Virus record (IMG/VR): IMGVR_UViG_3300043429_000632
Span: 1-33,334 of that record
Length of the DNA stretch: 33,334 nt
DNA from: a virus
Direction: 5' to 3' (one strand)
Shown here: positions 1-33,334 of the stretch, piece by piece
Layout: every line of letters starts with the position of its first letter
Position numbering within the stretch: the first letter of the stretch is position 1
Position numbers and translations under genes: made by a program
Notes under the pieces: model-generated
The model's database searches: none
Told to the model about the DNA's origin: nothing
What the model saw: only the letters and a program-made list of their open reading frames with translations

Positions 1-330
1 ATATCTGCAATCGGACATTTGAGGCACACCAGGACAGCACACGGTATTTCAATGCGCTGGATATCCGATACGGTGGGCGTGTCGACGCATTTCAAAACAC
101 GTTGCTGTTGGATGTTGATTTGTGTCAGCTGACGCGGGTAACAAATGGGAATAACCAAATCATCCCAACCGATGCGCTGGTATTATTGCCGACAAACTTT
201 GTTCCCTCGTATGCAATCAAAATCAAAATGAACACATCGTATGTTTGGACATACGTGGGCACGCCAGACACTGCAATTAGTGTTGTAGGACGCTGGGCGT
301 ACAGCATCAATTGCCCCACACCGATACGTA
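1..330. repeat. Left copy of terminal overlap (genome closure)
   Basis: Bases 1-330 align without gaps to 33005-33334, with 19 mismatches. One mismatch is at 308 and the other 18 fall between 128 and 215; bases 1-127 and 216-307 are identical in both copies. This is seen directly. The simplest reading is that the molecule is circular or circularly permuted and that the two ends derive from two strain variants. A tandem partial gene duplication is less likely because the interrupted gene is restored exactly in frame when the ends are joined. Confidence 0.9.
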
Positions 331-488
331 GTGCCACACGACGGCTGGCTGGTTGGATGTATCGAGCCAAAGACAACACCAACGAAACAGACCGTAGCAT
401 GATCAGCGCAGACGGTGTTGCGCTGGCTGCACCCCAGATACCGACAGACGTCATGCGAGTACTGGAACCCTATCGGAGGTTGTCGTAA
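3..488 (+). CDS. Head-tail connector, 3' part (partial at window start)
   Basis: This is the C-terminal part of the gene whose start lies at 32896. Joining the ends across the overlap gives a protein of about 198 residues. The complete N-terminus (MAYVEVSELKTYLGI, followed by acidic helices) resembles the helical DNA-packaging or gp6-type connector family that forms the ring between portal and tail. Family membership is inferred from the N-terminal pattern and from its place after the capsid gene and before the tail genes. The stop TAA (486-488) directly abuts the next ATG at 489, which indicates translational coupling. Confidence 0.7.
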   Translation: MCNRTFEAHQDSTRYFNALDIRYGGRVDAFQNTLLLDVDLCQLTRVTNGNNQIIPTDALVLLPTNFVPSYAIKIKMNTSYVWTYVGTPDTAISVVGRWAYSINCPTPIRSATRRLAGWMYRAKDNTNETDRSMISADGVALAAPQIPTDVMRVLEPYRRLS

Positions 489-947
489 ATGGCTACATCC
501 CTAGGCGCAATCATTACTGCACTCGCTGCTATGCCAGTCGTGGCGTTTGGTGACGTTGTGCCAGTGCGCAGCGGAAATCTGATTACTAACACGGTAGAGA
601 CCGCAGACCTGCCGTGTCGGATTATCAGCAACATGCAAAGCACGAGCCAGCGCACCAAGCGCATTACGGCAGGTACAGGGAAAGTACTTACCACGGAATG
701 GTCAATAGACGTCGTGGCGCTGTTGCGACCTGTGGGCGATGGTTTAGGACTCTCTGATATTAACGACATTTATGCCGAATACCTTGAGTCGTTTCTATCG
801 CACATGGGCGACATTGGCACGGCTCGATACCAGCCAGATATGACCACACAACGGTGTACCGTCTTGCAGTGGCCGTCTGGTGGTGATCGAAGCTACGCTG
901 CCGTCATTTCGACCGTGACATTTACCGATATCGTCTATCTAGCCTAA
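489..947 (+). CDS. Putative tail completion / tail terminator protein
   Basis: A 152-residue protein starting at the ATG immediately after the connector stop. It is mixed alpha/beta, with no membrane segment and no motif I can name. Its position between connector and major tail protein is where siphoviruses keep the head-closure or tail-terminator protein, which caps the tail tube and joins it to the head. The size fits such proteins. Function is inferred from gene order only; a neck protein of another type is possible. Confidence 0.5.
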   Translation: MATSLGAIITALAAMPVVAFGDVVPVRSGNLITNTVETADLPCRIISNMQSTSQRTKRITAGTGKVLTTEWSIDVVALLRPVGDGLGLSDINDIYAEYLESFLSHMGDIGTARYQPDMTTQRCTVLQWPSGGDRSYAAVISTVTFTDIVYLA

Positions 948-956
948 GGGGTCATC

Positions 957-1403
957 ATGGCACAAACTACAAAGGCAATGAGCGGAGCGGCGTTCACCAT
1001 TGCCATTCAGACTGGTGGCGCTGGGGCATACACCGATGTGTCTGGCAGCTCGCAAAGTATCGATATGCCTGAGCTGGAGCGACTGACGGGTGAAGCGTAC
1101 ACGCCAGACGCTGATACCCCGATTGTGGTTTTCGGGAAGCAGAAAAGCTTCGATTTGAAAGTCAATGTTGTGTACACCGAAGAAACCGCAGAAGCGTACA
1201 ACACGCTATACACGGCATACTCGACTAACCAGCTGGTAAGCCTGAAATGGGTGCCTGCAGGCACTGCCGTCGGTGCTGACAGCTGGACCACCGACGTCAC
1301 CCAGATTTACAAAGCGCAGCTGCCGAATGGTGACGCGTCAAACAGCGACGTCATCGTATGCAGCTTCACTCTGAAATGCAAGAGCGTCACCCGTACCACC
1401 TAA
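957..1403 (+). CDS. Major tail (tube) protein
   Basis: A 148-residue protein rich in Thr, Ser, Ala and beta-strand-like segments. It opens MAQTTKAMSGAAFTIAIQ and has a pattern typical of small siphovirus tube subunits. It lies just upstream of the frameshifted tail chaperone, which is the canonical place of the major tail protein. This protein polymerises to form the tail tube around the tape measure. The start ATG follows a GGGG-containing Shine-Dalgarno. No C-terminal Ig-like domain is present. Confidence 0.75.
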   Translation: MAQTTKAMSGAAFTIAIQTGGAGAYTDVSGSSQSIDMPELERLTGEAYTPDADTPIVVFGKQKSFDLKVNVVYTEETAEAYNTLYTAYSTNQLVSLKWVPAGTAVGADSWTTDVTQIYKAQLPNGDASNSDVIVCSFTLKCKSVTRTT

Positions 1404-1448
1404 TCGACCACGTCGCGAGCACAGCGCGACGGTAGCACAGAGGATTAT

Positions 1449-1655
1449 ATGTACACCATCAATAAGCGCAAAATCAGTATTCGCGATGTAGGCATACTGA
1501 TCGAGGCACAGAAGACTATAGACATTATGGCGATGCTGCCGATTCTCGAAAAGTGTGTGAGCACTGACGACGGCACACCAGTGAGCGAATTGCCATTCGA
1601 TAAGCTGGCGGACATTATCGCTGCCATTATCGACCGAGCAGTAAACCCAAAATAG
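1449..1655 (+). CDS. Tail assembly chaperone G (unshifted product)
   Basis: A 68-residue protein between the major tail protein and the tape measure gene, where siphoviruses encode the G protein that binds the tape measure during tube assembly. The start ATG has a good AGAGG ribosome site upstream. The reading frame ends at TAG 1653-1655, directly after a -1 slippery heptamer. An open -1 frame then runs to the tape measure start, so most ribosomes should make this short form and a minority the long form. Confidence 0.75.
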   Translation: MYTINKRKISIRDVGILIEAQKTIDIMAMLPILEKCVSTDDGTPVSELPFDKLADIIAAIIDRAVNPK

Positions 1656-1837
1656 AACGGCAGCTGATAGAACATCTGTGGACAGGGCAGGCAATGCCGA
1701 TAGAGTATCTGGAATTACTCTTGTGTCGAGACCTGTACCACTGCACACCAGATCAGCTGCCAGACTATGAAACAATCCAGCGACACCTGGCAATGATTGC
1801 CATAGAACACCGACTAGACAGGCGCAGCAGGCTATGA
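1449..1837 (+). CDS. Tail assembly chaperone GT (-1 frameshift product)
   Basis: A -1 slip on CCCAAAA (1646-1652) joins the 68-residue G to a 61-codon extension read from 1652 to TGA at 1835-1837, giving about 129 residues. The extension has no start codon of its own that would make sense. It begins IERQLIEHLW and contains MPIEYLELLL and TPDQLPDYETI, which fits the T domain seen in other siphovirus GT proteins. The TGA overlaps the tape measure ATG (1834) as ATGA. In known phages GT recruits tail tube subunits to the tape measure. The frame and heptamer are seen; the function is family knowledge. Confidence 0.75.
1646..1652 (+). promoter_or_regulatory. -1 ribosomal frameshift slippery site
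   Basis: CCCAAAA is read in the zero frame as C CCA AAA and fits the X XXY YYZ rule, so both tRNAs can re-pair after slipping to CCC and AAA. The zero-frame stop TAG follows at once. I did not find an obvious stimulatory hairpin or pseudoknot by eye. Confidence 0.75.
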
Positions 1838-3723
1838 CGACAAATACCACAATCATCCGATTTGTAGGCGAGGATGAAGCGTCAAATGTTGCCCAGGGCA
1901 TTGATAAAAGCATGGCTGGGCTGTCGTCGTCTGCTGACGCGGTCAGTACGAAATTCAGCGCATTCAACGGCATTGCAGCGGGTGCACTGCAGGCCGTCGG
2001 CGGTGCGCTGACGAATTTGGTAGGCCAAGGTTTCAGCGCATTGTCTGGCGTCATCACAAGCAGCATTGCAGAAAGCCAGGGCTGGCAAAGCGCATTAGCA
2101 CAGACTGAAGCCGTGGTGAAAAGCACTGGTGGCGCAGCGGGTTTTACTGCTGCGCAGCTGGGCGACATGGCGAGTGCGATGAGCGCCAGCGCTGGTAAAT
2201 CGATGTTCAGTGATGATGCGATTTTGGGTGCTGAAAACGTGCTGGCCACATTTACCCAAATCAAAGGCGTCAATTTCACCGACGCAACAAGCGCCATTCT
2301 TGACGTATCCCAAGCACTAGGGCAAGACCTGCAGGGCACTGCCATCCAGGTAGGCAAAGCGCTCAACGATCCCGTTCAGGGTATTAGCGCATTGTCTCGT
2401 GTCGGTGTGAGCTTCAGTGAAGACCAGAAGGCTGCTATCAAAGCATTGGTGGAAACCGGTGATGTGGCTGGCGCTCAACAGCTCATCATTGCAGAGCTCA
2501 ATAAAGAATTCGGCGGCAGTGCAGCTGCTGCCGTCGACACGTATGCAGGCCGTCAGGCGGTGCTGACCGAAAAGATGAACGACGCAAAACAGCGCATAGG
2601 TGACGCATTGCTACCAGTGCTCACCCAGCTCACAGACGTGTTTGTGACAAAGCTGCTGCCGTACGTCGACCAGGGTGCGCAGATGTTTGCGACGTTTATT
2701 TCGTCGCTGCCTGTCGACCAAATCGAAGCGTTCATGGGTACCATTGCTACGGGTGTCGATAGTGCTATCGGCGGTTTCGACGAATTTAAACTGAGCATCG
2801 AAGAAGCGTTAGAAACAATGGCTGAATCAGAAACAGCCATGAGTCTGGCCACTGCGTTTGAGAACATCGGTACGGTATTGATGACCGTCGGGAGCAGCAT
2901 TGCGACAAATGTGCAGCCACTGCTGCTGCAACTCTGGTATTCGTTCAATGCCATCGTCGACGCGCTCGCACCAGTGTATGAGGCAATGAGCGCAGTATTC
3001 GCTGATCCTGCCGTACTGTCGGCATTAGATGGATTAGTACAGATTGCATCATTGCTGGGGCAGGTGGTATTTGCTGGCCTTGCAGCGTATGTGCAGATTC
3101 TTGCTGACGCGTTTATGACGCACCTCATGCCAGGTATTCAGACGGCAATGACCGTGATTTCTACGGTAATTAATGCCGTATTCCCAGTAGTGAAAGGCAT
3201 TCTTGAGAGCCTAGTGTTGTACCTGAATGGTGATACTACAGGCGCAATGACAAAACTCTCAGAAACGTTTTCGACCGTGTGGGAAAACATCAAAAAGGTA
3301 GTGCAGGGCGGTGTAGATTACATCGTGACCGCGCTGAAGACAAAGATAGAAGAAGCAAAGCAGCTGGGTACCGATATCGTCAAAGGTATCGCGAGCGGTA
3401 TCGACCTGGGCGTATCGTTTGTGAAAGAAGCCATTGAGCGCGTGCTAGGCGCTGCATTGCAGAAGGCGCGTGATTGGGGTTTGATTGAGTCACCCAGCCG
3501 TAAATTTGCAGCCATGGTAGGCGAGCCGATCGGGCAGGGTATGGCGCAGGGTATTATCAACACGACTGGCCTGGTCGCTGACGCTTCCAGCATGGCAGTG
3601 GGCAATGCTGGCGCAGTCACCACATACAATTACAATCTGAACGCGTCGTATGCAACGGTACAGAGTGAGGGCAGTATCATGCAAGATTTGCGCGCAATGC
3701 AGATTCTAGGCGGTGCAGTATGA
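1834..3723 (+). CDS. Tail tape measure protein
   Basis: A 629-residue protein and one of the longest in the tail cluster. It is rich in Ala, Ser, Gly and helix formers, with long hydrophobic stretches in the middle (roughly residues 340-470) and a Gly/Ala-rich N-terminus, as expected of tape measure proteins. It sits directly after the G/GT frameshift pair. It should set tail length and be ejected with DNA. At about 0.15 nm per residue it predicts a fairly short tail of roughly 95 nm (inference). The start ATG overlaps the GT stop, and its stop overlaps the next ATG (ATGA at 3720). Confidence 0.85.
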   Translation: MTTNTTIIRFVGEDEASNVAQGIDKSMAGLSSSADAVSTKFSAFNGIAAGALQAVGGALTNLVGQGFSALSGVITSSIAESQGWQSALAQTEAVVKSTGGAAGFTAAQLGDMASAMSASAGKSMFSDDAILGAENVLATFTQIKGVNFTDATSAILDVSQALGQDLQGTAIQVGKALNDPVQGISALSRVGVSFSEDQKAAIKALVETGDVAGAQQLIIAELNKEFGGSAAAAVDTYAGRQAVLTEKMNDAKQRIGDALLPVLTQLTDVFVTKLLPYVDQGAQMFATFISSLPVDQIEAFMGTIATGVDSAIGGFDEFKLSIEEALETMAESETAMSLATAFENIGTVLMTVGSSIATNVQPLLLQLWYSFNAIVDALAPVYEAMSAVFADPAVLSALDGLVQIASLLGQVVFAGLAAYVQILADAFMTHLMPGIQTAMTVISTVINAVFPVVKGILESLVLYLNGDTTGAMTKLSETFSTVWENIKKVVQGGVDYIVTALKTKIEEAKQLGTDIVKGIASGIDLGVSFVKEAIERVLGAALQKARDWGLIESPSRKFAAMVGEPIGQGMAQGIINTTGLVADASSMAVGNAGAVTTYNYNLNASYATVQSEGSIMQDLRAMQILGGAV

Positions 3724-4622
3724 CGTCGGCGTATTCCATTAGCTACAGCAGTGGTGGGAACACGTATAACCTCTCTCACCAGTCATCGTCATTTATGGTG
3801 CACTACCTGGGCGATGAGAATTTTGGCATGGCACCATTGCATTTGATTACGTCGCGGTCACCTGTGCAGCAGGGTGATACGACGCTTGATTTTCGCCTCG
3901 ATCCGCGTATCATCCAGATACCGATTTTAGTTGAGTGTTTCTCATTGCAGGAACAATACGACGTCAGAAACTATCTGCTCACGATGTTTAAACCGTCGAA
4001 TAAAAACGGTACGCTGACCGTTGTACAGCCAAACGGAACAATCCGACAGATTACCACGCGAGTGCTGGGCGGGCTCGATTTCAATATGGAAACGAGCGCA
4101 GGCCACAGCGTGCGCACGATGGTACGGCTGCGCTGCAGTGACCCGACGTGGTATGACCCGATGGAAATCACTTTACCTATTGTGACCATTTCAGGCACAC
4201 CGACGGCATACCCAAAGGCTTACCCGGTGAGCTATGGCACAAGCGCATTTGGTGGCAGCTATGACATTGCATACGCTGGTACCTGGCTGTCATACCCTAT
4301 TATCACGGTCACCGGGCCAGTGACGAATTTTTCTATTACCAACACCTCGAGCAATCAAAACATCTCGCTCATTGCAGGTACAGTGATTCCAGCTGGCACT
4401 ACGCTGCGCTTCGATCTGCGATACGGTTTAAAAACGGTTACCGACAATGCAGGAAATAATCGTATTAGCTGGGTAGACTCTTCAAGCGAGCTTGCACAAT
4501 TTGCCATTTATCCAGCGCCAGACGTCACCGACGCAATTAACAGCATTGTGGTGACAGGCTCAGGCACCACCACGGCATCATCAGTGACACTGGCGTACTA
4601 CAATCGATACATCGGAATATAA
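3720..4622 (+). CDS. Distal tail protein (Dit-like)
   Basis: A 300-residue protein immediately after the tape measure, coupled to it by an ATGA overlap. The N-terminal half has the typical Dit pattern: a beta-rich core, then a section where the ring-forming domain meets helix-strand segments (DVRNYLLTMFKP and TRVLGGLDF), followed by 'RCSDPTWYDP'. That last motif is commonly seen at the junction to the galectin-like C-terminal half. Dit forms the hexameric hub connecting tail tube and tip. Assignment rests on pattern and gene order. Confidence 0.75.
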   Translation: MTSAYSISYSSGGNTYNLSHQSSSFMVHYLGDENFGMAPLHLITSRSPVQQGDTTLDFRLDPRIIQIPILVECFSLQEQYDVRNYLLTMFKPSNKNGTLTVVQPNGTIRQITTRVLGGLDFNMETSAGHSVRTMVRLRCSDPTWYDPMEITLPIVTISGTPTAYPKAYPVSYGTSAFGGSYDIAYAGTWLSYPIITVTGPVTNFSITNTSSNQNISLIAGTVIPAGTTLRFDLRYGLKTVTDNAGNNRISWVDSSSELAQFAIYPAPDVTDAINSIVVTGSGTTTASSVTLAYYNRYIGI

Positions 4623-4632
4623 GGGGTAGACA

Positions 4633-5544
4633 ATGGCAAGTAACGAACGCTCGCTGGGGTGGAACACTGGTACCAGCAATGACGGTGCATCAGCATACAG
4701 TACTGACCGTATGATTGCAATGGAAAACAAGACGCTGGGTAGTGGCACGCTTATCACAGGTGGTTTGCTGGCGCTCAGTGGTACAGGCACCAGCACGCTC
4801 ACTATTGCAGACGGTGCTGCGCTGATTAATGGCTATTTCTACGAAACCACCACGGCATCGACGATTGCAGGGCCAGCAGCTGGTACATATATACTTGCGC
4901 TCATTAGCAATAATAGCGGTGGTACTTACACGGTGACCGCGTCGGCAGCTGGTACGACTACGGTGCTTGATAAAACGGTACGTATGGCGATTGCATTGCA
5001 AACACAGTTGAACACTATCGGCGCTGCAAATTATATTGCGTATGCTACCGTGGTGGTCAATGCGTCTTCACAGTTTTCGAGCATTAGCAGCTATTACCCC
5101 TTTGCACAGACGCGCCAAATCCCACAACAGCAGTATGTGTATATGCGTGGTGGTACAGCGTCGCTCACCCTGGCCAGCACCTACTATGACCTCACCAGCT
5201 TCAGCAGCCCAGTAACACCCAGCACTGATGGCACGATGAGCGTCAACACCACAACTGGCGCAATTACTATCCGTCAGAGTGGCGTATATACATTTTCGTT
5301 TCTGATGAAATTCGACAGCAACACCACAGGCACGCGCAAAGCATTGCTGCGAAACCTGGATTATGACTTTCAAATTGCTTCAGCAGCGGTATTGCCTCTG
5401 AGTGGTGACAGCGTATACCAGGCTTCCATTACGCTGCCGATTTCGGTGACGCTGGGCAGTGCAAATACCTACTATCTGCAGGCCTGGGCGAGTACGGCAG
5501 GGCGAAGCGTCAACGACTCACAGCTCACTGTGATTAGGGCATAG
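4633..5544 (+). CDS. Putative receptor-binding / tail tip protein with C1q-like C-terminus
   Basis: A 303-residue, Thr/Ser/Gly-rich protein lacking membrane or catalytic motifs. Residues from about 1 to 165 resemble a baseplate-attachment and beta region. From about 170 the pattern (ITIRQSGVYTFSFLMKF, then repeated strands to the end) resembles a C1q/TNF-like jelly-roll, common in phage receptor-binding tips. It sits between Dit and hub. Start ATG has AAGGGG upstream. Exact role is inferred; an adhesion or upper baseplate subunit is the alternative. Confidence 0.55.
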   Translation: MASNERSLGWNTGTSNDGASAYSTDRMIAMENKTLGSGTLITGGLLALSGTGTSTLTIADGAALINGYFYETTTASTIAGPAAGTYILALISNNSGGTYTVTASAAGTTTVLDKTVRMAIALQTQLNTIGAANYIAYATVVVNASSQFSSISSYYPFAQTRQIPQQQYVYMRGGTASLTLASTYYDLTSFSSPVTPSTDGTMSVNTTTGAITIRQSGVYTFSFLMKFDSNTTGTRKALLRNLDYDFQIASAAVLPLSGDSVYQASITLPISVTLGSANTYYLQAWASTAGRSVNDSQLTVIRA

Positions 5545-5545
5545 C

Positions 5546-6634
5546 ATGGCACCGTACTACACGATGAATGTATACGACAGCTCAGGCACGCTGCAGGCAG
5601 TGGTAACAAACTTCCTGACACTGTCGATTAGTAAACAGCTAAATGCTATCGATATGCTGCAATTCACCATCGACAACAGCGCATATGCTGCGCAGTATCT
5701 CGACATGGGCGCATTTGTTAGCATTTATCGGCAAGATGTTGAGCTAGGCATACCGAATCAACTTGAATTCTCTGGGCTCATTCGCAAAAAGGTGACCATC
5801 AAAGAGCTGCGAACAAAGCTGGTCGTCACTTGTGTCGGCTGGCTGGCGCTGCTCGCTGATCGTGTCATTGCATATAAATCGAATGCAGGCTATCTGTCAG
5901 TATTTAAAGCGGTACCAGCTGAAACAATCCTCAAACGGTTGTTCAATTTCAACATCGGCAGTTTGGCCACCACGGCAAACGGCAGACTGCTCGACGGTCG
6001 TGTAACTGGTATGACCACCAGCGCATCGACAAATACCGGTACAGCGCTCACCCTAAAATGCTCAATGCAGCCACTGCTGAAGACTATGCAAGAAATTGCA
6101 TATACCGGCGGCATGGCATTTACGCTGACCTATACAGCCCCAGCGACATGGACGTATACCACCTATTTGGGGCAAATCGGTACCGACCGTACCAGCTCGA
6201 TTACGCTCAGTGTCGGCACTGGCACCGTCGCGAAGATTACCCAAAACTACGATATCATCAACGATTTCAATACCGTTATCACGGGGGGCAATGGCACCGA
6301 AGATGCAAAATTATTTTCGGTACGACCTGGTACGCTGCCGACTGGCCTCGATCTGCGAGAAACATACGTAGACGCAAAGAACCAGCAAAATGCTACCGTT
6401 TCATACCTGAATCAATTCGGCAATAAAACGTTAGCTATTCAGCAGCGGAAGCGCGTCACCTACGCAGTCGACGTGCTGCAGACGTCAGAAATGCGGTATG
6501 GTAGGGATTATTTTTTCGGTGACAAAATCAACGTTGCCTGGAATAGCACAGCCATACCCCAGTATGTATACGGCGTCGGACTTGAGTGGAAAAGTACAGG
6601 CGACGAGGTGGTAAATGTCAAACTCAATTCTTGA
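5546..6634 (+). CDS. Tail hub protein (ReqiPepy6 Gp37-like)
   Basis: A 362-residue protein following Dit and the tip protein. The opening pattern (YDSSGTLQAVVTNFLTLSISKQLN, then a region with FSGLIRK, VTCVGWLALLADR and AETILKRLF) resembles the siphovirus ReqiPepy6 Gp37-like / tail-associated hub family. In that family two gp27-like beta domains form the central tail-tip hub through which DNA passes. No lysozyme or peptidase domain is appended. The last 20 bases overlap the next gene. Confidence 0.65.
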   Translation: MAPYYTMNVYDSSGTLQAVVTNFLTLSISKQLNAIDMLQFTIDNSAYAAQYLDMGAFVSIYRQDVELGIPNQLEFSGLIRKKVTIKELRTKLVVTCVGWLALLADRVIAYKSNAGYLSVFKAVPAETILKRLFNFNIGSLATTANGRLLDGRVTGMTTSASTNTGTALTLKCSMQPLLKTMQEIAYTGGMAFTLTYTAPATWTYTTYLGQIGTDRTSSITLSVGTGTVAKITQNYDIINDFNTVITGGNGTEDAKLFSVRPGTLPTGLDLRETYVDAKNQQNATVSYLNQFGNKTLAIQQRKRVTYAVDVLQTSEMRYGRDYFFGDKINVAWNSTAIPQYVYGVGLEWKSTGDEVVNVKLNS

Positions 6635-7109
6635 CCTATACAATTACCAGGCGCTGAACACCACGGCAATAGATAACATTTCAGCCAACGAGGCGCCATC
6701 TGCTGCGCTGACGCTGACCCGCTCAGGCACACTCGCAATTACCACGGCAGGCACATTAATTACCTGGCAGTCTGAGCTGCGCAATTTTGGATTCACCTGG
6801 ACTGGCACTGCTATCACCATACCCACTAGTGGTTTCTACAGTGTGACCATGCTATATACGACGACTGGCGCACATACGGTCGTTGGTCGTGTATTTATTA
6901 ATACGGTAAACGTCGCATTTATGGCTAGCACGTTTTCAACCAGTGTTCGCCAGGCACTGACCATTACACGGTATTTCACCACAGGCGACAGTGTCGAAAT
7001 TAATCTGCTGCCAAACGTCAATACGACCATCAGCGTCATTGCAGAGAATGCAGCAGGTGAATCACCTATTTTGCACATTGTGCAACACACGGGAGCGTAT
7101 GAAATATGA
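6615..7109 (+). CDS. Small C1q/TNF-like tail tip protein (receptor-binding candidate)
   Basis: A 164-residue protein. After about 30 residues the sequence alternates strands typical of a C1q-like jelly-roll (WTGTAITIPTSGFYSVTMLY; FFTGDSV-like turn; VIAENAAGES). The 'I.I..SGFYS/VYTF' signature is shared with the C-terminus of the 4633-5544 protein, so this may be a second, stand-alone adhesin. It overlaps the hub gene by 20 bases and the next gene by ATGA, with ribosome site GAGGTGG upstream. Trimeric assembly at the tail tip is inferred. Confidence 0.5.
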   Translation: MSNSILDLYNYQALNTTAIDNISANEAPSAALTLTRSGTLAITTAGTLITWQSELRNFGFTWTGTAITIPTSGFYSVTMLYTTTGAHTVVGRVFINTVNVAFMASTFSTSVRQALTITRYFTTGDSVEINLLPNVNTTISVIAENAAGESPILHIVQHTGAYEI

Positions 7110-7426
7110 TGATTTACCGATTACTCTGCATTAAGCCGACACTGCACACTGAATACTGGGATGACCTGGGCACACAATACGTTACGCCACCTGAGGAAGC
7201 GACGGTCATCGATGCGCCATCAATTGATATTGCTATGGGTGATCTGCGTGATTATCGCAATGCGCGACTGTATGAGTGTGACTATACCCAGCTGGATGAT
7301 GCGCCACTGACACCGATGCAAAAAGAGCAATGGCGCGACTATCGGCAGGCGTGGCGTGATTACCCTGGCCTTGTCGACGTCGCGAGCTGGAGCGGGCCAG
7401 CATACCCAGAGCCACCGAAACCGTAG
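7106..7426 (+). CDS. Tail-fibre assembly chaperone-like protein
   Basis: A 106-residue protein whose C-terminal half has the recognisable pattern of phage tail assembly chaperone proteins (PF16778-like): R..RL.ECDYTQLDDAPLT, then W.DYRQAWRDYPG and a terminal proline-rich PEPPKP. Such proteins assist folding or attachment of receptor-binding fibres and typically follow the fibre gene, as here. It is the last gene before a strong terminator, so it closes the late tail operon. Confidence 0.7.
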   Translation: MMIYRLLCIKPTLHTEYWDDLGTQYVTPPEEATVIDAPSIDIAMGDLRDYRNARLYECDYTQLDDAPLTPMQKEQWRDYRQAWRDYPGLVDVASWSGPAYPEPPKP

Positions 7427-7439
7427 TACAATAGGTGTG

Positions 7440-7485
7440 CTGGGGAGCGGTCGGAACAGTACGCATCCCCAGTTTTCTTTTCTCC
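7440..7485 (+). terminator. Rho-independent terminator closing the late operon
   Basis: CTGGGGA (7440-7446) pairs with TCCCCAG (7466-7472). An inner GCG/CGC pairing (7447-7449 with 7462-7464) extends the stem. A T-rich tract TTTTCTTTTCT follows at 7473. It lies just after the tail-fibre chaperone gene and just before a strong promoter, so it marks a transcription unit boundary. Confidence 0.85.
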
Positions 7486-7490
7486 ATTCT

Positions 7491-7555
7491 TAGTGTTGAC
7501 AGATTGTATACATACTGCTACACTGACCGTGGGTTGAATGATTTGCAAGGAGTGA
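7491..7555 (+). repeat. Promoter-leader repeat, copy 1
   Basis: These 65 bases resemble 16237-16300. TAGTGTTGAC is identical, the spacers share ATTGTA, the -10 flank CTAYACTGAC is shared, and the leader GTGGGTTGAATGATTTGC plus GGAGTGA is almost identical. The genes that follow the two copies are not visibly related, so the conserved part is regulatory rather than coding. Confidence 0.85.
7496..7524 (+). promoter_or_regulatory. Sigma70-type promoter for the early/replication operon
   Basis: The -35 is TTGACA (7496-7501), then a 17-base spacer, then -10 TACACT (7519-7524) preceded by TGC, which makes an extended -10. Transcription should start near 7531 in the conserved leader. It stands directly after the late terminator and before the 7560 gene. 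The perfect -35 suggests recognition by the host housekeeping polymerase early in infection. Confidence 0.8.
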
Positions 7556-7559
7556 TGGT

Positions 7560-7787
7560 ATGAAACACTACGAGTTGAACAGCGCAGATTTGGCAGTGCT
7601 TGTGCAAGAGTGGTTGGACGAAATGAACGAAGAGCTGACCAGCGTGCACTACGAAGGCATTGGCAACATTGTCGACTGGCTGCGCAGCGACTTCGCACGC
7701 GCTGGCCTCGACACTGAGCATATCGACGTGTACACATACGCTGTGAACGCAATCAACATTTGGCGCTGGAACAATCAGCCGGAATAG
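7560..7787 (+). CDS. Small acidic early protein of unknown function
   Basis: A 75-residue acidic protein, the first gene after the 7496 promoter and therefore probably one of the earliest expressed. It is predicted mostly helical, with no Cys pairs, membrane segment or known motif visible. Start ATG follows AAGGAG with good spacing within the conserved leader. First genes of early phage operons are often small proteins that act on host functions, but nothing in the sequence shows which. Confidence 0.7.
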   Translation: MKHYELNSADLAVLVQEWLDEMNEELTSVHYEGIGNIVDWLRSDFARAGLDTEHIDVYTYAVNAINIWRWNNQPE

Positions 7788-7797
7788 CACACAGAGC

Positions 7798-7825
7798 GGG
7801 CTGCCTGGTGTGTGCCAGGCAGCCC
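7798..7825 (+). other. Perfect 11-bp hairpin between early genes
   Basis: GGGCTGCCTGG (7798-7808) and CCAGGCAGCCC (7815-7825) form a perfect stem with the 6-base loop TGTGTG. No T-run follows, so this is not a standard terminator. It lies between the first two early genes, 14 bases upstream of the 7840 start and just ahead of its ribosome site. It could be a processing or stability element, a partial attenuator or a protein-binding site. Confidence 0.75.
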
Positions 7826-7839
7826 ACGGAGAAGAAACC

Positions 7840-8277
7840 ATGAGTGACAAAGCTACTTATGATGCGTACATCCAGGAGGTCATTGAGCACCACCGATTAC
7901 CACGCATGAACGAAGCGCAGCTGATTACCTGGTCGAATGCCATTTCGCATCACCAGGGCGCATTTTGGGATGAGGTGCGCGTCAAGATTGGCAAGGCATT
8001 GGAAGCGCTCGCGAGCGTCGACGCACAGAACACTGATTTTTCATTTGCAGGAGTGACAAACATGAAACTGGTAGCAGCACTGGGGGGCATTATGATGGGC
8101 GTTCGTTGGTTTGTTGCTGTGTATCAGATTACTAAGCTGGATGGCTCATACGAATACATCGAAGAGCGCACCATTGCAGGTGAAGCGACACAGATCACCC
8201 ACACGACACGGGAAGCAGCCTACACCAGCGCTAAGGCATTCAGTGACGCAATGAAAGGCAAGGAGCAGGCACAATGA
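7840..8277 (+). CDS. Hypothetical early protein
   Basis: A 145-residue protein of unknown function. Start ATG 7840 is chosen because GGAGAAG lies just upstream; upstream in-frame extension would read through the hairpin at 7798-7825. The N-terminal half is helical. The second half has a short hydrophobic stretch (KLVAALGGIMMGVRWFVAVYQI, about residues 70-91) followed by a two-strand segment and a Ser/Thr-rich helix. The last bases overlap the next gene by four. Confidence 0.65.
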   Translation: MSDKATYDAYIQEVIEHHRLPRMNEAQLITWSNAISHHQGAFWDEVRVKIGKALEALASVDAQNTDFSFAGVTNMKLVAALGGIMMGVRWFVAVYQITKLDGSYEYIEERTIAGEATQITHTTREAAYTSAKAFSDAMKGKEQAQ

Positions 8278-8612
8278 CTGACGGCATGTACCAGTATCAC
8301 CCAGCAACGATATCGATGACCATGTATGGCATTCGGTTTGATTATCCGAAACCCGCTGTGTCACTGCTCATTGACCTCGACGACGGACGACGCGCCAGTT
8401 TGACGTACATGGAACCAGAAGAGCAGATTGTGATGTTCGGTATTTTGCACACGACACGGCTGCACCAAATACGCAATAAATCAGTGATGCTGGCCACCCA
8501 CGGTCACACCATCGTAGGCATTACAGCGGTTATTGATATTAATCGCATTGCATATAGCACGAAGGGGTATACACGATGGGAGGATTTGAAGACGTCGTGG
8601 CGGCAACACTAG
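8274..8612 (+). CDS. Hypothetical early protein
   Basis: A 112-residue protein, beta-rich in the first two thirds, with no catalytic or metal motif that I recognise. It overlaps its upstream neighbour (ATGA) and, at its 3' end, a small membrane peptide gene in another frame. Tight packing and a shared operon support it being a real gene. Function unknown. Confidence 0.65.
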   Translation: MTDGMYQYHPATISMTMYGIRFDYPKPAVSLLIDLDDGRRASLTYMEPEEQIVMFGILHTTRLHQIRNKSVMLATHGHTIVGITAVIDINRIAYSTKGYTRWEDLKTSWRQH

Positions 8613-8662
8613 GTATTTTCGTTGTCTGTTTTATCATTGCAGGGAGTACGTATCATGCCTGA
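8576..8662 (+). CDS. 28-residue single-pass membrane peptide
   Basis: A short reading frame from ATG 8576 to TGA 8660-8662. GAAGGGG lies at a good distance upstream. The peptide is MGGFEDVVA followed by a hydrophobic stretch (ATLGIFVVCFIIAG) and a short polar tail, so it is one predicted membrane segment. It overlaps the ends of both neighbours (8612 and 8655), consistent with translational coupling. Too short for homology; a host-membrane-targeted peptide is possible but unproven. Confidence 0.5.
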   Translation: MGGFEDVVAATLGIFVVCFIIAGSTYHA

Positions 8663-9134
8663 GCTGCCGACAAAGTACGAGGTGAGTTTTCTTAATCACC
8701 TGGCACCATGCCTGACCGAAGCGGATGTGATTTATCTCGATCAGGTGTTGGTGTTAAACACTTCTGATGACTGGGTGGCAGGATACGAAGCTATGCGCAA
8801 TGGGTATGCATACCGTATCTGGTTGCAAATTGCGCGTATTCCGGTGTGGGCTGTGAAGGAAGAGGACGAAACAACATACTACTGGACTGAGTCATTTGAC
8901 GAAGCAGTGGCGTGGGTGGCAGATCAGCTGAGTGTGCCTATTATCTACCGAGAAAGTGTCTATGTACCGAAGACGATTCCGAGCACCTGGTACGAACAGT
9001 CAGGGCAGTCGACAGATGCAGATGCGCGTGCCAGTCGAAATTTTGGAACGCATGAAGACATTGGCCGTCAGCGAGCGCATGAGCACGAGCGGTTGGGCGC
9101 TGACACAATTGATTCGGGTTTTGTCGGAAATTGA
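8655..9134 (+). CDS. Hypothetical early protein with overlong C-terminal overlap
   Basis: A 159-residue protein of unknown function. Start ATG 8655 follows GCAGGGAG. Residues 1-115 look like a folded alpha/beta domain (several Trp and Tyr, acidic). The last roughly 40 residues are low in hydrophobics and overlap the following ribbon-helix-helix gene for 119 bases in another frame. That tail may be a by-product of a lost stop codon. Confidence 0.6.
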   Translation: MPELPTKYEVSFLNHLAPCLTEADVIYLDQVLVLNTSDDWVAGYEAMRNGYAYRIWLQIARIPVWAVKEEDETTYYWTESFDEAVAWVADQLSVPIIYRESVYVPKTIPSTWYEQSGQSTDADARASRNFGTHEDIGRQRAHEHERLGADTIDSGFVGN

Positions 9135-9204
9135 AGCACGTGGTGATGCATCACCACGTGCCGACGCTGTGGCACAGACACAGCAAAAGGAGTATAGCAA
9201 ATGA
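9016..9204 (+). CDS. Ribbon-helix-helix DNA-binding protein (putative regulator)
   Basis: A 62-residue protein starting at ATG 9016 (ATG 9022 possible). It has the Arc/MetJ/CopG pattern: a short strand MQMRVPVEI, helix A (LERMKTLAVSERM), then a turn STSGWALTQLIRVLSEIEARG forming helix B. Such dimers bind operators in the major groove through the strand. Its ATGA overlap with the next gene supports the end point. The ribosome site is weak. It could regulate the early promoters at 7496 and 16242. Confidence 0.65.
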   Translation: MQMRVPVEILERMKTLAVSERMSTSGWALTQLIRVLSEIEARGDASPRADAVAQTQQKEYSK

Positions 9205-9548
9205 TGGAATATAAGCCTGATCTGCTGGCAGATGCAATTTACAATTACATGGAAATTGCAGACGAAGTAGCAGATTTTGAAAAGCAGCTCAAAGACCAGC
9301 GCACTAATATCGAAAACTTATTGCACGAAGCAGAGCTGGGGAGCTATACGGTCAAGGGTGTTGCTACTGCTCGCATTGCACCTGGCTATGATCGCAATGG
9401 CTACGACACCGACGCGCTCGATAAGCTGGTGATGAGCCTGATTGAGGCGAATACCGAAATTACTGACCACCTGGCGCGCAAGATTCGCGAGTGCAAGAAG
9501 GTCACTACCGTGAAAGCGTCGTTGCGTATCGAAAAGGATAAGCGCTAA
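9201..9548 (+). CDS. Hypothetical protein with N-terminal coiled coil
   Basis: A 115-residue protein. Residues 1-45 are a strongly helical, heptad-like segment (MEIADEVADFEKQLKDQRT). A short beta portion and a second helical half follow, with a basic C-terminus. Start ATG 9201 (or 9204) follows AAAGGAG. It is cotranscribed with SSB-like and primase-helicase genes, so a replication or recombination accessory role is plausible. Function not recognised. Confidence 0.6.
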   Translation: MMEYKPDLLADAIYNYMEIADEVADFEKQLKDQRTNIENLLHEAELGSYTVKGVATARIAPGYDRNGYDTDALDKLVMSLIEANTEITDHLARKIRECKKVTTVKASLRIEKDKR

Positions 9549-9757
9549 TGGCCAGGCCAGTACTCGCAATGCCGACATCGTTGCATCGACGACTGAGGCA
9601 GACCGCAGAGTTGTACAACATTTCAGTATCTGCAATCGTGGTGACTATCTTGCTGGCGTTTTTCGAGAATGCGAGCAGTGAAGCAATAGATACTATGGCA
9701 CGGGTTGCGCGTGCTCGCATGAATGATCAGGAGGGATTGCATGAGCTGGAAGACTGA
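9548..9757 (+). CDS. Second ribbon-helix-helix-like protein
   Basis: A 69-residue protein with the pattern MARPVLAMPTSLHRRLRQTAELYNISVSAIVVTILLAFF: a strand with alternating residues, helix A (LHRRLRQTAELYN), a turn (ISVSA) and helix B. This is the general shape of a CopG/Arc-type repressor. It has a short C-terminal extension that is helical and acidic. It overlaps both neighbours. Two such genes less than 400 bases apart suggest a local regulatory pair; target unknown. Confidence 0.6.
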   Translation: MARPVLAMPTSLHRRLRQTAELYNISVSAIVVTILLAFFENASSEAIDTMARVARARMNDQEGLHELED

Positions 9758-10541
9758 TGGCGAAGGACTGCAGTGGGAGCGTGACAGCCGAGCCGACGCA
9801 CAGCCCCGTATTCGTTGGAATAACGGTCGCAAAGTGGGCCGCAGTGGTGACCCAGGCTGTTTCTATGTGAAAGCTGATTATGTGAGCGGTACCCCAGATG
9901 GGTGGACAGAATCGAATCTGTTTCCCAACGAAGAGGGCTTTGAAACCCCGTTCATTTCGCTGATTGTGCTGGGGCGACGCTCACAGCCATTCACCCAGAA
10001 TGGCAAGTTTGTCACCTGGCATACCCAGTACCAGCGTGATCAGGGCATGAAAATCTACACGGAGCTGTACTGCCTGATGAAGGGATACAGTGACCCGGTG
10101 ATTTTTACCTGCAAGGGGTGGACAGCCCAGCGCGTCGTTGGTGCGAAGCGCAGCGTCATGGCAGACCACGAGGAGTTTGTAGTGAAAGTGGCAAACGCGC
10201 AGGCAAAGAAACCGCTGCCGTCGTGGGCATTCTGGATGACGTTTGGTGGTGTGTACGACGCAAAGGGTCAGCCACATTTCACCCAGGTGGGCGACGGCTC
10301 ACAGTCGACGGTGTTGCACGATATCGCCATCAAAGACATCAAGGCAGCAGCCACCGAAGCGCAGCTGGGAGAGCTGTACATTGGTCATGATCTGTTGGTG
10401 AAGGCTGCCGAAATGCGTAGCGAGCTCATTGCCAGCAAGTGGCAAGACCAGCGACGGGGCAACGTCGACGCAGAGCCCACGCCACCGACGAACACCGTGC
10501 AGCCATTGGCAGACGACGAGGACGACGAACGACCGTTCTAG
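9741..10541 (+). CDS. Putative single-stranded DNA-binding protein with acidic tail
   Basis: A 266-residue protein with a beta-rich, OB-like central region (residues about 20-190) with many aromatic residues and 'FISLIVLGRRSQPF' and 'IYTELYCLMKGY' segments. A flexible Pro/Thr linker leads to the C-terminal tip ADDEDDERPF. The tip closely mimics the acidic DDDxPF tail by which bacterial SSB proteins recruit partners. It lies directly upstream of the primase-helicase gene, the usual neighbour of phage SSBs. Start ATG has GGAGGG upstream. The fold assignment is inference; the tail is seen. Confidence 0.55.
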   Translation: MSWKTDGEGLQWERDSRADAQPRIRWNNGRKVGRSGDPGCFYVKADYVSGTPDGWTESNLFPNEEGFETPFISLIVLGRRSQPFTQNGKFVTWHTQYQRDQGMKIYTELYCLMKGYSDPVIFTCKGWTAQRVVGAKRSVMADHEEFVVKVANAQAKKPLPSWAFWMTFGGVYDAKGQPHFTQVGDGSQSTVLHDIAIKDIKAAATEAQLGELYIGHDLLVKAAEMRSELIASKWQDQRRGNVDAEPTPPTNTVQPLADDEDDERPF

Positions 10542-10561
10542 GGATTGTATTTTTTCGGTGC

Positions 10562-10588
10562 ACCACGCTCGATACTGTCGGGCGTGGT
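10562..10588 (+). other. Hairpin in primase-helicase leader
   Basis: ACCACGC (10562-10568) and GCGTGGT (10582-10588) form a 7-bp stem with a 13-base loop in the 66-base gap upstream of the primase-helicase start at 10608. Only a TTTG follows, so it is at best a weak terminator or attenuator. The gap also contains the palindrome GGTGCACC (10558-10565). Confidence 0.35.
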
Positions 10589-10607
10589 TTGCCATTGAGG
10601 CACCAGC

Positions 10608-12632
10608 ATGAGCACAGCACAGGCGCTGCTAGAGGCGCTGGGATTATCACCCAGGCCAGATGGTCAATATCGACTGAATTCACCATTGCGCGCAAACTCT
10701 GACAGCAACAGTTTTTCACTGCACATCACCGACGACGAGCACGGTGTGTGGACTGATCACGTCACCAGTGAATCAGGCACACTATACGACCTCATTGAGC
10801 GTGCGCCACAGCTGGGCGTAGAGCGCCCAGGAGCGTCGATAGATACCAGTAAGCGGGTTTATACCGACCACCTCGATTACGCGGCGCAAAAGGGCGTTTC
10901 TTGGGATGTTTTTGCCAGTGCTGGCATGCGAGCCATACGCTACATGCGCAGGCCAGCAATCAGCATTGCGACAAACAACGGTACCAGGTACCGTTTTCTT
11001 GACTATCGAGGCGGCGATACTTACACCAACGAAAAGGGATTTACTGCGTGCTGGTACAAGCTGCCTGAAGCTATCAAAATGGCGCGTGCGACGGGTCACC
11101 CGCTGGTGTACTGCAATGGGGAAGCCAGCACCGTCGTTGCCCAGCATTTCGGTATACCAGCAATCACCCTGGCAGGCGGTGGCGAGCGCAACATTACCAG
11201 CTCGCTTATTGCTGAGCTGGTGACCGTGTGGAGCGGTGCTGTGGTCGTCGCGCTGGATTGTGACAAAGCTGGTCGCACTGCCAGCGCCAAAGTCACTAAG
11301 GCGCTGAATGATGCAAAGCTCAAAGCCTATGCTGTCGATATGCAGCTTGGTACCGGTGGTGATCTGGCAGACTGGGCAAAACTCTACGCAGCCGACGCAA
11401 TGGCGCAGCTGCAGGCATTGCAGCCGGTGAGCTTCGCACAATCGAATACGCTGCAGTTTTCTACCATCAGCGCATACGACCTGGATAGAAAATCGTTTGC
11501 AGCACTGAACTGGATCGTAGAGGATATTTTGCCAGAAGGGTGTTTTATCCTGGCAGGTAAACCGAAGAGCCGAAAATCATGGGCTGCTACGCACATAGCG
11601 CGCTGTGTAGCGATGGGAAAACCCGTATTTGGGCAATACACGGTGAATGCAAAACTGGTGAGCGGCAAAACGACCAGCACACCAGCGCGTGTGCTGTATT
11701 TAGACCTTGAGAGCAACGAGAGACGCATGCAGAGCCGACTGCGCCAGATGGATACTGGCGAAGAGGCGAGCAAGATTTTTGACATAGCTACCGAGTGGAG
11801 CAGAGGCACCCAGGCCGTCGACGACCTTGAAGCGTATCTGATGAAATACCCAGACACTGCGCTGATCGTCGTTGACATTCTCGAGAATATTCGAGCACCT
11901 CGCGAAAAGAATGCACACCCGTACAGTGAGGATTACGACGCAGTAAAACCACTAAATGTGTTAGCAGAAAAGTACCACTGCGCAATTCTCGTCATTCACC
12001 ACACGAGAAAATCGAAGGGAGACGACGTATTCGACGAAATCAGCGGCACCACTGGTTTATACGGTGGTGTGGCTGGGATGTACATTCTGCAGCGCATGGC
12101 TGCTGACGAAAAGTACACAGAACTACACGTCAGAGGTCGTGACATTGCAATGGATGATAAACGGCTGTTGTCGTGGAATGAGCAATTTGCACACCATGAG
12201 CTTGCTGGGGATATCGAAACCATTAATGCAACGAAGCTACAGCGCATCATCCTGGAAGCGCTCGACAACAATGCACGGCTCATGCCCAAACAGATAGCTG
12301 GGCTGATCGGCAAAGCAGAGAATGCCACCTGGAATGCGCTGAAACGCATGAAAGAGCTAGGCATGGTCAAACAGGACAGCACAGGGAAATACCTAAGCGT
12401 AAAACCGGTGGCAGCGTACGTACCGACAGGATACGAGGCGCAGGCTGACGAAGAGCCAGCGCCAGTGGCACCGATGGCGTACAAGGCATTGCATCTGATA
12501 CCAGAAAACCGTGTGGCAGAGCTCAGGGGTTTGTACCAGATAGGCAATTTTGCACGCGCTGAACAGATTGCAGGGGTGTGGGTGAAAACGCGGCCACTGC
12601 TCGATGCACTGAGAGGAGAAATACTGCAATGA
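10608..12632 (+). CDS. Toprim primase-helicase
   Basis: A 674-residue two-part replication protein. The N-terminal about 70 residues have the layout of a CHC2-like primase zinc domain but without the Cys residues. A Toprim domain follows with E172 (NGEAS) and D217/D219 (ALDCDKAG). The helicase domain has a Walker A-like loop GKPKSRKS at 317-324 with R322 in place of the usual Gly, and a hydrophobic strand ending in D423 as Walker B. HHTRKSK follows, as in RepA/AAA_25 hexameric helicases. A winged-helix-like tail lies at about 550-610. It would unwind and prime DNA at the fork; the operon holds an SSB-like neighbour. Confidence 0.85.
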   Translation: MSTAQALLEALGLSPRPDGQYRLNSPLRANSDSNSFSLHITDDEHGVWTDHVTSESGTLYDLIERAPQLGVERPGASIDTSKRVYTDHLDYAAQKGVSWDVFASAGMRAIRYMRRPAISIATNNGTRYRFLDYRGGDTYTNEKGFTACWYKLPEAIKMARATGHPLVYCNGEASTVVAQHFGIPAITLAGGGERNITSSLIAELVTVWSGAVVVALDCDKAGRTASAKVTKALNDAKLKAYAVDMQLGTGGDLADWAKLYAADAMAQLQALQPVSFAQSNTLQFSTISAYDLDRKSFAALNWIVEDILPEGCFILAGKPKSRKSWAATHIARCVAMGKPVFGQYTVNAKLVSGKTTSTPARVLYLDLESNERRMQSRLRQMDTGEEASKIFDIATEWSRGTQAVDDLEAYLMKYPDTALIVVDILENIRAPREKNAHPYSEDYDAVKPLNVLAEKYHCAILVIHHTRKSKGDDVFDEISGTTGLYGGVAGMYILQRMAADEKYTELHVRGRDIAMDDKRLLSWNEQFAHHELAGDIETINATKLQRIILEALDNNARLMPKQIAGLIGKAENATWNALKRMKELGMVKQDSTGKYLSVKPVAAYVPTGYEAQADEEPAPVAPMAYKALHLIPENRVAELRGLYQIGNFARAEQIAGVWVKTRPLLDALRGEILQ

Positions 12633-13018
12633 GAAATCACGGGATGTGGAACCCACAGTGTGTGGCGTGCCATTCGTCGTTTCGACTGGAATCACCCGAC
12701 GGCATTGCACTGTGTGAATACTGCCGAAAGAATCAGCAGGCGACGATGAACCAGGCACGCGCCATGATCGATACGTATAACGCGCTGCTTGTCGACCAAA
12801 TTGAGGCGCTGTGCGACGACGACAGCGACCGGTACAGCGCTATGTACCATGCCGACTGCAACACACCAGCGAATAAGCGCGCTAGTTTTGAGCGACGGAT
12901 ACAGCGCACCATCGATGCAGGTGGTGCGCTCGCTGTTGCGCTCATCACCCGCAATGCCATGCGCAAGGCAGTCGTACATGAGCAGCTCCTACGTGCGCTG
13001 TACGCAGCGGTGGTGTAG
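12629..13018 (+). CDS. Small zinc-ribbon protein of replication operon
   Basis: A 129-residue protein with a CxxC...CxxC pair at the N-terminus (CVAC then CEYC, 18 residues apart), which suggests a treble-clef or zinc-ribbon DNA/RNA-binding domain. A helical region follows. ATG 12629 overlaps the stop of the primase-helicase gene (ATGA), so it is translationally coupled. The primase-helicase itself lacks zinc-binding cysteines, so a partner zinc domain supplied in trans is an attractive idea but untested. Function otherwise unknown. Confidence 0.6.
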   Translation: MRNHGMWNPQCVACHSSFRLESPDGIALCEYCRKNQQATMNQARAMIDTYNALLVDQIEALCDDDSDRYSAMYHADCNTPANKRASFERRIQRTIDAGGALAVALITRNAMRKAVVHEQLLRALYAAVV

Positions 13019-13020
13019 CT

Positions 13021-14118
13021 ATGGCACGTAAAGCGCATTTCGATGAAAAAGAGCTCAAAGTGTATGTAGCAGAGCATGGCGTCAAAGCTGCTCGAGACCA
13101 TTACAAGACGTCATACGAGCGCATTTACCGTATCATCGGTGACCCTGGTATCAGACGACCGTATTTAGACCCGACGACGCTGCGCAGGGATTTGCGCAGG
13201 TTTGAGTACAACGTACGATTACTGGCCAGATACTATGATGTGCACTATGCGACAGTGTACGACTGGCTACGGGTGCACAATATCAGATCCAGTAAGCCAA
13301 ACTGGTCGAAAGCCGACGATGCATACATCAAAGAACACGCGTTTGATAGATCGGTGTCATCCATTGCGAAACATTTAGGCCGTTCACGTCTGGCAGTGCA
13401 AAATCGGTATCACCTGCTAGGCCTGACTGTGAAACGCATGCTGGGGTACCGTATCGAAGACATTGCAGCAGACTGGGGAGTACCACACGCGTGGATTGAG
13501 CAGGCCAGGCGAAAGCACGGATTACCCTACCGAAAGCATGCCAGCAAAAATATTTCCTATGATCCCGAGGCCGTCTGGCAGTGGCTTGAAGATGGGCATG
13601 TACTTCGCCTCGATTTCGACACCATCGATAAACGCCACTACGATCTACGCCAGCTATACAAAGAAGCGCGCAAGATATTTGTCACCCGCAAAGAGCTGTT
13701 TGAAATGGGGTACACGCGAGAGTCAAATACTTCGCGAAAGCTGCTCAAACTGGTACAGCCGATATACCTGCATGGCACCGAAGGGTATGTGTACCGTCGT
13801 TCCGACATTTTCGAGCACATGGTCGCACATCGATGGTCAGGCAATCCGAGAGCGACGAAGGATCAGTGGTGGTACCAGGAAATTATTGATGAGTGCGCAC
13901 GACGGTATGTGACATCCCAGGCACTGCGATATGCTATCCAGGCTGGGCGAGACATATCGATAAATCACCCGCTCGAGCCGAAGCAGGTGCATTTCGGATT
14001 GTATGACCGCGCATCGGTGATACGGTATTTGCAGGCACGTCGCAGTGACGCAGCGCTGACGGTACGGAGGTTGGCAGAGTATGAAGAAATTGAGCTACGC
14101 TGCACGTCGAATCGATGA
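13021..14118 (+). CDS. Multi-HTH DNA-binding protein (origin-binding candidate)
   Basis: A 365-residue basic protein with repeated helix-turn-helix-like segments. I can see at least four: about 8-40, 55-85 (NVRLLARYYDVHYATVYDWLR), 105-135 (SVSSIAKHLGRSRLAVQNRYHLLG) and 140-165 (RIEDIAADWGVPHAWIEQARRKHG). MerR/excisionase-like pieces follow in the C-terminal half (VTRKELFEMGYTR, VTSQALRYAIQAGR). It is the last but one gene before the iteron-like array at 14391. A replication initiator or a large transcription regulator are the main possibilities; the gene order favours the first but does not prove it. Confidence 0.65.
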   Translation: MARKAHFDEKELKVYVAEHGVKAARDHYKTSYERIYRIIGDPGIRRPYLDPTTLRRDLRRFEYNVRLLARYYDVHYATVYDWLRVHNIRSSKPNWSKADDAYIKEHAFDRSVSSIAKHLGRSRLAVQNRYHLLGLTVKRMLGYRIEDIAADWGVPHAWIEQARRKHGLPYRKHASKNISYDPEAVWQWLEDGHVLRLDFDTIDKRHYDLRQLYKEARKIFVTRKELFEMGYTRESNTSRKLLKLVQPIYLHGTEGYVYRRSDIFEHMVAHRWSGNPRATKDQWWYQEIIDECARRYVTSQALRYAIQAGRDISINHPLEPKQVHFGLYDRASVIRYLQARRSDAALTVRRLAEYEEIELRCTSNR

Positions 14119-14386
14119 CAATCAAGGCATCATTGTCGAGGCGCTGCGCAGAGCTGGCGCCACGGTGATTTTGCTGCATGCCGTCGGCAAAGGGGTACCT
14201 GATCTACTTGTCGGGTACCACGGGGTGACCGCGCTTGTCGAGGTGAAAAACCCCGTGCTCAAAGGGAAACTGAACACCTTGCAGCTCGCCTGGTGTGCAG
14301 AGTGGCGCGGCAGTTTGGTACACGTCGTGCACACGCCAGACGAAGCCGTGGCCGTGCTTGAGCTGATTCGGCAGCACCTGCAATGA
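14081..14386 (+). CDS. VRR-NUC domain nuclease
   Basis: A 101-residue protein with the compact VRR-NUC pattern. It has an E in the first helix (GIIVEALRRAG), then GVPDLLVGYHG, where the Asp binds metal, then LVEVKNP with the catalytic E-x-K, then a Q-x-x-W helix and a final beta-alpha unit. Stand-alone VRR-NUC proteins in phages are structure-specific or Holliday-junction-type nucleases. The gene overlaps its neighbour by 38 bases and closes the replication operon, immediately before the putative origin. Confidence 0.8.
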   Translation: MKKLSYAARRIDDNQGIIVEALRRAGATVILLHAVGKGVPDLLVGYHGVTALVEVKNPVLKGKLNTLQLAWCAEWRGSLVHVVHTPDEAVAVLELIRQHLQ

Positions 14387-14390
14387 GGTG

Positions 14391-14776
14391 ATACACGTGT
14401 ATATACACGCGTGTATATACACGTGTATCAGATGTGTCGACCAGCGCCATACACGTGGCGCTGTTTTTTTGTGTGCATTGCGTGTTTGGCATATTGACGC
14501 GGAAAACGTCAAATGTGTGTCATTGCGTGTATGAAAACGTGTATGAAAACGTGTGTTTCTGAAAAAAAACGTGTATGGCGTGTATCAAGTGGCATATAGG
14601 GCATTAGAACGCCAAAAATCCCATACACGTCTGATACACGTCATACACGTTTGGTGGTGAAAACGTGTATGAAACGTGTATGGTTTGATACACGTCATAC
14701 ACGTCATACACATACACACACATACATACACGCCATACACATACAGAATACATACAAGATATATATATATATATAT
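14391..14776. repeat. Iteron-like array plus AT tract (replication origin candidate)
   Basis: The 8-mer ATACACGT (or its complement ACGTGTAT) occurs 14 times exactly in both orientations between 14391 and 14704. Two pairs overlap as the palindrome ATACACGTGTAT (14391, 14417). At least five single-mismatch copies are also present. Several neighbours are 9-11 bases apart, about one helical turn. TTGACG (14494) and CGTCAA (14507) form an additional inverted repeat. An alternating TA tract at about 14758-14776 follows the array and would melt easily. Iterons beside an AT-rich element define many phage and plasmid origins; the replication genes stop right before it. Confidence 0.65.
14442..14470 (+). 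terminator. Rho-independent terminator of the replication operon
   Basis: CAGCGCCA (14442-14449) pairs with TGGCGCTG (14456-14463) around a short loop, followed by seven Ts (14464-14470). It lies 55 bases after the VRR-NUC stop and inside the motif array; one ATACACGT copy spans the stem and loop. Confidence 0.85.
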
Positions 14777-14992
14777 TTCCTATCTCTATAGTTTGTTGTT
14801 CTTCGTTGTTCCCCTGATGTTCGACGTTGTTTCTGTGCTCAGTACGCAACGATGCTGGGCGACGTCATGCGGTGCCCAGATCGTTGCATATGCGCTGTTT
14901 GTACGGTGTGTCGGGCATCATCCTGGCTGCAATGTGCTGGTATGTTGCTGGTCGCAATGCTCGCGTGTATCGACGTGTGGCGCGTGGCCCAA

Positions 14993-15009
14993 AACTAATA
15001 CTATTAGTT
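14993..15009. repeat. 17-bp perfect palindrome (operator-like)
   Basis: AACTAATA (14993-15000), a central C, then TATTAGTT (15002-15009) form perfect 8-bp arms with a one-base centre. This is typical of a dimer-binding operator. AT-rich sequence continues on the right to about 15070. No promoter or gene starts nearby, so its target is unclear. Confidence 0.55.
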
Positions 15010-15206
15010 AGATTCCGAACTATTTTTTATTGTGGCCAAATTTGATTTATTTCAACGTGTATTGATTTAATACCAAAGCCTATAGACTTAGTAGACAATC
15101 GTGCATCACGCTGGATTGTACATCGTGTGCAATGGACACTATGTACTTGCAGCGTTTGTGCGATTTGGCAGCCAAAGAGCGCGCGGCGCTTCGCGCGCGC
15201 GAAAGC

Positions 15207-15271
15207 GCTCGCTGCGCTCGCCACCCAGCTCGCACGCTGGCGCGTGCTCACCCCGCTCGCTGCGCTCGCCA
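15207..15271. repeat. Direct repeat in GC-rich block
   Basis: GCTCGCTGCGCTCGCCA occurs at 15207-15223 and 15255-15271. It is preceded by a run of alternating GC around 15180-15202 that can fold back on itself (GCGCGGCGCTTCGCGCGCGC). The block is far richer in G+C than its surroundings. It could form strong structures in DNA or RNA; no function is shown. Confidence 0.7.
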
Positions 15272-15310
15272 GCGTCGACGATCGTGCTGGTATGCATCGA
15301 TAACGTTGCG

Positions 15311-15483
15311 CAGTGTCAAGCAATGTTGCGCACGGCTGCGCATGGTTGTGCGACGTTTGGCGCATGGTGATGCGGTGCGCACGGTCAAAGCAACAGAACG
15401 GCAATAATGTTGCATTGAAACACATTCCGCAATGTGATGCGGTGAACGCCATGTGTGGCACTGTGGCGCAATGCTTGACACTG
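15311..15483. repeat. Long-range 12-bp inverted repeat
   Basis: CAGTGTCAAGCA (15311-15322) is the exact complement of TGCTTGACACTG (15472-15483), 149 bases apart. Both arms have related TTGCGCA or GGCGCAA on their inner sides. The interior contains further short motifs such as GATGCGGTG twice. This could be a structured RNA, a recombination remnant or a regulatory region. Confidence 0.5.
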
Positions 15484-15674
15484 GCCAGCGCTGTGGCAGC
15501 CGTGTAAAGCATTGTCGGTGCAGCGGTGGGCTGCGCTGGGTGGTGAGCGGTGGGTGATCGCGACGACGTGGGCAGGTGGCGAGCGCTGTCGAGCGGCTGC
15601 CAACAGTCGCGAGCGCGTTCCCCCTAAGGTGGCCAGCTTCGTATAGAGCCAAAAACAAAAAGAGCGCAGCATTG

Positions 15675-15683
15675 TGCTACGCT
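15675..15683 (+). promoter_or_regulatory. Possible extended -10 promoter
   Basis: TGCTACGCT (15675-15683) matches an extended -10 (TGN plus TACGCT) and lies 29 bases before the 15713 start. No good -35 is visible (ACAAAA at the right distance). The motif is shared with other operon starts in this genome. Confidence 0.35.
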
Positions 15684-15712
15684 GTTGCACACCAGCGAGG
15701 GAGAAGCGTAGC

Positions 15713-15994
15713 ATGATCAGCGACGGGCAGCGTGTGGCGGAGATGGTAGCAGCGTGGGAAGCAGCGGACGACGAGGGGCGCAAGGCGATGAGCAAAGAGA
15801 GGGCACGGCTGCGCAACGAGATGAGGCAAAAGGCGATGATAGCGGCGTATTACTACGGTGAACTGGTGGTAATCGAAGACGTGCCAGGGATATCGGTGCA
15901 CGACGAGGCAGGGGTACAGCGGTATGCACATCTGGTAATGGAATATCGAGAGTACACGCGAAAGCTGGGTAGCAAAACTGATGTATACTGGTGA
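15713..15994 (+). CDS. Hypothetical helical protein
   Basis: A 93-residue protein. ATG 15713 is chosen because GAGGGAGAAG lies just upstream. Residues 1-50 are strongly helical and charged (VAEMVAAWEAADDEGRKAMSKERARLRNEM read in parts), then a short beta segment and another helix rich in Tyr. No known motif is visible. It stands alone between the gene-poor region and a strong terminator, so it is a single-gene unit. Confidence 0.6.
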   Translation: MISDGQRVAEMVAAWEAADDEGRKAMSKERARLRNEMRQKAMIAAYYYGELVVIEDVPGISVHDEAGVQRYAHLVMEYREYTRKLGSKTDVYW

Positions 15995-16045
15995 AACGGA
16001 CAGCTGATCACGACACCATCAGACGTCTGGGAGAAAAACAGAGAG

Positions 16046-16084
16046 CCCCAGTACACAACGCGCAGTGTGCTGGGGTTTTCTGTT
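16046..16084 (+). terminator. Rho-independent terminator
   Basis: CCCCAG (16046-16051) pairs with CTGGGG (16070-16075), and the pairing extends inward through TACAC/GTGTG, giving about 11 base pairs. TTTTCTGTT follows. It ends the single-gene unit at 15713-15994 and isolates the downstream promoter. Confidence 0.85.
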
Positions 16085-16236
16085 GAGTGCTATCAAGTGA
16101 CCATCAAGCGACGAGCACGGCATAGAGAGCATCTAATTACGTGGAATTCGACGGGATTAGAGCGAAGTCAGCAAGTACGCAGCCCAGGCCAGAGGCAGGA
16201 CACACCAGACGAAAAGAAAAACAAAAAGGCGTGTAG

Positions 16237-16300
16237 TAGTGTTGACGAATTGTACAGAGTGTTCTATACTGACGGTGGGTTGAATGATTTGCAGGAGTGA
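16237..16300 (+). repeat. Promoter-leader repeat, copy 2
   Basis: This repeats 7491-7555, including the sequence between transcription start and ribosome site (GTGGGTTGAATGATTTGC then GGAGTGA). Only one base is missing relative to copy 1 in the leader. Conservation of the leader as well as the promoter points to a shared protein or RNA control. Confidence 0.85.
16242..16270 (+). promoter_or_regulatory. Sigma70-type promoter for the accessory operon
   Basis: The -35 is TTGACG (16242-16247), then a 17-base spacer, then -10 TATACT (16265-16270). An A-rich tract upstream may act as an UP element. It drives the gene set beginning at 16306. The promoter and leader match those at 7496, so both operons are probably expressed at the same time. 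Confidence 0.8.
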
Positions 16301-16305
16301 AGACG

Positions 16306-16539
16306 ATGAGCGCAGTGAAGACGATGAGCGCGGTGAACATGCAGCGGGTGCGAAGTCTGGTGACTGAGTACTACCAGGTGAAGCGATTCACGGGGTACGA
16401 AAACGCATTTGACTATGTGTTGAATGAATACCCGGTGGAGTACGAAGCGCTGAATAGCACGCAGGTAGACAACATCTGGGAGGTCATCGACGTGCTGGAT
16501 CGCATTTACGCTGTCTTCGATAGCGAAGCGGAATACTAG
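16306..16539 (+). CDS. Small acidic protein of unknown function
   Basis: A 77-residue acidic protein, first in the second early operon, like the 7560 gene in the first. ATG 16306 is preferred: GGAG ends 8 bases upstream. The 5' end contains an 18-base tandem duplication (16297-16314 and 16315-16332) that repeats the start region, so ATG 16321 is a second candidate. The rest is helical with several Tyr (VTEYYQVKRFTGYENAFDYVL). It is followed directly by a terminator, so it may be made in large amounts. Function unknown. Confidence 0.7.
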   Translation: MSAVKTMSAVNMQRVRSLVTEYYQVKRFTGYENAFDYVLNEYPVEYEALNSTQVDNIWEVIDVLDRIYAVFDSEAEY

Positions 16540-16553
16540 AACTGGTTACAAGT

Positions 16554-16590
16554 AAAACCCCAGGGTGCAAACTCTGGGGTTTTTGATTTT
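16554..16590 (+). terminator. Rho-independent terminator (possibly leaky) after the 16306 gene
   Basis: AAAACCCCAG (16554-16563) pairs with CTGGGGTTTT (16574-16583) around a short loop, with the T-tract continuing as TTTTTGATTTT. The next gene starts at 16601, and no new promoter is evident in the 10-base gap. Read-through or an antitermination mechanism is therefore needed to express the downstream genes. Confidence 0.8.
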
Positions 16591-16600
16591 ATGAGGTGCA

Positions 16601-16960
16601 ATGAAAGAGATACCTGAATACCATTTCAAAGAGCCAGACTACCGACGGCTCACGATGATGATGTTTTTCAAAAACGCCATGATTGTGGCCGAGGCGATGG
16701 CACTGCAGGGAAAGCCACAAGAGCAGATAGAGCAATTCGCGTCGGAAATGGCCAGATTGTATAGCTATGTACAGGATGTGACACGGCTGGCAGCGGAGCA
16801 GGAGAAGCGCATTGAGGCGCTCGAGACGACGGTAGCGAAGCAGAAAGAACGTTTAGAGAGGATAGGTACAAAGCATGGGAAGCGAGCTGCCCAGGTCGAT
16901 AATGAAGCATCGGACGTAGTGAATTTGCGAGTACTAGAGAAAGGCGAGGTGTTCGAATGA
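16601..16960 (+). CDS. Coiled-coil protein 1 of accessory cluster
   Basis: A 119-residue protein. Residues about 20-95 are nearly all helical with heptad-type repeats (SYVQDVTRLAAEQEKRIEALE, then VAKQKERLERIG). The C-terminus is short and acidic. It is the first of four coiled-coil genes in 2 kb. Ribosome site GAGGTG precedes the ATG. It overlaps the next gene by ATGA. Its function is unknown; it could act as a scaffold or as an oligomerising partner of its neighbours. Confidence 0.65.
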   Translation: MKEIPEYHFKEPDYRRLTMMMFFKNAMIVAEAMALQGKPQEQIEQFASEMARLYSYVQDVTRLAAEQEKRIEALETTVAKQKERLERIGTKHGKRAAQVDNEASDVVNLRVLEKGEVFE

Positions 16961-17223
16961 GCGACGACCAAAAGACGATTAACCCAGACGATGAAGACGT
17001 GGTAACACTGACCATTGAGGTGCCAGTGTCGATGGCTGAAGAAATCACCAAGATTGCAGCCGACAACGATATCACTGTGGCAGCAGTGCTGGCTGCAGCG
17101 TGGTACACACTGGGTGAGGACGAGGTGAACCCAGCAGCCCAGGCGCATATGTGGCAGGAGTTTCTGCAATGGGTGGATTACTTTGCAGAGAAAGGCGAGG
17201 CCACCGACGATGAAAACACGTAG
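16957..17223 (+). CDS. Putative RHH-like small protein
   Basis: An 88-residue, strongly acidic protein. The middle has the order strand, helix, turn, helix (VTLTIEVPVSMAEEITKIAADNDITVAAVLAAAW read in parts), similar to ribbon-helix-helix proteins, but basic DNA-contact residues are sparse. It overlaps the preceding and following genes by a few bases. It may be a dimerisation domain rather than a DNA binder. Function unknown. Confidence 0.55.
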   Translation: MSDDQKTINPDDEDVVTLTIEVPVSMAEEITKIAADNDITVAAVLAAAWYTLGEDEVNPAAQAHMWQEFLQWVDYFAEKGEATDDENT

Positions 17224-17431
17224 AACAAAGGCGCAGCGGGTAGCAATGCAGATCGAGCGTATACCGATGCACTACCGAAGGATGTGCCAGGCGGAATACA
17301 AAATCAGGATGATTGCAGCTGCGTACTGCGCAGAGATGCTACCGAAGCTGGAGCGAGTGTCAGACGCGGTGCAGGTCGCAATGAGTCACATGTTGTCGAT
17401 ATGGAAGCGAGCGCAAAACAATGAGCAGTGA
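17210..17431 (+). CDS. Small basic protein of unknown function
   Basis: A 73-residue, strongly basic and helical protein. ATG 17210 is chosen because it overlaps the end of the previous gene as is usual here and follows a GAGG sequence; a longer upstream start would overlap much more. No motif is recognised. Being basic next to acidic neighbours, it may interact with them or with nucleic acid. Confidence 0.55.
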   Translation: MKTRRTKAQRVAMQIERIPMHYRRMCQAEYKIRMIAAAYCAEMLPKLERVSDAVQVAMSHMLSIWKRAQNNEQ

Positions 17432-17783
17432 AGCACGGATTGCAGAGCTGGAGCAAGACGTCAGAGACCTGAAAAAACTGAACGCTGATCTGTACCAGGC
17501 ATTGCAGGAACGGGTACGCGAGGTGCATACACTACAGCGCGAATTGTCAAACAGCAAAAGCCAGACCACGCGGAGCTATGCAGCATGGCAGGAAAAAACG
17601 CGTCAGTATGACGCGCTGTTGTCGGTGGTGAACATCGCGCCACATCTGGCTACGGAGAATGTGCAGCTGAATGATAAGGTGCAAGAGCTGATGGTAGAGA
17701 GAGACAAGTATAGAGACAAGTATTATGCAGCGTTGTCGGGAATTTACGATGTGTTTGGAGAAAAGTTGGGATGGCGCGATTAG
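17421..17783 (+). CDS. Coiled-coil protein 2 of accessory cluster
   Basis: A 120-residue protein with a long heptad-rich helix in the first 55 residues (RIAELEQDVRDLKKLNADLY, then QALQERVREVHTLQREL) and a second coiled segment near the C-terminus. No catalytic motif. It overlaps its upstream neighbour by 11 bases. Function unknown. Confidence 0.65.
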   Translation: MSSEARIAELEQDVRDLKKLNADLYQALQERVREVHTLQRELSNSKSQTTRSYAAWQEKTRQYDALLSVVNIAPHLATENVQLNDKVQELMVERDKYRDKYYAALSGIYDVFGEKLGWRD

Positions 17784-17798
17784 CAGGGAGGGGTACCG

Positions 17799-18227
17799 AT
17801 GGATTCGTTAATTGTTGCGCATCTTGAGCGCCAGATAGCAGATCTCGAGCGCGAAGTACGGGAATTACAGTACAAGTATGTGATGGCTGAAAAGAAAGTA
17901 ACACTGGCAGAAAAACAGTCATCACAAGACGCAACGATTGCGCGCAAGGCAGAGCAGCGAGCAGTGTATATGCAGCAACAGATGCACGCAGCCGAAGCGC
18001 GAATGGAAGCAATGAAGGAGCTGCACGGTGCTGGGGCATTCGACGCTGCACAGATGCTGGTGAAGCAACGAGCAGATATTAGCGAGCTCAAAAAGCGCAT
18101 CGAATATCTGGAAAAAGAGCGCAAAGCCGACGGTGATTTGTTATCACTGATACACCGTAAAACTGGCGTTCACCTGGGATATGACGAATACATCGACGAC
18201 AGCGACAGCGACAGCGACGACGAATAG
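17799..18227 (+). CDS. Coiled-coil protein 3 with Asp/Ser tail
   Basis: A 142-residue protein that is nearly all helix over residues 1-115, with heptad repeats such as LERQIADLEREVRELQYKY. The C-terminus ends in an acidic stretch DDSDSDSDDE, encoded by repeats of GACAGC. Ribosome site GGAGGGG is strong. The acidic tail could bind basic partners. Function unknown. Confidence 0.65.
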   Translation: MDSLIVAHLERQIADLEREVRELQYKYVMAEKKVTLAEKQSSQDATIARKAEQRAVYMQQQMHAAEARMEAMKELHGAGAFDAAQMLVKQRADISELKKRIEYLEKERKADGDLLSLIHRKTGVHLGYDEYIDDSDSDSDDE

Positions 18228-18241
18228 AGAGGTGGGGAGCA

Positions 18242-18538
18242 ATGGGGAAGAAAAGGAAAGCACTAAAAGCGGAGCTGGATTTGCTGCGGTCGTATATCGA
18301 GCGCGAGCGCGAGCGCAACGAAGCTATCATTCGTTTCAAGGATCAGCGGATACATGCTATTCAGCAGAGCATGAGCACTGAGGATGCGCAGCGGATGACG
18401 TTGCTGTACAAGAAGTGTATAGAGCTGGAGAGCGAAAACGCGTCACTGAAACGCGAGCTGGCAGACTTGCATGCTGAGCTGGATGACAAAGGGGTGATTA
18501 CCTGCAGTGTGTCAGACATTGTCGGTGATATGCAATGA
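18242..18538 (+). CDS. Coiled-coil protein 4 of accessory cluster
   Basis: A 98-residue protein with a basic N-terminus (GKKRKALKAELDLL) and continuous coiled-coil character to about residue 80 (IELESENASLKRELADLHAEL). It is separated from its neighbour by only 14 bases with a strong ribosome site (GTGGGGAG). Function unknown. Confidence 0.65.
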   Translation: MGKKRKALKAELDLLRSYIERERERNEAIIRFKDQRIHAIQQSMSTEDAQRMTLLYKKCIELESENASLKRELADLHAELDDKGVITCSVSDIVGDMQ

Positions 18539-18557
18539 AACTGAAAGGGGATAAGTG

Positions 18558-19034
18558 ATGAAACGTGGTGGTGATCGACGGACACAGCAGATAGCAAATT
18601 GGAAAGTATCGAAACACGTGCGCACACAAACGTATTCGCACGAAAACCTGGTGATTGTGCGCAAGTGGTCAAGTATCAGCGAGTGGGTGCAAATTGAGCC
18701 GACGGAAACCCAGCCACTTAAAGTTTTGGTAGTGTGCAAGCGAACGGCAGTGACGCGCAATCATTTGCGCTTTGTGGCTGCGCTGTACGTCGATGAGCTT
18801 ATTAAAATGCAGTTTATTTCCTATCGGCAGCCGTTCAGTTTCCTGAGCTGGTTACAGCATGCTGTGCAGTGGTCATATGTGATGAATTTGCCCTGGGCGA
18901 GCACGATTGACACGCTGCACCAGCTGGCCACTACGCATCCAAACTGGGTGACCAGTCTTGCAGTGCCACCCTATGCACTGCAGGATGAACTGAAAGCATC
19001 GGACGCAGAGAAAGGCAAAGACGATGACGAGTAA
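18558..19034 (+). CDS. Hypothetical protein
   Basis: A 158-residue protein starting at ATG 18558 after GGGGATAAG. It is mixed alpha/beta, with many aromatic residues and a hydrophobic central helix (FVAALYVDELIKMQFISY read in part). The C-terminus is acidic and lysine-rich (EKGKDDDE). No motif recognised. It overlaps the next gene by 11 bases, consistent with operon expression. Confidence 0.6.
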   Translation: MKRGGDRRTQQIANWKVSKHVRTQTYSHENLVIVRKWSSISEWVQIEPTETQPLKVLVVCKRTAVTRNHLRFVAALYVDELIKMQFISYRQPFSFLSWLQHAVQWSYVMNLPWASTIDTLHQLATTHPNWVTSLAVPPYALQDELKASDAEKGKDDDE

Positions 19035-19365
19035 GCCGGATGTTATTGCAATGCTGACGTTTGGCACGCGTCTGTTGGATGGCATGATATTTCACCGCGA
19101 AGTTATCGATATTGCCAAGACGCGATTTGATGATACGTTGGTTACATTTGTGAGTGATAGTGAGGATGCAAGGTCATTAATTCGTGCATGGGGTAGCAAT
19201 AGCAATGGTTTTCTGATGTTCCCACATGGCCTAGAATTGCCAGTGGACATTCATTTGACAGGTGTGCAAATAATTCAAGAACCATGGCATCCAGCTGTAA
19301 CACGTCGTATTTTTGTGACAGCCAAAAGCAACGTGTTTGATATCTATCGTCATCGGTTAGTGTAG
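19024..19365 (+). CDS. Hypothetical protein
   Basis: A 113-residue protein with a beta-rich pattern (RFDDTLVTFVSDSED, VIQEPWHPAVTRRIFV-like) and no recognised motif. Its base composition is a little more AT-rich than that of the neighbours. Start ATG overlaps the previous gene. Function unknown. Confidence 0.6.
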   Translation: MTSKPDVIAMLTFGTRLLDGMIFHREVIDIAKTRFDDTLVTFVSDSEDARSLIRAWGSNSNGFLMFPHGLELPVDIHLTGVQIIQEPWHPAVTRRIFVTAKSNVFDIYRHRLV

Positions 19366-19376
19366 GAGTGACAACA

Positions 19377-19667
19377 ATGAGTAAGCACACCAAAAAACCC
19401 AGCACGGTCGTCGATGGTTTGGTGTTCATCTGGGAAAAACAGCGTCTGGGGATGAAGCTGCAAACCGAGTACACAGGCAGCGAATACAAATTCGATGTGC
19501 TGCCAGCTGCGTTTATTGACACGACTCGCAAGCACGCGTTCTGTGATGCAATTTTGTTCAACGTCAGCCACATCGGGCCAAAGCATGGCGAGAGCGTCGA
19601 AGAGCTGCAGCAATACGTCGAAGAATACATAGAGCGTTACGTACAGCGAAAGTTGAAGCGGATATGA
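19377..19667 (+). CDS. Hypothetical protein
   Basis: A 96-residue protein. ATG 19377 is chosen because GGAG lies 8 bases upstream; an earlier in-frame GTG (19368) overlaps that ribosome site. The N-terminus is basic and polar, the middle is beta-like and the C-terminus is a charged helix (ESVEELQQYVEEYIERYVQRK). Its stop overlaps the ATG of a tiny membrane peptide. Function unknown. Confidence 0.6.
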   Translation: MSKHTKKPSTVVDGLVFIWEKQRLGMKLQTEYTGSEYKFDVLPAAFIDTTRKHAFCDAILFNVSHIGPKHGESVEELQQYVEEYIERYVQRKLKRI

Positions 19668-19768
19668 GCACATGTGACTGGCGCGTGGTATTGCAAATTG
19701 TCGGCAGTCTAATCGGCACAGTTATCGGAATACGGTTAGCATTCTGGCGTAACAATCAGAGCAAATAA
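19664..19768 (+). CDS. 34-residue single-pass membrane peptide
   Basis: A short frame from ATG 19664 (overlapping the upstream TGA as ATGA) to TAA 19766-19768, whose last base is the first base of the next ATG. The peptide has a short polar start, a hydrophobic glycine-spaced segment (VVLQIVGSLIGTVIGIRLAFW) and a polar end. A single membrane helix with possible helix packing is predicted. Because it is coupled to the muralytic gene at 19768, it may help in lysis or export. This is inference. Confidence 0.55.
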   Translation: MSTCDWRVVLQIVGSLIGTVIGIRLAFWRNNQSK

Positions 19769-20139
19769 TGAGCACAATCATTTTATTTTGGTACCTGGCC
19801 TGCACTGGTGGTACCTGCGAGGTCGTACCATTTGAGGTGACCAGGGAAGCGGCCGCGGTGATTGCCTGCGAGAGTGGCGACGGTTTGACGTATGGCACCT
19901 ACGCAAAGCATGCACGGAGTCACACCAGTGACGGTGGGCTGTTTCAATTCAACGATAGTACCTACCAGTGGCTGACCGGTCGTACACACGCTGACACGGA
20001 TACCTACCAGGCACAGTACGACGCGTTTACACGACTCTGGGCTAGCGGTGCTGGGTGGCAGCACTGGGTATCGTCGCAGCGGTGCTGGTCGCAATGGATG
20101 CGCATCGATGAGCAAGGGGTAGCAGTATGGCGAAACTAA
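19768..20139 (+). CDS. Rpf-like / transglycosylase muralytic protein
   Basis: A 123-residue protein. Residues 29-106 follow the resuscitation-promoting-factor / transglycosylase-like pattern: IACESGDG with catalytic E35, then DGGLFQFNDSTYQWL (the GGLQF..STW motif), and a late aromatic stretch ending in Cys106. Cys34 and Cys106 correspond to the conserved disulfide. It cleaves peptidoglycan beta-1,4 bonds in the family. The N-terminus (MSTIILFWYLACTGG) is hydrophobic and could be a weak signal or lipobox-like stretch. Being far from the lysis cassette, it may be for a different step or for infection. Confidence 0.7.
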   Translation: MSTIILFWYLACTGGTCEVVPFEVTREAAAVIACESGDGLTYGTYAKHARSHTSDGGLFQFNDSTYQWLTGRTHADTDTYQAQYDAFTRLWASGAGWQHWVSSQRCWSQWMRIDEQGVAVWRN

Positions 20140-20210
20140 GCTATACGCCAGATGTTGGTTATCGTAACAAATGGGTACCACAAGTCGAAAAGCAAGCAGA
20201 GGAGCAATAG
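20127..20210 (+). CDS. 27-residue small protein
   Basis: A short frame from ATG 20127 to TAG 20208-20210 with the good ribosome site AAGGGG. The peptide is MAKLSYTPDVGYRNKWVPQV and then an acidic end. It overlaps the preceding gene by 13 bases and is followed two bases later by the next start. No function is recognised. The strong ribosome site and tight spacing are the only support. Confidence 0.4.
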   Translation: MAKLSYTPDVGYRNKWVPQVEKQAEEQ

Positions 20211-20212
20211 CT

Positions 20213-20371
20213 ATGACAATGAAACAACAGATGCTAAACGGTGCATTCATTACCCGTCGTAAATATAAATCAGATCGAGTGCGGGCAAAACTGGGGTATC
20301 CGTCACTTTGGCAAAGCTGGAATATTTATCGTGTTGTCGGTATCGGCATGTGTGAGGAGGTATGCAATTGA
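20213..20371 (+). CDS. Small basic protein of unknown function
   Basis: A 52-residue protein. ATG 20213 follows GAGGAG. It is basic with several aromatic residues and has no recognised motif. Its last base coincides with the first base of the ATG at 20371, in tight operon packing. Function unknown. Confidence 0.5.
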   Translation: MTMKQQMLNGAFITRRKYKSDRVRAKLGYPSLWQSWNIYRVVGIGMCEEVCN

Positions 20372-20586
20372 TGACATTTTCGAATGACGAAACGCGCGAG
20401 GCGTGGGCAGCCAAAGCGCAGGCAATGACCGACGATGAACTGGCAGCGACAAACGAAGAGCTGAATACGGTGTTGCGGAACATTCAGGCAGAGTGTGAAA
20501 AGAACAATTCACCCCTCATGATCCCTATGGATTTGAGCGCAGCGTGTATTGCGGTGGTGACTGAAATCAGGCGGCGCCATGGGTAA
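20371..20586 (+). CDS. Small helical protein
   Basis: A 71-residue acidic helical protein. ATG 20371 is preferred because the strong GAGGAGG site lies 10 bases upstream; ATG 20362, in the same frame, would be too close to that site. Helical stretches EAWAAKAQAMTDDELAATNE and AACIAVVTEIRRR are visible. No motif recognised. It overlaps the WPAD-repeat gene by 8 bases. Confidence 0.55.
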   Translation: MTFSNDETREAWAAKAQAMTDDELAATNEELNTVLRNIQAECEKNNSPLMIPMDLSAACIAVVTEIRRRHG

Positions 20587-21241
20587 ACACATACGGCTGA
20601 CTGACGAGCTGATGAAGCTACTACGCAGTGACAAAAGTTCAGCGCAGATAGCACGGGAAACTGGGCATAATCGGCGTTCAATACAGTATCAGCGTACGCT
20701 GCTGGGGATGCGATTTAGAGAGCGCGTCAACTGGCCTGCAGACCCAGAGTGGTACAGAATACGCACAGTGGGTGATATGCGTCGAGAGCTGGGGCAAAGA
20801 ACATTTGCCATTATTCAGCATCTGAAGCGCAAAAAATATGCCTACTGCAAGGGTCGCTGGGCAGTGTCGAAGCTGACCGGACAGCGCACCGGTGGCCAGC
20901 CAGTACGCGGTTTTACCTATCGGTGGCCAGCTGATCGAGAATGGTACGCACAGCGCACAGCGCGCCAAATTGCGCAGCAGATAGGCTGCAATGTACGGAC
21001 GGTACGCAGCTACTGCGCACGGCGTGGGATGCACTGCCGACCAAACCACGTGATACCCAGCTGGCCAGCTGATACAGCATGGTACGAAGCGACGTCAGCC
21101 GGTGACATGGCACAGGCGCTGCACATACAGCGGTCGAGCGTGTACCGACGATTGAAGCGCTACGGGTTGCCATTTCGGCGTATTGTGGGCAATCAGCAGC
21201 ATATCTGGCGCAGGCTGCGATTTGGGCGAGGCACACAGTGA
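20579..21241 (+). CDS. Tandem WPAD...WY repeat HTH protein
   Basis: A 220-residue, strongly basic protein. Residues 1-50 have one helix-turn-helix-like segment (SSAQIARETGHNRRSIQYQR). Then three units of about 42-60 residues each start with WPAD-x-x-WY at residues 52, 117 and 162, followed by a helix-turn-helix-like part (e.g. RQIAQQIGCNVRTVRSYCAR and GDMAQALHIQRSSVYRRLKR). Four HTH modules in a row suggest binding to repeated DNA sites. I do not recognise the repeat as a named family. The stop overlaps a GTG start downstream. Confidence 0.6.
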   Translation: MGKHIRLTDELMKLLRSDKSSAQIARETGHNRRSIQYQRTLLGMRFRERVNWPADPEWYRIRTVGDMRRELGQRTFAIIQHLKRKKYAYCKGRWAVSKLTGQRTGGQPVRGFTYRWPADREWYAQRTARQIAQQIGCNVRTVRSYCARRGMHCRPNHVIPSWPADTAWYEATSAGDMAQALHIQRSSVYRRLKRYGLPFRRIVGNQQHIWRRLRFGRGTQ

Positions 21242-21417
21242 AACCGCTGAACTGCCAGTGTCAGCATTGCAAGGCAATGCGAACAAAGCACGCACTATAC
21301 CAGACAGAGATTCGCAAAGCGCGACGGATAGCAAAGGCGCTGCTGAGGCGAGCCACTCGAGAGCAACGGTACGATATTGACATACCGACAAAGACAAGGG
21401 GAGTATATGCCGCATGA
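21238..21417 (+). CDS. Small Cys-His protein with GTG start
   Basis: A 59-residue, very basic protein from GTG 21238 (overlapping the TGA of the previous gene as GTGA) to TGA 21415-21417. The N-terminus has NCQCQHC, a possible metal-binding knuckle, followed by helical Arg/Lys-rich sequence (IRKARRIAKALLRRATREQR). It overlaps the next gene by 11 bases. It could bind nucleic acid. The GTG start and lack of a strong ribosome site lower confidence. Confidence 0.45.
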   Translation: MKPLNCQCQHCKAMRTKHALYQTEIRKARRIAKALLRRATREQRYDIDIPTKTRGVYAA

Positions 21418-21760
21418 TGGATGGATTTCACCGTTTGAAAACATGAAGCGGGTACCGCGGGAAATACGGTTAGCATACCGTAAAACTGACGGAATAATAG
21501 AAGTTGCAGGTGTGCTGGAATATTTGAAGCTGCAGAACGCACCACATGTTGACACATACCCGGGTGAAATGCGTGTCTATCAGTGGACAAGCTACCCAGA
21601 TACGGATATTCAATATCTTTATTTACGCGGTACAAAATTATCTGATGTGAAAATGTACATACATCACCCTGACGATGGTATTGATATTGGACCAAAGATT
21701 GTGGAATATTTTATACAGGATTATGAGCGTACATTGGTCATTACCGACATCATCAACTAG
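21407..21760 (+). CDS. Hypothetical protein
   Basis: A 117-residue protein from ATG 21407, with AAGGGGAG 5-6 bases upstream. The same ribosome-site string (ACAAGGGGAGTATATGC) precedes the next gene at 21774. It is beta-rich with tyrosines (IQYLYLRGTKLSDVKMYIHH). Its codon composition is more AT-rich in the second half. Function unknown. Confidence 0.6.
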   Translation: MPHDGWISPFENMKRVPREIRLAYRKTDGIIEVAGVLEYLKLQNAPHVDTYPGEMRVYQWTSYPDTDIQYLYLRGTKLSDVKMYIHHPDDGIDIGPKIVEYFIQDYERTLVITDIIN

Positions 21761-21773
21761 ACAAGGGGAGTAT

Positions 21774-22349
21774 ATGCAGCGTAGTGCACCTGAGCTGGCA
21801 AAGCTGGCTATTCTGAACGACAAAGAAATCACCCGACTGTGCAAAGACGCAGGCATGATTGCACCGTGGGAACCGACGGAGCACCGACCAGGGGTGATCA
21901 GCTACGGGGTGACCAGCTTCGGGTATGACATGCGAGTGTCTAACCAGTGGGCAACACTGCAGGCTGACGTCGTCGACCCAAAAAACGAAATGACCACGGC
22001 AATTCAGCCGTTTCACGCTGACAGCATTGACATTCCACCTGGGAGCTTCGTGCTGGCGCGCTCACACGAGGTGTGGCGCATCCCTGATGATGTGCTGGCT
22101 ATCGTGGTAGGCAAGAGCACCTACGCTCGCTGTGGGCTTATTGTAAATTGCACACCTATGGAACCTGGCTGGATGGGTACGCTGACAATTGAGCTGCACA
22201 ATGCGACACTGCACACCATTCGTGTGCATGCGTTTGAAGGCATTGCCCAGGCGCTGTTCTATCGAGGCGAGCGACCGAAGACGACATACAAGGACAAGAA
22301 GGGCAAATACATGGGGCAGACCGATGTAACGGCAGCGGTGGTGAAATGA
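21774..22349 (+). CDS. dcd: dCTP deaminase
   Basis: A 191-residue protein of the dCTP deaminase/dUTPase fold, which converts dCTP to dUTP and so feeds thymidylate synthesis. Characteristic stretches include ISYGVTSFGYDMRV near the N-terminus, the core motif GKSTYARCGLIVNCTPMEPG, then GTLTIELHN with the glutamate expected to activate water, and AFEGIAQALFY near the C-terminus. The length matches trimeric bacterial dCTP deaminases. The start ATG 21774 is chosen for its clear AAGGGGAG ribosome site. It overlaps the DUF1599-like gene by ATGA; together they form a nucleotide metabolism pair. Confidence 0.9.
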   Translation: MQRSAPELAKLAILNDKEITRLCKDAGMIAPWEPTEHRPGVISYGVTSFGYDMRVSNQWATLQADVVDPKNEMTTAIQPFHADSIDIPPGSFVLARSHEVWRIPDDVLAIVVGKSTYARCGLIVNCTPMEPGWMGTLTIELHNATLHTIRVHAFEGIAQALFYRGERPKTTYKDKKGKYMGQTDVTAAVVK

Positions 22350-22735
22350 CTAACGATGAAAAACAGCGTTTTGTGGACTGGTCGAAACTACAGGTTTCGG
22401 GGGGGTCGTTTATGAATGACCATATACCTACCAGCAATCGTGGTGAAATGACCGATGAGCAGCACGCAGAGTTTGCGCGAGTGTTGGATCTGATGACCAG
22501 CACGTACATGAAAAAGAATGCAGCGTATGGCAGCAATGCTATTGCGAGCACTGGCGGATACGGCATCATTGTGCGCATGAGCGACAAAGTGCAACGGCTA
22601 ATCACCCTGAGCGGTAAGACTTTGCACGACGGCAATGCACACGAGTATGCCGAAAGCTACGAAGACACGCTGCTAGACCTGGCAGTATACGCGGTCATCG
22701 GTATCATTTACGAGCGAGGCAAGTGGGGGAAATGA
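22346..22735 (+). CDS. DUF1599-like nucleotide metabolism-associated protein
   Basis: A 129-residue protein. The C-terminal two thirds fit the DUF1599 / nucleotide-modification-associated pattern: FARVLDLMTSTYMKKNAAYG, then GYGIIVRMSDKVQRLITL, and ESYEDTLLDLAVYAVIGII. This all-alpha family is related to MazG/dUTPase-like enzymes. The acidic ED in the last motif could bind magnesium. It is coupled to dCTP deaminase upstream, which supports a role in nucleotide pools. Exact substrate unknown. Confidence 0.7.
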   Translation: MTNDEKQRFVDWSKLQVSGGSFMNDHIPTSNRGEMTDEQHAEFARVLDLMTSTYMKKNAAYGSNAIASTGGYGIIVRMSDKVQRLITLSGKTLHDGNAHEYAESYEDTLLDLAVYAVIGIIYERGKWGK

Positions 22736-23004
22736 CAAGCTATCGCACATACACTGCTGAGCAGCGCCAGGCGATGAAAGAGCACGGCAACAATTTCTAC
22801 GTGTTCGGTGAGTATTTTGACGTTGAGGTGAAATACGCGTTTGACGCTGACGGCATTATTTCTGGCTGGGCATACCACGCACCGTTTGAGGCATTCTACA
22901 TTACCGACGAGGGGAAGCAGTGGTTTGCTGCTGCGCTGAAACCGTCGGTGGAACACCTGAAAAGCGTTTTGCACGCGTCAATAGATCGTATGAAGGCTAA
23001 CTGA
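22732..23004 (+). CDS. Hypothetical protein
   Basis: A 90-residue protein, mixed beta then helical, with many aromatic residues (FYVFGEYFDVEVKYAF). ATG 22732 is chosen because GTGGGGGAA lies just upstream and it overlaps the previous stop by 4 bases. Its stop overlaps the next ATG by one base. Function unknown. Confidence 0.6.
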   Translation: MTSYRTYTAEQRQAMKEHGNNFYVFGEYFDVEVKYAFDADGIISGWAYHAPFEAFYITDEGKQWFAAALKPSVEHLKSVLHASIDRMKAN

Positions 23005-23321
23005 TGCAATTCACTGTTACCTACTCACGACTGAAAGAAATACCAAACCCGATACCGAAGGATTGGTATGTAAATGGAGGGTCACCCGATGTTGAAGTGT
23101 TGGAGTTTCGGTATAGCACATCACTCACATTACGCACGCCAGTTGTCGTGGTTGCATACGGTGGTGATAATGGGTACGTCATATACAATCTGCTGCACCG
23201 ACTAAAGCAGGTATTCAGCGCTGAGCAGTACAAAGTGTTCGAGCGCATCCTACTGAGTGACGATTTTTGGCAGTGGTATGTGAGGAATGACACCGTCATG
23301 TTGTGGAGAACAAAGCTATGA
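23004..23321 (+). CDS. Hypothetical protein
   Basis: A 105-residue protein, with strands first (QFTVTYSRLKE, FRYSTSLTLRTPVVVVAY) and helices later (YNLLHRLKQVFSAEQYKVFERIL). No recognised motif. It overlaps its upstream neighbour by one base and the next start by four. Function unknown. Confidence 0.6.
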   Translation: MQFTVTYSRLKEIPNPIPKDWYVNGGSPDVEVLEFRYSTSLTLRTPVVVVAYGGDNGYVIYNLLHRLKQVFSAEQYKVFERILLSDDFWQWYVRNDTVMLWRTKL

Positions 23322-23542
23322 AGCCAAGGCCAAAAACAAACGCCACCGAAGAGCGCATCAAAGTGATCGAGCGCGAGTTACCGATGTGGGAGCGGAAGCT
23401 ACACGAGGCGCTGCAATATGAGCGCGAAGCAGATCAGGCACAGGCACACCAGATGGTAGAGGTGTACCACCGACACGCAAAGAACATCTTAGAGCGTATC
23501 GAACGGTACAAGCTGGAATTGCACGCGCTGAAATCGTCATAA
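23318..23542 (+). CDS. Small coiled-coil protein
   Basis: A 74-residue basic, helical protein with a heptad-like pattern (IERELPMWERKLHEALQYER; NILERIERYKLEL). ATG 23318 is chosen because GTGGAG lies upstream at good distance. It is the last gene before the lysis promoter candidate. Function unknown. Confidence 0.6.
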   Translation: MKPRPKTNATEERIKVIERELPMWERKLHEALQYEREADQAQAHQMVEVYHRHAKNILERIERYKLELHALKSS

Positions 23543-23562
23543 ATAACCGGTTTTGCTATGCT
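23534..23562 (+). promoter_or_regulatory. Candidate promoter of the lysis/packaging operon
   Basis: TCGTCA (23534-23539) as a weak -35, a 17-base spacer ending in TGC, then TATGCT (23557-23562) as -10 with an extended -10 TGN. It lies 29 bases upstream of the 23592 start in the 49-base gap. The TGCTAY motif recurs at other operon starts. Confidence 0.45.
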
Positions 23563-23591
23563 GTCACCAAGTTTTACAACGAGGTGGCAGC

Positions 23592-23909
23592 ATGGCTATC
23601 GATATCCCCAAAGCGTTTGACCTGGGTGTACCTGGTGGAACGTACACGGCAACACCGACGTATGTAGTAATCGACAAAGCTGGCCAGTGGTTTTGCACAA
23701 GCATGAGCAATGCAGGTGTACCCGCTGGCCAGTTTGGTATTCACGTGTGGTACCGAAAATCGATGAACGACGCATGGCAGATGCTCCGTTTTCGCGATAA
23801 GTGTCACGGCAATCTGACGGTGCTGGGCGGGAAGCTGTATTTCATCATTAATTCACCTAGCGGCGCAGTGACCGCTGAGCAGATCGAGCGATATCAGGGG
23901 CCAGCATGA
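23592..23909 (+). CDS. Hypothetical protein upstream of amidase
   Basis: A 105-residue protein, beta-rich with several Gly, Trp and Tyr residues. ATG 23592 follows CGAGGTGG. It has no membrane segment or catalytic motif that I recognise. It is coupled to the amidase gene (ATGA overlap at 23906) and thus to the lysis cassette, so it may be a cell-wall-binding or regulatory partner. That is only inferred from position. Confidence 0.6.
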   Translation: MAIDIPKAFDLGVPGGTYTATPTYVVIDKAGQWFCTSMSNAGVPAGQFGIHVWYRKSMNDAWQMLRFRDKCHGNLTVLGGKLYFIINSPSGAVTAEQIERYQGPA

Positions 23910-24406
23910 AATACCCAGAGATGAGCGTACCAGCGACAAGCCACGGCAGCCGACGACCAAAGCCACCACAGGTAATTGTGTTGCACCACACGGCAGGCAG
24001 TGGCAACACGGCAAACGAGGTTGAGTACTTGCGCAAGAATGACCGCGGCGTGTCAATTCATTATTACATCGCCAAAGACGGTTTAAAGACCCGCATGGTA
24101 CCTGATGACATCATCGCCTACCATGTGGGAAACTCGCTAACAGGCTCACTAGGGCTGCCAAACAACGTTTCTCTGGGCATCGAAATCAGCAATCGAGGCG
24201 ACGGCAAAGACCCGTTCACGCTGGCGCAAATCGAGAGTGTTGCGGAAACCGTCGCACTGTGGCTGACGCTGTATCCGATTCAGATGGTCACCAGCCATGC
24301 AGCCATTGACACAAAGGGAAAAATAGACCCGCTGGCGTTTCCGTGGCAACAATTTTGGGGTTTGGTCGCTGATGCAGTGCGGGGACATAATGCCGGAACA
24401 GATTGA
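23906..24406 (+). CDS. N-acetylmuramoyl-L-alanine amidase (endolysin)
   Basis: A 166-residue Amidase_2-type enzyme that cuts the bond between MurNAc and L-Ala. Metal ligands are visible: VIVLHHTAG with H27/H28, then SHAAIDTKGKIDP with H131, and D141 after K139, matching the H...H...K.DP pattern. SIHYYIAKDG and the HVGNS segment are also typical. There is no signal peptide and no separate cell-wall-binding domain, so it is expected to need a holin. Holin-like genes follow immediately. It overlaps the upstream gene by ATGA. Confidence 0.9.
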   Translation: MKYPEMSVPATSHGSRRPKPPQVIVLHHTAGSGNTANEVEYLRKNDRGVSIHYYIAKDGLKTRMVPDDIIAYHVGNSLTGSLGLPNNVSLGIEISNRGDGKDPFTLAQIESVAETVALWLTLYPIQMVTSHAAIDTKGKIDPLAFPWQQFWGLVADAVRGHNAGTD

Positions 24407-24638
24407 AGTTGCTGTTGCACGTTTAGAGGAAAAAGTTGATACCCTGCTACGTATGCAACGAACACAAGAGCACGACATCAAAGCGAATGAGCTGGCGCTC
24501 AGGGCTGAGGTAAAAGAACTGGCACGCGAGCTGGGTGCATTGCAGCAGAGCGTGAATCGTATCTGGGGTGGTGTGGCAGTAGTGGCAGCGCTCATCAGTG
24601 CTGCTACCTGGTTTGTCGATAAGCTATTGGGGAGGTAA
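24390..24638 (+). CDS. Holin-like / XhlA-type membrane protein
   Basis: An 82-residue protein with a long amphipathic coiled-coil (VAVARLEEKVDTLLRMQRT, then AELRAEVKELARELGALQ-like) and a single hydrophobic segment near the C-terminus (WGGVAVVAALISAATWFV), ending in KLLGR. This is the layout of haemolysin XhlA-type lysis proteins. ATG 24390 is preferred because GCGGGGAC precedes it; ATG 24372 is in frame too. It overlaps the end of the amidase gene. Confidence 0.65.
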   Translation: MPEQIEVAVARLEEKVDTLLRMQRTQEHDIKANELALRAEVKELARELGALQQSVNRIWGGVAVVAALISAATWFVDKLLGR

Positions 24639-24642
24639 CACC

Positions 24643-24828
24643 ATGAAAACAAAACGATGGTATTTGTCGAAAACCGTGTGGCTGAATATCATCACGGCTG
24701 TTGCGTCGGTGCTGATGCTGCTGGCGCATGATCCGTACTGGGCTGGCCAGGCAATGTACCTGCTGATGGGTAGCAGTGTGCTCAATGCGCTGCTGCGTGT
24801 CATCACTGATACGGAAATCGAGAAATGA
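24643..24828 (+). CDS. Holin
   Basis: A 61-residue membrane protein with a basic N-terminus (MKTKRWYLSKTVW) and two predicted membrane segments (LNIITAVASVLMLLAH and AGQAMYLLMGSSVLNALLRVI). The layout is that of small class II holins found beside amidases. ATG 24643 has a perfect GGGAGG ribosome site. It overlaps the small terminase start by ATGA. Holins form pores that release the endolysin. Confidence 0.7.
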   Translation: MKTKRWYLSKTVWLNIITAVASVLMLLAHDPYWAGQAMYLLMGSSVLNALLRVITDTEIEK

Positions 24829-25493
24829 CACGACGCAAACCCGAAGAACCGGATATGCCAAAAGAGGCAGAAATTCCGCTGTTTGGTGCGCGTGCACCTC
24901 GACCACCTGGGCGACCACGAAAGCGGCCACTAATTGAAGAGCCGAAGCGACCACGTGGGCGACCACGCAAAACGCCAGACGTTAAGGCTGAGCCGAAGAA
25001 CCCGATGAAAAGCCGTGCGTATGTGCGACCAGATACTATCATCCTGAAGTACAGCGACGGTACCACGGCAAAGACGACAAACCTTGACGTCGACGCATGG
25101 CTACCAGTGTTCATCAAACACCTGTCACTGTGGGGAAACGTCACTGCTGCCAGCGAGTATGTAGGCATTTCGCGCAAGACCGCTCGCAAGGCGTACAACG
25201 AGCGGCCAGACGTGCGCGAGCTGTGGCACGAAGCCATTGAGGAAGCTGCAGAGCGTCTCGAAATGGATGTGGCGCAGCGCTCGCGAAAGTCTGACCTACT
25301 CGCAATGTTTCTGTTGAAGGCGCTGAAGCCTGAGAAATATCGCGAGAAATACGAGCCACCACCACAGCAGGTGACAAACGATTTTATTGTGGAGATTGGA
25401 ATTGAGCCACCCAGACTTGCAGAATTCAACGCCAGTGAAGTTGTTGAAGCAGACGCAATCAACAGCGCCACAACTCGCATTCTTCCGGAGTGA
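24825..25493 (+). CDS. terS: Terminase small subunit
   Basis: A 222-residue protein. The N-terminus is proline- and arginine-rich with two AT-hook-like GRPRK cores at residues 29 and 45. A helix-turn-helix follows (NVTAASEYVGISRKTARKAY at about 105-125). The next helix (RELWHEAIEEAAERLEMDVA), then DLLAMFLLKALKPEKY, fits the small terminase tail. It recognises phage DNA and starts packaging with TerL. The AT-hooks are an unusual addition. Its last 92 bases overlap the large terminase start. Confidence 0.8.
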   Translation: MTRRKPEEPDMPKEAEIPLFGARAPRPPGRPRKRPLIEEPKRPRGRPRKTPDVKAEPKNPMKSRAYVRPDTIILKYSDGTTAKTTNLDVDAWLPVFIKHLSLWGNVTAASEYVGISRKTARKAYNERPDVRELWHEAIEEAAERLEMDVAQRSRKSDLLAMFLLKALKPEKYREKYEPPPQQVTNDFIVEIGIEPPRLAEFNASEVVEADAINSATTRILPE

Positions 25494-26604
25494 AGCGCGG
25501 TTTCGTGCGTTCATTGGTGGTCGTGGCAGTGGGAAAACACGCGCTGGTGTAATTGAAGTATTGCGCCAGCCAGCGAATTCAACGGGCATGATTATCGCAC
25601 CGACAAATGCCATGCTTCGCGACGGTGCGCGCAAAATGCTATTAGACATTGCGCGCAAGGCAAAAATTCTTGTTCAGGAAAACATATCGACAGGCACCAT
25701 ACGGCTGCATGGCAATCGTATTATTTTGCTGCGCTCAGCAGAAAACCCAGAACGTCTTCGTGGTGCGAATTTGGGCTGGCTGTGGGTAGACGAAGCTGCA
25801 CTAGTGAACATCGACACGTGGACAATTGCCATCGCCACATTGCGCGAAGAGCCTGGGCGCGCATGGGTAACCACCACACCACGTGGTAGGGATTGGATTT
25901 ATAACTTGTGGACGTCAGGCGATCCCGATTATCAAATCATTCACAGTCGTACAGCGGATAACCATTTTTTACCTGCGACGTTTATTGAAACGCTGCGCAA
26001 AAGCTACACCGAAGAACAATTCAGGCAGGAAGTAGCAGGCGAATTCGTCGACATGGGTGGCACGCTGTTTAAGCGACCGTGGTTTCAGATTGTCGACAGA
26101 GCGCCAGACGGTTTGGCATGGTTTCGGTATTGGGACACAGCGACCAGTATCAAAGAAACTGCCGACTATACGGCTTCGGTGAAATGCGCATTCGATGAGA
26201 ATGGTGTTCTCTACATTGCAGACGGTATCCGTGTAAAAGCGGAATTTCCAGACGTGCGCAAAATCATGCTGAACACCATGCGCAATGAGCAGTACGACAC
26301 GATGCAGGGTATCGAGCAGGCACAAGCTGGCCTGGGTGCACTGCAAGACCTCAGGCGTATGCCAGAGCTGGCTAATGTGTCACTGCAGGGGTATGTAGTG
26401 ACCAAGGATAAATTGCAGCGTGCAATGCCGTGGGCTGTGCGCGCTGAACAGGGTATGGTGCGCGTCGTGCGCGGTGAGTGGGTAAATCAGTTTATCGATG
26501 AGTGCCTGGCGTTTCCGTATGGCGATCATGATGACATGGTCGACGCGGTCAGCGGAGCAGTCGAAATGCTCGCAAATGGCCAGGTATTGTACGATTTCAT
26601 CTAG
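25402..26604 (+). CDS. terL: Terminase large subunit
   Basis: A roughly 400-residue packaging motor. ATPase: Walker A GGRGSGKT at about 39-46 and Walker B LWVDEA with D130/E131. Nuclease: RYWDTA with D245, and a final DHDDMVDA at about 375-382, the metal-binding acidic cluster. TTG 25402 is proposed as start because GGAG (25391-25394) lies 7 bases upstream; GTG 25435 and TTG 25387 are alternatives. An overlap with the small terminase gene of about 92 bases follows. It pumps DNA through the portal, and cuts it. Confidence 0.9.
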   Translation: MSHPDLQNSTPVKLLKQTQSTAPQLAFFRSEARFRAFIGGRGSGKTRAGVIEVLRQPANSTGMIIAPTNAMLRDGARKMLLDIARKAKILVQENISTGTIRLHGNRIILLRSAENPERLRGANLGWLWVDEAALVNIDTWTIAIATLREEPGRAWVTTTPRGRDWIYNLWTSGDPDYQIIHSRTADNHFLPATFIETLRKSYTEEQFRQEVAGEFVDMGGTLFKRPWFQIVDRAPDGLAWFRYWDTATSIKETADYTASVKCAFDENGVLYIADGIRVKAEFPDVRKIMLNTMRNEQYDTMQGIEQAQAGLGALQDLRRMPELANVSLQGYVVTKDKLQRAMPWAVRAEQGMVRVVRGEWVNQFIDECLAFPYGDHDDMVDAVSGAVEMLANGQVLYDFI

Positions 26605-26606
26605 GT

Positions 26607-29597
26607 ATGAGCGGGGTAACCATGGACTATAAAGCAATTGAAGCGATACCGGGTTGGTATAGCATTGCCAAAAAAGCCGGTGAGCTATACGGTACCATCG
26701 ACGCATACGAAAAGGTGCCGATGTACTACCGTGCGATAAACCTGCGTTCTGATGCGCTGGGTACGGTGCCGTTTCAATTGCTGCGCAATGATGAACCCGT
26801 CGATTATCCATTTACCACGCCACTGCAAAACCTCATCCAGCAAACCGAGCGCAGCCTACTGCTGACTGGTCGTGCGTTCTGGCTGCGCTTGTATCGTGGT
26901 CGTGTGCTATACGGTTTTCAATTTCTGAATCCTCGTTCTATCGAGGTGACATACCACGCTGATCAGCAGGTAGGCGCAGACTATCTGACTGGCCTGCGTT
27001 TCACCCAAAAAATGCAGTCAGGCGAGGTGCATGCTACCTGGACTATTGCGGACATTGTTTATTTTCACGAAGCCAGCATCAAAAGCGACGTGAATGAGGA
27101 AGTGGCGCCAGCGCGTGTGGCATTGCAGTCTGCCCAGCTGGTGTACTACCTGGAGCGTTTCCAGTCTGCGTTTTTTGAGCATGGCGCGCAGCCTGCGCTG
27201 GTGTTGTCGCTCGACAAAAGCGTTACGCCACCTGAGCTGGAGCGGATGAAAAGCCACTGGACTCGATACGTCGAAAACGTCAGCAATGCGTTTAAAACGT
27301 TTTTTTTCCGTGGCCAGGTGAACGCGCAAATTGTGACATTTCCGCTTGACCAAATGGATATGGCACCGATTCAAGAAAATGCTGTCAAGAACATTGTCAG
27401 CACGTTCGGCGTACCACGCACGATGATCGAAGCGAGCGCTGCAAACTATGCAACGGCTGATTCAGATAGACAGTCATTCTGGCGCGAAACGATTGTACCG
27501 AGACTCGCATACTATGAACGGGTTTTGAATGAACAGTTATTCAAGCCTTTAAAATACGAATTCAAATATCTACCTGAAATGTTAGATGTTTTTCAGGTCG
27601 ACGAGGCAGCACGCGCAAACAGCCTGGTGCTGTTGGTGCAAGCTGGGCTGCCTTTGCAGTACGCAATGCAAACGCTGGGGTATAAGAATATCGAAGCGGC
27701 GCTGGGTTTGCCTGAGCCTGAAATACAGGAGGTCGACGGAGGCGTAAACGTCGACAGCAATACCCCAGTCAATATGACGGCTGCACTGCCTGAAGAGCGC
27801 AACGCCAGCGGGCTCGCATCGGTGCGTATGCATGAGCTGGAGCAATACGAAGACAAAGCTACCAAGCGATACAAGCCAGGCAAGAGCGCAGCGGTCAAAT
27901 TTACCAGCGATACCCTGCCGGGGTATCTGTTGGATTACATCGACGCTGAGCTGCAAGGCGTAAAAAAAAAATCTGAAATAGCAGCCATTTTCGCAGCGGT
28001 CAAACTGTCGTATGCAGATATGACCACTGGCGAAAAACGTGTATACAAGGCCATCGTCAAAAAGCTAGAAACACGGAACGACCAGGTGGCAGCCCAGATT
28101 GCAGCGGGTGACTATGCTGCAATTGATACTGATCTACGCAATGTACTAGACGACAGCGTAGCAGGCGAGGTGCTCAAAGCTGGCGCTGAGCGAGTGCAGC
28201 CGATACGTGGCATGGCTGACGACCAGAGCGCGGCATTGGTCGAGCAGGGCATCAAGGCACATGGCGCGACGTATTTAGATAAGTACTGGAACCCGTTTTT
28301 ACAAGACTTGAGCGCGACTGAAAAAACCTATGTAGATAAAGTCATTGCGAACGCCATGGTGACCACTGGCAGTAGTGTCGAAGATATCAAAACGCAGTTG
28401 TCAATGTTTGGGCAATTGCGAGCAACGCGTATTGCATTCACTGAACCGACGCGAGCGGCGTCACAGCAGACGCTGACTATACGCGACCAGGCGCGAGGCG
28501 CTGGCATCATGGTCACCCGTATTTGGAATACGGAGAAAGACCGCATTGTGTGCCAGATGTGCGCAGACCTCGACGGACTCACCGAGGATATGTGGGAGAG
28601 CGTTTACACGGGTGATCAGGATATCACTTTGGGTGCACCAGCGCATGTGAACTGTCGATGTGACACGGGGCTGGAATATGTAGACGCAATGACGCAGCCA
28701 GTAGAAACAGAGCCTGAGCAGTTAACCATCGATGAGGCAACAGCGGAACCTGCTGACGTGCCACTATTGCAACGGAGCGCAGCGGAAATTGCGCAGCACA
28801 TTAAAGACGCAGTGCCTGCTGATCTGGCTGCGGATGCAAAAACGGTAGCAAATTGGAAAGGCAAAGGTGGGAGAGAACAACAATTAAATGATTACCATAG
28901 ACAAATGAAAAAATTGCACGGCTATGATTCAGCAGAAGCAAATGCAGCTGCAGATTTATACCAAAAGGAATTTCAGAATTATGAAAAATTAAAAATATCT
29001 GTGCAAAAAAGAGAAGAACAAGTATATAGAACTGTTCTCAGAGATTTGCAACATCAGACACCAGCAACTGTAAATGTTGTTTTTTCAGGTGTTGCTTTGT
29101 CAAAATCTCAACAAGCACGAATATCAGAATTGATTCAATTATCTATTGGTATTGCACCTGATAGCGGCAAACCAATAAATATTACTTATAAAGCACGCGG
29201 AGGTAGTGACACTGTGTCGGCTTCTTTTGGTAGAGGTGTTTTGACAGCTAACAAAAATTCCGATGCATCTTCAATTGTGCATGAATCGATGCACATTTTG
29301 CAAGATTTTCAACAATACGGAATTAGAGCAACAAACGATTTTGCAGCAACTCGTATTGCAAATGAAACTCCAGTTAGTTTGCAAACACAGGGATACAGTG
29401 TAGAAGCTATGACATATTTGGATCATACAGATTCAGCGTATACATTCCGCATCTATCCAAACATTATTCGTCAGATATCCGGGAATTATTGCGAAGTACT
29501 AACAACGGCTATTGATAATATCGCTTTAAAACCAACAGCAAAAGATACTGAATTGTTAGAATTGTTCTCGCAGATAGTGAAGGATGGTGGTAAATGA
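26607..29597 (+). CDS. Portal-MuF fusion with C-terminal HExxH metallopeptidase domain (putative polymorphic toxin)
   Basis: A 996-residue protein. Residues 1-390 have HK97-type portal features (YYRAINLRSDALGTVPFQLL, then FGVPRTMIEASAANYATADSDRQSF). Residues about 600-695 are MuF-like: DRIVCQMC with C649/C652, and HVNCRC with H680, C683, C685. The rest, from about residue 750, is encoded by AT-rich DNA and holds VHESMH (H892, E893, H896), a zincin motif, with E963 as possible third ligand. MuF proteins sit inside capsids, so this C-terminus could be delivered into the next host. ATG 26622 is an alternative start. Toxicity is inferred. Confidence 0.8.
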   Translation: MSGVTMDYKAIEAIPGWYSIAKKAGELYGTIDAYEKVPMYYRAINLRSDALGTVPFQLLRNDEPVDYPFTTPLQNLIQQTERSLLLTGRAFWLRLYRGRVLYGFQFLNPRSIEVTYHADQQVGADYLTGLRFTQKMQSGEVHATWTIADIVYFHEASIKSDVNEEVAPARVALQSAQLVYYLERFQSAFFEHGAQPALVLSLDKSVTPPELERMKSHWTRYVENVSNAFKTFFFRGQVNAQIVTFPLDQMDMAPIQENAVKNIVSTFGVPRTMIEASAANYATADSDRQSFWRETIVPRLAYYERVLNEQLFKPLKYEFKYLPEMLDVFQVDEAARANSLVLLVQAGLPLQYAMQTLGYKNIEAALGLPEPEIQEVDGGVNVDSNTPVNMTAALPEERNASGLASVRMHELEQYEDKATKRYKPGKSAAVKFTSDTLPGYLLDYIDAELQGVKKKSEIAAIFAAVKLSYADMTTGEKRVYKAIVKKLETRNDQVAAQIAAGDYAAIDTDLRNVLDDSVAGEVLKAGAERVQPIRGMADDQSAALVEQGIKAHGATYLDKYWNPFLQDLSATEKTYVDKVIANAMVTTGSSVEDIKTQLSMFGQLRATRIAFTEPTRAASQQTLTIRDQARGAGIMVTRIWNTEKDRIVCQMCADLDGLTEDMWESVYTGDQDITLGAPAHVNCRCDTGLEYVDAMTQPVETEPEQLTIDEATAEPADVPLLQRSAAEIAQHIKDAVPADLAADAKTVANWKGKGGREQQLNDYHRQMKKLHGYDSAEANAAADLYQKEFQNYEKLKISVQKREEQVYRTVLRDLQHQTPATVNVVFSGVALSKSQQARISELIQLSIGIAPDSGKPINITYKARGGSDTVSASFGRGVLTANKNSDASSIVHESMHILQDFQQYGIRATNDFAATRIANETPVSLQTQGYSVEAMTYLDHTDSAYTFRIYPNIIRQISGNYCEVLTTAIDNIALKPTAKDTELLELFSQIVKDGGK

Positions 29598-29815
29598 AAT
29601 TTGAAGCAAAGAGAGACAAATCAATTGCCATCTGGGACGATGTTAAACATAAATTTATCGGTGATTCTGAACTGATTAAAGACATCGAAACATTTATTTT
29701 TGTAATGTCCAATATAGGTAATGATGCTTTTGTTCAATTAATGAACAGACAGGAAATACTGAATATACAAGTTATTGAATACGTACCTGACGAATACCCG
29801 GAAGGGACGTTAGAC
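28860..29815. other. AT-rich module inside the portal-MuF gene and downstream gene
   Basis: Base composition changes sharply near 28860 and back near 29760-29815. My hand counts of single 60-base lines inside give 25-38% G+C (28921, 28981, 29221), compared with about half in the line starting 28801. The segment covers the metallopeptidase part of the large fusion and the small gene after it, and nothing else. This is the signature of a cassette acquired from another source. Confidence 0.75.
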
Positions 29816-29821
29816 GTATGA
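29594..29821 (+). CDS. Putative immunity protein
   Basis: A 75-residue acidic protein starting four bases before the end of the toxin-like gene (ATGA overlap). It shares the AT-rich composition of the metallopeptidase module and has no similarity I recognise to head proteins. Strand-helix patterns (SIAIWDDVKHKFIG; LIKDIETFIFVMSNIG) suggest a compact small domain. A small gene, coupled and compositionally matched to a toxin domain, is the typical place of an immunity gene. This is inference; it could be an accessory of the head protein. Confidence 0.55.
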   Translation: MKFEAKRDKSIAIWDDVKHKFIGDSELIKDIETFIFVMSNIGNDAFVQLMNRQEILNIQVIEYVPDEYPEGTLDV

Positions 29822-30297
29822 AAGTAATCGTACAAAACGCTGCATTGCACCTGGCCGACAAAGTACGAGAGGCGCAGCAGGCAGCCATTGCGACCATTGC
29901 ACAAGTAGCAGTCACCAGACTCAATAAAGACAAACCACCTGAGCCATTGCCCAACAGCATGCAATGGGTGAGCGATAAGCAAGAGCGCTTTGTCAAAAAA
30001 ATGTTTGCTATGAAGCGGATGACCAAATACCGACGCGGTCGCGGCAATGGCTTACCGTGGCAAACGTCGCAAAAACTTAATCGGTCATACGTCGTGCTAC
30101 GCATGCAAATCGGTGACGCATCGGTAGTGAGCACTGCTGCCTATGCTCGATACGTCGTAGGCGATGAGCAAAGCCAGATACACCAGGGGCGATGGAAAAC
30201 AGGGGCCATGGTAGCAGACGAAATGCAGCAAGACGGTGTGATAGACAAAATCATTGCAGATGCATGCAATAAAGCATTTGCCCCGACAACGTCGTAA
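29818..30297 (+). CDS. Head-proximal structural protein (HK97 gp10-like or minor head protein)
   Basis: A 159-residue protein. Basic middle with helical N-terminus, then KLNRSYVV, AAYARYVVGDEQS and HQGRWKTG. This YARYVxGD/HQGRW layout occurs in phage structural genes close to portal and capsid genes and resembles the gp10 tail-component or neck type. It overlaps the putative immunity gene (ATGA). A virion or assembly role is likely; the exact place is uncertain. Confidence 0.5.
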   Translation: MKVIVQNAALHLADKVREAQQAAIATIAQVAVTRLNKDKPPEPLPNSMQWVSDKQERFVKKMFAMKRMTKYRRGRGNGLPWQTSQKLNRSYVVLRMQIGDASVVSTAAYARYVVGDEQSQIHQGRWKTGAMVADEMQQDGVIDKIIADACNKAFAPTTS

Positions 30298-30308
30298 ATA
30301 TTCGGTAT

Positions 30309-30317
30309 TGCTACTAT
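30309..30317 (+). promoter_or_regulatory. Possible extended -10 promoter before the Dps-like gene
   Basis: TGCTACTAT (30309-30317) fits an extended -10 (TGN with TACTAT) in the only sizeable gap (44 bases) of the head operon. The -35 at the right distance is poor. The ribosome site AGGGGGAA follows 10 bases before the next ATG. Confidence 0.35.
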
Positions 30318-30341
30318 GACCGCAATGAGTAGGGGGAAGCC

Positions 30342-31127
30342 ATGGCAGGACAACGACACAGCGCAGCTGATGTAGAACTAATTAAGGCATGCCGTAAAGC
30401 GGTGATGGAACACGCAGCGAGCACGGCAGCACATGCCGATGCAATGAAACTGATGTTTGAGCAATTGGGCGACGATCTGCAAGACCTCGACACGGTCGAC
30501 AGTAGACAAGCCGAAACCGACGCGGTACGCAGCGTCAAGGCTGCAGACTTACCTGGCCAGCTGATTGAGCTGCTGGGTGCAAATACTTTGATGTGGTACA
30601 AGGCCAGCGCGATTCATTGGAACCTCACTGGGGCCGATTTCCCCCAGTATCACGGTTTCTTTGCAGAGGTATATGGCTCACTGGATGAAGTCATTGATAG
30701 CTATGCAGAGTTTGTGCGCAGCCTTGATTACAAGGTACCAAACACGCTTATGCAGCTGTGCATGATGCAGCCTGCCGAAATGATGGGCGAGAGCCTGCCA
30801 GAGATGGTAGCGAGTATTACCATTGCAAACTTGCGCATGCTCGACTTGTTGCAAGGCGGCGTGTACTTTGCTGGTGTTGCTGGTGAATACGGTATTCAGA
30901 ACTTCTTGCAGGATCGCCTTGCATATCATCAGAAGCTTCGCTGGATGCTGAAGGCAATTCTCACCCCGACGGCTGAACTGCCAGAGCCTGAAGAGCCTGA
31001 AGAGCCAGGTGAAGTAACAGAGCCTGCCGAAATGGAAATCGAGAGCGCCATTGCGTCGGATGATGGCAAACGCCAGTACAACAGCCTGGCACAGCAGCTG
31101 CTGTATGTGATGCGAGGTGCGCAATGA
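30342..31127 (+). CDS. Dps/ferritin-like protein in the head operon
   Basis: A 261-residue protein. Residues about 70-210 have the Dps four-helix pattern: IELLGANTLMWYKASAIHWN, then YHGFFAEVYGSLDEVIDSYAEF. The ferroxidase ligands H92, H104, D119 and E123 show exact Dps spacing (12, 15, 4; compare E. coli H51, H63, D78, E82). A helical N-terminal extension of 75 residues and a C-terminal PEEPEEPGE linker plus helix are unusual for Dps. Dps proteins oxidise Fe(II) with H2O2, store iron and protect DNA. Its position next to the capsid gene suggests a virion component. Strong ribosome site AGGGGGAA. Confidence 0.85.
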   Translation: MAGQRHSAADVELIKACRKAVMEHAASTAAHADAMKLMFEQLGDDLQDLDTVDSRQAETDAVRSVKAADLPGQLIELLGANTLMWYKASAIHWNLTGADFPQYHGFFAEVYGSLDEVIDSYAEFVRSLDYKVPNTLMQLCMMQPAEMMGESLPEMVASITIANLRMLDLLQGGVYFAGVAGEYGIQNFLQDRLAYHQKLRWMLKAILTPTAELPEPEEPEEPGEVTEPAEMEIESAIASDDGKRQYNSLAQQLLYVMRGAQ

Positions 31128-32677
31128 GCGTGAAAGCCATTGGTGAATATACGCTGAAGGGCAAGGGCATTGTATTCGGTGGGCGTGATTTGGTCGGCGA
31201 CACATTTACCCGTGATACAGACCTGGGTGAAACGCGGTCGTTTATCGGTATGCCTGTCTACTATGATCACAGCCTGGGCGAGTTGCGTCGGCAAATTGGC
31301 ACGGTCAAGTCGTGGACACCAGAGGACGACGGCATTGACGTCGAAATTGAGCTTGATCGACGCGATAAGTATGCACAACGTGTGATGCAGCTGGTGCGCA
31401 AAGGAGCACTAGGGCTGAGCACTGGCGCACTGCCACACCTGGTGGTGCGCGAAAACGGACAGCTGAAACGCTGGGTGGTTGGTGAAATCTCACTCACACC
31501 CACACCAGCTGAACCCAGAACTACGGCATTACCGACAGAACCCACAGGTACCACCAAAGGCGTACAGCAGGTGGTGCGGGCGTATGCGAGTGCATATACA
31601 AGCAATCATCAAGGGGTATCAGACATGGCTATTGACAAAGACGCATTGAAGGACGCACTGAAAGACGTGCTGACCGACATGCAAGGCGAGCCGGTGAGCA
31701 CTGGCGGCGTCATCGACAACAAGCAGGCACCGGCGGCAAAGAATCTCACCAGTCGCGGTTTCAGCAACGAGCCGACGGAAGCGATTTTGCACTACGTAAA
31801 GACGGGTGACGAAATTGCAGCCAAGGCCACGCTGGTGGAAGGCACTGGCGCAAACGGTGGCTATCTGGTGCCCCGCGATTTCTACACGGCTGTCATCGAC
31901 AAGCGCGATCAGCAGTGGATTGGTGCAAAGCTTAACATTCAGCGCTTCACCACTGACCGTCAGATTTTCGACATTGCAGACCAGAACGGCAAAGCGAACT
32001 TTGCATTTGTCGCTGAGTCTGGCAGTGCAAACTTTGACGAACCGACTTTCGCACAGAGCGCCATCACGGTGTACACCGCTTCGCTCGCAATGAAGGTTTC
32101 GAATCAGTTGCTGCGTGACCAGGCAATGGATCTGGAAGGCTTCTTGCAGCGTGAAATCGGTCGTGCGTATGCTCGACACCTGAACGATTACATGATCAAC
32201 GGTACCGGCTCAGGTCAGCCGTATGGCGTGCTGGCACGTGCGACGGTTTCCGAGACGCTGGCCAGCGTGTCGGGTGTCGACCAGGCTGACATCATTAACA
32301 TCGTGCACAAGCTGCCCAGCTGGTACGCAGACGACAGCAATGCTGTCGGCTGGGTGATGCAGAACAGCACACTGGGTGCCATTCGTGCATTGCAGGGCAA
32401 TTTCTACAGCTTCCAGCCGACCCCTATGGGTACGATGAATTCTCTGTACGGTAAGCAGGTCGCTATTACCGACAAGATTGCAGCGCTGGGCACTGGTAAC
32501 AAGAGCATCTTGTTTGGTAACTGGGGATATTACGCATTCGTCGAAAATCTCGGGCTCGAGATTGCACGCAATCCGTACAGCTACCAGGCGAATTACCAGA
32601 CTGCGCTGTTCTGCACCGTGCGCTGGGGTGGCGACGTCACCCAGGCCGAGGCATTCGTGTACGGCGTGAATCCGTAA
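31124..32677 (+). CDS. Prohead protease-major capsid protein fusion
   Basis: A 517-residue protein. Residues 1-150 are an HK97-type prohead serine protease with H49 (VYYDHS), S99 (GLSTGAL) and E121 (GEISL) as likely catalytic triad. From residue 168 on it is an HK97-fold major capsid protein: a helical delta region (ALKDALKDVLTDM), then LVEGTGANGGYLVPRDFYTAVI, and a long E-loop and P-domain pattern to GDVTQAEAFVYGV. The fusion lets protease and shell subunit come from one gene. ATG 31625 with AAGGGG before it could give separate capsid protein. Confidence 0.9.
   Translation: MSVKAIGEYTLKGKGIVFGGRDLVGDTFTRDTDLGETRSFIGMPVYYDHSLGELRRQIGTVKSWTPEDDGIDVEIELDRRDKYAQRVMQLVRKGALGLSTGALPHLVVRENGQLKRWVVGEISLTPTPAEPRTTALPTEPTGTTKGVQQVVRAYASAYTSNHQGVSDMAIDKDALKDALKDVLTDMQGEPVSTGGVIDNKQAPAAKNLTSRGFSNEPTEAILHYVKTGDEIAAKATLVEGTGANGGYLVPRDFYTAVIDKRDQQWIGAKLNIQRFTTDRQIFDIADQNGKANFAFVAESGSANFDEPTFAQSAITVYTASLAMKVSNQLLRDQAMDLEGFLQREIGRAYARHLNDYMINGTGSGQPYGVLARATVSETLASVSGVDQADIINIVHKLPSWYADDSNAVGWVMQNSTLGAIRALQGNFYSFQPTPMGTMNSLYGKQVAITDKIAALGTGNKSILFGNWGYYAFVENLGLEIARNPYSYQANYQTALFCTVRWGGDVTQAEAFVYGVNP
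31611..31627 (+). promoter_or_regulatory. Internal ribosome site and start for capsid protein
   Basis: AAGGGG (31611-31616), 8 bases, then in-frame ATG (31625-31627), which is residue 168 of the protease-capsid fusion and lies exactly at the start of the capsid delta-like domain. It would give a 350-residue capsid protein without the protease part, solving the need for far more shell subunits than protease. Confidence 0.55.
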
Positions 32678-32686
32678 GGAGTAGCG

Positions 32687-32896
32687 ATGCGCGTGATTCT
32701 CAAAAACGCGCTCGCCATGCTGGATGAGTCTGGCAAACTGAAAAGCTACACCGCGGGGTCAGTCGTTGACCTCGCGGAAGCCGAAGCACAGCGGATGCTG
32801 AACAGCGGACGTGCAACGGTAGCAGACAGCGAGCCAGACGCGCCAGCAGCGCAGGCCGAGGCACCGAAGCGGGGACGAAGGGCGAAGGGGTCGTAA
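32687..32896 (+). CDS. Small head-associated protein
   Basis: A 69-residue protein between capsid and connector genes. The N-terminus MRVILKNALAMLDESGKLKS is followed by VVDLAEAEAQRMLNSGRATV, then an Ala/Pro-rich acidic linker and a basic end (KRGRRAKGS). This pattern is common in small proteins following phage capsid genes, of unknown role. It overlaps the connector start by one base (TAATG). Structural or scaffolding role is inferred. Confidence 0.6.
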   Translation: MRVILKNALAMLDESGKLKSYTAGSVVDLAEAEAQRMLNSGRATVADSEPDAPAAQAEAPKRGRRAKGS

Positions 32897-33334
32897 TGGC
32901 ATACGTCGAAGTATCGGAGCTCAAAACCTATTTAGGTATTCAGTCAAACGCTGATGATGCACTACTAAGCGATATTTGCGAAGAGGCACAAGCGATTGTC
33001 GACAATATCTGCAATCGGACATTTGAGGCACACCAGGACAGCACACGGTATTTCAATGCGCTGGATATCCGATACGGTGGGCGTGTCGACGCATTTCAAA
33101 ACACGTTGCTGTTGGATGTTGATTTGTGTCAACTGACACGGGTGACAAATGGCAATAACCAGATTATTCCCAGCGAGGCGCTGGTATTGCTGCCGACGAA
33201 TTTCATTCCGTCGTATGCCATCAAAATCAAAATGAACACATCGTATGTTTGGACATACGTGGGCACGCCAGACACTGCAATTAGTGTTGTAGGACGCTGG
33301 GCGTACAGCATAAATTGCCCCACACCGATACGTA
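32896..33334 (+). CDS. Head-tail connector, 5' part (runs off window end)
   Basis: Starts at ATG 32896, overlapping the previous stop by one base. It begins MAYVEVSELKTYLGI with acidic helices (DDALLSDICEEAQAIVDNIC), typical of the gp6-type helical connector. The frame is open to the end of the window and continues at base 3 on the left, where it ends at 488. The part between 33132 and 33219 is the variant form of the tract at 128-215, with T-S, D-E and V-I changes only. Confidence 0.7.
   Translation, partial: MAYVEVSELKTYLGIQSNADDALLSDICEEAQAIVDNICNRTFEAHQDSTRYFNALDIRYGGRVDAFQNTLLLDVDLCQLTRVTNGNNQIIPSEALVLLPTNFIPSYAIKIKMNTSYVWTYVGTPDTAISVVGRWAYSINCPTPIR
33005..33334. repeat. Right copy of terminal overlap
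   Basis: This aligns gap-free to 1-330, with 19 substitutions; 16 of them are at third codon positions. Joining the copies gives a circle of about 33,004 bp. Sequence-level selection on the differences argues against random sequencing error. Confidence 0.9.

Follow-up and report, generated by a model that had tools for sequence, protein, structure and literature searches.

A Dps Domain in the Head Operon of a Tailed Phage Appears as One of Several Interchangeable Payloads of a Slot Protein

Introduction

What is a Dps-like ferroxidase doing among the head genes of a phage? The question is raised by an ORF for a 261-residue protein (30342–31127, + strand) in an IMG/VR virus record of 33,334 bases, the whole of which was analyzed and is referred to in the following as the window. 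The protein was taken from the ORF list and is matched by Pfam Ferritin, PHROG 3636 and 17 close homologues among the matches listed. An initial annotation had described it as a Dps-like ferroxidase extended at both ends, and had suggested that it is a virion or prohead component.

Results

Genomic context and relatives

Tail genes (tape measure, distal tail and minor tail) lie at the start of the record, at 1834–6634, and the terminase and head genes at its end, at 24825–33334; the record may therefore be a circularly permuted genome cut inside the structural block, or a fragment. A dCTP deaminase gene is found at 21675–22349 (PHROG 1663, 173 bits). The head operon, with all features on the + strand, comprises the terminase small subunit (TerS; 24825–25493, phrog_4044), the terminase large subunit (TerL; 25387–26604), a portal and MuF fusion with an HExxH domain at its C-terminus (26607–29597), and two ORFs of 75 and 159 amino acids (29594–29821 and 29818–30297, respectively) that are conserved by synteny. 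The Dps gene follows, and its stop codon overlaps the start of the capsid gene in an ATGA (31124–31127). The capsid gene (31124–32677) encodes an HK97-type capsid in its C-terminal part (residues 245–515; Phage_capsid 162.5 bits), for which the closest solved capsid by sequence is a Rhodobacter GTA-type HK97 capsid. Its N-terminal part is probably a prohead protease, judging from a weak match to phrog_4523 (major head and protease). The placement originally described for the Dps gene, between head-morphogenesis and protease–capsid genes, thus agrees with the portal/MuF fusion upstream and the overlapping capsid ORF downstream.

The C-terminal part of the portal/MuF protein (28950–29594) contains the HExxH motif (SIVHESMHILQDF, residue 892), like that of a zinc metallopeptidase; a Pfam search with this end domain gave no match. 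The domain is absent from the close relatives L029, L108, L114 and L162, where the protein is ≈687 residues long, and is present in others.

A scan of viral contigs returned, among the matches listed, 17 close relatives with 52–65% identity as well as stand-alone Dps proteins of ≈145 residues; these counts are of loci found, not true frequencies, as the collection scans give the same contigs repeatedly under several locus ids. As far as the contigs reach, the gene order in the 17 relatives is TerS, TerL, portal/MuF, 75-aa ORF, 159-aa ORF, Dps, protease–capsid, a 69-aa ORF and a 146-aa ORF. A deeper scan added a group that is ≈41% identical (L028–L030), in which the gene order is unchanged and the full-length versions carry an additional N-terminal module of ≈110 residues. 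The shared gene order that the initial annotation had proposed to look for is therefore present in both groups over the extent of their contigs, and the position between the portal and capsid genes, which we call the slot, is fixed in related phages, as expected of a phage prohead component. Two contig scans of bacterial genomes, one for each of the slot and capsid proteins, found no relatives.

Among the matches listed, most viral Dps proteins are encoded by stand-alone genes of 144–149 amino acids outside the head slot. Some of these lie 2–4 bases upstream of the terminase large subunit (L042:4203–4640, L061:6995–7429, L064:2637–3071, L068, L070 and L072), and in three loci the terminase was confirmed by Pfam Terminase_6N (≈100 bits). 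This is a second, unrelated placement of Dps by packaging genes.

The Dps domain

The central part of the protein, residues 69–209 (30546–30968), was assigned to the Dps/ferritin-like family by HMM searches and by Foldseek comparison with Dps structures in the PDB. Pfam Ferritin matched residues 76–208 with 46.7 bits (cut-off 24.5; E 3.9e-12), and PHROG 3636 matched residues 69–207 with 83.9 bits. The best PDB chain by sequence was Pseudomonas aeruginosa Dps (8ff9), with an E-value of 2.7e-8 for the single sequence and 7e-36 with a 32-sequence profile. In an AlphaFold model of the monomer, most of the core (residues 70–207) had a pLDDT above 90, and the top PDB matches of this core in Foldseek were Dps subunits, with TM scores of 0.73–0.91 normalized to the target. 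Taken from sequence and model, the ORF holds a real Dps (mini-ferritin) domain, with a predicted four-helix bundle closest to Dps subunits.

The four ferroxidase ligands H92 (30615–30617), H104 (30651–30653), D119 (30696–30698) and E123 (30708–30710) were invariant among the phage sequences in alignments of 17 and 32 sequences. They have the same spacing as H51, H63, D78 and E82 of E. coli Dps, which we take to be their equivalents. The initial annotation had been right about these ligands and their exact Dps spacing, and the predicted fold matches solved Dps with the ligands in register.

One position had been overlooked. The fifth Dps ligand, D67 in E. coli, aligns with Ala108, and the adjoining residue is Glu109 (30663–30668). 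This +4 to +5 shift is common among viral Dps, and the solved Dps-family protein 2pyb has a Gln at the aligned position. Since the fifth position varies in other viral Dps and is Gln in 2pyb, we do not take Ala108 to exclude the protein from the Dps family. The core is under strong purifying selection, with a summed dN/dS of ≈0.11 across the relatives. Dps usually assembles into a dodecameric cage with ferroxidase sites between subunits.

Flanking modules, linker and C-terminal helix

The extensions at both ends, including the acidic Pro/Glu linker and C-terminal helix noted in the initial annotation, proved to be real: the AlphaFold model has a helix at residues 8–41, a disordered acidic stretch at 211–240 and a C-terminal helix at 241–257. 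At the N-terminus, residues 2–46 (AGQRHSAADVELIKACRKAV...LGDD; 30345–30479) form what we call the RHS module, which is conserved in the Dps slot proteins and in many slot proteins with a HiPIP-like domain (see below). The N-terminal 75 residues had no match in annotated phages even at an E-value of 10, and their link to the longer, ≈110-residue module is visible only through L028 and L029. The acidic Pro/Glu linker (residues 210–240; 30969–31061), which is predicted to be disordered, differs between relatives and evolves faster (summed dN/dS ≈0.34) than the Dps core.

The C-terminal helix and tail (residues 241–261, with LAQQLLYVMRG; 31062–31124) carry a motif common to slot proteins that are split from the protease and capsid. 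The dN/dS of the tail is 0.28 over all pairs but drops to between 0 and 0.04 for the most similar ones, so it is conserved inside subgroups and less so between them. The motif, hydrophobic-Ala-Arg-like and at the extreme C-terminus, was found in 59 of the 60 distinct tails of split slot proteins and followed the HiPIP-like domain in none of 20 distinct polyprotein versions; as it was written after the tails had been inspected, its 1% background is no independent test, and the contrast between split and polyprotein versions is suggestive only.

Binding of DNA by a basic tail is a feature of some Dps-family members only. Here it was ruled out by charge: the N-terminal extension has a net charge of −4, the core −7, the linker −12 and the tail +2, for a total of about −21, which makes direct DNA binding in the manner of E. 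coli Dps unlikely.

Exchange of the payload

Eighty loci were fetched through the capsid protein, and the gene directly upstream was inspected wherever the contig holds it. The slot proteins share an architecture of an optional N-terminal module, the RHS module, a payload, the acidic linker, an optional DUF-like module and the C-terminal helix. Four kinds of payload were seen: Dps, a four-cysteine HiPIP-like domain, a Dps-like domain that has lost the ferroxidase ligands (L111–L113), and none recognizable. The exchange is clearest among close relatives. The slot proteins of L108 (Dps) and L114 (four-cysteine) are 87% identical over the first 143 residues, and their capsid proteins are 89% identical, but their payloads are unrelated. 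L108 and L117 are 91% identical across the last 105 residues. The capsid proteins of L114, L118 and L117 are 87–89% identical to that of L108, and again the payloads are unrelated. On this sequence comparison, the head-assembly slot takes several interchangeable payloads, Dps among them, a result beyond the reach of the initial annotation, which had read the one sequence.

The window itself has no HiPIP domain. In the proteins that carry one, the four cysteines are invariant in 38 diverse members. Pfam HIPIP (PF01355) matched 20 of the 38 at E-values up to 1, with a best of 8e-5; single proteins scored up to 21.4 bits, just below the gathering cut-off of 22. An AlphaFold model of the domain had a mean pLDDT of 91, and its first eight PDB matches in Foldseek were all HiPIPs (E 0.01–0.1, probability 0.90–1.00), with nothing outside the HiPIPs above a probability of 0.15. 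From sequence and model together, the four-cysteine payload is likely a HiPIP-like Fe–S domain with a putative cluster. That an iron–sulfur domain replaces Dps in the slot protein of sister phages suggests that exchangeable iron or redox proteins may be loaded into forming heads.

The ferroxidase ligands are invariant in every slot Dps other than L111–L113. These retain a Dps-like fold, so ferroxidase activity is not strictly required in at least one lineage. A label of "no payload" for L111 and L113, based on a low Dps profile score, was overturned by a 97% profile–profile match with the slot Dps family, in an alignment that takes in the shared N-terminal module. The ligand-less domain in L111:2298–3614 and L113:3873–5189 is rich in Cys (YYNCADQEVCCDAL) and possibly has a different metal site.

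On the capsid tree the payload labels cluster, yet there are eight changes over 74 rows. The AU test rejects a single Dps clade on this tree, with p = 2e-66 when only Dps is grouped and 0.0009 when the ligand-less pair is added. In contrast, the slot Dps domains themselves, including the ligand-less ones, grouped together and separately from 69 Dps of stand-alone phage genes, in one clade (support 95.6, from few columns). This pattern is best explained if Dps was captured once and afterwards either replaced or passed on with the slot gene.

Fusions to the prohead protease and capsid

The ≈110-residue N-terminal module aligns with a section of PHROG 2859; its occurrences in annotated phages are in genes named prohead protease, capsid maturation protease, portal or major capsid protein. 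Fusions appear in more distant phages. The N-terminal module and the HiPIP-like domain of L222 and L224 run into a prohead protease (Peptidase_S78, 113 bits in L222), and the capsid gene is next. The module, HiPIP-like domain, S78 protease and Phage_capsid form a single 904-residue ORF in L245, and Roseobacter phage CRP-831, whose record lists an isolate host, has the module, S78 and capsid in one protein of 974 residues. Fusion to the protease or capsid was thus seen for the N-terminal module (L222, L245 and CRP-831) and for HiPIP, but not for Dps.

In the metagenome-assembled Actinomycetia phage DSL-LC01 (L173:4015–9130), a gene annotated as "high potential iron-sulfur protein" lies just 5′ of genes annotated as "capsid maturation protease", the second of which also matches the HiPIP profile. 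The one DSL-LC01 paper is silent about the HiPIP annotation that is present in the record.

These fusions, the conserved gene order and the recurrence of the same flanks with other payloads give strong comparative support to a prohead or virion role, as initially suggested, for which protection of DNA, carriage of iron and a scaffold had been named as possible uses.

Discussion

Proposed role in the prohead

We consider the chances about even that the slot protein is internal to the prohead, with a Dps ferroxidase in its middle that is anchored by the flanks and binds Fe(II) or consumes peroxide or oxygen in the head. This reading builds on the fold, the presence of four out of five usual ligands, selection, synteny, module exchange and polyprotein fusions. 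From these we infer that the protein is incorporated into the head, where it would form a dodecamer, carry out iron chemistry and benefit the phage. The N-terminal module and C-terminal helix would keep the slot protein attached to the inside of the shell as it assembles, and the helix may substitute for the covalent link of the polyprotein versions by binding the precursor of the shell. The flexible acidic linker would permit the Dps domains to pair or to form the usual dodecamer. In the head, Dps would bind Fe(II) and use up peroxide or oxygen. This would reduce the damage that iron causes to DNA during packaging or storage, and the particle might end up with an iron core. Detoxification of Fe(II) and peroxide near DNA would be the most likely purpose of an iron-handling domain there, and the HiPIP version may have a related redox or iron role. 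Against this reading stand the ligand-less L111–L113, Ala108 at the fifth position, the payload-free slot proteins, the acidity of the protein, a tail motif defined from the very tails that it describes, and the weak protease match in the window.

Some of the same observations could be explained if the payload had a structural use only, as an oligomerization hub or internal scaffold, with a Dps oligomer on which the prohead nucleates or which determines its size, and an iron chemistry left over from capture. L111–L113, which have the fold without the ligands, nest inside the slot-Dps clade; payload-free slot proteins exist, and acidic, part-helical and part-disordered proteins adjoining the capsid gene would fit a scaffold. 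However, the ligands are invariant in all remaining slot Dps, which are under strong purifying selection, and the alternative payload is a four-cysteine HiPIP-like domain and not a helical oligomerizer, so what the payloads have in common is iron rather than shape. We regard a purely structural use as rather unlikely.

Alternatively, the gene might be an ordinary auxiliary gene for a free, cytosolic, late Dps that guards the host cell or intracellular phage DNA against oxidative stress, in which case the operon position would do no more than set the timing. The Dps proteins of gut and Lactobacillus phages have been so interpreted (PMC8008677, PMC6669764), and the predominance of stand-alone genes outside the slot among the viral Dps found would agree. 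The slot Dps, in contrast, is always fused to modules that it has in common with non-Dps slot proteins and head proteases, its ORF overlaps the capsid gene, and the exchange occurs domain by domain at one place, all of which make this explanation improbable. Hardly probable at all is a redox or iron switch on head maturation, in which the neighboring prohead protease is controlled by a Dps or HiPIP that responds to iron or oxidation: iron or electrons are the business of both payloads, and HiPIP is directly N-terminal to the S78 protease in L222 and L224 and to the protease–capsid in L245, but payload and protease are on separate chains in the window group, and some versions lack the ligands or the whole payload.

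If the slot protein is packaged within the prohead, as we favor, enzymes that handle iron would be present in phage heads, a role that we did not find described in the literature searched. This would be relevant to the survival of phage DNA under oxidative damage, to virion-borne iron and to the origin of encapsulins. The domain exchange provides an internal control, in that the same head occurs with a Dps, a HiPIP or a ligand-less Dps as payload, and also without one.

Comparison with known systems

Bacterial Dps proteins (P. aeruginosa 8ff9, Vibrio cholerae 3iq1 and Bacillus anthracis Dlp-2 1jig) have the same four-helix fold and H/H/D/E spacing and align over the whole domain. The slot protein differs from them in its N- and C-terminal extensions of 68 and 52 residues, its acidity, the Ala at the fifth ligand position and its location in a head operon. 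The stand-alone Dps of Gratiaviridae, other gut phages, Lactobacillus phages and Synechococcus phages (PHROG 3636) is likewise phage-borne, and in the gut and Lactobacillus phages it has been discussed as a stress or auxiliary enzyme (PMC8008677, PMC6669764). However, these are single-domain genes, whereas the slot Dps forms a separate clade and is joined to head-slot modules. The HiPIP-like payload has the four invariant Cys and the HiPIP-like fold of PF01355, but is embedded in a head protein. A search of the literature, mostly outside subscription journals, found no report of a phage HiPIP or of Dps in a phage head.

Among S78 proteases and protease–capsid polyproteins, CRP-831 has a PPxxVA...GLARA...WGGD module N-terminal to S78 and capsid. 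In the window group, in contrast, the slot protein and the protease–capsid are on separate chains, and the window protein lacks this first module while keeping the RHS module.

A parallel in layout is found in the encapsulins, which are thought to derive from HK97-type capsids. Read from the genes alone, the slot proteins combine a Dps or HiPIP domain with a linker and a conserved helix at the C-terminus, and their gene adjoins that of an HK97-type capsid. In Family 1 encapsulins, ferritin-like cargo carries C-terminal targeting peptides, ferritin-like domains can be fused N-terminally to the HK97-fold shell, and Fe–S ferredoxins occur as secondary cargo (PMC8346489). The tail of the slot protein (LAQQLLYVMRGAQ), compared by eye with the Family 1 targeting consensus (SDGSLGIGSLKRS; PMC8346489), did not match it, and the shell encoded in the window is a phage capsid accompanied by TerS, TerL, portal, protease and tail genes rather than a stand-alone shell. 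The slot system, judged by its sequences, thus resembles encapsulin cargo in layout and falls outside the encapsulins proper. By analogy, the phage head could serve as a cargo compartment, with the shell-anchored slot protein bringing Dps or HiPIP into the prohead by an encapsulin-like cargo logic, a possibility that we put forward tentatively and rate below an even chance. Ferritin-like and Fe–S cargo and an HK97-fold shell would then be mirrored beside a working phage capsid operon, and uncultured tailed phages would offer a natural model for the origin of encapsulin cargo loading.
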